A DNA stretch of 64,000 bases from Synechocystis sp. PCC 7509 (GTDB lineage Bacteria; Cyanobacteriota; Cyanobacteriia; Cyanobacteriales; Chroococcidiopsidaceae): the NCBI RefSeq assembly GCF_000332075.2, contig NZ_ALVU02000001.1, forward strand, positions 2,678,324-2,742,323, in the 5' to 3' direction. The notes below the pieces were generated by a model. It was not told the origin of the DNA, ran no database searches, and saw nothing but the letters and a program-made list of their open reading frames with translations. Of this stretch, positions 1-64,000 are shown piece by piece. The position numbers and the translations under genes were made by a program. Position 1 is the first letter of the stretch. Each line of letters opens with the position of its first letter.

Positions 1-288
1 TTGGATTAGAGAATTTTGATAGAGTTTATTAGCAAGTGTTATTGCATTTTTAACATCAGCTTCCTTAGTTTTAGTTTCGATAGTAGGAAGTTGACCTAAT
101 TCTTCTGGATTAGTAGGTTGTTTTTGAACTACACCACCCAAAAGAATCTCGATCGCTTCTTTTAAGTTTTTAGCTCTCCACTGTAAAAACGCAGCAATTA
201 TTTCCTGAATTTCTGATGCTAGTAAGCTGAGAATTAAGTAGATAAAAATTAAAGCGATCGCAATATCTAAAATAGCAGGTAAATCCAT
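1..288 (-). CDS. N-terminal part of a conserved cyanobacterial membrane protein (cut by window edge)
   Basis: Reading the minus strand from an ATG at 288 gives 96 codons without a stop, running off the window start. The protein opens with MDLPAILDIAIALIF and has one clear hydrophobic helix at about residues 4-23, then an amphipathic stretch (QEIIAAFLQWRAKNLKEAIE) and a polar region. I recall cyanobacterial proteins of unknown function with this same opening, several hundred residues long. It lies 97 bp downstream of the small gene at 386-619 and in the same direction, so it may be the third gene of the protease cluster. The function is unknown. Confidence 0.7.
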   Translation of the reverse strand, partial: MDLPAILDIAIALIFIYLILSLLASEIQEIIAAFLQWRAKNLKEAIEILLGGVVQKQPTNPEELGQLPTIETKTKEADVKNAITLANKLYQNSLIQ

Positions 289-385
289 TATTATTTTTTG
301 TGTGATAATTGAGCAAATTAAGGAAAATATATAATTTTGTGTTTCATTTGTTCCACATAATTCAGTGTTTTTATGGTTTTAGCTA

Positions 386-619
386 TCACTGAATATCTAT
401 TTCTGGAATTTGAAACTCAGTGGCTAATTCGACATGAGCAACGCCATTAATTTGCTCGAGCGTTGTAACTTTTGTGGAATCAACAGAACCTGTAATAACT
501 CCTACTGTGGGCATGAAATTATCAACATTCATACCTGCATTCGTTAACTTTTCAACTATTTCTAAAATTTGGCTTAAGTGTTCATCGTTAACTGAAATTA
601 TTATCTGTATATCGGGCAT
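386..619 (-). CDS. Small ferredoxin-fold-like protein next to S8 protease
   Basis: The 77-residue product starts MPDIQIIISVNDEH. I prefer the ATG at 619 over the upstream TTG at 649 because the hydrophobic beta strand IQIIISV then sits right at the N-terminus. The predicted order is strand, helix (LSQILEIVEKLTNAG), strands (VGVITGSV), helix (TTLEQIN), strand (VAHVELA). This is the pattern of propeptide/inhibitor I9-like ferredoxin folds. It lies 155 bp downstream of the subtilisin-like protease gene, on the same strand. An inhibitor or chaperone-like partner of that protease is my inference from fold pattern and position only. Similar small proteins are sometimes labelled ketohydroxyglutarate aldolase, which the length does not support. 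Confidence 0.7.
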   Translation of the reverse strand: MPDIQIIISVNDEHLSQILEIVEKLTNAGMNVDNFMPTVGVITGSVDSTKVTTLEQINGVAHVELATEFQIPEIDIQ

Positions 620-774
620 AATTTTCTTACTAATTTGGGAGATGTACAAAAGATAACCCTAGAAAAGCAAGAAATTGTAAGATTGTTCATAAGTCAATTA
701 GATTATGCAAAATCTGCCATTACTGCTATTTTAGGGCTACCTTAATAAATACAAGAGAGCGCAACTAACAAAAT

Positions 775-2142
775 TTAAGGTGCTTGGACAAGTCCAGTAC
801 CAACATCTGTAGAAGGAAGTGGTAATCGGCGAGCAGTTCTTTGCAGCAAACTAAACAAACCATCCGCAGTGATTGTAGGATTTGCCTGAGCATATAAAGC
901 GGCTATACCAGCTACATGAGGTGTTGCCATACTTGTACCGTTAAGTCTGTCATAGCCTGGAGGATTACCTCTAGGTACTGGGTAACTAGAATAAATATCA
1001 ACCCCTGGACCAACAATGTCTACTTGTCCTCCACTAGAATTAACACCAGAATCAGAGAAGCCAGCAATTTGATCTCGCTCATCTATTGCACCTACTGCCA
1101 TAATTGATGGACAGTTCGCTGGTGAACCAACTGGGTTAAGAACACCAGAAGCACGGTTACTACTGTTACCTGCTGCGGCGATAATCAGAGAACCCTTGTT
1201 CATAGCTCTTTTCGCAATATTTTCATAAATTGGCGAGAATGGCTGACCAGGACTTACAGGTCCTCCAAGAGACATTGAAATAACTTTGCAACCATTAGTA
1301 ATAGCCCATTCTATACCTTGTACTATGGAACCTTGACCCAAAGATCGTCCTTGGTCACTCAATACTTTGCCAATATAGATTTCTGCTTCATAAGCTATGC
1401 CATATCGTGGCGCAATACCTGGATTTAATGGACCACACGCAGTCCCCGTACAGTGAGTTCCATGACCATTTCCATCTTGTACGGGTAATAAAGGATCGCT
1501 AGTTTTTACTTTGATAAATGACTTGCTAGTGATTGTTCGGGTCTTAAAATCTGGATGATTGAAGTCAAAACCTGTATCGAGAATAGCAACTTTAATTCCG
1601 CGACCACTAAATCTAGAACTAACCACTTTAGTAGCCTGTAGTCCCCACGTATATGGAGTAGGTACTGCGGATGCGTCTGGTTGTTTAGAATCTTTATGAG
1701 GAAAAACTAAATTATCTACAAGGTTGCCAATAGCATCGCGGTATCCACGCAAATACTCTATTGAAATCTCACTTTTCGTACCACCCATTTGCGGAGTTAT
1801 GTCTTGAGAACTAGACTTTCCAAAAGCATAAAATACTTGCTCTGGTTCAACCAGTAAAATGGGTTCATTTGGATTGTCAACGGCACTACTAACCCTTTGT
1901 ACTTGCTCTGGTTCCAATTCCGCAATTGCCACACCCAACTCGCTGAGAACTAATATTGCTTCATCTTTTCGACTGACATCAACTGCACCATCCGTAGAAT
2001 CGGCTGTTCTAGCAATGTTACTATTACCTGTGATATCTCTAAGAACTCTAATGCCACCTTCAATATCATCTTGAGGAAGCAATATTAAATAACTGCCTGT
2101 TGTTTCCATTGGATATAGCTGCTGATTAACACCGTTACTCAT
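775..2142 (-). CDS. S8 family subtilisin-like serine protease
   Basis: This 455-residue protein has the full subtilase catalytic set: Asp189 in VAILDTGFDFNHPDF, His227 in GNGHGTH, the oxyanion Asn326 in AAAGN, and Ser404 in NGTSMATPHVAG. The catalytic domain spans about residues 165-450. The first 160 residues form an N-terminal region that may act as a prodomain (possible I9-like segment at 15-100). No signal peptide is visible, so the enzyme is probably cytoplasmic or self-processed. It is the first gene of a minus-strand group with a small ferredoxin-fold-like protein and a membrane protein. The substrate is unknown. Confidence 0.93.
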   Translation of the reverse strand: MSNGVNQQLYPMETTGSYLILLPQDDIEGGIRVLRDITGNSNIARTADSTDGAVDVSRKDEAILVLSELGVAIAELEPEQVQRVSSAVDNPNEPILLVEPEQVFYAFGKSSSQDITPQMGGTKSEISIEYLRGYRDAIGNLVDNLVFPHKDSKQPDASAVPTPYTWGLQATKVVSSRFSGRGIKVAILDTGFDFNHPDFKTRTITSKSFIKVKTSDPLLPVQDGNGHGTHCTGTACGPLNPGIAPRYGIAYEAEIYIGKVLSDQGRSLGQGSIVQGIEWAITNGCKVISMSLGGPVSPGQPFSPIYENIAKRAMNKGSLIIAAAGNSSNRASGVLNPVGSPANCPSIMAVGAIDERDQIAGFSDSGVNSSGGQVDIVGPGVDIYSSYPVPRGNPPGYDRLNGTSMATPHVAGIAALYAQANPTITADGLFSLLQRTARRLPLPSTDVGTGLVQAP

Positions 2143-2647
2143 TGTTTAACCTTGTATAAATTAGTAAAACCAGACACTTAGTTTTGGAAAATTATTATTT
2201 AGAAAAAATTACTGTTACAGTTTTAATTTATAAGCTTAAATACGTAAAAATACTATAAATTAATGTATTTTTTTTTTACAAAACGCTTACAAATTTTTTT
2301 ATGATTATGCAAGTTGCTTTAGCCTAGTATTTACTAATACTATGATTAGTTGCTATTACTTAGATGCGGTAGGCAACTCAACAAGATAGGACAGTTAGCA
2401 GGTGTATTAAAAAATGTAAAATACATAAACACTAAATTTTATAGCTCTAGGCGATCGCCCTCTAAACTTCCAACAAGCGATCGCACCTGTACAAAAAAAG
2501 TTATTTAAAACACATTTTCCCAAAGTCCAGCAAGTTTATTCACCAATTCCTGACTCAACCCTTCTAAACTCACCACATTCAACCCCAGGTTAGAACTATA
2601 AAACTGTAAATATCTGTAACTTATCTGTGAAGCATTAAAAAGTAATC
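2143..2647. other. 505-bp intergenic region between divergent genes
   Basis: This AT-rich spacer separates the minus-strand protease gene from the plus-strand amylase gene, so it must hold promoters for both. It contains long T tracts near 2270-2300 and two HIP1 octamers near 2450 and 2476. Its right part (2505-2646) reads as a short coding-like remnant on the minus strand, listed separately. I see no RNA gene in it. Confidence 0.6.
2505..2646 (-). pseudogene. Possible C-terminal gene remnant
   Basis: On the minus strand an open frame without a start codon reads LLFNASQISYRYLQFYSSNL and continues with NVVSLEGLSQELVNKLAGLW up to a TAA at 2507-2505. The composition looks protein-like (a leucine-rich amphipathic helix near the end), but a stop lies immediately upstream and no ATG, GTG or TTG start is usable. 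I read it as a decayed 3' end of a lost gene. A chance open frame is quite possible. Confidence 0.25.
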
Positions 2648-4105
2648 ATGCAGATTCAAACCCCAGATTGGGTAAAACACGCAGTTTTCTATCAAATATT
2701 CCCCGATCGCTTTGCCAAAAGTAAAGAACCCCACAAGCGAGTTTTAACAACTGTATCTTGGGAAGAATGGGACGAAATGCCTACCCTCCAAGGCTATAAA
2801 GGTGGTGACTTATGGGGAGTTGTAGAGCAATTAGATTATTTGCAAAGTTTGGGCATTAATGCAATTTACTTCACGCCAATTTTTCAATCTGCCAGCAATC
2901 ACCGCTACCATACCCATGATTATTATCAAATCGATCCGATGTTGGGCGGAAACGAGGCTTTTAAAGATTTGCTTGTCGCTTGTCACGATCGCAATATTAA
3001 AGTTGTCTTAGATGGAGTATTCAACCACTCTAGTCGCGGCTTCTTCTTTTTCCACGATGTTTTAGAGAATGGCCCTTATTCCCCTTGGGTAGACTGGTTC
3101 AAAATTCACGGTTGGCCCTTGTCTCCCTATAATGGCGAATTTCCCGCTAATTATGAAGGTTGGGCAGATAATCGGGCGCTACCTGTATTCAACCACGATA
3201 ACCCCGAAGTGCGCGAATACATTATGGAAATTGCCGAATATTGGATAAAGTTAGGTATCGACGGCTGGCGTTTGGATGTACCTTTTGAAGTCAAATCCCC
3301 CGGTTTTTGGCAAGAATTTAGAGATCGCGTTAAAGCTATTAATCCCGAAGCTTATATTGTGGGAGAAGTTTGGGAAGACTCTAGCGAGTGGCTAGACGGC
3401 ACGCAATTTGATGGAGTAATGAATTACCTATTTGCGGCACCTACCATCGCATTTGCGGCGGGCGATCGCGTGGATATGACTCAAGTACAAGACCGCTCCT
3501 ATCATCCCTACCCCCCCTTATTTGCTGCTGAGTATGGTGATAAAATTGAATACCTTTTACAGCTTTACCCCTGGGAAATTCAGCTAACTCAACTGAATTT
3601 ATTAGCTAGTCACGATACGGCTAGACTAATTTCTATTGCGGGAGGCGATCGCTCTAGTGTAGAGTTATCCACTCTACTATTACTAACTTTTCCTGGCGCT
3701 CCTAGCATTTACTACGGCGATGAAGTTGGTTTACCTGGGCGTTTAGATCCCGATTCTCGGCGCGGTTTTCCTTTAGAAGCTCATTGGGAAAACGATGTCT
3801 TAGACTATCACCGTCAGCTAATTTCTATCCGTCATAATTACCCAGCCTTGCGTACAGGTAGTTACAAAGTCCTCTATGCTCAAGGTGCTTTGTATGTATT
3901 TGCCCGAATTTTAGATGCGCAGGAATTAATTATTGCTGTTAATGCTGGCACGGCAGATGTTACCGCTAGTATCAAATTAGAAGGTTTAACTTCTCAACCG
4001 AGCAAGGTATTATATGGCATGGGAGAAGTAAGCTGGAGCGATAACGAAGATACTTTAAATATTAATATTCCGTCTCGTAGTGGTAGCATTTTCGCTGCTT
4101 CTTAA
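2648..4105 (+). CDS. GH13 alpha-amylase family glycosidase (cyclomaltodextrinase/neopullulanase-like)
   Basis: The 485-residue enzyme hydrolyses alpha-glucosidic bonds of maltodextrins or related glucans. Conserved GH13 regions are in order: DGVFNH (122-127), GWRLD with nucleophile Asp210, GEVWED with acid/base Glu240, and SHDTARL with the transition-state Asp323. The TIM barrel starts near residue 10 (VFYQIFPDRF), and a short beta domain follows from about residue 410. No signal peptide is visible, so it is cytoplasmic, which fits glycogen or maltodextrin turnover. The FYQIFPDRF opening is typical of the neopullulanase subfamily; the exact specificity cannot be told. A perfect hairpin terminator follows directly. 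Confidence 0.92.
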   Translation: MQIQTPDWVKHAVFYQIFPDRFAKSKEPHKRVLTTVSWEEWDEMPTLQGYKGGDLWGVVEQLDYLQSLGINAIYFTPIFQSASNHRYHTHDYYQIDPMLGGNEAFKDLLVACHDRNIKVVLDGVFNHSSRGFFFFHDVLENGPYSPWVDWFKIHGWPLSPYNGEFPANYEGWADNRALPVFNHDNPEVREYIMEIAEYWIKLGIDGWRLDVPFEVKSPGFWQEFRDRVKAINPEAYIVGEVWEDSSEWLDGTQFDGVMNYLFAAPTIAFAAGDRVDMTQVQDRSYHPYPPLFAAEYGDKIEYLLQLYPWEIQLTQLNLLASHDTARLISIAGGDRSSVELSTLLLLTFPGAPSIYYGDEVGLPGRLDPDSRRGFPLEAHWENDVLDYHRQLISIRHNYPALRTGSYKVLYAQGALYVFARILDAQELIIAVNAGTADVTASIKLEGLTSQPSKVLYGMGEVSWSDNEDTLNINIPSRSGSIFAAS

Positions 4106-4108
4106 AAC

Positions 4109-4146
4109 AAAACAAGAGGCATCTAATTACAGATGCCTCTTGTTTT
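4109..4146. terminator. Strong hairpin terminator after the amylase gene
   Basis: A perfect 16-bp stem (arms 4109-4124 and 4131-4146, core AAGAGGCATCT) encloses a 6-base loop. The stem itself ends in T-rich sequence on the right and A-rich sequence on the left, so it can work in both directions for the converging genes on either side. Confidence 0.85.
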
Positions 4147-4221
4147 AGTGTTTTTGCTGCTTAACAACTTTTTTTGCAAAGCTTGACAACGTTGTTGTTG
4201 CTTCAGTCAATGCCAGAAAAA

Positions 4222-4539
4222 TTATGAGAGTGACTTACCAGCTTCAGTAAGCATTTTGCCTAACTCTTCCATTTGCTTGCCAGCGTCGCCACCAGTGCTT
4301 GTACCAGCACCGGAAGCTTGTCCACCTAATTTTGTCAACAATGCGCCGATTGAAGAACCAGAGGCGCTACCGCTTGTTAAAGCAGTTTTGAGTTCAGCTA
4401 GAGTTGCTGCAACTTCTGGTGCTGCATCTTTGAGTTGTGAATGCCAACTTTCAATATTTGCTACTGCTGCTTCTGCGGGAAGTGCTGTTAATCCACCTTT
4501 CAAAGCAGAGATTGTTGAACTGAGGTCTGCTGTTGCCAT
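4222..4539 (-). CDS. Conserved cyanobacterial protein, Ala/Ser/Gly-rich
   Basis: The 105-residue product begins MATADLSSTISALKGGLTAL. Residues 1-55 are alanine-rich with helical character; residues 56-90 form a Gly/Ser linker (SGSASGSSIGALL, GGQASGAGTSTGG); the end is again helical (QMEELGKMLTEAGKSL). It has no signal peptide, transmembrane segment or cysteine. I recall similar short proteins in other cyanobacteria without known function. It sits alone, converging on the amylase gene. Confidence 0.75.
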   Translation of the reverse strand: MATADLSSTISALKGGLTALPAEAAVANIESWHSQLKDAAPEVAATLAELKTALTSGSASGSSIGALLTKLGGQASGAGTSTGGDAGKQMEELGKMLTEAGKSLS

Positions 4540-4789
4540 GATTATCTACTTTGAAATATTTTACTTGTTTACTATAACAAGATTTACAACTTTGTGGGGT
4601 TAAATTAGGTTAATTTGTGATTAAATATTTTTTAAATTCACTGCAATTCTAAAAGTAATTTACTTGCAAATAAAAATCATCCTTTTAGCAGATGTATTTA
4701 TTCTAAAAATGTAAGTAAAGCAGAATAAAATCTTCTACTTTACTTGAGAACCAATAATAGAGCGATCGCGCAAGTTTTACTCTAAATAC

Positions 4790-5206
4790 CTATTCAGCAG
4801 CTACCAATGCAGGTATCAACACGCCCTCAATAACATGAATTACGCCATTGTCAGCAATAATATCTGTTTGCAAAACCTTGATATCATTAACTTTAATACC
4901 GTTATTATTTTCAATGACAACAATAGAGCCTTCTACCGTGGCGGCTTCTTTAATTTGCTTTAAGTCTTCTTCTCTTACGTCTCCAAAGACTACGTGATAA
5001 GTGAGAATTCTTTTGAGCTTGGTAATGTCTTGAAGTAAATTATCTAACGTTTCTTTTGGTAACTTAGAAAATGCTTCATCTGTAGGAGCAAAAACTGTAT
5101 AAGATCCTTCGCTTTTGAGAATCTCTACCAAATCGGCGCTTTCAATTGCTTTTACTAATGTCGTAAAGTTTCCAGCATTAACGGCGGTTTCGATAATATC
5201 AGCCAT
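4790..5206 (-). CDS. Fasciclin (FAS1) domain protein
   Basis: With the ATG at 5206 the product is 138 residues, starting MADIIETAVNAGNFTTLVKA; this is the usual size of single-domain cyanobacterial FAS1 proteins. The upstream extension to 5359 would add 51 unconserved residues and overlap rpoZ, so I reject it. FAS1 hallmarks are the H1 motif YTVFAPTDEAFSKLP near 45-60 and the H2-region YHVV followed by NNGIKVND and GVIHVIEGVLIP at the end. No signal peptide is present. FAS1 domains mediate adhesion or protein contacts; the role here is unknown. The gene is divergent from rpoZ across 151 bp. Confidence 0.88.
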   Translation of the reverse strand: MADIIETAVNAGNFTTLVKAIESADLVEILKSEGSYTVFAPTDEAFSKLPKETLDNLLQDITKLKRILTYHVVFGDVREEDLKQIKEAATVEGSIVVIENNNGIKVNDIKVLQTDIIADNGVIHVIEGVLIPALVAAE

Positions 5207-5290
5207 AAAAATAATTGGGTAAAAATCTATTAGTAATCTGAAAACCTCAGGAAAAACATCTATCAGTAGAGGGTTACTTGCAACGGACGC

Positions 5291-5310
5291 AATCAGGCGA
5301 TCGCCTGATT
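5291..5310. repeat. 20-bp perfect palindrome extending a HIP1 site
   Basis: The HIP1 core GCGATCGC is extended symmetrically to a 20-bp perfect palindrome (AATCAGGCGA and its mirror). It lies about 50 bp upstream of rpoZ and 85 bp upstream of the fasciclin gene. The divergent position would suit an operator, but HIP1 sites are so common that this may be chance. Confidence 0.5.
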
Positions 5311-5357
5311 TCTGTAGTCTGTTGTAGACTGGAATTGATCCCAACAAATACACTTTC

Positions 5358-5594
5358 ATGCTTAAGCGTTCTAAATTCGAGACACCCCAAAGCGAAGTTA
5401 TTCAACGAGCAGAGGAGCTAATTAGCGCCGCCTCCAATCGTTATAAAATTACTGTGCAAGTCGCCAATCGCGCCAAACGCCGCCGCTATGAAGACTTTGA
5501 TACAATGGACGATCCGATGATGAAACCAGTATTGCGGGCAATTATTGAAATGTCCGACGAACTAAATCAGCCGGAAATTATTGGCGAATCTTAA
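5358..5594 (+). CDS. rpoZ: RNA polymerase omega subunit
   Basis: The 78-residue product ([20 protein letters not shown] onward) matches the cyanobacterial form of the omega subunit, which helps assemble RNA polymerase by holding the beta-prime chain. The helical core [27 protein letters not shown] corresponds to the conserved omega region, and the acidic tail is typical. The next gene's preferred GTG start lies 23 bp downstream, so the two are probably cotranscribed. Confidence 0.92.
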
Positions 5595-5616
5595 GATACT
5601 TCTACAGGAAACAATT

Positions 5617-6195
5617 GTGAACAGGCAGAGGAATTCGCATTTTAAGCTACTTACTATCGCCTGCCTAGCAGGACTTATAGTATTGGGAACGCAACTAAAT
5701 AATACTTCTAGCTTTGCTCAAAGTGCTAAACCTCAAGAACTTTGGCAGCAAGTTTATCAAAGGTTGCCAAATTTACCTTTAGAAAATAAGTATGTCAGCA
5801 AAGAAACGGGAAAAGTAGATGAAAATAGCACTCTAGTTACTCGCTTGCTGCAATATCACCTGTATGTTAAAGGACGCGCCCCCGGTTATCGGCTAGATTG
5901 GAAACTAACTTTAGCTGATTATTTAGGCGCTAACGAGCTAATTGACGAAGCCGCTTATCCAGGCAATGATACTTTCAATACTAATCCTCTAGAGAGCGAT
6001 CGCACAGCAATTAGCAAACTCAATCGCCAAGATCGTCACCAGCTAGTTCAAACTCTAGTTAGCTTATTTAATCAAAATACGCGATCGCCAGCCAACAACA
6101 CATCGCCAAATACAAATTCTTCTACTAATCCAGTTAATCAATCAAATTCGCCACCACCGCCGCGCCCTGGAGACGCAGATAGCTTAAAACTTTAG
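5617..6195 (+). CDS. Exported conserved protein with Asn/Pro-rich tail
   Basis: I chose the GTG at 5617 because AGGAA lies at 5606-5610, at good spacing; the TTG at 5581 would overlap rpoZ. The 192-residue product has a signal peptide (basic NRQRNSHFK, hydrophobic LLTIACLAGLIVLG, likely cut after SFAQS). A conserved middle part (LWQQVYQRLPNLPLENKYVS, RLLQYHLYVKGRAPGYRLDW, TLADYLGANE) is followed by a low-complexity Asn/Ser/Pro tail. It is likely periplasmic or thylakoid-lumenal. The function is unknown. Confidence 0.8.
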   Translation: MNRQRNSHFKLLTIACLAGLIVLGTQLNNTSSFAQSAKPQELWQQVYQRLPNLPLENKYVSKETGKVDENSTLVTRLLQYHLYVKGRAPGYRLDWKLTLADYLGANELIDEAAYPGNDTFNTNPLESDRTAISKLNRQDRHQLVQTLVSLFNQNTRSPANNTSPNTNSSTNPVNQSNSPPPPRPGDADSLKL

Positions 6196-6220
6196 CAATT
6201 GAGGAGATAACACATCAATA

Positions 6221-6856
6221 ATGAGCTACCCCCAGCCACCTTGGACATTAAAAGGCGATGCTTTTATTTCTCTACAGTTATTAGACATTGCGCGAGTCCG
6301 TCCTTTTATACCTACAAAATTAAATATTATTTCTGTACTACCTGGTAAAACTATCGGCGGAGTTTATTTGTCTAAGTACAATACTGGTTCAGTATTGGAA
6401 TATAGCGAATTAATCATTATTGCTGGATTTTTGAGCTACAAAGGTAAGTTGGGCGGCTGGGTTTCCCATATTTATGTAGATAATCCTGATTCGGTAGCTG
6501 GTGGGCGAGAAATTTGGGGACTTCCAAAAGAATTAGCCGATTTTACTTGGATAGATAATAGCGTTACGGTAAGTCAAGCAAATCAAGTATTGTGCAAATT
6601 GGACTATAAGCGTCAAAGCTTTGGTTTACCTTTAAAACTTAGTGCTTCAGCTTTTAGTTGCAAAAGTAGCAATTTATTAATATTTCCAGCTTTTGTGGAA
6701 TCAAAGTTGGGTTTAGTTAGTTCTAAATTAGATATTCCAACTACTAGCCCTTTTGCTAGTTTAAATATCGGTCAGCCTATATTAACAGTTCATAGCGATC
6801 GCCTAAATTTATTAGTTGATGCTCCAACCATAGTCGGACAAATGGATAATAGGTAA
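6221..6856 (+). CDS. Acetoacetate decarboxylase family protein
   Basis: The 211-residue protein has the fold signature of the acetoacetate decarboxylase superfamily: an N-terminal WTLKGDAFISLQLLD, the GGVYLSKYNTGSVLEYSELI strand pair, and GGREIWGLPKELADF in the core. Members of this superfamily act on beta-keto acids or are of unknown activity; many cyanobacteria carry one such gene. Conservation of the Schiff-base lysine cannot be judged from the sequence alone, so true decarboxylase activity is uncertain. It stands 25 bp after the exported protein gene, with GAGGAG upstream of its ATG. Confidence 0.8.
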   Translation: MSYPQPPWTLKGDAFISLQLLDIARVRPFIPTKLNIISVLPGKTIGGVYLSKYNTGSVLEYSELIIIAGFLSYKGKLGGWVSHIYVDNPDSVAGGREIWGLPKELADFTWIDNSVTVSQANQVLCKLDYKRQSFGLPLKLSASAFSCKSSNLLIFPAFVESKLGLVSSKLDIPTTSPFASLNIGQPILTVHSDRLNLLVDAPTIVGQMDNR

Positions 6857-7013
6857 TTGGTCGTAATTTCAATAAGCAATTCCCAATGCAGAGCGCGAAG
6901 TTGGACAGCCTACGCTATAATCTTTGACTTAGCACCGAGAAAGTCAATTTACCAGATCCTAAAATTGACATCTATACCTATTTCAAAACAGTCTAAATGG
7001 AATCCTAGCTTTT

Positions 7014-8393
7014 GTGCCTCAACCGTCCTCTGAACAACCTACTGACCGTAACAATGCTTCTACAGACATTAACCCAGTTTTGGCACTCAAAGAATTGGTG
7101 GCGCGTCTGCATCGAGAACAACATAAAATCCAAGACTTACTAAGCTCTTTAGGTTTTGCGCTCAGAAGCTTCAACAACCTTAACCAGTTTTTAGAGTTGA
7201 TTCCGCTCATGGCAACGCGGGTAACAGATGCAGACGGTGGCGCACTAATATTATATAAAGCCAACGGCCAAGTAAAGTTAGAACAATTACATTGCCAAGA
7301 TAGCAGCCAACAAAAAATAATTCGTAAAGCTTTAGAAACCGCCACAAGTGTAGTTACCGCCTCTTTGACAGCCGCCCAATTAGTACCCGCCACCGCCACG
7401 CTAGACGCTCAAGTTAGCAGCCAATTGGGGGGAGATATGCAGTTGTTTGGTACAACTATTTTAGTTAAACATACTGAAAGAGGTAGATTGTATGTTTTTA
7501 GTGCTAATCCTGACTACACTTGGACTGAAGACAGACAAAAGCTTGTGCGCCTAATTGCCGATCAAACTGCCGTAGCAATAGAAAATGGCGAGCTTACTGT
7601 AGAATTACGCAAAAAAGAACGTTTAGATCGAGAATTAGAGATTGGGGCAGAAATTCAATTACAACTACTACCCCGTCAATGTCCAACTATTCCTGGTGTA
7701 ACCCTCGCTGCTTTATGTCAACCCGCCAATCGAGTTGGAGGAGATTATTACGATTTTATTCCCACCAATCACGACAGAAAAAACAGCTTGGCTTCCCAAG
7801 TTTCTCCGCGCTGGGCGTTAGTAATTGGGGATGTGATGGGAAAGGGCGTACCTGCGGGTTTAATTATGACTATGACGCGGGGAATGTTACGAGGAGAAGT
7901 GCTAAATGGTCATTCCCCAGCCCGGATTCTACAACACTTAAATCGGGTCATGTACGCTGACTTAGAAAATTCTCATCGGTTTGTAACCTTGTTTTGCTCA
8001 GAGTACGATCCCGATACACAGGTTTTGACTTATAGTAATGCGGCTCATAATCCACCGTTATTGTGGCAAGCTGCAACTAAAACTATTAAGCGTCTTGATA
8101 CTTTGGGAATGCTAATCGGGCTTGATGCTCACAGTCAGTATGAAAATGCTCAAGTTCAACTACGGACTGGGGATACAATTATTTACTATACTGATGGATT
8201 TACTGATGCTGCTAGTCAAAATGGCGATCGCTTTGACGAAGAAAACTTGATTCGTGTTTTTGGGTGGGCTTGCAAGCATTCCCTAGAACCTCAATCAATT
8301 TTAGAATATTTATTTGATAAAGTTCGGCAATTTATCGGTACAGTTAGTCAAAATACTGATGATATGACTTTAGTTGTCATGCAAATTCAATAG
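7014..8393 (+). CDS. GAF domain protein with PP2C-type (SpoIIE/RsbU) serine phosphatase
   Basis: The 459-residue regulator starts at a GTG (7014). Residues about 45-195 form a GAF sensor domain, joined by a short coiled linker (LRKKERLDRELEIGAEIQLQ) to a PP2C-SpoIIE phosphatase domain. The metal-binding motifs RVGGDYYDF, VIGDVMGKGVPAGLIM and NTDDMTLVVMQI are intact, so it should dephosphorylate a Ser/Thr-phosphorylated partner, typically an anti-sigma-factor antagonist (STAS) protein. No such partner lies nearby. It is followed by a DUF2301 gene 20 bp downstream. Confidence 0.9.
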   Translation: MPQPSSEQPTDRNNASTDINPVLALKELVARLHREQHKIQDLLSSLGFALRSFNNLNQFLELIPLMATRVTDADGGALILYKANGQVKLEQLHCQDSSQQKIIRKALETATSVVTASLTAAQLVPATATLDAQVSSQLGGDMQLFGTTILVKHTERGRLYVFSANPDYTWTEDRQKLVRLIADQTAVAIENGELTVELRKKERLDRELEIGAEIQLQLLPRQCPTIPGVTLAALCQPANRVGGDYYDFIPTNHDRKNSLASQVSPRWALVIGDVMGKGVPAGLIMTMTRGMLRGEVLNGHSPARILQHLNRVMYADLENSHRFVTLFCSEYDPDTQVLTYSNAAHNPPLLWQAATKTIKRLDTLGMLIGLDAHSQYENAQVQLRTGDTIIYYTDGFTDAASQNGDRFDEENLIRVFGWACKHSLEPQSILEYLFDKVRQFIGTVSQNTDDMTLVVMQIQ

Positions 8394-8413
8394 AAATATC
8401 TTAAATAATTACT

Positions 8414-9055
8414 ATGAAAGCTCAACTAGCACCAGAAGCAATAATTTATCAAGGACAGTTTGGCGATTTTACAATTGACAAAAGCGATCGCATAAGTGTA
8501 ATTATTTACCGTACAGGTTTAGCAATCGCGGCGCTGAGTTTTGCTTTGGGTAGTGCGATCGCATTGCTACAAACTAATAATTTTTCGTTGCTAACTCCCT
8601 TATTTTTCTGCTTTAGCTTGGGTTTAGGGGTTAGTTTGCTAACAATACACATTTATCTCGCTGTCTTGCATAGAGTATTACAAATCTTTTGGGCGATTGG
8701 CACAATTGCCGCAATTTTTTGGACAATTTCTAGTAGCGCCCCACTAGCTGTAACTCTTTACGAACGACCAGTAGCTTTATTTGGTGTAGGGTTTATTTTT
8801 GCTGCTTTAACAGGTATTTATTTTAAAGAATCCTTTTGTTTTCATCGCTTGGAGACAAAATTTCTTACTTTCTTAGTTCCAGTTTTGCTCTTAGGACATA
8901 TGTTAGGCATTTTCCCCCAACAGTTGGAGCAAATAATGCTTGCTACCTGGGCTACTTTATTTGGTGTATTTGCTGTACGCAAAGTAGTACAACCAATTCC
9001 GCCAGACATTGGCGATAAATCCGTATTTACTTATTTACACGAGCGTAGTGCTTAA
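8414..9055 (+). CDS. DUF2301 family integral membrane protein
   Basis: This 213-residue protein is conserved in cyanobacteria. After a soluble start (YQGQFGDFTIDKSDRISVI) it has about six hydrophobic segments: near residues 33-52, 56-75, 78-95, 97-112, 120-138 and 155-185. The function is unknown. It follows the GAF/PP2C gene by 20 bp in the same direction. Confidence 0.8.
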   Translation: MKAQLAPEAIIYQGQFGDFTIDKSDRISVIIYRTGLAIAALSFALGSAIALLQTNNFSLLTPLFFCFSLGLGVSLLTIHIYLAVLHRVLQIFWAIGTIAAIFWTISSSAPLAVTLYERPVALFGVGFIFAALTGIYFKESFCFHRLETKFLTFLVPVLLLGHMLGIFPQQLEQIMLATWATLFGVFAVRKVVQPIPPDIGDKSVFTYLHERSA

Positions 9056-9167
9056 AAATATAGCTAATACCTTTGCCTTAATGTTAGTAGAGGTCTAGCT
9101 CCCTAAAGCCAACCGTGCTAATGTGTTTAACTACGTAATACACTAAGCAAAATTCTCACCAGCGCCT

Positions 9168-12100
9168 ATGGTGTATGTTAAGCGACTGGAACTCTCTCAT
9201 TTTAAATCTTTTGGCGGTACAACTACCGTGCCATTACTGCCAGGATTTACAGTGGTTTCTGGACCCAATGGTTCGGGTAAATCAAATATTCTCGATGCTT
9301 TATTATTTGCCCTTGGTCTTTCTAGTTCTAAGGGGATGAGAGCCGATCGCTTACCCGATCTAGTTAATCACACTCAAGGCAGTCGCGGTAAGTCTGAAGC
9401 TAGTGTTACTGTTACTTTTGATATTAGCGATGAGCAGGAAAATACTCCCACTGAATGGAGCGTTACGCGCAAGCTTAGAGTTACGAAGCATGATACTTAT
9501 ACCTCAAATTACTACATCAATGGCGAAGCTTGTACGCTGACGGATTTACACGCCCAATTATCGCAGTTGCGGATTTATCCTGAAGGCTACAATGTAGTGC
9601 TACAAGGGGATGTGACTAGCATTATTTCTATGAATGCTAAGGAGCGTCGGGAAATTATTGACGAACTAGCGGGGGTTGCTAACTTTGATCGCAAAATTGT
9701 CCAAGCGAAAGATACTTTGGAGGAAGTGCGCGATCGCATTGAGCGCTGTCAAATTGTCGAAAAAGAATTAATTCTGCAACGGGAAAAGCTTTCATCCGAT
9801 CGCCTCAAAGCTGAGAAATACCAACTGCTCCGCGCTGACTTTACTCAAAAGCAACAGTGGGAAACGGTGCTACAGTGGCGGCATTTACAAAAGCAACAAG
9901 CACAAATTGTCGCGCAACTTCAACAAAGCGATCGCACTATTACCGAAATAACTACTCAACTTGCCAACCAGCAGTTACAAATTCAACACTCCACTAGCCA
10001 ACTCGATTTACTCAACGAGCGCGTCAAAGCCTTGGGAGAAGCGGATCTTTTGGCTTTACAGTCTACCCTAGCTACCCACCAAGCCGAACAAAAACAACTC
10101 CACCTCCGCCAGCAAGAGTTAGAACACGCCGCAAACAATATCACAGTAAATATATCGCAAAAAAATCAAGAAGTCAAGTCAAATCAGCAACTTTTTAGTC
10201 AATTTATTCAAGAACAAGAAGTATTAGAAAACCAAGACATTACTACTTTACGTTCAGCGCTTAGGGAGGCAGAGATTGCCCTAAAACAAAGCCGAGAAGG
10301 AGCAAATGCGATCGCCGATGCCTCAGATGAGTTGGTGCAGCAACAAGCCGCTTTAAGCCATCAAATAGAGGCTTTGCAACAAAATATTGAACCTCAGCGT
10401 ACCGAACAAACAAAGTTAAAAGAGCGTCATAATCAGCTAACAAAACAAGTTGCCGAACAAAATCAATTAATTTCGACAATAGAGCCGCAAATAGCTGCAA
10501 AAAAAGAGCAGTTTACTAACTTAGAAGCTGACTTATTAACAGTTACCGCCGACAGTGAATTATTATTAAAAGCCTTAGCGGCGGGAGAGCAAGAATTACA
10601 AATACAAATGCAAACGCAAAACAGATTAATTTTAGAGCAACGAGAAAAACAACGTAATTTAGATAAGCTAGAAGCGCAAGTTCAAGCAATTCAAGAAACC
10701 CAAGGAACTTACGCAACTAAAGTTATTTTACAGTCTGGCTTGACTGGTGTTTGTGGATTAGTGGCTCAATTAGGCAGCGTTGAATTGCGGTATCAATTAG
10801 CATTAGAAACCGCCGCCGGAGGCAGATTAGGACAGTTGGTGGTAGAAGATGACCTAGTAGCTGCCGCAGCTATTGAGCTATTGAAGCAAAAAAAAGCTGG
10901 GAGAATCACCTTTTTACCTTTAAACAAGATTCAATCTGGGCGGTTTTCGCCTACCGTAGCCCTGCGGTATGCCAATGGGTTTGTAGATTACGCGATTAAC
11001 TTGGTGGAATGCGAAGGCAAATATCAAAATATATTTGCCTATGTGTTTGGTAGCACCGTAGTATTTACCACCTTAGAAGCAGCGCGGGGTTATTTGGGAC
11101 AGCATCGGATTGTGACGTTAGATGGCGAGTTATTAGAAACTAGCGGCGCAATGACGGGAGGCATGAGTAACCAGCGAGCAAGCTTACATTTTGGGAGAGT
11201 AGAGGCAACAGAATCTCAGGAAATTACCCAGTTAAAAACCCGCCTGCAAGATATTACGCAAGTGTTAGAGCGTTGTACTCAAGTAATTAATACCTTGTTA
11301 GCCAAAACTAAACAACAAAGTCAACAATCAACAGAAATGCGCCAACAAAGGCGAGAAAAGCAGCTTCAAAGCGAACAACTTACGAAAGAAATTAGTAATT
11401 TAAGCCAGCAACTAGCGCAAACACGGGTTCAAAATGCCCAAACTACCGAACAATTAGCTAACGCTCAATCTCGGTTGCAACTTTTGGAGCAAAAATTACC
11501 CTCCCTTGAAGCTACTCTGCAACAACAAAAACTAGCTTTAAGCGAATTAGAGAAGTCGCAAACAAATAGTCTTTGGCAAGAGATTCAAGCAATAATTAAG
11601 ACCAACGAGCAGCAATTGCAACTTAAAGAACAAGCTTTAAGACAAGTGGAAGTCAAAATCCAAGAACTAGAACTGCAAAAGTCGCGTTTGCAAGAAAAGA
11701 TTGCGACAAGTGTTGCCAGAGTCAAAGAATACCAACAACAAGAAATAGTAATAATTAGCCAAGTTGCCAAAATTGAAACTCAACTATTAGCGATCGCAAC
11801 TCAAATAACCCAACTTCAGACAGCTTTAAGTCAAGTTAGCCAACAGTTGACCACCGAAAAAGCCGAGCGCGATCGCACAGAACAGCAATTACGCGCCCAA
11901 CATTTAGCCTACAGTCAATGGGAATGGCAAAAACAAAAACAAATTGAAACCCAAGTAACAAAGCAACAAGAACTATTAGCACTCAAAACTAAATTACAAG
12001 AATTAGAATTACCCGAACCATTGCCCGAAATACCAATCCAGATGGATTTAGAGCAACTGCAAAAAGAATTGAAAGCAACTTCCAAACGCTTAGAAGCAAT

Positions 12101-12686
12101 GGAGCCAGTAAATATGCTGGCACTAGAAGAATACGATCGCACCAACACGCGCCTAGAAGAACTCACGCAAAAATTAGAAACATTAGTAGCCGAACGTACA
12201 GAATTATTACTACGAATAGAGAACTTTACAACCCTGCGTCAAAGAGCTTTTAAAGAAGCCTTTGATGCTGTAAACGAGAACTTTCAAAGCATTTTTGCAA
12301 TCCTCTCCGAAGGCGATGGCTACTTGCAACTAGACAATATTGAAGAACCATTTAATAGCGGATTAAACTTAGTAGCTCACCCCAAAGGAAAACCAGTCCA
12401 ACGCCTAGCTTCCATGTCTGGTGGCGAAAAATCTCTGACCGCTTTAAGTTTTATTTTTGCACTGCAACGCTACCGCCCATCACCTTTTTATGCTTTTGAT
12501 GAAGTCGATATGTTTTTAGATGGGGCAAATGTAGAAAGATTAGCTAAAATGATTAAACAACAAGCTACTCTAGCGCAATTTATAGTCGTCAGTTTGCGCC
12601 GACCAATGATAGAATCAGCCGAACGTACTATAGGCGTGACTCAAGCACGAGGGGCGTATACTCAAGTGTTGGGAATCAAGTTGTAA
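9168..12686 (+). CDS. smc: Chromosome segregation protein SMC
   Basis: The 1172-residue ATPase organises the chromosome as a homodimer. Walker A is GPNGSGKS at 32-39. Long Gln/Glu-rich coiled coils flank a hinge near residues 515-670 (GVCGLVAQLGSVELRYQLAL and following). The C-terminal head carries the ABC signature SMSGGEKSLTALSF and Walker B FYAFDEVDMFLDG. It is full length. ScpA and ScpB are not encoded in this window. The coiled-coil segments are unusually rich in Gln, which is common in cyanobacterial SMC. Confidence 0.97.
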   Translation: MVYVKRLELSHFKSFGGTTTVPLLPGFTVVSGPNGSGKSNILDALLFALGLSSSKGMRADRLPDLVNHTQGSRGKSEASVTVTFDISDEQENTPTEWSVTRKLRVTKHDTYTSNYYINGEACTLTDLHAQLSQLRIYPEGYNVVLQGDVTSIISMNAKERREIIDELAGVANFDRKIVQAKDTLEEVRDRIERCQIVEKELILQREKLSSDRLKAEKYQLLRADFTQKQQWETVLQWRHLQKQQAQIVAQLQQSDRTITEITTQLANQQLQIQHSTSQLDLLNERVKALGEADLLALQSTLATHQAEQKQLHLRQQELEHAANNITVNISQKNQEVKSNQQLFSQFIQEQEVLENQDITTLRSALREAEIALKQSREGANAIADASDELVQQQAALSHQIEALQQNIEPQRTEQTKLKERHNQLTKQVAEQNQLISTIEPQIAAKKEQFTNLEADLLTVTADSELLLKALAAGEQELQIQMQTQNRLILEQREKQRNLDKLEAQVQAIQETQGTYATKVILQSGLTGVCGLVAQLGSVELRYQLALETAAGGRLGQLVVEDDLVAAAAIELLKQKKAGRITFLPLNKIQSGRFSPTVALRYANGFVDYAINLVECEGKYQNIFAYVFGSTVVFTTLEAARGYLGQHRIVTLDGELLETSGAMTGGMSNQRASLHFGRVEATESQEITQLKTRLQDITQVLERCTQVINTLLAKTKQQSQQSTEMRQQRREKQLQSEQLTKEISNLSQQLAQTRVQNAQTTEQLANAQSRLQLLEQKLPSLEATLQQQKLALSELEKSQTNSLWQEIQAIIKTNEQQLQLKEQALRQVEVKIQELELQKSRLQEKIATSVARVKEYQQQEIVIISQVAKIETQLLAIATQITQLQTALSQVSQQLTTEKAERDRTEQQLRAQHLAYSQWEWQKQKQIETQVTKQQELLALKTKLQELELPEPLPEIPIQMDLEQLQKELKATSKRLEAMEPVNMLALEEYDRTNTRLEELTQKLETLVAERTELLLRIENFTTLRQRAFKEAFDAVNENFQSIFAILSEGDGYLQLDNIEEPFNSGLNLVAHPKGKPVQRLASMSGGEKSLTALSFIFALQRYRPSPFYAFDEVDMFLDGANVERLAKMIKQQATLAQFIVVSLRRPMIESAERTIGVTQARGAYTQVLGIKL

Positions 12687-12767
12687 TAGCCGAACATCTT
12701 AACAGATGAGAATTTGCTATTAATAGTATTGAAATAACCGGATTTCGAGATCAGGACTCGGCATAGA

Positions 12768-13742
12768 ATGACCTCCGAACAAATTATCAGACGTTCCGAC
12801 ATCTTAAACACCAAAGTAATTACCGACGACAACGCCAAGCAATTAGGCTTAGTAAGTCAACTGTGGGTAGATATCGACCAACGCGAGGTTGTAGCTCTAA
12901 GCTTACGAGACAACCTAATCGCTTTCTCCGGTGTACCAAGATATATGTATTTAAGTAGCATCCGCAAAATCGGCGATGTGCTGCTAGTAGACAACGAAGA
13001 CGTAGTTGAAGATATAGACGTTGACATTTACAGCAATTTAATTAACTACGAAGTAATTACCGAGACGGGAGAACTTTTAGGTAGAGTACGCAGCTTTGTT
13101 TTTAACCCCGAAACTGGCAAAATTGCCTCGTTAATTATCGCCTCTTTGGGTATTCCCCAAATTCCCGAACAAGTATTGAGTACCTACGAATTGCCGATTG
13201 ATGAAATTATCAGTAGCGGCGCAAATAGGCTGATTGTAGTGGAGGGAGCAGAAGAAAGGTTAAATCAGCTAACGGTCGGCGTATTAGAGCGTCTAGGCAT
13301 CGGCAAAGCCCCTTGGGAGCGCGATGAGGACGAGGCTTACTACACACCCACAACAACTAAAGCGGAAAATCAGTTAGGTACGGGAGTTCCCCTGCAAGCG
13401 CCAAAAGTTCAACAAGTACGTACCAATCGCCCCCTAGTAGAAAAAGCTTGGGACGAAGATGATTACGAGTATGAATTAGAAGAACGTCAACCACCGCAAC
13501 AATTACGTCAGCGTCAGTACGAGTCTATTCAATATGAAGAAGACTTAGAAGATGATAATAACTGGAGTGAAGCAACGGCGAAAGATCGTTACGAACCTAA
13601 AAAGTATATTGAGACAGAATCTAACGCTAGTCTTTATGATGATGAGTTAAACGACGATGCTTGGGATGATGAACCAAAACCAATTATTATTCCCAAGAAA
13701 ACGAAAGCTCCAGAATACGAGGAAGAAGAAGGAGGGTATTAA
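12768..13742 (+). CDS. PRC-barrel domain protein with acidic tail
   Basis: The 324-residue protein contains two PRC-barrel-like segments, at about residues 5-75 (LNTKVITDDNAKQLGLVSQL) and 88-165 (LINYEVITETGELLGRVRSF). The C-terminal 130 residues are disordered, very acidic and rich in Tyr, Glu and Gln. PRC barrels bind RNA, proteins or membranes; in cyanobacteria this double-PRC architecture is conserved but its role is not known to me. It follows smc by 81 bp and could be cotranscribed. Confidence 0.82.
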   Translation: MTSEQIIRRSDILNTKVITDDNAKQLGLVSQLWVDIDQREVVALSLRDNLIAFSGVPRYMYLSSIRKIGDVLLVDNEDVVEDIDVDIYSNLINYEVITETGELLGRVRSFVFNPETGKIASLIIASLGIPQIPEQVLSTYELPIDEIISSGANRLIVVEGAEERLNQLTVGVLERLGIGKAPWERDEDEAYYTPTTTKAENQLGTGVPLQAPKVQQVRTNRPLVEKAWDEDDYEYELEERQPPQQLRQRQYESIQYEEDLEDDNNWSEATAKDRYEPKKYIETESNASLYDDELNDDAWDDEPKPIIIPKKTKAPEYEEEEGGY

Positions 13743-13832
13743 TAAGTCGCCTTTTTGACTCGATTTGTAAAATAAGTTTAAACAGCACCAGTAATTAGGA
13801 AGCTGGTTTTTAATTTAACTGTCAATTTTTAT

Positions 13833-15965
13833 TTAGGGTAACATCATGTGCAGGGTTTCTTGCAACAAACTTAGGTTTAAAGGCTTGCTCATGTAGGCAT
13901 TAGCACCCGCCGCCAAACAACGATCGCGATCGCCCTTCATCGCCATTGCCGTTACAGCTATTACCGGAATGTGTTTCCATTTAGAACTAGCTTTAAGGTG
14001 ACGGACAATTTCAAATCCATCTACTTTTGGTAATTGAATATCCAGCAAAATTAAATCTGGAAGTACAGCGTTTGATTGCATAGCTTCCATCATTACGCCA
14101 CCATCGGGGATTAAGTCTACAATGTAACCTTCAAGTTCTAGCACTTCTATAATTAATTCCTGGTTGTAGGGCTGATCTTCTACCACCCAGATTCGTTTGG
14201 GATTTTTAGCAACTAATCTTGCTTGATTATTTTCTGCTGCAACTGGCGGTGCGGGCAACAATTTAGTTGCCAATCCACGCATTTCCGTAAGCGGTAGCCA
14301 GACGCGAAACGTACTCCCTTGGTGTTCGACCGATTCTAGAGAAACTGTACCGCCGTGTAATTCTGCTAACCGTTTTGTTAGCGCCAGTCCCAACCCCGTA
14401 CCCTCATGCTCCCGCGTTAACGAAGCATCTACCTGTTGAAATGGTCGAAATAATAAATTCCACTTCTCTTGAGCAATGCCAATACCTGTGTCTTGAACTT
14501 CAAAGCATAGGTAAGGAGTGCTGGGATTAACGGGACTGCGATCGGGTCGAAATTGTTCTTGTAACTGACTGCCATAAGCTACCCTACAAACAAATTTGAT
14601 TTGTCCGCCTTCGGGGGTGAATTTGACGGCGTTAGAGAGCAGATTAATCAGCATTTGGCGGACGCGGCGCTCGTCTAGATTTACCTGTCCTAGGTGCTGG
14701 TCAATCTCTTGAGATAGTACCAAACGTTTTTTGTCGGCGCGATGTTGAACCATCTCCAAGCATTGAGTACACAACTCAGCGATCGCTACCGATTGTAATT
14801 CTAGCTCGGCTTTACCAGATTCAATTTTGGCAAGGTCGAGAATATCATTGATTAATTGCAATAAATGCTGACCGCTTTCGGCAATTATTTGACTATATTT
14901 AACCTGACGCGTCGTCAAAGAACCAGCAACTTCTTGCAAGAGCAAGTTGGCAAACCCTAAGATGCTGTTAAGTGGGGTTCTCAGTTCGTGAGACATGGAG
15001 GTTAAAAATTCTGATTTTAGTTGGGAAGCCTGCTCCAAGTCTTGATGAATTTCGGACAAGCGTACTTGGTTTTGCGCCCGCTCAATCGCTACGCCCATCA
15101 TTCGGCAAGCGGCTGTTAGCATATTTTGTTGGGGTGCATCTCGCAATTTTTGTTTACCGCGCGACTCTAAAGTTAGTACGCCGATAATATCCCCGTTGGC
15201 TGCCGGAATCGGAAAAATACCCAAATCACCAATGCCGGGATGTTGGAAGGCAGGTACGGCTTTGGGGTGATTTTTGTAGTCATCAACAAACAACGGCTTA
15301 CCCGTTGTAACTACTTGCCACAACAAACCTTGACCATAGTGAATACCAGTATTTAGTAAAGCTTCCATTTCTTTTACTGCTACTTCACCGTAAACAGCAA
15401 TAAATTTTGCGCCAACTTGATTTGTCAGCACATGAGCAACGGAGTCGAACCCAACACCAGTAATTATTTTGATATCTCCAAAAGCCGCATCCATAGCTTT
15501 CACCAAATAACTCAAAGCAAACTCGCCAATTTCCCGCAGTTCGCTTGCAGGTTGTAGCCTTTCCATTAACCCAAGGATAAAAGCTTGCTGTCTTACTTGA
15601 GCATTTATACTTGTTTGAAAGGATTGAGCCTCACTGACATCACGAAAAGTAAATATGTATCCCTGCTCGGAAGTGCGGCTAATGTACGCTTCCAAATAGA
15701 TGCCATTAGTTTGTTTAATGTAGTGTGACTTCTCAACTTGGATAGATTCAACCGCCGCAACTAATTGTAAATACTGTGCTTGAGACCAATAGCCATGACT
15801 TACAACTTCGGCAAAAAACAAGCGCAAATTTGGCTTTTGTGCAAGCCAGTCCGCAGATAGTCCCCACAATGTGGCAAGTCTTTGATTAAATAGAATCAGA
15901 TGTTGCGACTCATCAAACAGAGCGATCGCATTTTCTACAGGACTAAATTGTTGGCTATCTGTCAT
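13833..15965 (-). CDS. Hybrid sensor histidine kinase (PAS-GAF-HisKA-HATPase-REC)
   Basis: The 710-residue protein starts with a PAS-like domain (about 5-115), then a GAF domain (about 140-295). HisKA carries the phospho-acceptor His326 in SMSHELRTPLNS, and the HATPase domain has the N box (NLLSNAVKF, 441-449), DTGIGI (492-497) and GTGLGL (522-527). A C-terminal receiver domain has phospho-Asp642 (LLDIQLPK) and Lys694. There are no transmembrane segments, so it is a cytoplasmic sensor. Signal and downstream partner are unknown; no response regulator is adjacent. Confidence 0.93.
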   Translation of the reverse strand: MTDSQQFSPVENAIALFDESQHLILFNQRLATLWGLSADWLAQKPNLRLFFAEVVSHGYWSQAQYLQLVAAVESIQVEKSHYIKQTNGIYLEAYISRTSEQGYIFTFRDVSEAQSFQTSINAQVRQQAFILGLMERLQPASELREIGEFALSYLVKAMDAAFGDIKIITGVGFDSVAHVLTNQVGAKFIAVYGEVAVKEMEALLNTGIHYGQGLLWQVVTTGKPLFVDDYKNHPKAVPAFQHPGIGDLGIFPIPAANGDIIGVLTLESRGKQKLRDAPQQNMLTAACRMMGVAIERAQNQVRLSEIHQDLEQASQLKSEFLTSMSHELRTPLNSILGFANLLLQEVAGSLTTRQVKYSQIIAESGQHLLQLINDILDLAKIESGKAELELQSVAIAELCTQCLEMVQHRADKKRLVLSQEIDQHLGQVNLDERRVRQMLINLLSNAVKFTPEGGQIKFVCRVAYGSQLQEQFRPDRSPVNPSTPYLCFEVQDTGIGIAQEKWNLLFRPFQQVDASLTREHEGTGLGLALTKRLAELHGGTVSLESVEHQGSTFRVWLPLTEMRGLATKLLPAPPVAAENNQARLVAKNPKRIWVVEDQPYNQELIIEVLELEGYIVDLIPDGGVMMEAMQSNAVLPDLILLDIQLPKVDGFEIVRHLKASSKWKHIPVIAVTAMAMKGDRDRCLAAGANAYMSKPLNLSLLQETLHMMLP

Positions 15966-16255
15966 CTATTTAAAGCACATAACTTGCAAAAAAAATATGC
16001 TTACCGTTTATGAGTTACGCATAAATTCATTTATTGCTAGTTTGACATAATTTTTTACTGCTTGGCTATAGCTATATTAGTCTATCTTTTAAGGTATTGT
16101 ATTGAGCCAAAGGTTTTTAACTATGAGTTTATTCATAGCAATGGGAGATTAATTTCTCCTATCACTTGTCACTAAAATCCCTCCCTCAGATTTGAGAGAG
16201 GGGAGTTTGAACTAAAAAATGCGACCGCCGATGGGATTAGGGGAGGAGAGAAGTT
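15966..16255. other. Intergenic region with hairpins
   Basis: The spacer lies upstream of the histidine kinase gene and downstream of the DUF928 gene. It contains an imperfect palindrome CCCTCCCTCAGA/TTTGAGAGAGGG near 16170-16205, a possible terminator of the DUF928 gene, and two small hairpins (CTATGA/TCATAG and GGAGA/TCTCC near 16120-16165). A TTGACA box near 16042 faces right but no gene follows it. Confidence 0.45.
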
Positions 16256-17173
16256 TTAGTTAGTTGCCGTACAACAGGAAACTAAGGGTTCTCTAGCAAT
16301 TTGATCTAATCCCACCGAATCTAACAAATCTGCCCATTCATTGACTAATGCGGCATTATTTGGACTGGATTTGCGGGTTTCAAAGAGCGCCGCGAGGCTA
16401 TCATACCAAATACCATTAACAGCGTACAGAGAAGCGCGATCGCTAGGCGATGCTTGTTGCAATTCGGTTTGTAAGGCGGGGTCGGGTTTGATTCTTTGCA
16501 CCCAACCATCTACAAATATATCTGCCGAACGGTCTTGAGTGTTACACACAATCGATAAATACCAGTGGTAACTTTTATTTACTTGCAAGGGTTTTAAACC
16601 AGGCAAAGTTGAAAAATTTATACTAGCGATACCCCCACTTTTATTCGGTGTGAGGTTTTTTTGATAAATCTCGTTATCGTTTTCATCTAGTAGTGATAGT
16701 TCTAAGGTATCGGCAGAAGTTTGTGGTACATAAAAGAAAATTACCGGATACTGGGTTGTGGTCATGCCTAAATTATTGGCAGGAACTAATGCTGTTAAAG
16801 TGCGATCACTACTAGAACACCCTCCTCTAGTTGCACCACCTTGTCTTGTGCCAGGTGCGCCTCGGTTTGAAGCGATAAATATAGTTTTTGATGTACCGCG
16901 ACGAGCGTACTTACTGACATTATTGATTGCAGCCGTAGCATAGGGATCGCCAGGACGAGAACTTAAAGCGCGTCTAAAATTAACCAAAGCCTGGCGATAA
17001 TTTCTTTTAGCCGTTGCTGAGTAGCCTTGCCGCATATACTTGTTATATTGCGATGAGGTAGATTGAGCAATTGCCGTTGGCAATTGGGGAACTGCCAAAG
17101 TTGGCACTATGGGCATTAAACAAGTTGTTGCTAAAATTGCCGGTAAGTATTTCAACCAATAATTGCGTTTCAC
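16256..17173 (-). CDS. DUF928 protein with N-terminal TPR-like repeat, exported
   Basis: The 305-residue protein has a signal peptide (MKRNYWLKYLPAILATTCLM and a likely cut after AIAQ). A single TPR-like repeat follows (YSATAKRNYRQALVNFRRAL). The rest is the DUF928 domain of cyanobacteria, marked by RGGC, TLTALVPANNLG and YPVIFFYVPQTSA, and ends with a Cys pair (VSCCTATN). It is probably periplasmic. DUF928 has no established function and often appears next to CHAT or filamentous haemagglutinin proteins elsewhere; none is present here. Confidence 0.85.
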   Translation of the reverse strand: MKRNYWLKYLPAILATTCLMPIVPTLAVPQLPTAIAQSTSSQYNKYMRQGYSATAKRNYRQALVNFRRALSSRPGDPYATAAINNVSKYARRGTSKTIFIASNRGAPGTRQGGATRGGCSSSDRTLTALVPANNLGMTTTQYPVIFFYVPQTSADTLELSLLDENDNEIYQKNLTPNKSGGIASINFSTLPGLKPLQVNKSYHWYLSIVCNTQDRSADIFVDGWVQRIKPDPALQTELQQASPSDRASLYAVNGIWYDSLAALFETRKSSPNNAALVNEWADLLDSVGLDQIAREPLVSCCTATN

Positions 17174-17585
17174 GTGCGATCGCCTCTTAAATTATTTTTA
17201 TTGAATTTATCTGTAATGATTATTAGAAAAGATTGTATTAATTCTTACCTTACTTTCATTATATCTTCTACCGAAACTTAGAATTTAGTTTCGTTAAGAG
17301 GGTGATATTAAATTAAACATTGTTGTCATCGCAAATTTCGGACAAACAGTATATTTAATCTCATATTATTTTGCAGGGCTATTTAATTGAAAGTTGGGAA
17401 AAAAGGCTCAAAGAGTTCTAGTTTGCCACTTTATCCAATCGGTAGTTAGCACTAAGGTAGAAGCTATTATACTAAAAATTGTTCCCGCCGTCGCTTAAAT
17501 TAATAGTATAGAAGCGCCTAATCTAGCCTTAAAACTCAGTAATTCCTAAGTAAAACTTTTGTACTAATGTTTGGAGAAGGGATTG

Positions 17586-17800
17586 AGCCAAGGTGAAGTT
17601 GGATTGCTTTAGGTGTGAATGCTGGAGCAAAAAATACTTTGGCTAGTTTATGGTGTGTTAAAGTTCTAGCGATAACAGACATGATATGACTTAGGTTGCT
17701 CGGTATTTAATCCTAGCTTCCGTTCAGCCCAAGCTGCCGATTAAATACTGTGGGACAAGGGTTGCAAGACTCCGTCTCTGTTCTCAATTTTGGTCTTGTT
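17586..17800 (+). ncRNA. Candidate structured non-coding RNA, possibly 6S-like
   Basis: Two nested hairpins stand out. The first pairs AGCCAAGGT (17586-17594) with ACTTTGGCT (17636-17644) around an inner TTGCT/AGCAA stem. The second pairs CGGTATTTAAT (17701-17711) with ATTAAATACTG (17740-17750) around an inner AGCTT/AAGCT stem. The second is flanked by unpaired stretches and an outer AACAGA (17674-17679)/TCTGTT (17777-17782) stem. An apical hairpin, a central bubble and a closing stem recall 6S RNA, but I cannot confirm family membership. Strand and ends are guesses. The compensating G-U pairs in both main stems favour RNA over DNA function. Confidence 0.4.
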
Positions 17801-17888
17801 TAAAGCTAATTATCAAGTTTTGGTAGCAGCAATGAAGAACCTTAAAATCTGCTTTTCACAAGGATTAACAAAATCTTTAACATTTAAT

Positions 17889-17964
17889 CAAGGTTTATTC
17901 AACTAGACAACGGTATATTTTTAGTTTATACGTTGTTGTAGTGCGTTTAAGCTTGTAAACCTTG
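17889..17964. repeat. Nested inverted repeat (hairpin)
   Basis: An outer perfect 9-bp stem CAAGGTTTA (17889-17897)/TAAACCTTG (17956-17964) encloses an inner hairpin ACAAC-GTATA (17907-17917) pairing with TATAC-GTTGT (17927-17936). It may belong to the same transcript as the candidate RNA upstream, or be a leader of the FHA operon. Confidence 0.5.
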
Positions 17965-18171
17965 AGGATTTGAGGAGATTGATCAAAAACAATTAACAAT
18001 CATTGCCTTTTAAAAAAAGACTATTGCAAGCAGCGCTGGGTCAAGTGCGATCGCAGTTTTTGGTTTATTTCAGGAATTGCCGCCCAGGTAGTTGAATAAC
18101 TTAAATAACGAATAATCAATCACTGCCGATAACTTGCCCACATAAAAACACTTTTGGGAGCATCTCACATT

Positions 18172-18663
18172 ATGCACAAGATAGCTTTGGAATGGGTAGA
18201 AGAAGGGCGCAACCGTTCTCAAGCCTTTTCTTTTGACAAACCAAACGAGCCGCCCATCCGCATTGGCAGAGATGAAAGTCAGTGTGATGTTATTGTCAAA
18301 GATCCAGCAAAAACCGTCTCTGGCTTGCACGTAGAAATATTTTTTGACTTAGCCAAACATACTTTTTACTTACGTAATCTGACTAAAAATAGAGATAAAC
18401 CAAATCCTGCATGGGTAAACGGACAAAAAGTTGTGGGAGAGGATGCAGCGCTCTCTCGTCGCGCCATGATTCAACTAGGCAAGATAACACTAACGGCTAA
18501 TGTTACTTCCGATGCCCCGGAAGATGCGCCCGTACACGGATTAAAGTGTCATGTATGCGGTCATGTTTCTCCCCAGGCAAGTTTGTCGTTAGTGTGCCAG
18601 TGGTGCGGAACTTCCTTAGCCTCAGCGCCAACGGCTGTTTACTTTCCCGACGAAAAACCCTAG
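18172..18663 (+). CDS. FHA domain protein with C-terminal zinc ribbon
   Basis: The ATG at 18172 (MHKIALEWVEEG) is preferred over the TTG at 18154; GGGAG lies at 18155-18159. The product has 163 residues. The FHA domain covers about 1-110, with the signature RIGRDESQCDVIVKD and SGLHVEI typical of phosphothreonine recognition. The C-terminus has two Cys pairs (CHVCG and CQWCG), a zinc-ribbon pattern. It is the first gene of an operon with the FHA-FAD protein 26 bp downstream. FHA domains read Ser/Thr kinase signals; the partner is unknown. Confidence 0.88.
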   Translation: MHKIALEWVEEGRNRSQAFSFDKPNEPPIRIGRDESQCDVIVKDPAKTVSGLHVEIFFDLAKHTFYLRNLTKNRDKPNPAWVNGQKVVGEDAALSRRAMIQLGKITLTANVTSDAPEDAPVHGLKCHVCGHVSPQASLSLVCQWCGTSLASAPTAVYFPDEKP

Positions 18664-18689
18664 TTAAATTTTTGCACTAATACACCCTT

Positions 18690-20693
18690 ATGGAAATTCA
18701 ATTAAGCTGGGAAGACCCCACTTCCGGGGAGTTATTTGAACCACGTTTATCAGCGCCGATTGCTTTTGGTAGAGAATCAAGTCAAATTCCGCCAACGATT
18801 AACGAGCAGCCAGTTTCGCCAATTATTCTTGCCAGCAAGCAAGTTTCGCGCTTTCATGCCTTAATTACCGCTAGTAACGGGCAACTGACCATTGAGGATC
18901 GCAGCGCCAATGGTACGCTAGTAAATGGACTTCGCATTACCCAATCGAGCCAGGCTTTAAATAGTGGCGATACCCTCAAACTAGGGGCTTACGAAATTAC
19001 CGTAACTATTGAGTCGATGGTAAATAATATCGAGGCGACAGAAGTTGTCATCGGCGACCCCTCAGCGACGGAATTTATCGTTCCTTCTTCTACCATTGTT
19101 TTCAATCTAGAAACAGACATTCTAGAAGCTCAAGCTATTATCCCGCAAGAAATTAGCACTCCTGGGAGCGCTTTTCCGCCAGCGTGTTTTGCCGCCGAAA
19201 GAGTATCCATTGCTGATATTAATGCCGCCGGGCTACCCATTGAAGAAAGCGACTATGTAAGCTTAGGGGCGGGAATGGGTAGTTTTACTTGGGTTGATAC
19301 CATGCGCTGCTTTGGTGTCAAAGCCGATCAAATTGTCGTGTTAGGGATTGAGCAAAAGCCCTACGGTCGCTATCAGCGTTTGTGTCAAAATTCGCAAATT
19401 CCCGCCCACGAGCGGCTGCGATCGGGTTCAGACTCTTGCCCAGACAATATTTGGGGCTGGCCAGGGTATGCGTGGAGAGAGTCGTTTAAAGAATTTTTTA
19501 GAGGACAAATTGGTTCGTCAATTAAACATCTGTGGCAGGTATTTTCTGAGCCAGTATTGGCAGATACTTATACGCCAAAGTCCGGCGATGTATTTGCCTC
19601 CGTAGACCGGGAAGCGACAAGAATTGGCTGGGAAAAAATGCTGCGTTACGGACGTTTCCGGGCAATTCGCAAAACCGAAGATGGGCGTTATGTTATTGCT
19701 TATTCTCGCACCCAGGGAGATCGCCAAGATCACCGCTTTTTAATCACTCGTTACATCCAGATGGCTCCGGGTTATCCAGCGATTAAGTTTCTCCCAGACT
19801 TGCAGGCTTACCGGGAAAAATATCGCGATTTTAAATCTGTAGTCAATGCTTACGAAGAACACGAACACGTTTACAAACATTTAACTACCAAAGGGGGTAG
19901 TGTAATTATTCGGGGTCGAGGCATTGTAGCCTCCCGAATTATTCAGCGCATATCAGAAATTCGCCGCCAAAATCCCAATATTACAATTTTGCACTTAATG
20001 CGATCGCCAAAACCTGAAGGTAATAAGTTTGGAGTTGCCCAGCGCAAAACCGAAAATCAGTGGGAATTTCAGCCCTACAACTGGCCTAAAGGTACTTGGG
20101 GGGGTGACATGAAGAAACGCTTAGAGGAAGGCAGTCCTGTCGAACGCCAGCGCTTGCTTACCGATTGGGGCGGGACTACTACCGCCGATCGCACAGACTG
20201 GAAAAAGATTGTGAGTGGTGGATTGCAAGAAGGATGGTACTCGATTGCGTTTGGTAAAGTTGACCGAGTTGAGCAAGACGATAAAGGGCGCTTAGTTACT
20301 TATTTAGAAACTAGCAATATTAAAGGTGAAAGCAAGCTCAATGCTGACTTTGTTATCGACTCTACAGGTCTTGATGCCAAGCCATCGGAAAGTCCTTTTC
20401 TCAACGATTTGGTTACTCATTACAACTTACCGCTCAACCCTTTAGGACGGTTGCACGTTGCTAATGACTTTGAGCTTGTAGAGATGCGAAATGATCGCGC
20501 GCGGATGTATGCAGCCGGGGTAATGACTTTAGGTGGACCCTACGCGCCCGTAGATACGTTTTTAGGGTTGCAGTATGCGGCGCAGTGTGCGGCGGATGGT
20601 TTAGCCAGAAATCGCGCACCAAAAGCAAGTCGCCTCAATGGTTTGGGTTCTTTCATTCAATGGATTAAGTGGGCAACTAATCAAACACCATGA
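18690..20693 (+). CDS. FHA domain fused to FAD-dependent oxidoreductase
   Basis: The 667-residue protein has an N-terminal FHA domain (about 1-115; FGRE, SRFHALI, DRSANGTLVNG). After a linker comes a flavoprotein-like region (about 170-655): ESDYVSLGAGMGSFTWVD near 185, GGSVIIRGRGIVASRI in the middle, and a C-terminal DFVIDSTGLD plus MYAAGVMTLGGPYAPVDTFL, which reads like the FAD-binding end of NAD(P)/FAD oxidoreductases. The exact GxGxxG site is atypical (GAGMGS), so cofactor use should be tested. It overlaps the next gene by 4 bp (ATGA). A phospho-signal-gated redox enzyme is an inference. Confidence 0.82.
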   Translation: MEIQLSWEDPTSGELFEPRLSAPIAFGRESSQIPPTINEQPVSPIILASKQVSRFHALITASNGQLTIEDRSANGTLVNGLRITQSSQALNSGDTLKLGAYEITVTIESMVNNIEATEVVIGDPSATEFIVPSSTIVFNLETDILEAQAIIPQEISTPGSAFPPACFAAERVSIADINAAGLPIEESDYVSLGAGMGSFTWVDTMRCFGVKADQIVVLGIEQKPYGRYQRLCQNSQIPAHERLRSGSDSCPDNIWGWPGYAWRESFKEFFRGQIGSSIKHLWQVFSEPVLADTYTPKSGDVFASVDREATRIGWEKMLRYGRFRAIRKTEDGRYVIAYSRTQGDRQDHRFLITRYIQMAPGYPAIKFLPDLQAYREKYRDFKSVVNAYEEHEHVYKHLTTKGGSVIIRGRGIVASRIIQRISEIRRQNPNITILHLMRSPKPEGNKFGVAQRKTENQWEFQPYNWPKGTWGGDMKKRLEEGSPVERQRLLTDWGGTTTADRTDWKKIVSGGLQEGWYSIAFGKVDRVEQDDKGRLVTYLETSNIKGESKLNADFVIDSTGLDAKPSESPFLNDLVTHYNLPLNPLGRLHVANDFELVEMRNDRARMYAAGVMTLGGPYAPVDTFLGLQYAAQCAADGLARNRAPKASRLNGLGSFIQWIKWATNQTP

Positions 20694-21133
20694 CACCTAT
20701 TTTATTTGGACGTTGGCAAACGCGAATATTTCTGCTTGCCACAATTGGATTAATTGTTAGCTTACCTTTTGCTTTTGGCTTAATTGGCCCGGCGGCGGGT
20801 AACTATAGTTTTCACCCAATTTTCTTTTGGGTCATTTTTTGGGTAGGCGTTTTAGGCTTACTTTGGGATATTCTTTACAACTACTTGCAGCAGTATTTGT
20901 GGGATCACGACTGGCCCGGTGCTTTTCAATTTTTTGCCTGCATTGCCGAAGGCATTGTTTTAGGATTGCTACTCAAGTTTGTCGGCTTACCTTTTATAGA
21001 CCGCACCGTATTTGACTTACCTTGGTTTATTGTCCACTATACGGCAGTTTCTATAGTCGCTTATTTCTTATCTTGGGCTGTTATGCGGATACTATTCCCC
21101 CGATGGCGGTTTAGAGGCGGTAAATGGATCTAA
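20690..21133 (+). CDS. Four-helix membrane protein of the FHA operon
   Basis: The 147-residue protein starts inside the stop of the upstream FHA-oxidoreductase gene (ATGA overlap), which implies translational coupling. It has four hydrophobic segments, near residues 13-33, 42-62, 76-96 and 108-130, with charged ends. I do not recognise a family with known function. Its position suggests a membrane anchor or redox partner for the FHA-FAD protein. A strong terminator follows at 21155. Confidence 0.85.
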   Translation: MTPILFGRWQTRIFLLATIGLIVSLPFAFGLIGPAAGNYSFHPIFFWVIFWVGVLGLLWDILYNYLQQYLWDHDWPGAFQFFACIAEGIVLGLLLKFVGLPFIDRTVFDLPWFIVHYTAVSIVAYFLSWAVMRILFPRWRFRGGKWI

Positions 21134-21154
21134 AAACAAGGTTTTAATACTTTG

Positions 21155-21182
21155 AAAGACGTACTACGGTGCGTCTTTTTTT
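21155..21182 (+). terminator. Terminator of the FHA operon with UACG tetraloop
   Basis: A 10-bp stem (AAAGACGTAC 21155-21164 and GTGCGTCTTT 21169-21178, one G-U pair) is closed by the stable tetraloop TACG and runs into a T tract. Confidence 0.9.
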
Positions 21183-21316
21183 CTATCCATAGCGGAGTAG
21201 TTACACGCCGCTATGTTAAAAAACCTTAACTATATTAAAGTTTTTATACTTTTATGTGTAGAGTTGCAAGTAATCTGATAATTTAATAATATCAGTAAAA
21301 TTACTTAAAAGTCATC

Positions 21317-21421
21317 ATGAAAACTACACAAAAACCAACCAACTTAGGCTCCACAATAGCTATGGGCGTTGCAGTGGCTTTAACAAGTGTCAGTATTATT
21401 ACAATCATGGCTTCTTTTTAA
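21317..21421 (+). CDS. 34-residue single-pass membrane peptide
   Basis: An ATG at 21317 opens a 34-codon frame ending at TAA 21419-21421. The peptide starts MKTTQKPTNLGSTIAMGVAV and goes on ALTSVSIITIMASF: a short polar basic N-terminus and one transmembrane helix of about 20 residues. It lies between two strong terminators (21155-21182 and 21459-21490), so it has its own transcript. It resembles the size class of small photosystem, cytochrome and NDH subunits, but matches none I know. No clear Shine-Dalgarno is present, which is common in cyanobacteria. Too short for usual ORF cut-offs. Confidence 0.65.
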   Translation: MKTTQKPTNLGSTIAMGVAVALTSVSIITIMASF

Positions 21422-21458
21422 AGCTGAACAGTCTAATATTATTAATAATGCTTTACAA

Positions 21459-21490
21459 AACCTTCTTATTTATGAGAAGGTTATTTTTTT
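21459..21490 (+). terminator. Terminator after the 34-residue gene
   Basis: AACCTTCT (21459-21466) pairs perfectly with AGAAGGTT (21475-21482), loop of 8 bases, followed by A and a run of seven or more T. It is placed 38 bp after the stop of the small gene and just before the 3' end of the PHP gene. Confidence 0.9.
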
Positions 21491-21508
21491 AGAGAAGTCG
21501 TAGCATTT

Positions 21509-22201
21509 TTAAAGGCGCTGAAGTAAGTTGCGTCCGTGAGTATCAGTACCGCAAGTACTTAACAAGCCATGAATAGCAGCAAGGTTTTGTACTTGTTGGG
21601 TTTCGGTGGGGCTAGGTTTCCAAGGATTGGGGTTATTGTAAGCATAGTAGGTTTCTACTCCATCGATACCTAATTGGGCGATCGCCGGGATTAGCTCGAA
21701 GTGAGACTTTTTGTAACGCGCTGGGTGAGCAAGGACTGCAAGCCCTCCTGCTTGGTGAATAGAAGCAATAACATTCGCCGCTTGATAGCCCTCTCCTTTA
21801 ACTGCGCCTCTTTGCAAATAAGGCTGTAAGCTTGGGTGGGATGGTTCAAAGCCGTAACCAAGAATATGTACTTCAATGTTGAGAATACGGGCATTAATTT
21901 CTACCCCACTCCACAACTGCGGTGCGGGATTCTGCGTTTGGGGGTGACTCCATTTCCAGTCTTCTAAATAACGTTGCGCCGTTTTATAGCCTAGAATCGT
22001 ATGGTGATCGGTAATTGCTAAACCTTGCAAACCAATAGCAATAGCGCAATCAATTAATTCTTCTGGCTGAAATTTGCCATCAGAATATACCGTGTGCATA
22101 TGAAAGTTGAAGTGATGGGGACAACTTTCAGCATCGATAGTCGTAAAAACTTGCTGCAAACATTGAATTGAAGTAGAAGTTCGGGCAAAATTGACCGCCA
22201 T
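21509..22201 (-). CDS. PHP domain metal-dependent phosphoesterase
   Basis: The 230-residue protein has the PHP motifs HMHTVYSDG (motif I), ITDHHT (motif II), LAHPARY (motif III) and CGTDTHG (motif IV), the metal-binding sites of this phosphoesterase superfamily. Related stand-alone PHP proteins act on nucleotides such as 3',5'-nucleoside bisphosphates (TrpH/YciV type) or histidinol phosphate; which applies here is open. The 3' end converges with the 34-residue gene. Confidence 0.88.
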   Translation of the reverse strand: MAVNFARTSTSIQCLQQVFTTIDAESCPHHFNFHMHTVYSDGKFQPEELIDCAIAIGLQGLAITDHHTILGYKTAQRYLEDWKWSHPQTQNPAPQLWSGVEINARILNIEVHILGYGFEPSHPSLQPYLQRGAVKGEGYQAANVIASIHQAGGLAVLAHPARYKKSHFELIPAIAQLGIDGVETYYAYNNPNPWKPSPTETQQVQNLAAIHGLLSTCGTDTHGRNLLQRL

Positions 22202-22420
22202 AACCGCCTCTGAAGGAATAAATACCTCCCTCTACTAGCTCTAACACTCTGCTTTCTGGCAAAGATTGGCGGGGTAATTATTCCGCCGCCCAACAAGTGC
22301 GTTGCAAACCTTTGTGGCAAAGGCTAAATACAAATAACTAAGTCATCTGAAAACGCGAAGTCAAGTATTAGGGTAAAGGTTTATATATTTTAATAACTAT
22401 ATCTATTCTAAGAGGTCTGA
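22202..22420. other. Divergent promoter region between PHP gene and ackA
   Basis: The full spacer is 305 bp. This left part contains a GGCGGGGTAATTATTCCGCC inverted repeat near 22268-22288 and an AT-rich segment near 22380-22410 that would fit a promoter reading toward ackA. The right part is a structured leader listed separately. Confidence 0.45.
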
Positions 22421-22476
22421 TAAGCAACTTCTCAGGGTAGATGCGAAAAGTTGTCAGCCTCAATAGGCTTTTTTTG
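22421..22476 (+). ncRNA. Leader RNA with intrinsic terminator upstream of ackA
   Basis: CAACTT (22425-22430) can pair with AAGTTG (22448-22453), and is followed at once by AGCCT (22456-22460)/AGGCT (22465-22469) and a T tract to 22475. The terminator-like hairpin lies about 30 bp before the acetate kinase ATG. Transcripts entering ackA from an upstream promoter would have to read through it. Either an attenuator or a short independent sRNA is possible; I do not recognise a riboswitch class. Confidence 0.45.
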
Positions 22477-22506
22477 GTATGGGTGGGAGTTGTAAGCTAA
22501 AAAAAT

Positions 22507-23712
22507 ATGAAAATATTAGTATTAAACGCGGGTTCTAGCAGTCAAAAAAGTTGCTTGTACCAAATAGGCGATAATCTACCAGATTTGGCTTTAAAGCCAT
22601 TATGGTCAGCTAAAATTGATTGGACTTACTTTGAAGGGATAGCAGAACTTAAAGTTAAAAGTAATCAAGGTGAGTATAGAGCAGAGTTATCAAGTAACGA
22701 TCGCACGGCGGTAATGTCTCATCTGCTCGATACTTTATACAAAGGCGATACACGAGTAATTGACAATTTATCAGAAATTAATATAGTTGGTCATCGGGTA
22801 GTACATGGCGGGGAAGATTACCGTGAAGCAACGATAGTTACTCAAAGAGTGAAAGAAGCAATTTCTCGTCTTGCTAGTTTTGCACCCATCCACAACCCAG
22901 TTAACTTAGAAGGAATTACTACCATTGAGCAAATATTACCAGAAGTGCCGCAAGTAGCAGTATTTGATACAGCTTTTCATAGTCAATTACCAGCAAAAGC
23001 GGCGGTTTATCCGATTCCTTACTCATTTTTTGAGCAAGGTATTCGCCGCTATGGTTTTCACGGGATTAATCATGAATATTGCGCCCATCGTACTGCTCAA
23101 TTGTTGAATAAAGATATAGAGTTTTTGCGTCTAATTACTTGTCATTTGGGCAATGGCTGCTCAATTGCGGCGATTCGCGGCGGAATAAGCATTGATACAA
23201 CGATGGGTTTTACTCCTTTAGATGGGTTAATGATGGGTAGCCGCTCCGGTAGCGTCGATCCAGGGATTTTAATTCATCTACTACGCCAAGGTTATAACGC
23301 AGATAAGCTCGATGAAATGCTAAACATTGCTTCAGGATTAAAAGGTATTTCGGGCTTATCAAACGATATGCGCCAAATTATTGCAGCTAAAGATAATACT
23401 CGCGCTCAATTAGCTTTTGATATGTACGTGAACTCGCTTTGTCAGCATATTGGAGCTATGTTAGTTACTTTAGGTGGCGCTGATGCGATCGCTTTTACAG
23501 GCGGTGTAGGGGAACATCAGCCACCAATAAGAGCCTTAGCTTGTGAAGCCTTGGGATTTATGGGCATAAAAATTGACGCAGAAAAAAATGTTAATTCGCC
23601 TGTAGATGTTGATATTGCTACTAATGATTCAGTAGCGAGAGTTTTAGTTATTGAAGCTCAGGAAGATTGGGCGATCGCAAGTCAATGTTGGAAAATAGCT
23701 AATAATGTCTAA
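22507..23712 (+). CDS. ackA: Acetate kinase
   Basis: The 401-residue enzyme interconverts acetate plus ATP and acetyl phosphate. Motifs of the ASKHA family are intact: NAGSSSQK at the N-terminus, VFDTAFH, the phosphate-binding HLGNGCSIAAI, and FTGGVGEH. Length is normal. Its usual partner phosphotransacetylase (pta) is not in this window. The gene is preceded by a hairpin/terminator-like leader and is followed 15 bp later by a Uma2 gene. Confidence 0.96.
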   Translation: MKILVLNAGSSSQKSCLYQIGDNLPDLALKPLWSAKIDWTYFEGIAELKVKSNQGEYRAELSSNDRTAVMSHLLDTLYKGDTRVIDNLSEINIVGHRVVHGGEDYREATIVTQRVKEAISRLASFAPIHNPVNLEGITTIEQILPEVPQVAVFDTAFHSQLPAKAAVYPIPYSFFEQGIRRYGFHGINHEYCAHRTAQLLNKDIEFLRLITCHLGNGCSIAAIRGGISIDTTMGFTPLDGLMMGSRSGSVDPGILIHLLRQGYNADKLDEMLNIASGLKGISGLSNDMRQIIAAKDNTRAQLAFDMYVNSLCQHIGAMLVTLGGADAIAFTGGVGEHQPPIRALACEALGFMGIKIDAEKNVNSPVDVDIATNDSVARVLVIEAQEDWAIASQCWKIANNV

Positions 23713-23727
23713 CCAAAATAGTGGTGT

Positions 23728-24366
23728 ATGAATGAACTACAAATAAAATTACCAATAGATACTTGGATTGACTGCACTTGGAAAGAGTTTAGCCAGCTTA
23801 TTCAAGCGCCAGAGTATGAAAAGGCTAAATGTTACTACGACAATGGACAGTTAAGGATTGAAATGCCACCAGTTGGATCTGACCATTCCCGCGATAACGG
23901 AATAGTTGTAACTTTAGTCAATCAGTTTGCGATCGCTAAAAACATACCATTGAATTTACTGATTAACTGTAGCTATCAAAAACCAGGGGAAAAAGAAATT
24001 CAGCCAGATGTATCTTACTACTTGGGAGAACGAGCTAAGTTAGCTCCTACAGGAAGCTCAGTAGCAAATCTCGATAATGTAGCACTCCCCGATTTGGTGA
24101 TTGAAATTGCCAATACTTCCTTGGCTGACGATTTGGGACAAAAACGTTTAATTTATGAAGATTTAGCCATTGCTGAATACTGGGTAGTAGATGTTAACAA
24201 GGCGCGAGTTACTGCCTTTAAAATCGTTCCTAGTGGTGGTAGTCAAAGAATTAGCAAGTCTGTGGTATTGCCAAACCTAAAATTCGCCTTACTCGAAGAA
24301 GGTTTACAACGTTCCCGTCAAACCGATCATACTTCTGTTGCTGCTTGGTTTTTAACCTATATTTGA
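23728..24366 (+). CDS. Uma2 family (DUF820) restriction-endonuclease-like protein
   Basis: The 212-residue protein belongs to the large Uma2/DUF820 family of PD-(D/E)XK-fold proteins multiplied in cyanobacteria. Core motifs are QPDVSYYLGE (Asp of the active site), LPDLVIEIAN with conserved Glu, and KRLIYEDLAIAEYWVVD. The biological role of Uma2 proteins is not settled. It may be cotranscribed with ackA (15-bp gap). A second member lies at 52672. Confidence 0.88.
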   Translation: MNELQIKLPIDTWIDCTWKEFSQLIQAPEYEKAKCYYDNGQLRIEMPPVGSDHSRDNGIVVTLVNQFAIAKNIPLNLLINCSYQKPGEKEIQPDVSYYLGERAKLAPTGSSVANLDNVALPDLVIEIANTSLADDLGQKRLIYEDLAIAEYWVVDVNKARVTAFKIVPSGGSQRISKSVVLPNLKFALLEEGLQRSRQTDHTSVAAWFLTYI

Positions 24367-24409
24367 GCAAAATTGCTAGGCTATTTACCAATGTTGCCAA
24401 AATAAACTC

Positions 24410-25801
24410 ATGCTCTGTACTCAAGAGTTGTTAAAGCTAGAGTTGTTTCAAGTATTGCCTACTGAGCGAATAGATTGGGTATGTGATCGCGCTGAAGCGA
24501 TTGAAGTGAAAAAGGGAGATGTATTAGTTCGAGAAGGGGATTCATCGCTGGGCTTTTATATTTTAACGGAGGGACGCATTGGGGTAACTCGTCACAGTGA
24601 AGGTGTGGAAATGCCCATCGGACAAATGGAAGCACCAGCATTTTTTGGGGAAACGCAGATTCTTACAGGCGAATTAGTCCCAGTTACGTTACGAAGTTTT
24701 ACCGATGGTCGCTTACATCGACTTAGTGAAGAAGATTTCTTGAACTTATTGCATGAGTGTCGCGCTTTTGAAAGAATAATTTTTCAAGCTGTAACAGCAC
24801 GATCGCGCGGGTTAGAGTCTTTTATCCGCAGTCGGGAAAAAATGGCAGCTTTGGGAACTTTGGCGGCGGGACTTGCTCACGAACTAAATAACCCCGCCGC
24901 CGCCCTAGTACGCGCTCTTAAAGACGTGACTCCGGCTTTAATTGAATTGCAACGGATGAATTTAGTTACTGGACAAGCAGGGCTTAGTGAGGCAGAAATT
25001 AAGCAATGGACTGGGGTACGCGATCGCGGTTATGAGGCAATTGTAAATCGGCTAGTCGATCCTGTAACACTAGGCGATCGTGAAGATAAGCTTTCACACT
25101 GGCTAGAAGACTACGGAATTGAAGACGCTTGGAACTTAGCAACACCCTTAGCCGAATCGGGGATTGAGATTAAGACTTTAGAACAATTAACCGCACCCTG
25201 GCGCAACGATCCCACCGAACTAAAAGACATGGGGGTGCGCTGGCTAGGACTATCTTTTGAGGTTATGTCTACTATTAAAGGCGGCTTACGGAGTGCTGAA
25301 CGGATTTTGGAACTGGTGCAATCGATGAAATCTTACTCTCATCTTGACCAAGGAGCGCAACAACTTGTAGATATCCATCAAGGAATTGAAGATACGCTGC
25401 GGCTTTTTTCCTGCAACCTAAAGCAAGGCGTTACGGTGAAACGGTCGTATGACAACACAATTCCCAAAATTTTGGCGTATGGTAGCGAATTAAATCAAGT
25501 TTGGACAAATTTAATTGATAATGCCGTTGATGCGATGGATAACAAAGGCATTCTCGAACTAGCCACTAAAAATAAAGGCAACTTCTTAATAGTCACAATT
25601 ACTGATTCGGGTACGGGAATTCCTGAAGAACTGCGATCGCGGATTTTTGAGCCATTTTTCACCACAAAACCCGTAGGTAAAGGTACAGGACTAGGATTAG
25701 AGATGGTGCGCCGCATTGTCGAAAATCGACATCACGGCTCAATTACTATAGACTCTAACCCTGGTAGAACTAGCTTTAACGTGTGTTTGCCTTTGCCTTA
25801 A
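24410..25801 (+). CDS. Histidine kinase with N-terminal cyclic-nucleotide-binding domain
   Basis: The 463-residue protein has a cNMP-binding domain at about 1-125 (KGDVLVREGDSSLGFYILTE, FFGETQILTGE). The kinase part has His157 in GLAHELNNPAAAL (H box) and an HATPase domain with NLIDNAVDAM, DSGTGIPEE and GKGTGLGLEMV. It is soluble. The arginine-containing phosphate-binding cassette is only partly recognisable, so cAMP/cGMP binding is not certain. No response regulator is adjacent. Confidence 0.9.
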   Translation: MLCTQELLKLELFQVLPTERIDWVCDRAEAIEVKKGDVLVREGDSSLGFYILTEGRIGVTRHSEGVEMPIGQMEAPAFFGETQILTGELVPVTLRSFTDGRLHRLSEEDFLNLLHECRAFERIIFQAVTARSRGLESFIRSREKMAALGTLAAGLAHELNNPAAALVRALKDVTPALIELQRMNLVTGQAGLSEAEIKQWTGVRDRGYEAIVNRLVDPVTLGDREDKLSHWLEDYGIEDAWNLATPLAESGIEIKTLEQLTAPWRNDPTELKDMGVRWLGLSFEVMSTIKGGLRSAERILELVQSMKSYSHLDQGAQQLVDIHQGIEDTLRLFSCNLKQGVTVKRSYDNTIPKILAYGSELNQVWTNLIDNAVDAMDNKGILELATKNKGNFLIVTITDSGTGIPEELRSRIFEPFFTTKPVGKGTGLGLEMVRRIVENRHHGSITIDSNPGRTSFNVCLPLP

Positions 25802-25811
25802 TAAATTTTGC

Positions 25812-25861
25812 TTGACACTTTTACTCAAAACTTATTACCATCAAGTTAACGTTAACGTCAA
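25812..25861 (+). promoter_or_regulatory. Promoter and operator-like dyad of the MerR gene
   Basis: TTGACA (25812-25817) and TACCAT 18 bp later form a plausible sigma70-type promoter. Directly downstream lies AAGTTAACGTTAACGTCAA (25843-25861). The same sequence, in the opposite orientation, is found before the next gene at 26286-26308, so both are probable binding sites of the MerR-family regulator encoded here. Confidence 0.55.
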
Positions 25862-25891
25862 TGTTGTTGACCAAGCAAAGTGACCGATAAG

Positions 25892-26266
25892 ATGCGGATT
25901 GGAGAATTAGCAGCAATTGCTGGGGTAACTCCAAGAACAATTCGCTACTACGAAAACTTAGGGCTATTAAGTCCTAACGAGCGGGAAGGCAAAGGTTTTC
26001 GGTATTATACGCAAACTGAAGTTGCCAAACTGCAAAAAATCGATTGTCTGAAGTCGCTGGGATTGACACTAGAAGAAATTACCACCGTTATTGACTTGTA
26101 TTTTGAAGACCGGACAGGTATAAAAGGTAAACAGAAAGTGTTAGAAATTCTGCAATTTCATCTCCAAGAAACGGATGAAAAGATTGCCGCCCTGGGAAAT
26201 TTTCGTTCGGACTTAGAGACAAATATCCTTAGAATCAAGCAGCAAATTAAGGAACTTAGCAGCTAG
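25892..26266 (+). CDS. MerR family transcriptional regulator
   Basis: I place the start at the ATG at 25892 (MRIGELAAIAGVTPRTIRYY), giving 124 residues; a GTG at 25880 would add four. The winged helix of MerR proteins is clear at the N-terminus (ENLGLLSPNEREGKGFRYYT), followed by a long dimerisation helix. Only one Cys (KIDCLKSLG) is present, so the multi-Cys metal site of metal sensors is missing; sensing of thiol-reactive organic compounds is more likely. Dyads before it and before the dehydrogenase gene suggest self-control and control of the redox genes. Confidence 0.88.
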   Translation: MRIGELAAIAGVTPRTIRYYENLGLLSPNEREGKGFRYYTQTEVAKLQKIDCLKSLGLTLEEITTVIDLYFEDRTGIKGKQKVLEILQFHLQETDEKIAALGNFRSDLETNILRIKQQIKELSS

Positions 26267-26285
26267 TAATTTTTTTGAGGGCAAA

Positions 26286-26308
26286 CTGACGTTAGCGTTA
26301 AGGTTAAT
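26286..26308 (+). promoter_or_regulatory. Second MerR-operator-like site
   Basis: CTGACGTTAGCGTTAAGGTT is the near-exact reverse complement of the dyad before the merR gene (shared core TTAACG-Y-TAACGTCA). It lies 17-39 bp before the ATG of the quinone oxidoreductase-like gene. Confidence 0.6.
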
Positions 26309-26324
26309 AAAAGGTAAAGTACCA

Positions 26325-27323
26325 ATGAAAGCATTTGAGATTCAAAACAGCTTCGGCTTAGACTCTCTAAAACTCATAGAACGACCCGATCCAAGTCCAG
26401 GATACGGACAAGTATTAGTTAAATTGCAGGCAGTTTCCTTAAATTACCGGGATTTAATGGTAGTAAAGGGCTTGTATAATCCCAACTTACCATTGCCGTT
26501 AATTCCTTTTTCGGATGGAATGGGGGAAGTTGTGGCGCTAGGAAAAGGGGTAATGCGAGTAAAAGTAGGCGATCGCGTAGCGGGGATATTTTTTCAAAAG
26601 TGGCTAAGTGGCAAATTTACCGAAGCAAAAGCGCAATCGGCATTAGGTGGAGTGATAGATGGTTTACTGGCAGAGTATGCAGTGTTAGACGAGGATGGAG
26701 TTGTTCCTGTACCCGAACATTTGACCGATGTTGAAGCAGCTACCTTACCTTGTGCGGCGGTGACAGCTTGGAATGCTTTAGAAGGAAACGTAAAAGCTGG
26801 GGATAGCGTTTTAATTCAGGGTACAGGGGGAGTTTCGATATTTGCCTTACAGTTTGCCCAAGTATTAGGAGCAAAAGTTATTGCAACTTCCAGCAGCGAC
26901 GAAAAGCTAGAAAGATTGCAAAGCTTAGGAGTCACAGAAACCATTAACTACAAACAAACACCAGATTGGGGTAAAAAAGTCCAAGAAATAACTGGAGGCG
27001 TTGATCATGTAGTAGAAGTAGGCGGCGCGGGGACATTAAACGAGTCGTTAAAGGCGGTTGGTTATGGGGGACAAATTAGTATGATTGGCGTTTTGACAGG
27101 TGGAAAAGGAGAAATTAGTACCGGATCTATTTTAATGAAAAGCGTGAGAGTGCAAGGTATTTATGTAGGTTCTAGAGAGATGTTTGAGGACATGAATAGA
27201 GCTATAGCCTTGCACAAAATTCGTCCAATATGCGATCGCGTGTTTCCCTTAGAATCTGCCAGAGAAGCCTTGACATACATGGAAAGTGGCGCACACTTCG
27301 GCAAAATTTGTATTCAACTTTAA
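26325..27323 (+). CDS. Zinc-independent MDR-family oxidoreductase (quinone oxidoreductase-like)
   Basis: The 332-residue protein has the medium-chain dehydrogenase fold: an N-terminal GroES-like domain ([20 protein letters not shown]) and a Rossmann domain with [13 protein letters not shown]. The Cys that binds catalytic zinc in alcohol dehydrogenases is replaced (NYRDLM), so it is probably an NAD(P)H-dependent quinone or enone reductase. It follows the MerR operator and precedes an aldo/keto reductase by 13 bp. Confidence 0.88.
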
Positions 27324-27336
27324 GAGGAGTAAATCA

Positions 27337-28317
27337 ATGAAACAACGTAAACTAGGCAATCAAGGATTGACCGTATCGGAACTAGGACTTGGATGTATGG
27401 GGATGTCCGAGTTTTACGGAAAAAGAGACGAAAGCGAATCTATAGCGACAATTCACCGCGCTTTGGAATTGGGAGTAAATTTTTTAGATACCGCAGATAT
27501 GTATGGACGGGGTGAAAACGAGGAATTAGTGGGGAGAGCGATTTCTCAGTATCGAGAGCAAGTAATACTGGCAACAAAATTCGGCATTCAACGGGGCGAA
27601 GACAATAGCTTTCGGGGAATTAGTGGAAGTCCTGAGTACGTTCGTAATGCTTGCGAAGCATCCTTAAAGCGTTTGAATACTGACTATATAGATTTGTACT
27701 ATCAGCACCGAGTAGATCCCACCGTGCCAATTGAAGACACTGTAGGGGCAATGGCGGAACTTGTAAAGCAAGGGAAAGTACGTTACGTCGGGTTATCGGA
27801 AGCCAGCGCCGCCACAATTAGACGGGCTGCAAGCGTGCATCCAATTAGTGCATTGCAGTCAGAGTATTCATTGTGGAGCAGAGATATAGAAGACGAGATT
27901 ATCCCCACAATTCAGGAATTGGGAATTGGGTTAGTAGCGTATAGCCCGTTAGGGAGAGGATTTTTGTCAGGAACAGTAACAAGCTTGGATGATTTAGCCG
28001 CCGACGATTACCGAAGAAACTCGCCAAGATTTCAGGGAGAGAACTTCAAAAAAAACTTGCAATTAGTAGAAAAAGTTAAAGAGATAGCGATAGAAAAAGG
28101 AGTAACCCCAGGACAACTAGCATTAGCGTGGTTGCTGGCAAAAAGTAAAGAAATTGTGCCGATTCCCGGAACAAAACGTCGTATTTATTTAGAGGAAAAC
28201 ATAGCTGTCACCAAAGTTGAATTGACAGCAGGGGAATTACAGAGTTTAGAAGAAGTAGCGCCAAAAGATAGTGTAATGGGCGATCGCTACTCAGACATGA
28301 GCGCAGTAAACGGTTAA
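27337..28317 (+). CDS. Aldo/keto reductase
   Basis: The ATG at 27337 has an excellent ribosome binding site (GAGGAG, 27324-27329); the frame extended to 27286 would overlap the previous gene. The 326-residue enzyme has the catalytic tetrad of the family: Asp in FLDTADMYG, Tyr in the same motif, Lys in LATKFG and His in YYQHRVDP. It reduces aldehydes or ketones with NADPH. The last ten codons lie inside the first copy of a 132-bp tandem duplication. Confidence 0.92.
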
Positions 28318-28552
28318 AGCCCAAAGCACCGAAAGACCAGACTTACAGAGAACTCCCGTACCCACCAAAAAAAGAGGTCTATTGCCGACATTTGCCGTAC
28401 ACCAAGACAAGACCCTTGCTACTCAGACCTGAGCTTAGTAAACGGTTAAAGCACCAAGACACTACTAAAAACCAGAATTACAGATAACTCCCGTACCCAC
28501 CGAAAAAAGAGGTCTATTGCCGACATTTGCCGTACACCAAGACAGAACACTT
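28286..28552. repeat. Tandem duplication covering the 3' end of the aldo/keto reductase gene
   Basis: Unit 1 (28286-28417) and unit 2 (28418-28552) share nearly all their sequence, including GTAAACGGTTAAAGC, CTCCCGTACCCACC and the long block GAGGTCTATTGCCGACATTT. Unit 2 repeats the last codons and stop of the gene, now outside any frame, and carries several substitutions and small insertions. The duplication is therefore not brand new. Confidence 0.85.
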
Positions 28553-28556
28553 TTGC

Positions 28557-28615
28557 AGGGGGTTTGGGGGAGGCAACTCGTCCCCCAATGGGGGGTTTGG
28601 GGGGCAGACCCCCCA
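28557..28615. repeat. G-rich inverted repeats, possible quadruplex
   Basis: Four runs of five or six G occur, as GGGGGTTTGGGGG and again GGGGGGTTTGGGGGG, each facing a C run (TCCCCCA, ACCCCCCA). The stretch can form hairpins or a G-quadruplex. It lies in the 354-bp gene-free space (28318-28671) before the Old Yellow Enzyme gene. Confidence 0.7.
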
Positions 28616-28671
28616 TATTCGGTTTTTCCTAAGATAAACCTTGTAAAACAAACCCAAACACAAAAAGAACA

Positions 28672-29751
28672 ATGACAAACCTATTCGATCCTTACAAACT
28701 CAAAGACATCACCCTCCGCAACCGCATCGGAGTTTCCCCAATGTGCCAATACAGTTCTATTGATGGCGTAGCCACAGACTGGCACTTAGTAAACCTAGGT
28801 TCTCGCGCCGTAGGGGGAGCAGGACTTGTTATCGCCGAAGCCACCGCCGTAGAAGCAAGAGGAAGAATATCACCAGGAGATGCCGGAATATGGGCAGACA
28901 AGCACGTAGAACCACTGTACCGCATCAACAAATTTATTAAAGAACAGGGAGCAGTCCCAGCAATTCAAATTGCCCATGCCGGGAGAAAAGCCAGCACCGC
29001 GCGCCCTTGGGACGGCGGACACTCCCTCAAAGACGACGAACAAGGATGGGAAACCATAGCACCAAGTGCGATCGCCTTTGGGGAAGAAATATGGCGTATT
29101 CCCAAAAAAATGACCATGGAAGACATTCTAGAAGTACAAAAAGCCTTTCGTTCTGCCACTGTGAGAAGCCTAGAAGCAGGTTACGAGTGGTTAGAGTTAC
29201 ATTTTGCTCACGGTTACCTAGGACATAGCTTTTACTCACCACTATCAAACAAACGCACCGACGAATACGGCGGTAGCTTTGAGAATAGAATTCGGTTTAT
29301 TATTGAAACCACCCGCGCCGCCAGAGAAGTTTGGCCCGAAAGATTGCCATTTACTGCCAGGTTATCCTGCTCAGATTGGGTAGAAAAAGGCTGGACAATA
29401 GAAGACTCCGTAGAACTCGCCAAAAAACTCAAAGCCGAAGGAGTAGACTTAATTGATTGTAGTTCTGGCTTTAATTCTCCCGACTACAAAAACTATCCTA
29501 TTGGGCCCGGTTGGCAAGTACCATTTGCCGAAAAAATCCGCACCCAAGCCCAAATAGCCACCGCCGCCGTAGGTTCGATTACCGAAGCCAACCAAGCCGA
29601 ACAAATTATTCAAAGCAACCAAGCAGATATTGTACTTTTAGCAAGAGAAATGCTCCGCGATCCTTACTGGTCGTATCATGCAGCTTTACAACTGCAACCA
29701 AAAGAAACCGCCAAAGCCTTATTACCCGTTCAATACGGAGGGCGAGTATAA
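28672..29751 (+). CDS. Old Yellow Enzyme family NADPH:flavin oxidoreductase (YqjM-like)
   Basis: The 359-residue FMN enzyme reduces activated C=C bonds of enones and similar electrophiles. YqjM-class features are the N-terminal NRIGVSPMCQYSS with the substrate-site Cys, IQIAHAGRKAS with conserved His, and the substrate loop HFAHGYLGHSFYSPLSNKRT. It ends with a perfect terminator. Together with the MDR and aldo/keto reductase genes it makes a detoxification-type cluster, although 354 bp of repeats separate it from them. Confidence 0.93.
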   Translation: MTNLFDPYKLKDITLRNRIGVSPMCQYSSIDGVATDWHLVNLGSRAVGGAGLVIAEATAVEARGRISPGDAGIWADKHVEPLYRINKFIKEQGAVPAIQIAHAGRKASTARPWDGGHSLKDDEQGWETIAPSAIAFGEEIWRIPKKMTMEDILEVQKAFRSATVRSLEAGYEWLELHFAHGYLGHSFYSPLSNKRTDEYGGSFENRIRFIIETTRAAREVWPERLPFTARLSCSDWVEKGWTIEDSVELAKKLKAEGVDLIDCSSGFNSPDYKNYPIGPGWQVPFAEKIRTQAQIATAAVGSITEANQAEQIIQSNQADIVLLAREMLRDPYWSYHAALQLQPKETAKALLPVQYGGRV

Positions 29752-29757
29752 AACGAG

Positions 29758-29796
29758 ATTGTAGGCAATAAGATTTGTATTGCCTACAATTTTTTC
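29758..29796 (+). terminator. Terminator after the Old Yellow Enzyme gene
   Basis: A perfect 13-bp stem (ATTGTAGGCAATA 29758-29770 and its complement 29778-29790) with a 7-base loop runs into a T tract. Confidence 0.9.
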
Positions 29797-29946
29797 CCTA
29801 AAAATTCTATCTTAAGAAATATCTTGGTATGGAGGATGTTGAATTGCTAATTATCTGTAAAGATCGTAATGTGTGGCGCAAATTGTTAAATTGTTTATTT
29901 CTATCTTTTTTTTAAATTCCTCCTCACATCCACGAACTAAACTGAT

Positions 29947-31218
29947 ATGCACTCAAACTCCTTAAAAGTATTCGATCATCTACCAATAACTTTAGAGCCA
30001 ATTCCAAAAGATAATATCGATATCCAACCGAATACTGACTTTCTACAATCCACACCACCAGCTAATATTGAAACTGCGTCTCATACAGGACAGCGTTGCA
30101 GCTTATTACCCAGCCAGAAAATAGACGCGCTTCGGCAAACCTTTGAAAGACATCAACACGATCGCCAGTTAGTAATTCTCCAAGATTTTCCCGATCCTGA
30201 CGCTCTATCCTGTGCTTGGGCGTATCAACTAATCGCCGAACAATACGATATTCAGTGCGATATTGTCTATGCTGGTACTTTGAGCCATCAAGAAAATATT
30301 GCCTTAGTTAAACTGACAGGTTTACCCGCCCAACGGTGGACGCTACAAAACGCTAAAAACAAAGACTTATCGGTTTATAATGGTTACGCGCTTATTGATA
30401 ACCAGGGAACAACTAGCCAATTAATGCCCTTGGTACAAGAAGCAAGAATTCCCTTAACAGTATTAGTAGATCACCATAGCTTGCAAGGCGAACTTAAAGC
30501 TGAGTTTAGCGACTTGCGCCCCTCAATTCGAGCTACTGCAACAATTTTTACTCAATACTTGCAGGCGGGATTGCTGACTTTAGATAGTAGTATCAACAAT
30601 CACGTCAAATGTGCTACAGCTTTAATGCACGGTTTGCGATCGGATACTAATAGACTGATGCAAGCTCAAGAAGAAGACTTTTTAGCTGCGGGTTATTTAA
30701 GTAGGTTTTACGACTCTCAATTACTCAACGCCGTACTCCAAGCAAATCGCTCTAAACGAGTAATGGATGTAATCGAGCGCAGTCTGAAAAATCGGATTGT
30801 GCAAAATAACTTTTCTATTGCTGGCGTTGGTTACTTGCGCTACGAAGACCGCGATGCAATTCCCCAAGCGGCGGACTTTTTAGTTACTGAAGAAAACGTC
30901 CATACGGCGGTAGTTTTTGGCATCGTTCACGATGAAGATGAGGAATTAGAAGTTGTAATTGGTTCTTTGCGAACTACTAAACTAACTCTCGATCCCGATG
31001 AGTTTATTAAAGAAGCCTTTGGGCAAGATAGCCAAGGGCGATTTTTTGGCGGTGGACGTACTGGAGCGGGTGGGTTTGAGATTCCAATGGGCTTTTTATC
31101 TGGCTTTAATGAAAATTCTGCTTATGCGCGGATGAAGTGGGAAGTGTTTGACGCTCAAATTAAGCAAAAATTGTTGAGGTTAGTTAGTCCTAGAGATAAT
31201 CCAATTCAAACCGAGTAA
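29947..31218 (+). CDS. DHH/DHHA1 phosphoesterase, NrnA-like (oligoribonuclease/pAp phosphatase)
   Basis: The 423-residue protein has the DHH motifs: FPDPDALSCAWAYQ (motif I), ALIDNQ (II), VDHHSL (III) and RSDTNRL (IV). The C-terminal DHHA1 domain ends with FGGGRTGAGGFEIPMGF, which binds the substrate. Such enzymes degrade short RNA oligomers or pAp. An extra 55-residue N-terminal segment of low conservation precedes the domain. It directly abuts the sixA gene (0 bp between stop and start). Confidence 0.88.
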   Translation: MHSNSLKVFDHLPITLEPIPKDNIDIQPNTDFLQSTPPANIETASHTGQRCSLLPSQKIDALRQTFERHQHDRQLVILQDFPDPDALSCAWAYQLIAEQYDIQCDIVYAGTLSHQENIALVKLTGLPAQRWTLQNAKNKDLSVYNGYALIDNQGTTSQLMPLVQEARIPLTVLVDHHSLQGELKAEFSDLRPSIRATATIFTQYLQAGLLTLDSSINNHVKCATALMHGLRSDTNRLMQAQEEDFLAAGYLSRFYDSQLLNAVLQANRSKRVMDVIERSLKNRIVQNNFSIAGVGYLRYEDRDAIPQAADFLVTEENVHTAVVFGIVHDEDEELEVVIGSLRTTKLTLDPDEFIKEAFGQDSQGRFFGGGRTGAGGFEIPMGFLSGFNENSAYARMKWEVFDAQIKQKLLRLVSPRDNPIQTE

Positions 31219-31713
31219 ATGGAACTATATTTAATTCGTCACGGTATAGCCCAAGAAAGAAACTTGACAATTAATGATGACGATCGCACTTTAACAAAAG
31301 TTGGGCAAGATAAAACAAAAGAAGTCGCCAAACGTTTGTATAACTTGGGTTTGCACTTTGATGTAATTTTAACAAGTCCGCTCGTGCGAAGTCTTCAAAC
31401 GGCGGAGATATTTAGCTTTTTGCAGCCAAAAGGCGAATTGCAAGTATCTACCGATCTTGCCCCCAATGGCAACATTCATGCTTGGCTCAATTGGCTAGAA
31501 GTACAACAATATCCATCAGCTACCAAACTAGCCTTAGTTGGTCATCAGCCAAATTTAGGGGAATGGGCATCAATGCTTGTTTGGGGGGAAGCTAGGGAAG
31601 CTTTGATTTTAAAAAAAGCCGGAATTATTGGTTTAAATTTACCAACAATGCGATCGCCTATCGGTAATAGTCAAATGTTTTTGCTGACACCACCTAAATT
31701 TTTGGTGGGTTAG
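31219..31713 (+). CDS. sixA: Phosphohistidine phosphatase SixA
   Basis: The 164-residue histidine phosphatase carries the RHG motif (LYLIRHGIAQE), the second Arg in TSPLVRSLQTAE, and the second His in LVGHQPNLGEW. SixA removes phosphate from histidine residues of signalling proteins such as HPt domains or PTS carriers. It starts at the base after the stop of the DHH gene, so the two are translationally coupled. Confidence 0.9.
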   Translation: MELYLIRHGIAQERNLTINDDDRTLTKVGQDKTKEVAKRLYNLGLHFDVILTSPLVRSLQTAEIFSFLQPKGELQVSTDLAPNGNIHAWLNWLEVQQYPSATKLALVGHQPNLGEWASMLVWGEAREALILKKAGIIGLNLPTMRSPIGNSQMFLLTPPKFLVG

Positions 31714-31740
31714 TAGGGGCGCAATGTATTGCGCCTCTAC
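31713..31740. repeat. Palindrome after sixA (terminator-like)
   Basis: GTAGGGGCGCAAT pairs with ATTGCGCCTCTAC around a 2-base loop (28 bases in all, one G-U). It separates the convergent sixA and small exported-protein genes. GTAGGGGCGCAA-type palindromes are spread through many cyanobacterial genomes. Confidence 0.75.
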
Positions 31741-31744
31741 TATT

Positions 31745-32122
31745 CTATCTATCTAGATTAATCTGTAACGACGGTGTAGTAGTTGTAGTTTTACTGTCTA
31801 TCGTACCAACTTGATTGGGATTTTGAATACGCTGCTGTTGTTTTTTTCTAAACTCCGCCGCCGCATCGTTTAAACTTTGATTTTTTTCAGTGTTAAATTC
31901 CTCGGCGCTACGGGAACTTCCTAGTTGAGCGCGATGGATCAAATCAAACAAACTCCCCGTAGGATTATCATTTCTAGAGGAAAAAGGATCGCCCTGTTGG
32001 GGTTGAAAGTCTTGTAAAGGATTGACATCAGTTGATTGCGCCTTGGCTAATTGGGGCGTTATTAACGTAAAAAAGCCTAAAGCGGCTATAGCGACAAGTG
32101 GTAATTTAGCTGTAAGTTTCAT
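31745..32122 (-). CDS. Small exported protein of the ABC exporter operon
   Basis: The 125-residue product has a signal peptide (MKLTAKLPLVAIAALGFFTL, likely cut after AKA). The mature part is polar, Gln/Asn-rich, with a conserved-looking LFDLIHRAQLG and AEFRKKQQQRI segment. The gene starts 17 bp after the ABC permease gene on the same strand. I do not know the family's function; the position suggests a periplasmic accessory of the transporter. Confidence 0.78.
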   Translation of the reverse strand: MKLTAKLPLVAIAALGFFTLITPQLAKAQSTDVNPLQDFQPQQGDPFSSRNDNPTGSLFDLIHRAQLGSSRSAEEFNTEKNQSLNDAAAEFRKKQQQRIQNPNQVGTIDSKTTTTTPSLQINLDR

Positions 32123-32139
32123 AAGTTTTTAGAAGGTTG

Positions 32140-33033
32140 CTAAGAAAGTGATTTCTTTAATAGAGGTTGAATGCTAATTAACGCTATAAAACTAAAGCCT
32201 AGCAAAACTAGCATCGCTCCGCCAAAACTAACAGATGCCCAAGGAGTTTGCATTACTATACTATTCAAAGCCCAATCGTTATTTAGGTACAAGTAACGAA
32301 TCGGCTCAATGGCATAGCTGAGAGGATTTAGACTTGCTATTACTTGTAACCATTGAGGCATAAATGATAATGGTGCAAGGGCGGTACTGGCAAATAATAA
32401 AGGTAAATTCGTTACAAAGATAACGGCAATTAATTCAATATGTCCGGGTAACGCAAAAGCTAAACCCAAACTAATAGCTGTTACGCCCAATGCTAGTAAA
32501 AAGACCATTAAGGCGATCGCACTTAACCCAGCTAGATTCGGCAAACCCGCCCCTAATAAGGCTGCTGCACCCACAATTACCGCCGCTTGCAACAAGCTTT
32601 GACTAACAATAAATAAAGCTGAAGCTAGAACAATAGAGTATCTAGAAGCTAAAGGCGCAACTAATAAGCGGTTCAAAAAACCAAACTCGCGGTCAAACAT
32701 TACAGGTAAACCCGCATTTAAAGCCCCCGCAAAAGCTGTAAACACAATTACCCCCGCACCGAGAAACTGTCCGTAACTGTGACTGTTGCCAAATAATCCT
32801 GATGGCGCATTTTGAAATAACGCCCCAAATAAAACTAGCCACATTACAGGCTGAATAATTCCAGCGACTAAAGTTGATGGGCGACGCTGCAATTGAATAA
32901 ACAAGCGGCGAGTTAAAGCTAAAGTTTCTTGAACTAAATCGGCAAAACCGTTAGAGCTTGCAGTATCTAATTGAGAAAATGCTCCTGGTTGAGCAATTAT
33001 TTGAGGCTTAGGAGGTGTAATCGTACTACTCAT
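32140..33033 (-). CDS. ABC-2 type transporter permease
   Basis: The 297-residue membrane protein has about six transmembrane helices (first near 57-77, last near 265-285) and the ABC-2 consensus around MFDREFGFLNRLLVAPLASR, the signature of DrrB/NodJ-like exporters. It follows the ATPase gene by 36 bp and forms the transporter with it. In many cyanobacteria such a pair follows ctaA-ctaB, so a link to heme or lipid export is thinkable, but the substrate is unknown. Confidence 0.9.
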   Translation of the reverse strand: MSSTITPPKPQIIAQPGAFSQLDTASSNGFADLVQETLALTRRLFIQLQRRPSTLVAGIIQPVMWLVLFGALFQNAPSGLFGNSHSYGQFLGAGVIVFTAFAGALNAGLPVMFDREFGFLNRLLVAPLASRYSIVLASALFIVSQSLLQAAVIVGAAALLGAGLPNLAGLSAIALMVFLLALGVTAISLGLAFALPGHIELIAVIFVTNLPLLFASTALAPLSFMPQWLQVIASLNPLSYAIEPIRYLYLNNDWALNSIVMQTPWASVSFGGAMLVLLGFSFIALISIQPLLKKSLS

Positions 33034-33069
33034 TTATAGTTATCTCTACTTAGGAAAAACTTTTATCAT

Positions 33070-34089
33070 CTACTTCATATTTTGCTTGCGTTCTGCTTTC
33101 AAATCCCGACTACCTGCCGCCGCAAGCTCTGCATCCATCAACGTGCGCCCCGTAGCTGCTAAGTAGACATCATCTAAACTAGGGCGCGATTGGGCAATGC
33201 CAAAAGTAGGTAAACCCGCCTCAAGTAGCGATTTTTGGATACTACTTAGTGCGTCCGCTTGGGGAGTAACGACTAAGTTTAAAGAATTACCTTGAGCGCT
33301 ATTGATTATTACTTCTTGCACAAAAGGTAAGGCTTGCAGTAAATCTTTGGCTTTCTCAGCTTCAGGATTTGAGGAAAACTCTCGGATACGGAGTGTAATG
33401 CGATCGCCTCCTAGTTTATCTTTTAATTCTGTGGGCGTTCCTGCCGCAATTACCACACCGCGATCGATAATGGCTACTTTGTCGGCTAAAGCGTCAATTT
33501 CTTCTAAATAATGACTGGTAATTAATACTGTAGTTCCGGCGGCTTTGAGTTGGCGCAAAAAGTCCCACACTACAAAGCGGCTTTCAATATCTAACCCTAC
33601 CGTTGGTTCATCCAATACTAAAACATCGGGAGCGTGAAGCAATCCGGCGGCTAAATCTATACGTTTTTTTACCCCACCAGAATAAGTACCAGTACGTTTA
33701 TCCGCCCATTCCCCTAAACCTAATAAGCCGATTACGTCATTAATGCGTTGTCTTGCGGACTTATTGGGCAAATGATACAGCGATGCTTGCAATTGCAAGA
33801 GTTCTCGCCCTGTTAATACCTTATCTAAAGCTACTTCTTGAGCTACATAACCTAATTTTTGCCTAGCAATTCTGGGATTATCAACAACGGAAACACCCGA
33901 TACTTCAACCTTTCCCGCGTCTGGAGTAGATAATGTACACAATACGCGCAAAGTTGTGGTTTTTCCTGCTCCATTTGGACCTAAAAGCCCAAATATTTCC
34001 CCTGGCTCAATTTGCAACGAAACATTTTTAACTGCTTCTACTGAGCCATAGCTTTTCTGTAAGTTTTCAATTTTTACGGCGGGAGCCAT
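33070..34089 (-). CDS. ABC transporter ATP-binding protein (DrrA-like)
   Basis: The 339-residue ATPase has Walker A GPNGAGKTTTLR, Q-loop region YVAQEVALDK, signature YSGGVKKRIDLA and Walker B VLVLDEPTVGLD, then the H-loop ITSHYLEE. The C-terminal region (DDVYLAATGRTL) is of the DrrA/DUF4162 type. It powers the permease encoded just downstream. Confidence 0.93.
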   Translation of the reverse strand: MAPAVKIENLQKSYGSVEAVKNVSLQIEPGEIFGLLGPNGAGKTTTLRVLCTLSTPDAGKVEVSGVSVVDNPRIARQKLGYVAQEVALDKVLTGRELLQLQASLYHLPNKSARQRINDVIGLLGLGEWADKRTGTYSGGVKKRIDLAAGLLHAPDVLVLDEPTVGLDIESRFVVWDFLRQLKAAGTTVLITSHYLEEIDALADKVAIIDRGVVIAAGTPTELKDKLGGDRITLRIREFSSNPEAEKAKDLLQALPFVQEVIINSAQGNSLNLVVTPQADALSSIQKSLLEAGLPTFGIAQSRPSLDDVYLAATGRTLMDAELAAAGSRDLKAERKQNMK

Positions 34090-34153
34090 CAGCCTTTCTC
34101 CCTAAATATACATTTCTAAACAATTTCTATTTTAACGGGATTGGATATTTAAT

Positions 34154-34369
34154 TTACGCTTTTTCTTTTCCGCCATCTTGACGGAGCTTGTTAAGAAACT
34201 CAGGAATATTGTCTAAATCTTCCACTGATGTTAAAGCTGGAAACGTTAACCAGTTGGATTCTACTCTCAATTTTTCAATATAAGCACTGACAACTTCGCT
34301 ATCTTCTCGATGCTGAAGCAGGTAATCTCGCAATTCTTTTTTATTCATTGATTCAAAGTTTGGCTTCAT
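34154..34369 (-). CDS. DUF6887 family protein
   Basis: The 71-residue soluble protein begins MKPNFESMNKKELRDYLLQH; the motif M-x-x-KELRxYLLxHRED is typical of DUF6887. Its start overlaps the stop of the DUF6888 gene by ATGA, so the two are coupled. DUF6887 and DUF6888 usually occur as a pair in cyanobacteria, and are often many per genome, which suggests a toxin-antitoxin-like or mobile module; this is an inference. The pair sits inside the ctaAB-ABC gene row. Confidence 0.8.
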   Translation of the reverse strand: MKPNFESMNKKELRDYLLQHREDSEVVSAYIEKLRVESNWLTFPALTSVEDLDNIPEFLNKLRQDGGKEKA

Positions 34370-34542
34370 AGTTCAAACCTCCATTTACCAGTACGATCGA
34401 TCAAGATTTGCATTTCTTCGCCTGCTAAAATAAATACTTCACCCGTAGGCTTATCTAAACAGACAAGATAAAGAGGACGGTACATCATTGTCAGCCGTTG
34501 GCAAAGAATAAAACAAGTTAGTATCTGAGCATCTGTAGGAAT
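34366..34542 (-). CDS. DUF6888 family protein, apparent ATT start codon
   Basis: The 58-residue frame reads I-PTDAQILTCFILCQRLT, then MMYRPLYLVCLDKPTGEVFI and LAGEEMQILIDRTGKWRFEL, the pattern of DUF6888 proteins, which I recall starting with M-P-T-x-A-Q. Here the codon at that place is ATT (34542-34540), and AAGGAT (34556-34551) lies at ideal ribosome-binding distance. No ATG, GTG or TTG in frame is available between the upstream TAG and residue 19. Either ATT initiates, or the start was lost by mutation. The gene overlaps the DUF6887 gene by 4 bp. Confidence 0.72.
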   Translation of the reverse strand: MPTDAQILTCFILCQRLTMMYRPLYLVCLDKPTGEVFILAGEEMQILIDRTGKWRFEL

Positions 34543-34626
34543 AACTGTCTATCCTTAATATTTTAGATTTATTTTTTATGTAGAGCGATCGCACTTCCAA
34601 AATTAAAAGCGCGATCGCATCTCTCA

Positions 34627-35580
34627 TTAAAAGGCTGTGGCTATTGCATTAACCAAGTAATGAGTAAAAGGTAAAGAGTCTACAATCATCGCCGCGCAAA
34701 GAGCCATCATGTAGATAATTGAGTAAAAGAACAAACTTCTAGCTAATTCTTTACTATCAGGTTCAAGCCGCAACGCCCAAGCTTTTTTGATAAAAATAGT
34801 TGCCAAAAATGCCGCCAAAGCGCCGTAAACTATCCCAGAAACATTTAAGGGATAAATGAGCAAAAAAGTAGCAGGGATCAAAACCAAGGTATATAACCAA
34901 ATTTGCTTAGTAGTCTCCTCATTACCTGCAACCACAGGAAGCATCGGTACGCCAACTTTGGCATAATCATCGCGGATCATTAACGCCAGCGCCCAAAAAT
35001 GGGGAGGAGTCCACAAAAACACGATCGCAAATATTACCCAAGCCGCCCAACTCAACGTACCTGTAACCGCCGCCCAACCAACTAAAGCAGGAATTGCCCC
35101 CGCCGCGCCACCAATGACAATATTTTGGCTGGTATGGCGTTTGAGCAAATGCGTGTAAATAGCCACATAGAAGACGATGCCAGACATCGCGAGTAGTGCG
35201 CTGAGTAAATTGGCAAATACTGTAAGTAGAGTAAAAGAAAGTATGGTCAGAGCGATCGCAAATATCAACGCATCGCGCGGCTGTACCTTACCGGAAGGCA
35301 AAGGACGATGGCGGGTACGTTCCATAGCATAATCAATATCGCGATCGTAAATGCAGTTAATAGTTTGAGCCGCCGCCGCCGCACTTGTACCACCACTAAG
35401 AGTTACTAGCAGCAATAAAGGATCTACTTCTCCGTTGCTTGCAATCCACATACTACTAGCCGTCGTGATTAACAATAGCGGGATAATTCTCGGCTTTGTC
35501 AACTGGTAGTAGCTGCGAACAACTTCGGCAAAATTTTCATGGCGGCGAGAAATGCTAGTCCCGATCATGCTCACACTCAA
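34627..35580 (-). CDS. ctaB: Protoheme IX farnesyltransferase (heme O synthase)
   Basis: The 317-residue membrane protein of the UbiA family farnesylates heme b to heme o for the cytochrome oxidase encoded next door. The prenyl-diphosphate motif [20 protein letters not shown] is intact, and about eight to nine transmembrane helices are visible. It lies 42 bp after ctaA in the same direction. Confidence 0.95.
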
Positions 35581-35622
35581 TCCTTAATCATTGAAACAAC
35601 AAACAGAAAGTAAATATCTAAA

Positions 35623-36546
35623 TCAACGTGCTGTCACCAAAGAAGCGCGATCGCGCCATCCCAAAACGGCAAAAGTAACAAGAGATCCTAATAATGCTGC
35701 TCCTACAACTTGATGAGCTACTGTTAAAGGCTCTATTTGGAGATGTAAGCGCAAGGTAGCAATCCCTAACAAAATTTGCAATAGTAATAACCCACCCGCC
35801 ATATTAGCCAATAGCCGTAAAGTGGGGTGTAAAGCCGGAGTTCGCCAAGACATCCACACTACAGTAATGATCGCCAAACTAGGTAAGACTACAAAGCCGA
35901 TATGACTGTACATCACACTACACAAAGCTTTAACTGTTAAACACTGATGCAGCGCCCACCGCGACGCAACCAAAGCGCCGAGCAAACTTTGCAAATATAT
36001 TAAAATCGCTGCCGTAAAGCCCAGCCAAGGCAATTTACCCGCCGTCCCCGTCCCTTGATACGGAGTTAGCGCCGTACCCATAACTAACAGCGTGATAAAA
36101 AATAATAATGCCGTGCCTAAATGGGCAGTTACGATATCAAAACGTAGTAATTGCGTAACTGTTAAGCCGCCGAGTACGCCTTGAAACATAATTAAACCCA
36201 AGGAGAAAGTAGCCGCCCAAGGTAGCCAATTGGGTAATTGACGGCGATTCCACCAAGAAGTAACGGTTAATGCGATCGCTCCCACCCCAATTAACGCCGC
36301 ATCTAAGCGATGAAACCACTCTAAAAATACTTGTAGATTCATTTGCGCTCTTGGCACGAGCGTACCGTAACACAAGGGCCAATCAGGACAAGCTAAACCT
36401 GCATTCATCACGCGGGTAGCGCTACCAATTGCCATCAAAATTAGCGTAGCAATACACAACTTCCATACCCAGCGCCGGATTCGATCTTGCGGCGTTGAGC
36501 GGTTTTGCCTCTCAGCGCTAGTTTGCGGAACAATAAATTCTGTCAT
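35623..36546 (-). CDS. ctaA: Heme A synthase
   Basis: I place the start at ATG 36546 (MTEFIVPQTSAERQNR) because AGAAGG lies 9 bases upstream; an ATG at 36579 would add 11 residues. The 307-residue protein has about eight transmembrane helices, the conserved loop GLACPDWPLCYG, and the heme-binding histidines in EWFHRLDA, TAHLGTA, YSHIGF and VAHQVVGA. It oxidises heme o to heme a. It is transcribed away from ctaC across about 370 bp and is followed by ctaB. Confidence 0.94.
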   Translation of the reverse strand: MTEFIVPQTSAERQNRSTPQDRIRRWVWKLCIATLILMAIGSATRVMNAGLACPDWPLCYGTLVPRAQMNLQVFLEWFHRLDAALIGVGAIALTVTSWWNRRQLPNWLPWAATFSLGLIMFQGVLGGLTVTQLLRFDIVTAHLGTALLFFITLLVMGTALTPYQGTGTAGKLPWLGFTAAILIYLQSLLGALVASRWALHQCLTVKALCSVMYSHIGFVVLPSLAIITVVWMSWRTPALHPTLRLLANMAGGLLLLQILLGIATLRLHLQIEPLTVAHQVVGAALLGSLVTFAVLGWRDRASLVTAR

Positions 36547-36914
36547 GGACGATACCTTCTGCCCATCTGTATAAGCCATTAAAGTTTATTATTTTAAGAT
36601 TTCTGGCTTGCTTCCACCCTAACGCATAGTCTTTGAGAGGGTAAAAATTTATTTTGATTTTAAAGCTTTAATTTGCAGCTATTCAGGATCTTTTATATTT
36701 GCCTGCCTCCTCTAGGGCTGTAAACAATCTTTGCGTTTCTTAACAATAGCTCAAAGCAAGAGTTAGTAGGAGAGACAGGAAAAAAAAGTAGCGATCGCCA
36801 AGAAAATCAGTAAAAAGTATTTTAACCAACTCACTAAGCCCAATAGCTGCACTAACGTGGTAAGTGAGTAAAACTAGAAATAGTAGTAAATTCGTAAATA
36901 TAAATTACAGACCC

Positions 36915-37982
36915 GTGAAAATCCCAAGTTCTATTTGGACTTTACTTATAGGCATCGTACTGACCTTATTCAGCCTCTGGTATGGTCAAAATCATGGACT
37001 ACTACCCGTTGCTGCTACCGATGAAGCTGTACTTGTAGACGGTCTGTTTAATACGATGATGACCGTATCTATCGGTCTATTTTTGCTAGTTGAAGGCATT
37101 TTAATTTATTCAGCATTTAAGTATCGCCGCACTCCTGGCGACAACACCGACGCAGCGCCAGTATTTGGCAACGTCCCCTTAGAAATTCTCTGGACAGCAA
37201 TTCCAGCGATCGTTGTACTAGGCATCTCAATTTATAGCTTTGATGTTTACAACTCCATTGGTGGGTTCGATCCCCACGATATGCAAGCAGCAACCCAGTC
37301 TCAAGCTGTGAAAATGCCTGGAAGTGCGATCGCGGCAACATTGAGCGACAACGCCAATCAACAAAAGTCTGACGCAGCGATGCAAGACCCCGCAACAGCA
37401 GCCGTTCGCAACTCAGACCAAATTCCGCAAAAAAATGATGCCCCTGGTTTAGGGATTGTTTCGCCCACTATTGGCGCAAGTCCAGATCGAGAAGGCAAGT
37501 CACCAGAATTTGCCGTAAACGTTACCGGGATGCAGTACGCCTGGATTTTTACCTATCCTGATACGGGAATTGTTTCTAGCGAACTGCACGTACCGATTGG
37601 GCGAGAAGTAATCGCCAACATGAGCGCCAACGATGTAATTCATGCGTTTTGGGTTCCAGAATTTCGTTTAAAGCAAGACGTGATCCCCGGTCGCCAGACT
37701 TCAATCCGCTTTACTCCCCGCGTGGAAGGAACTTATCCTTTAATTTGTGCGGAACTATGCGGACCCTATCACGGCGCTATGAATACTAAAGTTATTGTCG
37801 AACCGCAGCAAGTTTTTGACCAGTGGGTAAAAGAGCAGCAAGTCGCCCAGGTAGATACATTGAATAGCGCGATCGCTCTTAATCCTACAGAAAAGTCACC
37901 CAACGACTTTTTAGCACCTTATACTAGCGATTTGGGCATCAATTCAGAAATGCTTAACCAAGTTTCTAGCCACCACCACTGA
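36915..37982 (+). CDS. ctaC: Cytochrome c oxidase subunit II
   Basis: Cyanobacterial homologs start at the GTG 36915 (KIPSSIWTLLIGIVLT); the GTG at 36864 would add 17 polar residues. The product has 355 residues, two transmembrane helices in the first 125, and the CuA site in CAELCGPYHGAMN near the C-terminus with the first His ligand in DVIHAFWVPEF. Between helix 2 and the cupredoxin domain is a polar insertion of about 80 residues (QAATQSQAVKM to SPDREGKSPEF), longer than in most bacteria. First gene of the oxidase operon. Confidence 0.94.
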   Translation: MKIPSSIWTLLIGIVLTLFSLWYGQNHGLLPVAATDEAVLVDGLFNTMMTVSIGLFLLVEGILIYSAFKYRRTPGDNTDAAPVFGNVPLEILWTAIPAIVVLGISIYSFDVYNSIGGFDPHDMQAATQSQAVKMPGSAIAATLSDNANQQKSDAAMQDPATAAVRNSDQIPQKNDAPGLGIVSPTIGASPDREGKSPEFAVNVTGMQYAWIFTYPDTGIVSSELHVPIGREVIANMSANDVIHAFWVPEFRLKQDVIPGRQTSIRFTPRVEGTYPLICAELCGPYHGAMNTKVIVEPQQVFDQWVKEQQVAQVDTLNSAIALNPTEKSPNDFLAPYTSDLGINSEMLNQVSSHHH

Positions 37983-38005
37983 TGCAAAATTTGACATAAA
38001 TTTCT

Positions 38006-39748
38006 ATGACTCAAGCACAGTTACAAGAAAGAGCCAACATACCCGCTCATAATGAAGACGCAGCCAATAGAAATTGGCGCGATTTCTTTACCTTCAACAC
38101 CGACCATAAAGTAATTGGCATTCAGTATTTAGTTACAACCTTTGTCTTTTACTGTATCGGTGGATTGATGGCGGATTTAGTTCGCACCGAATTAAAAACC
38201 CCAGACCTAGATTTTGTCAGCGCCGAAGTATACAACAGCTTGTTTACACTCCACGCTACGGTAATGATTTTCCTCTGGATTGTTCCCGCCGGAGCAGGAT
38301 TTGCTAACTATCTAATTCCGCTCATGATTGGGGCGAAAGATATGGCATTTCCCAAGTTAAACGCCGTAGCTTTTTGGATGGTTCCCCCAGCAGGATTATT
38401 GCTAGTTTCAAGTTTAGCTATTGGCGATGCGCCCGACGCTGGTTGGACTTCCTACCCGCCTTTGAGCCTAGTAACAGGGCAAGTAGGCGAAGCCATCTGG
38501 ATTATGAGCTTGCTATTACTGGGGACATCCTCAATTTTGGGTTCGTTAAACTTCCTAGTTACACTGCTGAAAATGCGAACCCCAGGAATGGGAGTATTTC
38601 AAATGCCCTTATTTTGTTGGGCAATGTTTTCTACTTCTGCCTTAGCTTTGTTATCAACTCCGGTATTAGCTGGCGCTTTAATCTTGTTGGCGTTTGACTT
38701 GCTGGCGGGGACAACGTTTTTTAACCCCACTGGTGGCGGCGACCCAGTAGTTTACCAACATATGTTTTGGTTTTACTCCCACCCCGCCGTATATCTGATG
38801 ATTTTGCCGTTTTTTGGGGTAATTTCGGAAGTTATACCAGTCCACGCGCGTAAACCCATATTTGGCTACAAAGCGATCGCTTATTCCAGTCTAGCTATCA
38901 GCTTTTTGGGCTTAATAGTCTGGGCGCACCATATGTTTACTAGCGGTATTCCCGGCTGGTTGCGGATGTTTTTCATGATTACCTCCATGATTATCGCCGT
39001 ACCTACAGGCATTAAAATATTTAGCTGGTTGGCGACCTTGTGGGGCGGCAAACTCCGCTTAAATAGTGCTTTATTGTTTGCAATGGGCTTTGTGGGAATC
39101 TTTGTAATTGGTGGAATCAGTGGCGTAATGTTAGCTGCTGTCCCCTTTGATATCCACGTCCACGATACTTATTTTGTAGTCGCTCACCTGCACTATGTAC
39201 TGTTTGGCGGTAGTGTATTAGGCATCTATGCAGGTTATTACCACTGGTTTCCGAAGGTTACAGGGCGGATGATTAACGAATTTTGGGGTAAAGTTCATTT
39301 TGCCTTAACAATCGTTGGTCTAAACCTTGCCTTTTTACCCATGCACAAATTAGGCATGATGGGTATGAACCGCCGGATTGCCATGTACGATCCCAAGTAC
39401 GAAACGCTAAATTTTATCTGTACAATGGGCGCGTATTTGCTGGCAATTTCTACTTTCCCCTTCATAATTAATGCAATTTGGAGTTGGCACTACGGGCCAA
39501 AAGCTGGCGATAATCCTTGGGAAGCCTTAACTTTGGAATGGATGACAACTTCACCTCCAGCCATTGAAAACTTTGATGGGTTTCCTGTACTAGCTACCGG
39601 CCCTTACGACTACGGCATGAACAACAAAAAAGCTGTAGATGTACCATTAGCCGATGAACGAGAGCCAGCTTTAGCAGCAGGGCCAAGCTCTGTATTACGA
39701 GCCGATCCCGATCCCTCTGTGGCTGCTAATCCAGAAGATCGCAAATAA
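38006..39748 (+). CDS. ctaD: Cytochrome c oxidase subunit I
   Basis: The 580-residue catalytic subunit has twelve membrane helices. Heme-a and heme-a3/CuB ligands are seen in TLHATVMIFLW, FWFYSHPAVY, WAHHMFTSG and HDTYFVVAHLHYVLFGG. The motif HPAVY replaces the HPEVY of mitochondrial-type oxidases, a change I know from cyanobacterial enzymes, so it affects the proton pathway rather than signalling decay. It follows ctaC by 23 bp, and a strong hairpin separates it from ctaE. Confidence 0.96.
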   Translation: MTQAQLQERANIPAHNEDAANRNWRDFFTFNTDHKVIGIQYLVTTFVFYCIGGLMADLVRTELKTPDLDFVSAEVYNSLFTLHATVMIFLWIVPAGAGFANYLIPLMIGAKDMAFPKLNAVAFWMVPPAGLLLVSSLAIGDAPDAGWTSYPPLSLVTGQVGEAIWIMSLLLLGTSSILGSLNFLVTLLKMRTPGMGVFQMPLFCWAMFSTSALALLSTPVLAGALILLAFDLLAGTTFFNPTGGGDPVVYQHMFWFYSHPAVYLMILPFFGVISEVIPVHARKPIFGYKAIAYSSLAISFLGLIVWAHHMFTSGIPGWLRMFFMITSMIIAVPTGIKIFSWLATLWGGKLRLNSALLFAMGFVGIFVIGGISGVMLAAVPFDIHVHDTYFVVAHLHYVLFGGSVLGIYAGYYHWFPKVTGRMINEFWGKVHFALTIVGLNLAFLPMHKLGMMGMNRRIAMYDPKYETLNFICTMGAYLLAISTFPFIINAIWSWHYGPKAGDNPWEALTLEWMTTSPPAIENFDGFPVLATGPYDYGMNNKKAVDVPLADEREPALAAGPSSVLRADPDPSVAANPEDRK

Positions 39749-39750
39749 AT

Positions 39751-39794
39751 AAAAGCTAAAAGATGGATTCTTTATTAATCATCTTTTAGCTTTT
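39751..39794 (+). terminator. Perfect 15-bp hairpin between ctaD and ctaE
   Basis: AAAAGCTAAAAGATG (39751-39765) pairs perfectly with CATCTTTTAGCTTTT (39780-39794); loop of 14 bases. It starts 2 bases after the ctaD stop and lies 30 bp before ctaE. It may stop part of the transcripts or protect the ctaCD message. Confidence 0.75.
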
Positions 39795-39824
39795 AACTTA
39801 ATTACCTTATTGAGTAAAAGATTC

Positions 39825-40448
39825 ATGCAAATTCAAACTATAGATCCAGCTAAAACGGAACTCAATCATCACCATACGGCGGAAGTAGCCGGACACCACG
39901 CAGAACACCCCGACCACCGCATTTTTGGCTTAATTATATTTTTAGTTGCCGAAGGGATGATTTTTCTAGGAATGTTTGGCGCTTACCTAGCTTTCCGTTC
40001 TATATTACCTGTTTGGCCCCCCGCAGGAACACCGCGTTTAGAATTGTTGCTACCTGGAGTTAACACAGTTTTGCTAATTTCTAGCAGCTTTGTCATGCAC
40101 AACGCTGATGTCGCGGTGAAGAAAAACGACGTTAAAGGAATGCAAAAATGGTTGGCAATTACCGCCGCAATGGGGGCAATTTTCTTAGTTGGGCAACTAT
40201 ACGAGTACAGCCATTTAGAATTTACCCTAACTACAAACTTGTTTGCTAGTGCCTTTTACGTTTTAACAGGGTTTCACGGATTGCACGTATTTATCGGCGT
40301 GAGTGCGATCGCCGCCGTATTATGGAGAAGTCGCAAGGCTGGACACTACAGCAGCGAAAAGCACTTTGGCGTAGAAGCTGCCGAAATTTATTGGCACTTT
40401 GTAGACGTAGTGTGGATTATTTTGTTCGGCTTGTTGTACTTGCTATAA
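39825..40448 (+). CDS. ctaE: Cytochrome c oxidase subunit III
   Basis: The ATG at 39825 (MQIQTIDPAKTELNHHHTAE) is preferred over the TTG at 39810. The 207-residue protein has five helices and the subunit III signatures EGMIFLGMFGAYLAFRS, TGFHGLHVFIGV and YWHFVDVVWIILFGLLYL. It completes the oxidase operon. An His-rich N-terminus (NHHHTAEVAGHHAEH) is typical for cyanobacteria. Confidence 0.95.
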   Translation: MQIQTIDPAKTELNHHHTAEVAGHHAEHPDHRIFGLIIFLVAEGMIFLGMFGAYLAFRSILPVWPPAGTPRLELLLPGVNTVLLISSSFVMHNADVAVKKNDVKGMQKWLAITAAMGAIFLVGQLYEYSHLEFTLTTNLFASAFYVLTGFHGLHVFIGVSAIAAVLWRSRKAGHYSSEKHFGVEAAEIYWHFVDVVWIILFGLLYLL

Positions 40449-40472
40449 TCGCTGCAAAACTAACTATAAAAG

Positions 40473-40496
40473 AGCCTCCAATTGGGGGCTTTTTTA
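40473..40496 (+). terminator. Terminator of the oxidase operon
   Basis: AGCCTCC (40473-40479) pairs with GGGGGCT (40484-40490) with one G-U pair, followed by six T. Confidence 0.85.
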
Positions 40497-40673
40497 ATTA
40501 ATAAACATAGCTGATTTGGTCTATAGGTATTAGAAAAAATCTGCATATTATGCCTGTAAAGGAATGTGACACTTATACTACAGAAACATGAAGTAAAAGA
40601 TTGTGTGGAGATTTTTATTATAATCAATAGTTACATGGCTTTGTAATTTATTATATTTACTTTGTAGCTAAGT

Positions 40674-41588
40674 ATGAAAAAAATATTTATTGATGCAAAC
40701 ATATACTTGAATTTTTTTGATAGTAATAAGCCAGAGCTAAAAAAATTACTTTGTTCTCTTTTAGAGAGTAAAAATAGTTTATTTATAAATGCACAAATTG
40801 TTAATGAAGTCAACAGGAATAAGCTTGGAATAGCTCAGAAGAGCTTGATAAATCATTTTACTAACTTATCCAATATTAAATCAAGCAATTTGCCCGAACA
40901 TTTAGAAATGGAAAGTACAAACTTACAAAGCTGGAACAGCCAAAGTAAGAAGATACATCAAGAACAAGAAGCTCTCCAGAAAGAGCTTGAAGCTCTAATA
41001 CACAAAACGCTTGAAGAAATAATGTTTTCTAACGATCAAGTTTCACGCACTTTTTCCCTTCTTTTTGAAGGCGCTCTAGAAGCATCTGAGCCTGAATTTC
41101 AAGCAGCAAGGCTTAGAAAAGAGTTAGGTAATCCCCCAGGTAAACCTAATGATCCTTTAGGCGACCAAATATCTTGGGAGCAATTTTTGAATTTCTCAAG
41201 AGGCTCAGAAAAAATATGGATTATTACTAATGATTTAGATTACTACACAGTATTTAAAGGTAAGAGATACCTAAATTCATTTTTATATAATGAGTTATTT
41301 AAAGCTAAAGCTAATCCTCCCTCAATTTTTTGTTTTGCAAGTTTGGCAGAGGGATTAAGGCATTTCAACGAAAATAGCTTAGAAAAAATCGATAATTTGC
41401 CTACTGACGAGGAGCTTAAACTTATTACTGAAGAGGAACTTTCTAGCTCAGTAGCTCAAACAGAAGCTTCAAGGTTTTTTCCTGTTTTTGAACAAGGGAA
41501 GCTTACATATGTATATTTGCCACCTGGATTCAAATCTCCTAATCATTATATTCAGTATCTTAGAACATATGATTCAGAAGAATGGTAG
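40674..41588 (+). CDS. PIN domain-containing protein, AT-rich accessory gene
   Basis: The 304-residue protein opens with MKKIFIDANIYLNFFD, a clear PIN nuclease start with catalytic Asp7, and conserves Glu in AQIVNEVNRNK and Asp residues in DPLGDQISWEQF and WIITNDLDYY. The C-terminal 90 residues are unrelated and end with LPPGFKSPNHYIQYL. It is longer than VapC toxins (about 130-150) and has no adjacent antitoxin gene. Codon use is more AT-rich than that of the oxidase genes next door, suggesting acquisition. It begins the accessory island. Confidence 0.75.
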   Translation: MKKIFIDANIYLNFFDSNKPELKKLLCSLLESKNSLFINAQIVNEVNRNKLGIAQKSLINHFTNLSNIKSSNLPEHLEMESTNLQSWNSQSKKIHQEQEALQKELEALIHKTLEEIMFSNDQVSRTFSLLFEGALEASEPEFQAARLRKELGNPPGKPNDPLGDQISWEQFLNFSRGSEKIWIITNDLDYYTVFKGKRYLNSFLYNELFKAKANPPSIFCFASLAEGLRHFNENSLEKIDNLPTDEELKLITEEELSSSVAQTEASRFFPVFEQGKLTYVYLPPGFKSPNHYIQYLRTYDSEEW

Positions 41589-41707
41589 CAGTAGCAATTC
41601 AAAGTTGCAAATCTTACTTATGATTTTATCAGATATTAAGTGATGAATATGCAATATAGCAAGCCTGTTGGAGTGGATATATTAATGGTATTACAAAGGT
41701 TACTTAC

Positions 41708-41801
41708 AGCCGCTCAACAGGAACGTTAGTGTAAATACTTTCTGGGAAGAAGTGCGAAGTCTTTTTATAGTGCTTATTAGTTGCAAAGACTTCGCCCTAC
41801 C
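41708..41801. repeat. Island repeat, copy A
   Basis: The copy reads AGCCGCTCAACAGGAACGTT, then AGTGTAAATACTTTCTGGGA and AGAAGTGCGAAGTCTTT, and ends with AAAGACTTCG. CGAAGTCTTT (41755-41764) and AAAGACTTCG (41785-41794) form a perfect 10-bp inverted repeat. CCTGTTGGAG upstream (near 41665) can pair with CTCAACAGG inside it. Related copies lie at 42631, 43234, 44740 and 45580. Confidence 0.8.
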
Positions 41802-41837
41802 ATAAAACTATTTGATACTATCTAACTAAGGCGATTT

Positions 41838-42251
41838 GTGAGAGATGTTTTTCATCAAGTAGTTAAAGTTGCATTGCAAAAAGATGGATGGACTATAACT
41901 CACGATCCCTTGTCGATTAGCTCTGGTGGTGTGAATATGGCAATTGACTTAGGGGCTGAAAAGATGATTGCGGCAGAAAAAGATGATGTAAAAATAGCAG
42001 TAGAAGTCAAAAGTTTTTTAGAATATTCCTCAGCAATTTCTGGCTTTCACATGGCGCTAGGACAATTCATTAATTATCGTGGAGCATTGAGGAAAGAAGA
42101 CCCAAATCGCTTGTTATATTTAGCTGTACCTCTAACTACATACAATACATTTTTTCAGTTAGATTTTCCGCAGTGGATAATGCAAGAAAATCAAGTCAAA
42201 TTAGTTATTTACGAGCCAGAAAGTGAGGTCATTGTTGAATGGAGAGAATAA
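41838..42251 (+). CDS. xisH: XisH family protein
   Basis: The 137-residue protein starts at GTG 41838 and matches XisH: RDVFHQVVKVALQKDGWTIT, IAVEVKSFL, MALGQFINYRGAL. The fold is a PD-(D/E)XK nuclease type (Glu and Lys in VEVKSF). XisH and XisI were named as factors controlling excision of the fdxN element in Anabaena, yet most copies stand alone with no such element, as here. It overlaps xisI by 13 bp. Confidence 0.92.
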   Translation: MRDVFHQVVKVALQKDGWTITHDPLSISSGGVNMAIDLGAEKMIAAEKDDVKIAVEVKSFLEYSSAISGFHMALGQFINYRGALRKEDPNRLLYLAVPLTTYNTFFQLDFPQWIMQENQVKLVIYEPESEVIVEWRE

Positions 42252-42574
42252 AAATATACCAGCAGCACGTACAACAGCTACTTTCAAAATATGCTCAATA
42301 TAAGCCTGCTTATGGAGAAATTGAAGTAGAAACAATTTTTGATGTAGAACGAAACCACTATCAAATTGTGCATATAGGATGGCATCAACAACGCTGGATA
42401 CATACTTGCATAATTCATATTGATATTAAAAACGATAAAATTTGGATTCAGTGGAATGCAACAGAAGCAGACATTGCCTCAGAGTTAGTAGAATTGGGCG
42501 TACCTAAAAAAGATATTGTCTTAGGATTTCAGCCGCCTTTCATGCGCCAATTTACAAGCTATGCGGTGAGTTGA
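42239..42574 (+). CDS. xisI: XisI family protein
   Basis: The 111-residue protein has the XisI pattern: MERIKIYQQHVQQLLSKYAQ, RNHYQIVHIGWHQQRWIHTC, ATEADIASELVELGVPKKDI and VLGFQPPFMRQFTSYA. It overlaps xisH by 13 bp, the usual tight pairing. The two may form a defence or toxin-like module; this is inferred from their frequent occurrence as mobile pairs. Confidence 0.93.
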   Translation: MERIKIYQQHVQQLLSKYAQYKPAYGEIEVETIFDVERNHYQIVHIGWHQQRWIHTCIIHIDIKNDKIWIQWNATEADIASELVELGVPKKDIVLGFQPPFMRQFTSYAVS

Positions 42575-42630
42575 AACTTTGGTTATAAAATGCGATCGCG
42601 CATCCAAAAATAAAAGTATTAAGTTGAGGA

Positions 42631-42660
42631 TAAAGTCTTTTTAAAGTGCTGATTAGTTAA
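42631..42660. repeat. Island repeat, partial copy B
   Basis: The stretch AAAGTCTTTTTAAAGTGCTG and the following ATTAGTTAA matches the central part of copy A (AGTCTTTTTATAGTGCTTATTAGTT). It ends right at the ATG of the HicA-like gene. Confidence 0.6.
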
Positions 42661-42661
42661 A

Positions 42662-42970
42662 ATGCGATCGCTTAAACACTTCAAGCTCTATTACCGAATT
42701 TTTCCGTATAGTGAGAAAATAGGATGGAACACCAAAACAATCTCCACGCCCAGGAAGATTCGCGAGTTAAAATCTCAGATTGCGCGTGAAGGATTTATTT
42801 ACTTGCCCAAGCGCGGTAAAGGTAGCCATGAGCGTTGGCGGCATCCTCAACTTAGAAAAACACTGACAATCTCTGGCAAAGATGGAGATGATGTGCCACT
42901 TTACCTAGAAAAACAACTAGCAAATTTACTTGCTGCACTAGAAGAGTTAAGGGAGGACGAGGATTTATGA
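42662..42970 (+). CDS. hicA: HicA-like toxin of a HicAB module
   Basis: The frame from ATG 42662 gives 102 residues. The HicA core is in the middle: KIRELKSQIAREGFIYLPKR, GKGSHERWRHPQLRKTLTIS with the catalytic His in GSHERW. The N-terminal 30 residues are not typical of HicA, and the start codon lies inside a HIP1 site next to a repeat copy, so the true start may be further in or the N-terminus is a fused remnant. HicA is an mRNA interferase. It overlaps hicB by 4 bp (ATGA). Confidence 0.8.
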   Translation: MRSLKHFKLYYRIFPYSEKIGWNTKTISTPRKIRELKSQIAREGFIYLPKRGKGSHERWRHPQLRKTLTISGKDGDDVPLYLEKQLANLLAALEELREDEDL

Positions 42971-43185
42971 ATCGGTACAGCATGATTGTTCAATGGTCTG
43001 ATGAAGATCGGCTTTTCCTAGTTACGATTCCAGAATTTGCCGATCTTGTTGTAATGCCTTGTACTCATGGCAAAAATCGTGAGGAAGCAATTCACAACGG
43101 TGAAGAAATTATTGAAATGTATTTGGAAGCTTGGCAAGCAGAAGGCGAACCTATTCCTGAACCTAGGACGCAACAGATTGCCTAA
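42967..43185 (+). CDS. hicB: HicB-like antitoxin
   Basis: The 72-residue protein has the HicB fold: MNRYSMIVQWSDEDRLFLVT, IPEFADLVVMPCTHGKNREE and a helix (AIHNGEEIIEMYLEAWQAEG). It has no C-terminal DNA-binding domain, as in the short HicB group. It is translationally coupled to hicA and should neutralise it. Confidence 0.9.
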   Translation: MNRYSMIVQWSDEDRLFLVTIPEFADLVVMPCTHGKNREEAIHNGEEIIEMYLEAWQAEGEPIPEPRTQQIA

Positions 43186-43550
43186 TGGTTGCAGTTAATT
43201 TAATAAATATAGAAAAACTAGCAATACACTGATGGGAGAAGTGCGGAGTCTTTTTATAATTCTAATTAGTTAAAAAGACTTCGCCTCAACAGTTCAAGAT
43301 TTATTAAATAAGTTTTCCGTATAACACCGCTTACAAGGTGGATACGCAGAAAAATTCCGTATACTTTCCAAATATGGATGTTATACAGACAATTTCTTCT
43401 TATCATGCCTAAAAATGACTAGGATGCTTGTATATTGTGCTTTGTCAAAAGATTATGTGCAAAATTTCAGTATAATGAATAGTTTTTCTGCCTGATTTTA
43501 GAAAATGTTACTGCTTAGTTAGTTTATTACAAGAATAATACGTAAGATTT
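43186..43550. other. Gene-free spacer with island repeat copy C
   Basis: At 43234-43290 lies a copy of the island repeat (GGGAGAAGTGCGGAGTCTTT, then TTATAATTCTAATTAGTT), with the inverted repeat GCGGAGTCTTTTT/AAAAAGACTTCGC. The rest is AT-rich. GTATAACA near 43320 and TGTTATAC near 43380 are exact inverted repeats, and CCGTATA occurs twice between them; this may be promoter or operator sequence of the next gene. Confidence 0.6.
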
Positions 43551-44174
43551 ATGAGTCGAAGCGGTGCTTTTTACGCAGAAATTTGGCGAAATGATCAATG
43601 GAAGCCGATTCCTACACCTAAATTCTCAAAAGGCAAGGAAATTCCAATTCCTTGTGTAAGCCCTGGGACAGCGTATGAACTATATGCTGCTCTTGCTGGA
43701 TATGAGCGTTGGGGTATGTATCCACTCTGGCATACTGAACCGATAGTACCATTATCCGAACCTCGCGGCTTTCCTAATGATCTGAATCTTATTTATAAAA
43801 AATATTTTGGCTACAATGAATATCCAGAAAGTAATAAGTCGGCAATAAAAAATGCTCTATTCCATACCAATCAGCAGTATCTTACTTGGTTTCTAGTTCA
43901 AGAAGTCAATGATTATGATTGGGACAGAAAATTTCCCCCTTGGATAGGTTATGTAAAGAGTCAGTATGCTTTATTGTTTGGTGATTTATCTTCTTTTCCT
44001 GAGAACTTTCCAGAGGATGAGGGAATCTATATATTCGACGGGGAAGGCAGGACAGAAATTTCTTGGGTGGAAACTTATCGTGAGTTTGTTGGCTGTATAG
44101 ATTGGTTTATTGAAGAACTCCTAAAATTAGGAAATCCAAAGGAGGTGAGGATTATTTTCTGGCTGGACTATTAG
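43551..44174 (+). CDS. Accessory protein of unknown function
   Basis: The 207-residue protein starts MSRSGAFYAEIWRNDQWKPI. It is rich in Trp, Tyr and Phe, has no signal peptide or membrane segment, and ends LGNPKEVRIIFWLDY. The beginning resembles phage or immunity-type proteins that open with MSR-x-x-x-FYA, but I cannot assign a family. It stands alone between island repeats and is immediately followed (14 bp) by an attC-like dyad, the usual position of a cassette gene. Confidence 0.7.
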   Translation: MSRSGAFYAEIWRNDQWKPIPTPKFSKGKEIPIPCVSPGTAYELYAALAGYERWGMYPLWHTEPIVPLSEPRGFPNDLNLIYKKYFGYNEYPESNKSAIKNALFHTNQQYLTWFLVQEVNDYDWDRKFPPWIGYVKSQYALLFGDLSSFPENFPEDEGIYIFDGEGRTEISWVETYREFVGCIDWFIEELLKLGNPKEVRIIFWLDY

Positions 44175-44187
44175 GGTACTAACTACT

Positions 44188-44282
44188 GCATAACAACACT
44201 ATGCAAGAGACGCTCGAACGGCTCCTGTCAGTTGGACTTTTTCCAATTACTGTTCGCGCCCCTGATAGCTCAGTCGTTATGC
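44188..44282. repeat. attC-like dyad 1
   Basis: The 95-bp stretch is bounded by the inverted repeats GCATAAC (44188-44194) and GTTATGC (44276-44282). Inside, CGAAC/GTTCG and CAGTTGGA/TCCAA-CTG segments make an imperfect stem. An attC site of integron cassettes has the same plan (complementary 7-base ends, RYYYAAC and GTTRRRY, around an imperfect dyad). One base in each end differs from that consensus. Confidence 0.45.
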
Positions 44283-44673
44283 CGCCAGAGGATTCAAGTA
44301 TTTTGGTGAGGGTCAGTTTCAGTGCGATCTGTTAGTTGCGGCTGGGGTTGGGGTTGTTTGTGCTGGAATTAGTGGGAAGTTTAGGTCATTGGGGCGGTCG
44401 CGCTTGAGGTGCTAAAATTCACTCACCACCGCTAACTTTCAACGTTATACTTAACCGATACGCTTATTGAGTCCGCCCTTGATTATTTGAAGTGCGATCT
44501 GCTTGTAGTAGCGCTTCGCGATCGCAAATAGGTAAGCAAGACGCATCAACCGTTCCCAAATAGGCACATTTTTAAGAGGCTTGCGAGTTTTTTTAGTAAA
44601 ATTGATGCGATCGTAGCAGAATTGTTGATTTCTTAGCTCTGTTACCCATAGACTTGAGATGTTGAAAGACGCT
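44283..44673. other. Gene-free stretch between two attC-like dyads
   Basis: No convincing gene is seen. A minus-strand frame at 44451-44693 reads a basic helical stretch (RLMRLAYLFAIAKRYYKQIA), but it starts in the neighbouring repeat and contains the dispersed repeat TAGTAGCGCTTCGCGATCGC, so I do not call it. A decayed gene is possible. Confidence 0.4.
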
Positions 44674-44800
44674 GCATAACAACACCCATACACGCCAACC
44701 GCCGAGAGTTAATTGGCGATAACAGAGGTTATCTGCGGCGGGTAATAGGCAACGTTTGTATAAATACTTTCTGGGACGAAGTGCGATCGCTTTTTCGGGT
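44674..44800. repeat. attC-like dyad 2 joined to island repeat copy D
   Basis: It begins with GCATAACAACACC, the same 12 bases as dyad 1. A nested dyad follows: CCGCCG (44699-44704)/CGGCGG (44736-44741) around GATAAC (44718-44723)/GTTATC (44728-44733). It then ends AGGCAACGTTTGTATAAATA and runs into CTTTCTGGGACGAAGTGCGA, the tail shared with copies A and E. Confidence 0.5.
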
Positions 44801-44892
44801 ATGCAACGAGGAAGCCGAAATTTTAGTCTTGGTTGGAAATTACGGTAAACTCAAGTTGCTCAAAAGAATCTTTGGCAATTTATGAACTTGGC

Positions 44893-45366
44893 ATGAGCGA
44901 AAGTATATATATTGAAACTAGCATTTTGGGCTATCTCACAGCTAGATGGACAAAAGACCTGATTATGGCTGCAAATATTGAAATAACTAAAGACTGGTGG
45001 GAGTCTCGTCGAAATACCTTTACCCTCTTCACTTCAGAGGCGGTTTTAGAGGAAGTAGCACTAGGAGATCCAGCGATTGCGGCTCAACGACTAGAAATTT
45101 TGCAGAGTTTTTCCTTGTTATCCCTAAATCTTGCTGTACAAGGTTTAGCGGCACAATTCCTGACTCGAAGCAACTTACCTCCAAAAGCAAAAATTGACGC
45201 AATTCACATTGCCGCCGCCACCATTCACGGCATGGATTATCTGCTAACGTGGAATTGTAAGCATATTGCGAATGCTCAAATCCAGGGAAAGTTGGCGGAG
45301 ATTAGTCTCGATTCTGGCTATGTACTGCCTGTCCTCTGCACACCAAACGAACTGATGGGATATTAG
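44893..45366 (+). CDS. PIN domain (VapC-like) toxin
   Basis: I start at ATG 44893 (MSESIYIETSILGYLTARWT), 157 residues; the TTG at 44833 would add 20 residues not expected for the family. The PIN core is visible: IYIETSILGYL at the start, EAVLEEVALGDP, KIDAIHIAAATIHGMDYLLT and WNCKHIANA. The first acidic residue is Glu, not the usual Asp, as in this PIN subgroup. The gene is followed 3 bp later by a small antitoxin-like gene, so the toxin comes first, the reverse of classical vapBC. Confidence 0.85.
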   Translation: MSESIYIETSILGYLTARWTKDLIMAANIEITKDWWESRRNTFTLFTSEAVLEEVALGDPAIAAQRLEILQSFSLLSLNLAVQGLAAQFLTRSNLPPKAKIDAIHIAAATIHGMDYLLTWNCKHIANAQIQGKLAEISLDSGYVLPVLCTPNELMGY

Positions 45367-45369
45367 GTC

Positions 45370-45597
45370 ATGTGGCAAGATGAAATTGTTGAAGAAATCC
45401 ACCAAATCCGCGAAGCGTATGCAAAGTCGTTCAATTATGACCTAGACGCAATATTTGAAGACTTACGCAAAAAGGAAACTGAAAGCGGCAGAGAAGTTGT
45501 ACGTTTGTCGCGAAAGCGCGATCTAAAAACACGTTGGAGTGGACGAGCGAGAGATATTGGTGAGGATTCACCAGATACTAGCCGCCGCTCAACTTAG
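45370..45597 (+). CDS. Antitoxin-like partner of the PIN protein
   Basis: The 75-residue protein starts MWQDEIVEEIHQIREAYAKS. I recall very similar proteins directly after PIN genes in many cyanobacteria, with a C-terminus near SGREVVRLSRK. The last 25 residues here (from about DLKTRW on) run into sequence shared with the island repeat, so the tail may be an extension created by repeat insertion. It is probably an antitoxin that also binds DNA, but the fold is not obvious. Confidence 0.75.
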   Translation: MWQDEIVEEIHQIREAYAKSFNYDLDAIFEDLRKKETESGREVVRLSRKRDLKTRWSGRARDIGEDSPDTSRRST

Positions 45598-45645
45598 CCG
45601 TTAGCGTAGATACTTTTTAGGAAGAAGTGCGAAGTCTTTTCTCAC
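45580..45645. repeat. Island repeat, copy E
   Basis: GCCGCCGCTCAACTTAGCCG, TTAGCGTAGATACTTTTTAG and GAAGAAGTGCGAAGTCTTTT closely follow copy A, with the same order of parts. The left part lies in the coding end of the antitoxin-like gene. It marks the right border of the island. Confidence 0.75.
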
Positions 45646-45693
45646 TATAAAACCCTTTGATCTACCTTTAAGAGCGAAAAGCACACAGTTACT

Positions 45694-45719
45694 AAAAAGT
45701 CTCTAATTGGAGACTTTTT
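45694..45719. terminator. Hairpin terminator at the island border
   Basis: AAAAAGTCTC (45694-45703) pairs perfectly with GAGACTTTTT (45710-45719). It lies in the 303-bp spacer (45598-45900) that otherwise holds repeat copy E and AT-rich sequence leading to lepB. Confidence 0.8.
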
Positions 45720-45900
45720 AACCAATATTTTTTGATCTACTGGCTTTTTATTCTACTTTGAGACTCAAACTCCCTTAAAATTAAAGTTGTTAGCTATTTT
45801 TTTGCGCCCAACCTATGGGCAATAAATCTTAACCAGTTGATAGAATTGCTGTTTGAGCAATACAAAAGCTAGTCGCTTTCATGGGCAAAGTAATTTTTAT

Positions 45901-46470
45901 ATGACATCAAAAGACCAAAAATCAATAGAAGCGCCTTTATGGCTACGGGTTTGGCGCTCCCAGCAAGAGAATTTTCAGCTAATTTTTATTGCTTTGTTTT
46001 TAGCGCTGCTAATCCGTGCCTTTGTTGCCGAACCTCGCTATATTCCCTCGGATTCTATGCTACCTACTTTGCACACAGGCGATCGCTTAGTAGTAGAAAA
46101 ACTTTCCTATCATTTTCACCCACCCGCGACGGGAGATATTATTGTTTTCCATACTCCCCAACAATTACAAGCTGCCTATGATAAAGAACAAGCCTTTATT
46201 AAGCGCGTGATTGCCACTCCCGAAGAAACCGTAGGCGTTACCAATGGCAAAGTATATCTAAACAACCATCCCCTACAAGAAAACTATATTGCCGAACCTC
46301 CGGCTTATCGCTTATTACCCCAGCAAGTTCCCGAACATAGTGTTTTTGTGATGGGCGATAACCGCAACGATAGTAACGATTCTCACGTTTGGGGCTTTTT
46401 ACCGGAGGAAAATATCATTGGGCGGGCAACTTTTCGTTTTTGGCCGCTTAGTCGCATCGGTTTTGTTTAA
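45901..46470 (+). CDS. lepB: Signal peptidase I
   Basis: The ATG at 45901 (MTSKDQKSIEAPLWLRVWRS) gives 189 residues, the usual cyanobacterial size; the longer frame from 45853 is not needed. One membrane helix (about 23-42, LIFIALFLALLIRAFVAEP) precedes the catalytic Ser in PSDSMLPTL and Lys in AFIKRVIATP. The conserved boxes GDNRNDSNDSHVWGF are intact. It removes signal peptides from exported proteins. Its stop overlaps the stop of the convergent HHH gene by 4 bp. Confidence 0.95.
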   Translation: MTSKDQKSIEAPLWLRVWRSQQENFQLIFIALFLALLIRAFVAEPRYIPSDSMLPTLHTGDRLVVEKLSYHFHPPATGDIIVFHTPQQLQAAYDKEQAFIKRVIATPEETVGVTNGKVYLNNHPLQENYIAEPPAYRLLPQQVPEHSVFVMGDNRNDSNDSHVWGFLPEENIIGRATFRFWPLSRIGFV

Positions 46471-46979
46471 AACTGTAGGTAATACATCAACTGGCTAATT
46501 AAAGCCCCAGGTAGCGATAGCCGCCGTTGAAAATCTACTAAGTTGCGGTACGCACCTTGTAAATCTCGATTGTGAACTATAGATTGAGCTAAACGCAAAT
46601 CAATGGCAGGAATTTCTGTTAATTGCTCAATGGTGGCAATATTTGGGCTAAGAGGGGCAATGGTGAGAATTTCATCGTAGTAACAAAACTTGAGTACCGG
46701 GACTAAAGGTTGCAAATGCTGGACAGAAATACTCAAAGCTGCGGCAATATCTTCTATACAGCAAAATTGTACTCCCGCTTGACATAATTGCACCAAGTTC
46801 CGCGCTTGATGAATAGACAACCCAGGAAGCCGCAACCAATCGTCTACCTTGGCTTTATTCACATCAATTTGAATGCCTAAATCTGCGGCGATCGCAATTT
46901 CTGCCCTTGACTGTAGCCGATAATAAGGATCGTTTAATAATTTAGTGCGAATTGATTGCGCTGAGGGTAGCCATTGCAT
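46467..46979 (-). CDS. Helix-hairpin-helix protein (ComEA-like HhH repeats)
   Basis: The ATG at 46979 (MQWLPSAQSIRTKLLNDPYY) gives 170 residues and avoids overlap with the gene upstream. Two or three HhH-like DNA-binding segments are seen: VDDWLRLPGLSIHQARNLVQ, CCIEDIAAALSIS, and IEQLTEIPAIDLRLAQSIVH. No signal peptide or membrane anchor is present, unlike ComEA. A role in DNA binding is likely from the family but unproven. It lies 25 bp after the TM2 gene. Confidence 0.8.
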   Translation of the reverse strand: MQWLPSAQSIRTKLLNDPYYRLQSRAEIAIAADLGIQIDVNKAKVDDWLRLPGLSIHQARNLVQLCQAGVQFCCIEDIAAALSISVQHLQPLVPVLKFCYYDEILTIAPLSPNIATIEQLTEIPAIDLRLAQSIVHNRDLQGAYRNLVDFQRRLSLPGALISQLMYYLQF

Positions 46980-47004
46980 GATTTGGTTGATTATAAATAG
47001 CTTC

Positions 47005-47385
47005 TCAATCAATTTTATCCAACATTTGGCGGCGTTTCTGCTCAAACTCGTATTCAGAAATTAGCCCGTCTTCCCGCAAACCGTCTAACTGACGCAGGTC
47101 CTCAGAAATTGTTTTAACATTATTTGGCTCTGTCACTACTTTAGATGAGTAATTTTGCCCATTTTGGTTAAAATTATCGTCAAATTCTGCTTCATTTTGC
47201 AACAAGTACCATAAACCCTCAATAGCACTAGCCGCACGAGGTATAGGTGTCCAAGATAGTAGCAAGTATACTACTCCCCACAAAGGCTGACCTAGATAAA
47301 ACTTATGCCATCCAGCAATCGGGCTGATAGTTCCCGTCAAAGCTAAAACTGCGGCAATTTTTCGACTTTTTGACCGATCGCTCAT
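47005..47385 (-). CDS. TM2 domain protein with C-terminal SHOCT domain
   Basis: The 126-residue protein has a TM2 domain (about 8-65; AGWHKFYLGQPLWGVVYLLL) with two membrane helices and a C-terminal SHOCT motif (LDGLREDGLISEYEFEQKRR). The middle is polar and Asn-rich. This architecture is common in bacteria but unassigned; SHOCT motifs mediate oligomer contacts. Confidence 0.85.
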   Translation of the reverse strand: MSDRSKSRKIAAVLALTGTISPIAGWHKFYLGQPLWGVVYLLLSWTPIPRAASAIEGLWYLLQNEAEFDDNFNQNGQNYSSKVVTEPNNVKTISEDLRQLDGLREDGLISEYEFEQKRRQMLDKID

Positions 47386-47567
47386 GTTTCGGCAACTCTA
47401 AATTCTTCTCCAGCAAGATTGATTATACACAAAATTGTTTATTAGTCAAGTGTAGAAATCTCACCGATCGAGATATTTAAGCCAAACCTTAAGTCTAGAC
47501 TAGAATGATATTAAACGCCAAAGTGAAAATATTTTGGGCGATCGCACCTTTGTTATCCAAAAGCGCT

Positions 47568-47891
47568 ATGGGATTTTTTGATTCTGAGATAGTCCAACAA
47601 GAAGCCAAACAACTATTTGAAGAATACCAAGCTTTAGTAAAGCTGGGTAATAGTTACGGCAAATTTGACCGCGACGGCAAAAAGCTGTTTATCGAACAAA
47701 TGGAATCAATGATGGAGCGCTATAAAATTTTTATGAAACGCTTTGAGTTATCAGAAGATTTTATGGCTCAGATGACGGTAGAACAACTTAAAACTCAGCT
47801 AAATCAATTTGGTGTTACGCCGCAGCAAATGTTCGATCAGATGAACTCTACTTTAGAGCGGATGAAAGCTGAGTTAGAAAAGGGAGTGTAG
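47568..47891 (+). CDS. DUF1825 family protein
   Basis: The ATG at 47568 (MGFFDSEIVQQEAKQLFEEY) gives 107 residues, the family size; the upstream frame is not conserved-looking. It is a soluble, nearly all-helical protein (KKLFIEQMESMMERYKIFMK, MTVEQLKTQLNQFGVTPQQM) conserved across cyanobacteria with unknown role. Its stop codon overlaps a 29-bp palindrome. Confidence 0.88.
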   Translation: MGFFDSEIVQQEAKQLFEEYQALVKLGNSYGKFDRDGKKLFIEQMESMMERYKIFMKRFELSEDFMAQMTVEQLKTQLNQFGVTPQQMFDQMNSTLERMKAELEKGV

Positions 47892-47916
47892 AGACGTTGC
47901 ACTGCAACGTCTCTAC
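47888..47916. repeat. 29-bp palindrome, copy 1
   Basis: GTAGAGACGTTGCA and its exact complement TGCAACGTCTCTAC flank a single C. It overlaps the DUF1825 stop codon and ends 3 bp before the stop of the PBP gene, so it can end both convergent transcripts. The same sequence occurs at 53424. Confidence 0.85.
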
Positions 47917-47918
47917 GA

Positions 47919-49829
47919 TTATCGAGGGCGATCGAAATCCGAAGCCGGACGGAAGTTTTGTGCGGGCGTACCTTTCAAAGCTTTGGTCATAAAGTCCCGC
48001 CAAATCGGAGCAACAAAAGTACCACCAGTAGAACCATAACCCAACGGACGATAGTTATCATTTCCTACCCATACAGCCGTTGCTAATTGTGGCACGTAGC
48101 CCACAAACCAAATATCCCGCTCGGAAGATGTTGTTCCAGTCTTTCCGGCGGCGGGGCGACCAATTTGGGCAGCTTTTCCCGTACCGTTATTAATTACGCC
48201 TTGCATGACACTGGTTAGCGAAGCGGCAGCCCAAGGTTCGAGGACTAATTGAGGTTTGGGGGTATTATCTAATAAAACATTGCCATTGCTATCGGTAACA
48301 CGGACAATCACCGTAGGCTCTGATTTCCAACCATAATTAGCCAAAGTGGCATAAGCATTAGCCATCTCTAGAGGAGTTACACCAATTGCACCTAAAGGCA
48401 AAGAGGTTACAGGCTCCATCGGGCTATTAATACCCAAAGTCCGGCAAGTTTCGATCACTTTATTCATTCCTACCGCCCGCCCAATTTTGATCGCCGGAAT
48501 ATTGCGCGATACTTCTAAAGCTTTACGAATCGACATTGCGCCGCTAAAGGAACTATCGTAGTTTTTGGGATAGTAATAACCACTAGCTTCTCGATACCGG
48601 ACGGGGGTATCGGAAACAATAGAATTAGGGGTGTATTTGCCTGTGGCAAAAGCTGTGTAGTAAACAAAGGGTTTAAAAGCCGAACCCGGTTGACGGATAG
48701 CTTGAATGGCACGGTTAAATTCGCTCTTCTTGGGATTTACACCTCCCACCAGCGCTTTAATAAAATGCGTGCGCGGATCGATGGCTACGAGCGCCATTTG
48801 GTCAGCACGGACACCTTGACGGCGCAATCGGCGATGGGAATTAACTACTGTTTCTTCTGCCATAGTTTGCATTTTGGCATCAATTGTAGTTTGTACCCGC
48901 ATTCCACCTTTTAAAACTGCGTCACGCCCAAAACGTTTGATTAACTCGGTGGAAGCTGCATTAGTCACGTAAGGACTTGCACTACCTTGAAACGATTTAA
49001 TCTTGCCTAGTGTAATTTTTTGGGCGCGGGCTTTGGCTTCTTCTTGGGGTGTAATCCAGCCTAAATCGCGCATTCGTCGCAACACCGTATGTTGTTGCTC
49101 AATGGCTTGTTTCCTGTTCACAAACGGACTGTAATCTTGGGGGGCTTTGATTAAACCTGCCATCATTGCTGATTCGGCTAAAGTTAAAGTTCCTGCCGAT
49201 TTGTTGAAATAGCTACGGGCGGCAGTTTGTACGCCGTAGTTGTTGTGACCCCAATAAATTTGATTGAGGTACAATTCTAAAATTTGGTCTTTGGTCAAAA
49301 TTTGTTCGATCCGGATTGCCAGCACTCCCTCGGCGAGTTTGCGGCTAAAAGTACGCTGGCGAGAGAGAAAGACATTTTTCATCAACTGCATAGTTAATGT
49401 TGAGCTACCTTCTCTAACCGAACCTTTTTGATAGTTGACTACGAGCGCCCGTCCTACACTAATGGGGTTAATGCCTTTGTGGTAATAAAAATTGCTATCC
49501 TCGATCGCAATTACGGCTCTTTTTATGTCCGGGGAAATTTTATCTAGGGGTGCAACTTCTCGGTTAGCTTCTCCATGAATACTAGATAAAAGCTTGCCTT
49601 TGATGTCGTAAATATAGCTCGTCTCGGCAGGAATATAGGTGCGTAAAACTCTGACATCGGGCAAGTTACGGAAACTGAGGGCTAAACCAACTAATCCCCC
49701 GGCGGCGATCGCACTTCCTAACATTGTTATTGCTAGGAGAGTTCCCCCCGTTACTTTGGTAATATCTTTAACAAACTTAAAACTAGGACTAGAACCTTTA
49801 TCTTTTTTGTGAATAATACTAGATGACAC
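47919..49829 (-). CDS. Class A penicillin-binding protein (transglycosylase/transpeptidase)
   Basis: The 636-residue enzyme polymerises and cross-links peptidoglycan. A membrane anchor lies at about 29-50. The GT51 domain has catalytic Glu110 (AIEDSNFYYHKG) and EGSSTLTMQL; the transpeptidase domain has Ser383 in RQPGSAFKPF (SxxK), SRN in VSRNIPAIK, and KTGTT near residue 565. It acts on the outer face of the plasma membrane. Several paralogs are usual in cyanobacteria. Confidence 0.95.
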   Translation of the reverse strand: MSSSIIHKKDKGSSPSFKFVKDITKVTGGTLLAITMLGSAIAAGGLVGLALSFRNLPDVRVLRTYIPAETSYIYDIKGKLLSSIHGEANREVAPLDKISPDIKRAVIAIEDSNFYYHKGINPISVGRALVVNYQKGSVREGSSTLTMQLMKNVFLSRQRTFSRKLAEGVLAIRIEQILTKDQILELYLNQIYWGHNNYGVQTAARSYFNKSAGTLTLAESAMMAGLIKAPQDYSPFVNRKQAIEQQHTVLRRMRDLGWITPQEEAKARAQKITLGKIKSFQGSASPYVTNAASTELIKRFGRDAVLKGGMRVQTTIDAKMQTMAEETVVNSHRRLRRQGVRADQMALVAIDPRTHFIKALVGGVNPKKSEFNRAIQAIRQPGSAFKPFVYYTAFATGKYTPNSIVSDTPVRYREASGYYYPKNYDSSFSGAMSIRKALEVSRNIPAIKIGRAVGMNKVIETCRTLGINSPMEPVTSLPLGAIGVTPLEMANAYATLANYGWKSEPTVIVRVTDSNGNVLLDNTPKPQLVLEPWAAASLTSVMQGVINNGTGKAAQIGRPAAGKTGTTSSERDIWFVGYVPQLATAVWVGNDNYRPLGYGSTGGTFVAPIWRDFMTKALKGTPAQNFRPASDFDRPR

Positions 49830-50068
49830 AGTTATGTAACTTCCTCACTTTAATAATTAGGACGGGTAACGGTAGTAACAAAGGATTTTTTAATATTTGG
49901 GGAAAGAAATCTTCTTCAGATTTCCAGCGACAATAGAGTTAATTTTTGCAATTATAGTAGTTTGACGAGGCAAACAATATCAGTAAATTGCTAGTGAATG
50001 TACTTAATTTAGCTAAAAAATCGCCAATAAGTGATTTGGAAGTATTAAAAAAATTGACTTTTAGGCGG

Positions 50069-51319
50069 ATGCAAAACCTAGAAACAACCAATATCAAAGC
50101 CATTTCCCAACTTGCAACCAAAAGTAATAATTGGCTGCGTCGGGGGACGAGTGAGATTTTCCCCGATCGCACCGATAGTAATAATCCCCAAGAGAACCTC
50201 GAAAAGCTGCTTAAAACTACTGGTACTTTGCGGATAAAATTGGGCATCGATCCAACGGGGGCAGATATTCACCTTGGTCATAGTATACCAGTGCGGAAAC
50301 TAAGAGCTTTTCAAGATGCGGGACATACAGCAGTTTTGATTATTGGCGATTTTACTGCCAGAATTGGCGATCCGACGGGCAAATCTGAGGTACGCCGTCA
50401 GCTAACCGAGGAAATAGTAGCCCAAAATGCCCAAAATTATCTGGACCAAGTTCGACCAATTTTAGATTTTGATACGCCCGGAAGGTTGGAAGTACGTTAC
50501 AACTCTGAGTGGTTGGCAAAACTAGATTTGGCAGAAATTTTAGGATTGTTGTCAACGATGACAGTAGGACAGATGTTGGCAAAAGAAGGATTTAGCGATC
50601 GCTTTACACAAGAAAACCCGATTTATCTGCACGAATTTCTTTACCCGTTGATGCAAGGCTACGATTCAGTGGCAATTGATGCGGATGTAGAATTAGGCGG
50701 GACAGACCAAAAATTCAACATTGCTGTAGGGCGAGACTTACAAAAACATTTTGGTAAAACTCCCCAATTTGGGTTATTAACACCAATTTTGTTAGGGACA
50801 GATGGCGTACAGAAAATGTCTAAGTCGCTGCACAATTATGTAGGCTTATCGGAAGATCCGTTAACTATGTACTCAAAGCTTGAAAAAACTCCTGATAGCT
50901 TGCTAGAGCAGTATTTTGAGCTATTAACAGATTTATCTTTAGACCAATTGCCAGCAAATCCGCGCGATCGCCAGAAACTCCTAGCTCTTGATATTGTTAC
51001 TCAATATCACGGTAAAGAAGCCGCCCAGCAAGCTCAAAGCGCAGCTTTATCAATAACCAGTGGTAGTACGACGCGATCGGATTCTGTACCAGAGTTTTCC
51101 CTTTCCTCAATCCAGTTTCCCACCAAGTTAGCAAATATTTTAAGTGGGAGCAGCTTGTGTAAAAGTAATGGAGACGCTAGAAGGCAAATTCAGGGGGGCG
51201 CTATCCGCTTAGATGGAGAAAAAATCGAGCAAGCTGATTTAGCATTTGATGAACCCAATCTTTTGTATGACAAGGTTTTACAGTTTGGCAAAACCAAATT
51301 TATCCGCTTAGTACCGTAA
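50069..51319 (+). CDS. tyrS: Tyrosyl-tRNA synthetase
   Basis: I place the start at ATG 50069 ([20 protein letters not shown]); the frame upstream to 49988 adds an atypical stretch. The 416-residue class I enzyme has the HIGH-type motif HLGH ([15 protein letters not shown]), the KMSKS loop ([10 protein letters not shown]) and a C-terminal S4 RNA-binding domain ([19 protein letters not shown]-like). It charges tRNA-Tyr. It precedes pyrF by 9 bp. Confidence 0.94.
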
Positions 51320-51328
51320 TAATTTACT

Positions 51329-52042
51329 ATGCCTTTATCTCAAATCATCGTGCCGCTAGACGTTGCTACCGAAACAGATGCGATCGCATTAATCGACAAG
51401 TTGCCAGAAGTTACTTTTTGGAAAGTAGGTTTGGAGTTATTCGTTAGCACTGGCGCTAAAGTGGTAAAAATCCTCAAAGAACGGCAAAAACAAGTGTTTT
51501 TAGACCTCAAGCTGCACGATATTCCGAATACCGTTGCCGGAGCAAGTCGGGCGGCGGCGCGGTACGGGGTAGATTTACTCACTATTCATAGTACCTGTGG
51601 TAGAGAAGCGCTGAAGTTAGCCCACAAAGCAATTCAACAAGGCGCTCAAGAATCTGGGGTTGCACCAACTAGATTAATTGCCATTACCGTATTAACCAGC
51701 CTGTCATCGCGGCAACTTGCCTTTGACTTGAAAATTCCTTTAGAATTGCCAGAATACGCTTTGCAAATGGCTTTAATGGCGCAAGAATCGGGGCTAGAAG
51801 GGGCAGTTTGTTCGCCTCAAGAAGTAGCACAACTAAAAGATAGTTGCGGTAAAGATTTTTTGCTAGTTTGTCCTGGTGTGCGCCCAACTTGGGCAGAAAC
51901 TGGAGATCAAAAGCGCAGTATGACACCCGCTCAAGCGATCGCATTAGGAGCAGATTATTTAGTTATTGGTCGTCCCATTACGGCGGCGGCTGACCCTAAA
52001 GCAGCTTGGCAGCGCATTTGTGACGAAATAGCCCAAGCATGA
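51329..52042 (+). CDS. pyrF: Orotidine 5'-phosphate decarboxylase
   Basis: The 237-residue TIM-barrel enzyme makes UMP from OMP. The catalytic DxKxxDIPNT motif is present as [16 protein letters not shown], with [18 protein letters not shown] at the start and VCPGVRP and [12 protein letters not shown] near the end. It follows tyrS and overlaps the next gene by 4 bp (ATGA). Confidence 0.96.
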
Positions 52043-52569
52043 AATTACTAGGGATTGTAGCTTGTATTTTATCGCTTACAGATTGTGGTGCGAAGGCTCA
52101 AGTTCCTTTATCTAACTGCCAAAAACAAGATATAGAAACCCTCACAACCCAATTAGTCAAAGACTTACCCAGCTATACTAATCGCGTCAATCAAAAGTCT
52201 CGCCGTTTAAAACGCAGCGTAGATATTTATAGTTACGTGCTGATAGCTGGAAAAGCAGAATTTGCCCCTTTATCTCTTGGCCCTAGGGAGTATTTGCCAA
52301 CGTTACCAGTTTCCGAGCAGCCCCAGCAAGTATTTATCACAACTCTAGAGCGCCAATACAGCACTGGAAAATTAGTTCAATTGCAACAGTATCATTGGCT
52401 ATTTTTGACCCAAACAACGGGCGGTTGGCGGTTGGCATTTATGTTTTCGCGGACGGGGACTTATCCTAACTCTCAACCACCCACGCCACCAAGAGAAAGC
52501 AGTAATGGCTCTGTTGCTCAAGCTGTAAAAACTTGGCTGCGCGACTGCCAAGCAGGAACACTGAGATAA
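52039..52569 (+). CDS. Exported conserved protein behind pyrF
   Basis: The 176-residue product starts [20 protein letters not shown], a short signal sequence with a possible lipobox-like Cys (LTDC), so a lipoprotein is possible. A conserved-looking part has [40 protein letters not shown] and [20 protein letters not shown]. The C-terminal end [11 protein letters not shown] includes a further Cys. The function is unknown; similar genes follow pyrF in other cyanobacteria. Confidence 0.8.
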
Positions 52570-52671
52570 TTAGGCGGAAAAAATAGGGTGTGGCTTTGCC
52601 TCCCCTATTGTTTTCCAAGAAAGGCGATGCTTGCTAAACTCAAAGCAGCAATCTGTACCTAAAAAGTAGTT

Positions 52672-53352
52672 ATGTCTGTTGCCAAAGACTTTGAAATTAT
52701 TGAAAGTACCGCCGAAGATGTTATCTTTCCTCCAGGAGAATTAGATAGCGACGAGCCACCATTGGAAACCGAATTGCATTTGCGGCAAATTATCCTACTG
52801 TTACAGTGCCTTGAATTGTGTTGGCAAGACCGAAACGATTTTTATGCTGTAGGTAATTTAACTATTTACTACAGCCAACGGCAGCGCAAAAGTGAGGATT
52901 TTCGGGGCCCAGACTTTTTTGTCGTTTTAGGCACAGAGCGCAAACCTCGTAAAAGTTGGGTAGTTTGGCATGAAAACGGCTTGTATCCTAATATAATTAT
53001 CGAATTATTGTCTGACTCAACAGCTAAAGTAGATCGAGGCTTAAAAAAGCAGATTTATCAAGATACTTTCCATACTCCAGAATACTTTTGGTTCGATCCA
53101 GAGAGTTTAGAATTTGCCGGATTTCGTTTAATAGACAGCACGTATCAGCCTATAGAACCAAACGATCAAGGCTGGATGTGGAGTCAGCAGTTAGAACTGT
53201 ATTTAGGTATTCACGAGCAAAAATTACGCTTTTTTACAGTAGTTGGGTTGTTAGTTGCGACACCGATGGAAGTTGCTCAACAACAAACTCAAAGAGTAGA
53301 AATCTTAGCCGCCAAATTGCGCGAATTAGGTATAGATACAGATAATATTTGA
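52672..53352 (+). CDS. Uma2 family (DUF820) protein
   Basis: The 226-residue protein is a Uma2 member of a different subgroup from the one at 23728. Conserved parts are FRGPDFFVVLG with the active-site Asp, PNIIIELLSDSTAKVDRGLK with Glu, and KKQIYQDTFHTPEYFWFDPE. The C-terminal tail is a short coiled coil (EVAQQQTQRVEILAAKLREL). The role of these nuclease-fold proteins is not known. Confidence 0.87.
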   Translation: MSVAKDFEIIESTAEDVIFPPGELDSDEPPLETELHLRQIILLLQCLELCWQDRNDFYAVGNLTIYYSQRQRKSEDFRGPDFFVVLGTERKPRKSWVVWHENGLYPNIIIELLSDSTAKVDRGLKKQIYQDTFHTPEYFWFDPESLEFAGFRLIDSTYQPIEPNDQGWMWSQQLELYLGIHEQKLRFFTVVGLLVATPMEVAQQQTQRVEILAAKLRELGIDTDNI

Positions 53353-53423
53353 GCTAAATTAAACAGGCGATCGCGCTTTGGCGTTGCTGAAACAATGATT
53401 TTACGAAATCTTTAAACCAATGC

Positions 53424-53450
53424 TAGAGACGTTGCACTGCAACGTCTCTA
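53424..53450. repeat. 27-bp palindrome, copy 2
   Basis: TAGAGACGTTGCA, C, TGCAACGTCTCTA: identical to the core of the palindrome at 47888-47916, 5.5 kb away. It lies between the convergent Uma2 and Cys-rich protein genes. Confidence 0.85.
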
Positions 53451-53479
53451 CTTAGATTAATATATTTAATCGGCTTATA

Positions 53480-53680
53480 CTATTCTTCAGGATAAACCCA
53501 CTTGGGCGGCTCGGTCATTTTTTTCCTCAGCCTTTCTTCGGCAATTTCTAACATCCGATCTAAGGAAGTTTCTTGAATAAATTTTGCTGACTCTTGCTTG
53601 TATTCTAAGTTGGGGCATTTATCGCCTAAAACACAGCCATTAATACAGGCGGTAGCACAGTCAATCGTAGTTTCTGGCAT
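53480..53680 (-). CDS. Small Cys-rich conserved protein
   Basis: The 66-residue soluble protein has four cysteines close together: Cys8, Cys12, Cys16 and Cys22 (TIDCATACINGCVLGDKCPN). This spacing could bind a metal or an iron-sulfur cluster. The second half is helical (LDRMLEIAEERLRKKM) and ends PPKWVYPEE. I recall similar short proteins in cyanobacteria with no known function. Confidence 0.75.
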   Translation of the reverse strand: MPETTIDCATACINGCVLGDKCPNLEYKQESAKFIQETSLDRMLEIAEERLRKKMTEPPKWVYPEE

Positions 53681-53781
53681 ATAAAAGTACGAAAATTGTT
53701 GTATTGGTAACTGTTTTTGATTATAAAACTTCGTTTAACGCGATCGCACTTCGTCACTTATAGCTAGGATAGATATTTTAA

Positions 53782-55152
53782 ATGCTGGCAACTAATGAAA
53801 CTATAGCTGCGATCGCCACGGCGGTTGTTCCGACTCAAGGTAGTGTGGGAATTGTCCGCTTATCGGGAGTTACGGCGTACAAAATTGCTCAACAGATTTT
53901 TCAATCTCCCGGTACGCAAGTATGGGAATCCCACCGTATTGTTTACGGCTATATTCGCCATCCCAAGACGCAGCAATTAATTGATGAGGCATTGCTACTA
54001 ATTATGCTCTCTCCCCGCTCCTACACCCGCGAGGATGTAATAGAGTTTCACTGTCACGGGGGAATTATGGCAGTACAGCAAGTTTTGCAACTATGTTTAG
54101 AAGCTGGTGCTAGGTTGGCGCAACCAGGAGAATTTACTTTAAGAGCGTTTTTAAACGGAAGGCTGGATTTAACTCAAGCTGAAAGCATTAACGATTTAGT
54201 AGGGGCAAAATCTCCCCAAGCAGCACAGGCGGCTTTAATGGGATTAGAAGGGTTCTTGCGATCGCCTATTATTCAATTACGCGCTACTTGCTTAGATATA
54301 TTAGCTGAGATTGAAGCGCGGATTGATTTTGAGGAAGATTTGCCACCCCTTAATATTGAAGATATTACAGCCAAAATTAGCCAATTATTAGTAAAAGTAG
54401 GTGAAATTCTAGAAACAGCTAACCGAGGCGAACTCTTACGCAGTGGATTGAAAATAGCTATAGTTGGTAGACCAAACGTAGGTAAATCTAGCTTACTAAA
54501 TGCGTGGAGTAAATGCGATCGGGCGATCGTTACAGATTTACCCGGTACAACCCGCGATGTAGTAGAGTCTCAGCTAGTTGTTGGCGGTATTCCGGTGCAA
54601 GTATTAGACACGGCGGGAATCCGAGAGACAAGCGATAAAGTTGAAAAAATTGGTGTAGAAAGAAGTCTTACCAGCGCTCAAGGTGCAGACTTGGTATTGC
54701 TGACAATAGATGCTTTTGCAGGGTGGACAGAGGAAGACGCAGACATCTACACCTCAGTACAACATCGTCCGGTAATTTTAGTAATTAATAAAATTGATTT
54801 AGTAGAAACCAAACCTCAACTACCCGACAATATTACGCTGACGGTAGAGACGGCGGCGGCGCAAAATAAAGGTATTGAGAGATTAGAACAAGCAATTTTG
54901 ACTACCGTACAAACGGGAAGCGTCAAATCTGCGGATATGGATTTAGCAATTAACCAAAGACAAGCGGCGGCGTTGACACGAGCCAAAATTTCGTTACAAC
55001 AAGTAATTGAAGCTGTAACTGACACCTTACCGCTAGATTTTTGGACAATAGATTTAAGGGGAGCAATTCAAGCCTTGGGAGAAATTACTGGGGAAGAAGT
55101 CACAGAATCAGTGCTTGACCGAATTTTCAGCCGTTTTTGTATTGGCAAATAA
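53782..55152 (+). CDS. mnmE: tRNA modification GTPase MnmE (TrmE)
   Basis: The 456-residue protein, with MnmG, modifies the wobble uridine of several tRNAs. It has the N-terminal tetrahydrofolate-binding domain, a helical domain, and an inserted G domain with GRPNVGKSS (G1), DLPGTTRD (G2), DTAGIRE (G3) and NKIDL (G4). The C-terminal catalytic CIGK (Cys453) is present. Its stop lies 3 bp from the stop of the convergent SpoIIM-like gene. Confidence 0.97.
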
Positions 55153-55155
55153 TTT

Positions 55156-56136
55156 CTAAGGTGCAAACTCCCTCTTGTTCTGGCTGCAATACAAAACTAA
55201 AAGTGTAAATATAATAATTCCCACTAAATATTTAATGGCGGGGTTGACACTGGGACTAGGGGAAAAAAAACCCTCAATAGTACCAGCAATAACTAACATT
55301 GGCACGACAGCAAATAATAACTGTACTGCCTTAGAACCATAAAAGCGCAAAGCATCCAAGCGGCGATACTTACCAGGAAACAAAATGGCTTTAGCAATTA
55401 ATAACCCCGCACCGCCAGCAAAAAATATCGCTGGTAATTCCAAAGCACCGTGAGGAAAGACAAACGCCCAAAAGGGATAAGCTAAATTATTTTGACCAAC
55501 TAAAGTAGCGATCGCCCCAATACTTAAGCCGTTATAGCCCATAATATAGGCTGTATATAATCCGGCGCTCAATCCTCCAGTTATCGCTGCAAAGGATACA
55601 GAAATATTGTTGACTGTGATACCACTAGAAGCTAATGGCTCAATCCCTACAATTGAACCCATCCATAGCTCGTGTTTGTCTCGAACCTTAGTAATTAATT
55701 CCTGCGGCACTACAAGGGGCAAAAATGCCGGATCTTGCCAAGCATACCACCAGGCGATCGCACTCCCAAATAAAAATATCCCTGTCGCCAAGGCAATATA
55801 GCCTGATGTTTCCTGAATTAACAACGGTAAGCCAGTGCGATAAAACTCTTTTACCGCTTGCCATTCTTGTCGCCTTGAACCCTGATAAATTTGGTTGTAG
55901 GCGCGAGTTGTTAATGATTGTAAATTTTGGGTAATTAAAGTTCCCGCTTGTTGGGTACGAGCGCGGGCAAAATCTGCGGCTACCGAGCGATACAAGCTTG
56001 CTAAGGTGGCTATTTCCTCAGCTTCTAGCGATTTAATCCCTTTTTTCTCTGCCTGCCCTAGCAAGGCATCTAGACGCTTCCAGTCTGTTTCTCGTCTGGC
56101 AATCCAACGTTGAATGTTCATTAAGTTTGTGGTCAA
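55156..56136 (-). CDS. SpoIIM-like (stage II sporulation protein M family) membrane protein
   Basis: The 326-residue protein has a helical soluble start (MNIQRWIARRETDWKRLDAL) and about five or six membrane helices from residue 115 on. The SpoIIM-family core is visible in IMGYNGLSIGAIATLVGQNN and FPHGALELPAIFFAGGAGLL. In non-sporulating bacteria these proteins occur next to RDD-family genes, as here, and are of unknown function. It is divergent from the membrane paralog genes across 66 bp. Confidence 0.88.
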   Translation of the reverse strand: MTTNLMNIQRWIARRETDWKRLDALLGQAEKKGIKSLEAEEIATLASLYRSVAADFARARTQQAGTLITQNLQSLTTRAYNQIYQGSRRQEWQAVKEFYRTGLPLLIQETSGYIALATGIFLFGSAIAWWYAWQDPAFLPLVVPQELITKVRDKHELWMGSIVGIEPLASSGITVNNISVSFAAITGGLSAGLYTAYIMGYNGLSIGAIATLVGQNNLAYPFWAFVFPHGALELPAIFFAGGAGLLIAKAILFPGKYRRLDALRFYGSKAVQLLFAVVPMLVIAGTIEGFFSPSPSVNPAIKYLVGIIIFTLLVLYCSQNKREFAP

Positions 56137-56202
56137 TAAGACTTTGCTAACTTAAGATAGCGCTATTCCCCTAGATAGATATAAAATTACCGGAGACTTG
56201 TT

Positions 56203-57030
56203 ATGGCTTTGAGTTCTACGCAGCCTCTAAATGTTGGCAATGTTGTTACTACTGCCTTTCAACTTTATAAAAATCGTTTTAAGCCTTATTTTCTATTAGC
56301 ACTAAAAGCTTACTTTTGGTTGCTAGTTCCGGTTTATGGTTGGGCGAAGTTTTGTGCAACTTCGGCGCTGATTTCTCGTTTGGTTTACGGCGAGTTAGTA
56401 AATCAACCAGAAACAATTAAGGACGGGACGAGATATGTCAATTCTAAGCTGTGGGAGTTTTTAGTTGCAGCTATAATTTTAGGCTTGATTGTTGTCGGTG
56501 CGTACATTGTGTTTGCGATCGCTGCGGGGATTGCGGCGGTGTTTGGTGGGTTAGTTTTCTCCACTGGAGGTAATGGTGCGCTTACAGGGATCGCTTTTGT
56601 TATTGCTGCGATCGCTTTTATTGCCCTTTTTGTAGTATTTTTGTTGATTTTAGTCCGCTTTTATGTGTATGAAGTACCTTTAGCAATTGAAGATAATATT
56701 AATGCGACTTCAACTATCAGTCGTAGTTGGGAGTTAACTAAGGGCTTTGTAGGGCGCATTTTATTAATTTCTTTTGTAGCGTTATTAATTACCCTTCCCA
56801 TATTAATTTTAGGGCAGGTTGTTAGTGCAACCCTTCAATCTTCCTTTGCCGTCTTAATCGAACAACAATCAATTCTTAGCTTACCCCTGGTTATTTTGAA
56901 TCTGGGCTTAAATTTTGCGCTAGGTGCTGTACAGTTGCCTTTTACACAAGCCGTTAAAGCCGTAATTTACTATGATTTACGGACTCGTAAAGAAGGCTTA
57001 GGTTTAAACTTACGCGATCGCAATATTTAA
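56203..57030 (+). CDS. Multi-pass membrane protein, tandem paralog 1
   Basis: The 275-residue protein has about six membrane segments. It begins QPLNVGNVVTTAFQLYKNRF and shares this opening, VPLAIEDNINATSTI and the ending KEGLGLNLRDRNI with the next gene. Such sequences are usually called hypothetical or DUF975-like (glycerophosphodiester phosphodiesterase membrane-domain type); I cannot decide. The two arose by tandem duplication. Both lie in a cluster with SpoIIM and RDD proteins, suggesting a shared membrane task. Confidence 0.82.
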   Translation: MALSSTQPLNVGNVVTTAFQLYKNRFKPYFLLALKAYFWLLVPVYGWAKFCATSALISRLVYGELVNQPETIKDGTRYVNSKLWEFLVAAIILGLIVVGAYIVFAIAAGIAAVFGGLVFSTGGNGALTGIAFVIAAIAFIALFVVFLLILVRFYVYEVPLAIEDNINATSTISRSWELTKGFVGRILLISFVALLITLPILILGQVVSATLQSSFAVLIEQQSILSLPLVILNLGLNFALGAVQLPFTQAVKAVIYYDLRTRKEGLGLNLRDRNI

Positions 57031-57043
57031 CATAAAAACTATT

Positions 57044-57961
57044 ATGGCTCAAAATTCATTGCAGCTTTTAAATGTTGGTAACGTTGTTACAACTGCCTTT
57101 CAACTTTTTAAAAATCGTTTCAAACCTTACTTTTTGTTGGCGTTTAAGGCTTATTTTTGGTTGCTAGTTCCGGTTTATGGTTGGGCGAAGTTTTTTGCAA
57201 TTTCGGCGCTAATTTCTCGTTTAGTTTATAGCGAATTAACAAATCAACCTGAAACTATCAGTGGTGGGGAAAAATATGTAAATTCTAAACTATGGCAGTT
57301 TTTAGTTACATCCGTATTACTCGCCTTTATTGCTCTAAGTATCTGGATTGTTTTACTAATTGTACTTGCTATTATATTTACGGTTATAGTTTTAGTATTT
57401 AGTGGATCAATTTCAAGCTTGCAGCCAGGTGAAATTACTAATACAGTTATTAGTATAATCATGGTAATAATTAGCACTATTGGGTCGATGTTGCTCCTGA
57501 TACGATTTGTTATATCTGAATTACCCCTAGCAATTGAAGATAATATTAATGCAACTTCAACTATTCGTCGTAGTTGGAAGCTAACTAAAGATTTTGGCAG
57601 TAACATTCTCTTGATTTATTGTGTAGCTTTTTTAATTACTTTGCCTTTATTAGCTTTGTCAGGGAGCGTTTACTATTTAATGTTTCAAGATTTTACTGGT
57701 AGTTTTTTAATTACCTATCCTTTATCAGCTTGGATACTTTTAGCGGTTATTGTTCGTAGGATATTTGAATTTTTGCTAGGCGGAATAATCAACAAAGCCC
57801 AAATAATTAATCTGCTACTTATTATTTTAAGTCTTTGCTTGAGTATCGTAGTAGGTGCTATACAATTACCTTTTTGGCAGACAGTTAAAGCAGTAGTTTA
57901 CTACGACTTGCGAACCCAAAAAGAAGGGTTAGGATTAAATTTACGCGATCGCAATATTTAA
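57044..57961 (+). CDS. Multi-pass membrane protein, tandem paralog 2
   Basis: The 305-residue protein is the second paralog, 13 bp downstream. Its first 85 and last 20 residues are very close to paralog 1, even at DNA level (the same HIP1 site closes both genes), while the middle membrane segments differ and carry an extra helix around 205-245. This pattern fits duplication followed by divergence of the middle or gene conversion at the ends. Confidence 0.82.
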   Translation: MAQNSLQLLNVGNVVTTAFQLFKNRFKPYFLLAFKAYFWLLVPVYGWAKFFAISALISRLVYSELTNQPETISGGEKYVNSKLWQFLVTSVLLAFIALSIWIVLLIVLAIIFTVIVLVFSGSISSLQPGEITNTVISIIMVIISTIGSMLLLIRFVISELPLAIEDNINATSTIRRSWKLTKDFGSNILLIYCVAFLITLPLLALSGSVYYLMFQDFTGSFLITYPLSAWILLAVIVRRIFEFLLGGIINKAQIINLLLIILSLCLSIVVGAIQLPFWQTVKAVVYYDLRTQKEGLGLNLRDRNI

Positions 57962-57968
57962 CTTATTT

Positions 57969-58748
57969 ATGCACATTTTTAATCGAGTTACTCACCAAAC
58001 GCCCGAAAGCGTAGAATTAGAATTTACTTTAGCAGGGATTGGTAGTCGGGCTTGGGCATTGGTAATTGATTACAATGTTTTGGCGGCGATTTTAATCGGC
58101 TTTTTGCTGATTATCTGGGTAATTTCTAGTTTATTAGTGGGAAGTTGGGGTAGTTTTTTTGGGACTCGGAATATAGAACTATGGTTAGGTGCGATCGCAT
58201 TTATAACTATATTTGCAATTTACACTGGCTATTTTGTCTTTTTTGAGACTTTGTGGCAAGGACAAACGCCGGGAAAACGGTTAGCAAAAATTCGCGTTAT
58301 TCAAGATGATGGCAGATTAATCGGACTGCAACAAGCCACTTTAAGAGCCTTAATCCGTAGTGTTGATGATACTTTTTTTGTTGGAGCATTGTTAATTATG
58401 CTGACAAAAAAAGAAAAACGGTTAGGGGATTTATTAGCGGGAACTATAGTTATTCAAACCGAAGTTTCAACCAACTCTGCAAGTTTTCCCGTATCTAGTA
58501 AGGCGCAGGAAATAGCGATGCAATTACAACAAAGTCAGGCTAATTTTAGTCAACTATTACCCGATGAATTTGCCACTATCCGCGACTATCTCCAGCGACG
58601 ATCGCAAATGACCCCAAAAGCAAAAAAGGAGGTAAGTTTGCAACTCGCCAAGCAGACTAAAGCAATTATTGGCTTAGATAAACTACCTACACCCGTTGAA
58701 CCGGATGTATTTTTGGAAGCCGTTTATTTGGCGTACCAACAGCAATAG
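57969..58748 (+). CDS. RDD family membrane protein
   Basis: The 259-residue protein has the RDD hallmark residues: GIGSRAWALVIDYNVLAAIL (Arg, Asp), a second helix with FFETLWQGQTPGKRLAKIRV, and LIRSVDDTFFVGALLIML. Three to four membrane helices fill residues 30-165, and a soluble tail follows. RDD proteins are often linked with stress or Na+/H+ transport but have no general role. It follows the tandem paralogs by 7 bp and completes the SpoIIM/RDD cluster. Confidence 0.9.
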   Translation: MHIFNRVTHQTPESVELEFTLAGIGSRAWALVIDYNVLAAILIGFLLIIWVISSLLVGSWGSFFGTRNIELWLGAIAFITIFAIYTGYFVFFETLWQGQTPGKRLAKIRVIQDDGRLIGLQQATLRALIRSVDDTFFVGALLIMLTKKEKRLGDLLAGTIVIQTEVSTNSASFPVSSKAQEIAMQLQQSQANFSQLLPDEFATIRDYLQRRSQMTPKAKKEVSLQLAKQTKAIIGLDKLPTPVEPDVFLEAVYLAYQQQ

Positions 58749-58836
58749 GTCTAATAGATATCTCCAAATTTCAGGATTTGACCTAGAGTTTTCAAGGGTT
58801 TCAGACTCGTTTCTGGAGAAGTTTAATAGATATTTT

Positions 58837-58860
58837 CCCCCCTTTTTAAGGGGGGTCAGG
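58837..58860. terminator. CCCCCC/GGGGGG hairpin
   Basis: CCCCCC (58837-58842) and GGGGGG (58850-58855) flank TTTTTAA. It separates the convergent RDD and reductase genes. Similar C/G hairpins are common repeats in cyanobacteria, and a second G run (GGGGGG) follows at once. Confidence 0.7.
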
Positions 58861-58879
58861 GGGGATCGCACCCTCTACA

Positions 58880-60013
58880 CTATCCGCCCATACCAGGAAT
58901 CAAACTACCACTAAGACGCTTAAGAGCGCGTCCCGCCACTTCGCTGTAACCCATCTCTCCACAGAGAATTTTACCCATCCGTTGAGTAGCCGTAGGGCGT
59001 TTAACCCCGACTCTGTAACCAATTCCGGGAACTCGGTAAAATACCGCCGCCAAACGCTGCGCCCAAATCATTTCCGATCCCCATTCTTCGGTAATAACTT
59101 GGGTGTATTTTTCCAACGCATCCAAATCGCCACCAATAGCACGATCGATTGATTCTGCTGCCTTTAAACCGCTAAAAATTGAGGGACGAATCCCTTCGGC
59201 GGTCATCGGATCGACTACACAAGCCGCTTCCCCAGCTAAAACTGCATTTTGCGTATGCAATCTTTGATTTCCATCCCATAAACACAAAGGATGCCCGTAT
59301 TGTTTGGTAGTTTTCATATCAATGCCAAACAAATGACTATATTCGCCTAAGATTTTCTTAAAATCTTGCCCTTCACCCCCGCGAAAAGTACCAATCCCAA
59401 TCGAGTAACCGTCAGCTTTAGGGAAGTTCCAAATATAGCCATTTTTGACCATACCAAACTCAAAATGAGCAATATTACTGTTTTCTACCTTGGCTACAGC
59501 CTCCGCTTCTAAAGCTGCTCCCAAACGGCGCTGACGCTCTTTAAAGCCTAGTAACTTTGCCATTGGCCCTTTAGCGCCATCCGCCGCAATCAAAAATCGT
59601 CCGCTAAACTCGCCATTGCTAGTATTAACTTGCCAAGAATCGTTTTTAAACTCAATACTCTTAACTTCGGTACTGTCTTTGAGTTCTGCGCCTTGTTTTT
59701 GTGCCTGCTGGATCAAAAAATGGTCGAAAACATCGCGCCTTACCATCCACATTGGCTCTGGTGTATTTAATTGCGCTTGTACCGGATCGCCCATTTTCCA
59801 GGTGTAGCGAATAGTATTAACCTTGACAGAAATTGCTGGGGAAAAGTCAAAATCAAACCACTGGGCGATCGCCGGAGAAACCCCACCACCACAAGGCTTA
59901 TATCTTGGGAGCGATTCTTTTTCTAACACTAAAACGGAACGCCCTTTTTTGGCTAAATGATAAGCAGCCGTGCCACCTGCGGGGCCTGCTCCGACAATAA
60001 TGCAATCGTACAT
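58880..60013 (-). CDS. Geranylgeranyl reductase family FAD protein
   Basis: The 377-residue flavoprotein has the FAD site VGAGPAGGTAAYHLAKKG, the family loop ESLPRYKPCGGGVSPAIAQW, and the second FAD motif AVLAGEAACVVDPMTAEGIR. The family includes ChlP, which saturates the geranylgeranyl chain of chlorophyll and tocopherol, and archaeal lipid reductases. The PCGGG motif is typical of the family but not specific to ChlP, so the substrate remains open. It stands alone, divergent from the isomerase gene. Confidence 0.9.
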   Translation of the reverse strand: MYDCIIVGAGPAGGTAAYHLAKKGRSVLVLEKESLPRYKPCGGGVSPAIAQWFDFDFSPAISVKVNTIRYTWKMGDPVQAQLNTPEPMWMVRRDVFDHFLIQQAQKQGAELKDSTEVKSIEFKNDSWQVNTSNGEFSGRFLIAADGAKGPMAKLLGFKERQRRLGAALEAEAVAKVENSNIAHFEFGMVKNGYIWNFPKADGYSIGIGTFRGGEGQDFKKILGEYSHLFGIDMKTTKQYGHPLCLWDGNQRLHTQNAVLAGEAACVVDPMTAEGIRPSIFSGLKAAESIDRAIGGDLDALEKYTQVITEEWGSEMIWAQRLAAVFYRVPGIGYRVGVKRPTATQRMGKILCGEMGYSEVAGRALKRLSGSLIPGMGG

Positions 60014-60225
60014 ATTACTAAATTTAGCTCCAATTTATACTTAGACTGGTAGATAGCCTGAGAAGACTTTAACTAATTTTGTCTCCTTCTTCACAGACCT
60101 ATTGGTAGCAAATAAGCATTTTACAAAATCAACACAATTGGTAAAAAATCGCTAAATGCTTCTATATCTTGGACGTGCTAAGGGCTGAGAGAATATTAAT
60201 TATCCTGTTTTGAGTAAGATCGATT

Positions 60226-61275
60226 GTGAAATTGCCTATAAGCTCCCCCGACCAAACCCAAACCCGCAAAGCCGATCACCTGCGAATCTGTCTAGAGGAG
60301 GATGTGCAGTTTCGCGCCAATACTAACGGATTAGAATGCTATCGTTTTACTCATTGCTGTTTGCCCGAACTAGATCGCAGCGAAATCGATTTAACTACAA
60401 CATTTTTGGGCAAACAACTATTAGCGCCATTATTAATTTCTTCGATGACGGGTGGTACAGAAGAAGCAGGAATTATTAACCAGCGTTTAGCTACTGTTGC
60501 CCAACACTATAAAATAGCTATGGGTGTAGGTTCTCAAAGAGTCGCGGTAGAAAAGCCGATGGTTGCTTCTACCTTTGCTGTGCGATCGCACGCTCCTGAT
60601 ATTCTCCTATTTGCTAATCTAGGTGCAGTGCAACTTAACTACAACTACGGTTTGGATCAATGTCTGCGTATAGTCGATTTGCTTCAAGCTGATGCCTTAA
60701 TTTTGCACCTCAACCCCTTGCAAGAGTGTATTCAAACTACAGGCGATACTAATTTTCGTGGTCTGCTTGATAAAATTGGGATTTTATGCGAAAAGTTACC
60801 CGTACCAGTAATTGCTAAAGAAGTAGGTAACGGTATTTCGGCAGGAATGGCAAAAAAACTCCTAGAAGCGGGAGTAAAAGCAATTGATGTCGCTGGCGCG
60901 GGAGGGACATCTTGGGCAAAAGTAGAAAGTGAAAGAGCCGAAACCCCATTACAAAGGCGTTTGGGAATGACTTTTGCCGATTGGGGTTTGCCTACGGCGG
61001 AGTGTATTACAAGCATTCGCAGCGCCGCGCCAAAAGTCCCGCTCATTGCCTCTGGTGGATTGCGTCATGGTTTAGATATCGCCAAAGCTTTAGCACTAGG
61101 CGCAGATATTGGAGGGATGGCATTACCCTTTTTAGCGGCGGCGGCTCAATCGGAAGCGGCGCTTGATAGCTTAGTTGAGGTATTGATTGCCGAAATCACG
61201 ACAGTATTATTTTGTACGGGAAATGCCAATATAGAACAGCTAAAATCATCGTCAGTTTTGCAAGCGTTAAGTTAG
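60226..61275 (+). CDS. fni: Type 2 isopentenyl-diphosphate isomerase
   Basis: The 349-residue FMN enzyme starts at GTG 60226 and interconverts IPP and DMAPP. Family features are [16 protein letters not shown] at the N-terminus, [33 protein letters not shown], and the phosphate-binding loop [20 protein letters not shown]. It supplies precursors to isoprenoids such as carotenoids and the phytyl chain, a plausible link with the reductase gene next door. Confidence 0.95.
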
Positions 61276-61391
61276 AGAAGTCGCCTAACCTACGAATTTG
61301 CAAAAGTTTAAGTTAGATTGGGAATCTATCTTACTTGAAGCAATCTGGGAAAATAAGGTTAGCTGTTAGCTACCTGCTAGGAATATCAAAA

Positions 61392-63227
61392 ATGCGTAAT
61401 TTTATTAAACAAACTTTTACAAGTGCGATCGGTAGCTTGCTAGGATTATTTATTTTCTTTGGACTAGGGACAATAGGACTGATTGGACTACTAATTGCTG
61501 TAGGTTCTCAAGATAACAGTCCGCAAGTAAAAAACAAATCGGTATTAGTATTAGATTTAGCGTTAAATATTACCGATTCTAAGCCCAACTCTACCAGCAG
61601 CGCCGCTTTGCAAGAAGCCCTATCAGGAGAAGATAGAAATAGAGTTACGCTGCGTACTGTCTTAAATACTTTAGAAAAAGCTAGGCTCGATCCGCGAATT
61701 ATCGGTATTTATTTAGATGGCAGTAGAAGTAGTGAAGAAAGTACCACAGGGTTTGCCACCCTGAAAGAAGTAAGATCCGCTTTAGAGAAATTCCGCGCCG
61801 CCGGAAAAACGATTGTTACTTACAATGTGGAATGGAGCGAACGAGATTATTATCTTAGTTCCGTAGCTAACAAGATTGTGATCAATCCTTTGGGAGCAAT
61901 GGAGCTTAACGGCTTAAGTTCTCAGCCGATATTTTTGGCAGGAGCTTTAGAAAAATATGGTATTGGGATTCAAATTATCCGTGTGGGTAAGTTTAAAGCC
62001 GCCGTCGAACCACTAATACTTACTAAGTTAAGTCCAGAAAACCGCCAGCAAACTGAGAGATTATTAGGCGATGTGTGGGGAGAATGGCAAAGTGCTGTTA
62101 GTACGAGTCGCAAGGTAAGTATAGATAAATTGCAACAAATCGCCGATAATCAAGGACTACTAGAAGCTACTGCCGCAAAAAGTAATGGTTTAGTTGATGA
62201 AGTAGGGTATTTTGACGAAGTTTTGGGCGAACTTAAAAAGTTAACGGGTAGCAAAGCGGACGAACGAACATTTAAACAAATTAATTTAGTAGACTATGCT
62301 GGCGTTTCTGGGAAATCCTTGGGTGTAGAGCGCAATTCAAAAAATCATATTGCCGTTGTCTACGCCGAAGGTACGATTGTGGATGGACAAGGTGGAGTTG
62401 GACAAGTAGGAGGCGATCGCTTTGCGCGTCTATTTCGCCAATTGCAGCAAGATAAAACTGTAAAAGCGATCGTTTTGCGCGTCAATAGTCCGGGGGGTAG
62501 TGCGACGGCTTCAGAAGTGATGCAGCGCGAAATTAAAATTGTCGGCAAAACTAAACCTGTCATTGTCTCTATGGGTGATGTGGCGGCGAGTGGTGGTTAC
62601 TGGATTGCAACCGATGCTAAACGTATTTTTGCCGAACCAAATACAATTACTGGCTCTATAGGCGTGTTTGGAGTGTTGCCAAACTTCCAAAAACTAGCAA
62701 ATAATAATGGCATTACTTGGGATGTAGTCAAAACGGCAAATCTTGCTGATAGTCAAACGGTTGCTCGTCCTAAGTCTCCTCAAGAATTGGCAGTTTATCA
62801 AAGTTCTGTCAATCGACTTTATAGTTTATTTTTGAGCAAAGTTGCCGAAGGGCGCAAAATCCCCGCCCAAAAAGTAGCCGAAATTGCCCAAGGGCGGGTA
62901 TGGTCGGGGGTAGCAGCAAAAGAGATTGGTTTAGTTGATGAAATTGGTGGTATTGAGTCCGCGATCGCCTATGCCGTTAAACAAGCCAAGTTAGGCAACG
63001 ATTGGCAAGTCACCGAGTATCCCACCGCCCGCAGTTTTGAACAACGTTTACTTGGACAATTGGGCAACGAAGCGCGGGTAAGATTAGGGGGTGAGGCTAT
63101 AAGCAAGTCACCAGATTTGCTGACGGCGGAGTTTAAAAAACTCCAACAAGAGCTAGAAGTATTGCAATCAATGAACGATCCCAGAGGCGTTTATGCTCGT
63201 TTGCCGTTTACCTTAAAAATTGAATAA
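61392..63227 (+). CDS. sppA: Signal peptide peptidase SppA (67K type)
   Basis: The ATG at 61392 ([20 protein letters not shown]) gives 611 residues with one membrane helix at about 13-38. It is the long, duplicated form. The catalytic Lys is in the first half ([11 protein letters not shown]) and the nucleophile Ser in the second ([16 protein letters not shown]). It degrades cleaved signal peptides; in cyanobacteria it has been linked to light-induced loss of antenna proteins. Its C-terminus is a short coiled coil. Confidence 0.93.
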
Positions 63228-63333
63228 ACAGCTATCCAAAAAGTAGTAAGTGAAAACACGGTTGCATTTTAAAAACATCCCGATAAGATTAGGGAAAGTT
63301 TAAATATATAAATGCGATCGCACACATCTACCT

Positions 63334-63573
63334 ATGGACATAAAAACTAAGCGCCTTGCTCTTTTGGTCGTTTCCTGTAGTGCTGTGGGGGTAATTCTCG
63401 GCGGTAGTGCTAGTTTGGCAGACAGCAATCAATGTTGGGCAGCTAAAGAGGTTACAAATGATTGTCTAACTACTGAACCAGTAGTTAAAACTATGCAAGG
63501 CATGAGTACGGGTTTAATTGCTGGATTTACCGCCGCCATAGTAGCAGCTTGGCAAATCAAACACGACGAATAG
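63334..63573 (+). CDS. Small two-helix membrane protein
   Basis: The 79-residue product has a hydrophobic segment at 9-28 (LALLVVSCSAVGVILGGSAS), which may be a signal or membrane helix, a polar loop with Cys39 and Cys49 around NQCWAAKEVTNDCLTTE, and a second helix at 60-74. A disulfide in the loop is possible. I do not know a family. It converges with the next gene, 3 bp away. Confidence 0.7.
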   Translation: MDIKTKRLALLVVSCSAVGVILGGSASLADSNQCWAAKEVTNDCLTTEPVVKTMQGMSTGLIAGFTAAIVAAWQIKHDE

Positions 63574-63576
63574 TAG

Positions 63577-64000
63577 CTAACCTTTGACACTAATTATCCC
63601 CGCGATCGCTGCCGAGGCTGCGGAGGTAAAAGCCGAAGCAAATAACCACCAAACGGCGGTTTCTGCTACCTTTTGGGTAGCTTTTGCTTGAATAGTCGCT
63701 TGTTGTTTGCGGGTTTGCTCGATTAGTTGCTCTAATTCTTGGCTAAGTTGAATTGATTTTTCCTCTGATGAGGTAGGTTGAAGTACAGCAAGTACAGTTT
63801 CTGGGGCGGCTTTTAGCGGTTGTTGTCCCCAAAGCTGCTGCCAAAAAGTTTCTAACTGTTCCATCGCTTGATTGACATCGTTTTTAGAAAAGTCTGTGCG
63901 GCTGCTAACTAAGTCTACAAAAGTTTGTCGCCCGATATTTTGGATATGGTTATCGCGGGCGATGGTTTGCATTTCGGGTTCAACAATTAACTGTTCAAAT
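63577..64000 (-). CDS. C-terminal part of a large membrane-associated protein (cut by window edge)
   Basis: The frame stays open past the internal ATG at 63972 to the window end (FEQLIVEPE continues in frame upstream), so it is a partial gene, not a 131-residue protein. It has a repeat-like motif TFVDLVSSRTDFSKNDVNQA, a coiled stretch (LSQELEQLIEQTRKQQATIQ) and a final membrane helix (VWWLFASAFTSAASAAIAGI). I recall similar long cyanobacterial proteins made of repeated RTD-x-S-x-x-x-V motifs. The function is unknown. Confidence 0.7.
   Translation of the reverse strand, partial: FEQLIVEPEMQTIARDNHIQNIGRQTFVDLVSSRTDFSKNDVNQAMEQLETFWQQLWGQQPLKAAPETVLAVLQPTSSEEKSIQLSQELEQLIEQTRKQQATIQAKATQKVAETAVWWLFASAFTSAASAAIAGIISVKG

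Follow-up and report, generated by a model that had tools for sequence, protein, structure and literature searches.

A conserved cyanobacterial gene unit linking a predicted FHA-flavoprotein to a four-helix membrane protein

Which parts of a three-gene unit that combines FHA domains, a putative flavoprotein and a membrane protein belong together, and what might such a unit do? The question is raised by a locus in a 64-kb stretch of DNA from Synechocystis sp. PCC 7509 (the window). A preliminary description had regarded this locus as an operon for a redox enzyme recruited or switched by a Ser/Thr kinase, and had held that no system of such composition was described. The latter statement stands for the family libraries and the literature that we searched, where no description of an FHA-flavoprotein was recognised. 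FHA domains read phosphothreonine. To our knowledge, few FHA-reading effectors are known in cyanobacteria, and the FHA-flavoprotein could help to show which processes kinase signalling controls in cyanobacterial cells.

The gene unit and its two FHA proteins

The unit is made up of three reading frames on the plus strand, all recovered as first described: FHA-Zn (18172–18663, 163 aa), the FHA-flavoprotein (18690–20693, 667 aa), and the four-helix membrane protein (20690–21133, 147 aa). FHA-Zn starts with the ATG at 18172, an alternative TTG at 18154 being possible. A gap of 26 bp separates FHA-Zn from the flavoprotein gene, and the membrane gene starts within the flavoprotein stop codon, with a 4-bp overlap (ATGA at 20690–20693). 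Downstream of the last stop codon, an intrinsic terminator on the plus strand (21154–21179; a hairpin followed by a T run) closes the unit. Its hairpin reaches −15.1 kcal/mol with a z of −5.2, and none of 200 shuffles was as good; a plain terminator scan of the window, which found 8 versus 7.1 expected, is by itself not significant. Collectively, an operon-like unit of three genes with a strong terminator is supported.

Both FHA domains of the preliminary description were identified by Pfam, with PF00498 scoring 35.1 bits in FHA-Zn and 51.7 bits in the flavoprotein (cut-off 20.7). In the latter, the domain covers residues 27–99 (18768–18986, plus strand). Among 81 flavoproteins, G27, R28, H56, and G75 are kept in all 81, and S53 and N74 in 80. 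FHA-Zn carries an N-terminal FHA domain with the GR and SxxH elements kept, and G32, R33, S50, and H53 are found in 80 of 80 homologous ORFs; the N of its NG pair is replaced by D in 66 of them. The residues predicted to bind the phosphopeptide are thus conserved in both proteins, save the N of NG in FHA-Zn. The putative zinc ribbon of FHA-Zn (CxxC..CxxC), at its C-terminus, is intact in 68 of the 80 ORFs, the window's own included, takes the form CxxGH..CxxC in 10, and has neither form in 2, while all Pfam zinc families stay below the cut-off on FHA-Zn.

A genome-collection scan for the 667-aa protein returned 222 relatives; we kept the 80 best, every one with a cyanobacterial title, and the genera carrying relatives include Nostoc and Anabaena. 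Gene order is conserved in these cyanobacteria: 78 of the best 80 of 222 relatives have an FHA-Zn gene upstream in the same orientation, a pattern beyond chance. The gap between the two genes is at most 517 bp in 77 of the 78 loci and 1541 bp in the remaining one (L031). Of the two relatives lacking the upstream gene, L035 starts where its contig starts or stops, and L028 is without an FHA-Zn gene. Of 90 FHA-Zn frames, 58 have an endonuclease V gene upstream.

Co-occurrence and the membrane partner

Of 386 genomes from the phylum, 60 have the catalytic domain of the flavoprotein and 60 the membrane protein; 59 have both, one has the flavoprotein only, one the membrane gene only, and 325 have neither. 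The flavoprotein without a membrane gene, even at E 10, occurs in G278; in G383 the flavoprotein was not found and the membrane gene is broken by three stop codons. Within the order, the counts are 56 genomes with both, 1 and 1 with a single gene, and 46 with neither, of 104. Five genera hold double-positive as well as double-negative genomes with zero discordance, the two discordant genomes sitting in two other genera. Fisher values for the co-occurrence ignore phylogeny and are descriptive only. A neighbouring PHP-domain gene, used as a control, is present in 183 of the 386 genomes at E 1e-30.

The two genes are often close to each other. In the 80 kept loci, the membrane gene lies inside the fetched stretch in 45 and no more than 700 bp downstream in 20, and the 4-bp overlap recurs in four (L003, L004, L005, and L028). 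In the 59 genomes with both genes, 25 pairs share a strand and are no more than 700 bp apart, another 25 are within 10 kb, 4 are more than 500 kb apart, and 5 are on different contigs. Since these last nine pairs are still co-present, the association of flavoprotein and membrane protein does not rest on adjacency alone. Because the two genes are nearly always present or absent together, the two proteins probably work as one machine. One candidate for a fusion of the two, a 735-aa frame in L127, was rejected: its flavoprotein lacks the last quarter (profile positions 6–373 of 507) and the membrane protein still has an ATG at its usual start, so that we regard the frame as a truncated copy.

FHA-Zn follows this pattern less strictly. 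It is present in 54 of the 60 flavoprotein genomes (E below 1e-15) and missing in six; G087 was counted for a frame of 371 residues that lies on a different contig, and this genome is therefore probably without a true FHA-Zn as well. Searches with FHA-Zn gave weaker hits in longer frames in G085 and G241, both of which are without the flavoprotein. The co-occurrence of three genes proposed earlier therefore stood for the enzyme and membrane pair (59 of 60 each) and was weaker for FHA-Zn, absent in at least six of the 60, and the three-gene view is corrected accordingly: the unit that holds together is the enzyme and the membrane protein.

A tblastn search of a plasmid collection gave one homologue, in the 11.85-Mb record of Nonomuraea gerenzanensis. 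This enzyme has 505 aa and is 37% identical in the catalytic part; it has no Pfam match and hence no FHA domain. A membrane protein of 139 aa (38% identical) follows directly, with a 4-bp TTGA overlap. When the Nonomuraea enzyme served as the tblastn query, it found itself plus 21 records, each matched in part and at E no better than 0.08. The pair is thus not confined to cyanobacteria, the outside evidence being one genome. From this single actinobacterial pair without FHA, the enzyme and the membrane protein appear to be the older unit, to which the FHA domain and FHA-Zn may have been added as cyanobacterial regulatory parts.

The membrane protein was predicted to form four helices (pLDDT 69.6), which agrees with the preliminary description, as does its coupling to the enzyme in the 59 genomes. 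A fold search with the model found no match (best E 1.9), and Pfam returned nothing for the window's own protein (best E 0.019 over 16 members). Arg and Lys residues lie mainly at the N-terminus and in the C-tail, which suggests that both termini are inside. Over 21 sequences, the mean column identity is 0.84 in the inner segments and 0.34 in the outer loops; a conserved inner face of this kind would be expected of a docking platform in the cytosol. The start could be read in 45 of 46 cyanobacterial ORFs, and these 45 have MTPTL or MTPIL at the N-terminus; the FHA-less Nonomuraea pair has MIPTL. A GDSL-lipase-like gene (Pfam name from one member) was observed directly before the membrane gene in 23 of 65 membrane frames.

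Fold and family placement of the flavoprotein

The preliminary description had turned on a dinucleotide-binding fold, and this is what structure prediction returned. The AlphaFold model of the 667-aa protein, built with 33 sequences and only moderate overall (pLDDT 74.8; weak places include 243–253, 286–299, and 462–478), consists of a strand-rich N-terminal FHA domain, a low-confidence linker (residues ~110–160), and a two-Rossmann domain (~165–667). Foldseek placed SidA first (E 2e-16) with PvdA in the top 50 (E 9e-15), at 12–14% identity. VIA placed the bacillithiol disulfide reductase Bdr/YpdA on top (Z 22.4, 311 residues, 3.2 Å), with FMO at Z 19.9, thioredoxin reductases at ~18–19, PvdA at 18.9, and NMOs at ~18–19; its matches span approximately residues 184–645. 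Together with the motifs at 193 and 409, these Z values of ~18–22 argue for the two-dinucleotide-binding class, in which an inserted NAD(P)H Rossmann domain splits the FAD Rossmann domain.

The motifs fit this arrangement. GAGMGS (residues 193–198; 19266–19283, plus strand) would be the FAD site by analogy; further on, residue 221 is acidic in all 81 proteins. GRGIVAS (residues 409–415; 19914–19934, plus strand) would be the NAD(P)H site by analogy, and STGL (residues 558–561; 20361–20372, plus strand) a counterpart of the class B ATG(Y) motif. By analogy with enzymes of this fold, FAD and NAD(P)H probably occupy separate Rossmann domains. Cys232 and Cys250 were considered as a conserved redox disulfide and rejected as a general mechanism: both are invariant in 81 cyanobacterial proteins and are T and A in Nonomuraea.

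Family searches with the catalytic part stayed below threshold. In the window protein, no Pfam family exceeded the cut-off; over 33 members, the best was FAD_oxidored (7 members, E 0.012); over 17 members, no NCBIfam family reached its cut-off (best E 0.027); and a PDB profile search with the catalytic alignment gave two chance-level matches (E 1.4). In viral contigs, 10 stretches fit a pattern and none is a relative, and the search of viral structures yielded generic flavoproteins only. Among monooxygenase families including PF13434, searched with 33 members at E up to 10, only Trp_halogenase was listed (one member, E 0.011).

These sub-threshold matches bear on the idea of a protein-modifying flavoenzyme like LodB or QhpG, which would oxidise a residue either in the membrane protein or in a different partner reached via the FHA domain. 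Of 17 members, five matched LodB (best E 0.027) and one QhpG (E 0.085); together with the single Trp_halogenase match and the invariant tryptophans of the membrane protein, they speak for the idea. We consider it very unlikely, as all three matches are weak and the model has two Rossmann-type units, whereas LodB and QhpG are class A-like enzymes with a single one.

Class B is described in PMC4981433 as comprising flavin monooxygenases that have two dinucleotide-binding domains. In hhalign, the alignment of the flavoprotein to a set of eight cyanobacterial Lys_Orn_oxgnase (N-hydroxylase) proteins was collinear across 354 columns (P 0.005, probability 7%). With the two-sequence set L176+L177, in which L177 is above the PF13434 (Lys_Orn_oxgnase) cut-off, the collinear alignment covered 373 columns at P 8.9e-5 (probability 60%), a value to be taken as ~0.002 at best, with 19 comparisons overall and the set chosen after L177 had been the best among single proteins (P 2.1e-4, 138 columns; L176 was weak with 29 columns). 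Reversed-query controls gave P 0.13 and 0.39, the latter for the two-sequence set. By regular expression, the class B fingerprint, FxGxxxHxxxY/F/W, is absent from the window protein; the stretch YEEHEHVY (388–395) precedes the second Rossmann motif. By model and alignment, the catalytic domain may be placed near the class B/NMO branch, and since the fingerprint is missing it is not filed as a member. As VIA puts a disulfide reductase first with thioredoxin reductases among the best, the reaction type may extend beyond monooxygenation.

One such reaction would be that of an NDH-2- or sulfide:quinone reductase-like enzyme, in which FAD would take electrons from NAD(P)H, to be passed on to plastoquinone with the help of the membrane protein. 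NDH-2 and SQR belong to the two-dinucleotide-binding superfamily, and the fold and the near-obligate membrane partner would suit such an enzyme. We nevertheless judge it unlikely. From the same genome, 15 single Pyr_redox_2 matches aligned over 18–79 columns versus 354 and 373 for the N-hydroxylase sets, an uneven comparison of singles against sets, in which L176 and L177 singly reach 29 and 138; and haem in the membrane protein was considered and rejected, as no histidine pair is conserved and H116 is lost in Nonomuraea. Neither NDH-2 nor a class A monooxygenase is among the 50 VIA matches listed, an absence that proves nothing.

Possible gating by phosphothreonine and relation to known systems

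The explanation that we favour, to which we give about an even chance, is a flavin monooxygenase-like enzyme that depends on NAD(P)H, docks at the membrane, where it has a near-obligate partner, and is recruited or gated via FHA and phosphothreonine. Its grounds are the gene unit, the fold class of the model, the co-occurrence, and the conserved FHA residues; what we infer is that the enzyme binds FAD and NAD(P)H, docks and is gated by phosphorylation, together with its type of reaction and its class of substrate. The two Rossmann domains of the 667-aa protein would bind FAD and NAD(P)H, one each, as in class B and nearest to its N-hydroxylase branch, and the protein would probably oxidise or reduce a membrane-soluble small molecule. 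The 147-aa protein would be its near-obligate partner, of which the N-terminus, loop 2, and the C-terminal tail, predicted to be cytosolic and conserved, form the likely docking site. The FHA domain of the cyanobacterial flavoenzyme, together with the usual FHA-Zn neighbour, would probably recruit or gate it through a phosphothreonine carried by a kinase, the membrane partner, or some other protein.

The linked Ser/Thr kinase gene for which the preliminary description had proposed to search was not found at this locus: no kinase gene lies within the window, the nearest being 36 kb upstream of the unit. The genome itself has 11 FHA matches, including FHA-Zn and the flavoprotein, and 23 kinase matches over the cut-off; 24 related genomes have 9 to 66 kinase matches each. 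Around the relatives, 13 of the 96 flavoprotein-bearing loci contain a kinase gene, with 17 such genes in all and with L032 and L130 representing one and the same site; four fetched loci without the flavoprotein were excluded. About 7.6 kinase genes would be expected in 1.24 Mb, as calculated from 798 matches in 24 genomes (~130 Mb), and the excess is approximately twofold, a rough value as thresholds differ and the loci include other lineages. In several unrelated genomes, kinase genes lie 32 bp (L032/L130), 468 bp (L028), 521 bp (L116), and 604 bp (L122) from the flavoprotein gene, with the kinase domain confirmed by Pfam in L130, L122, and L116; they have no fixed place relative to it.

Gating by phosphothreonine is a plausible hypothesis. 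The domain could instead be a constitutive assembly module of an ordinary metabolic complex, free of kinase gating, as the FHA-less Nonomuraea enzyme, the missing kinase in the window, and the weak linkage elsewhere would allow; the retention of phosphopeptide residues in 80–81 of 81 flavoproteins and 80 of 80 FHA-Zn ORFs speaks against this, and we hold it to be rather improbable. A more specific form of the gated, membrane-docked enzyme, in which a kinase phosphorylates Thr2 of the membrane protein, a residue that the FHA-less Nonomuraea pair lacks, and thereby recruits the flavoenzyme FHA domain, giving a Hanks-type switch of a membrane redox reaction with FHA-Zn competing or bridging at the same site, is speculative and quite unlikely to be right.

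In conclusion, a flavoprotein family and a membrane family, both uncharacterised, are common to cyanobacteria and at least one actinobacterium, and the cyanobacterial gene set is conserved and apparently unstudied, with an FHA effector that is itself a predicted enzyme and has a near-obligate membrane partner. Among known systems, SidA, PvdA, and IucD of the class B N-hydroxylating branch (PF13434) share with the flavoprotein the order of the two Rossmann-type units, the motifs GxGxG and GxGxxA, an (A/S)TG towards the C-terminus, a collinear remote alignment, and the top Foldseek matches. Unlike them, the flavoprotein has no Pfam-level match and no fingerprint, is longer, and carries an N-terminal FHA domain besides its near-obligate membrane partner. 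Bdr/YpdA and the thioredoxin reductases have the same two-dinucleotide-binding fold, with the highest VIA Z for Bdr, but they comprise ~310–330 residues against ~500 in the corresponding part of the flavoprotein, and a conserved redox disulfide is no feature of the flavoprotein family. FHA domains of the same type occur in the bacterial metabolic regulators GarA and OdhI and in FHA fusions such as Rv1747, and the matches to solved FHA structures include all three. GarA and OdhI act as separate proteins that inhibit a metabolic enzyme, whereas the FHA domain of this unit is fused to the flavoprotein itself.

A DUF928 gene and, in one relative, an extra FHA gene upstream of the unit

Just upstream of the unit, a gene for a DUF928 protein (window 16256-17173; 222 bits, Pfam) is encoded on the opposite, minus strand. 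At one relative's locus (L012, 3851-4831), the intact unit is preceded by an additional gene for an FHA and zinc-ribbon protein and, after that gene, a 123-aa frame that matches the FHA part of the flavoprotein only.

Truncated and decaying copies

The second copy in genome G255 (locus L127, 5179-7386) carries a flavoprotein with a C-terminal truncation, whose frame continues into an apparently intact membrane protein. In genome G383, where no match to the flavoprotein was found, the membrane-protein gene is decaying and interrupted by stops (locus L129, 6821-7015; G383:C1:3657581-3658011), and is flanked by GDSL-like and endonuclease V-like genes, named by their resemblance to the neighbour-gene clusters.

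GDSL-type hydrolase beside the membrane-protein gene

A GDSL-type hydrolase gene immediately precedes the membrane-protein gene in 23 of 65 frames (locus L126, 5170-6537, and 22 others). This arrangement is also observed in genome G068, with the flavoprotein 1.5 Mb distant. The hydrolase neighbour could be a hint that the substrate is an ester or a lipid.
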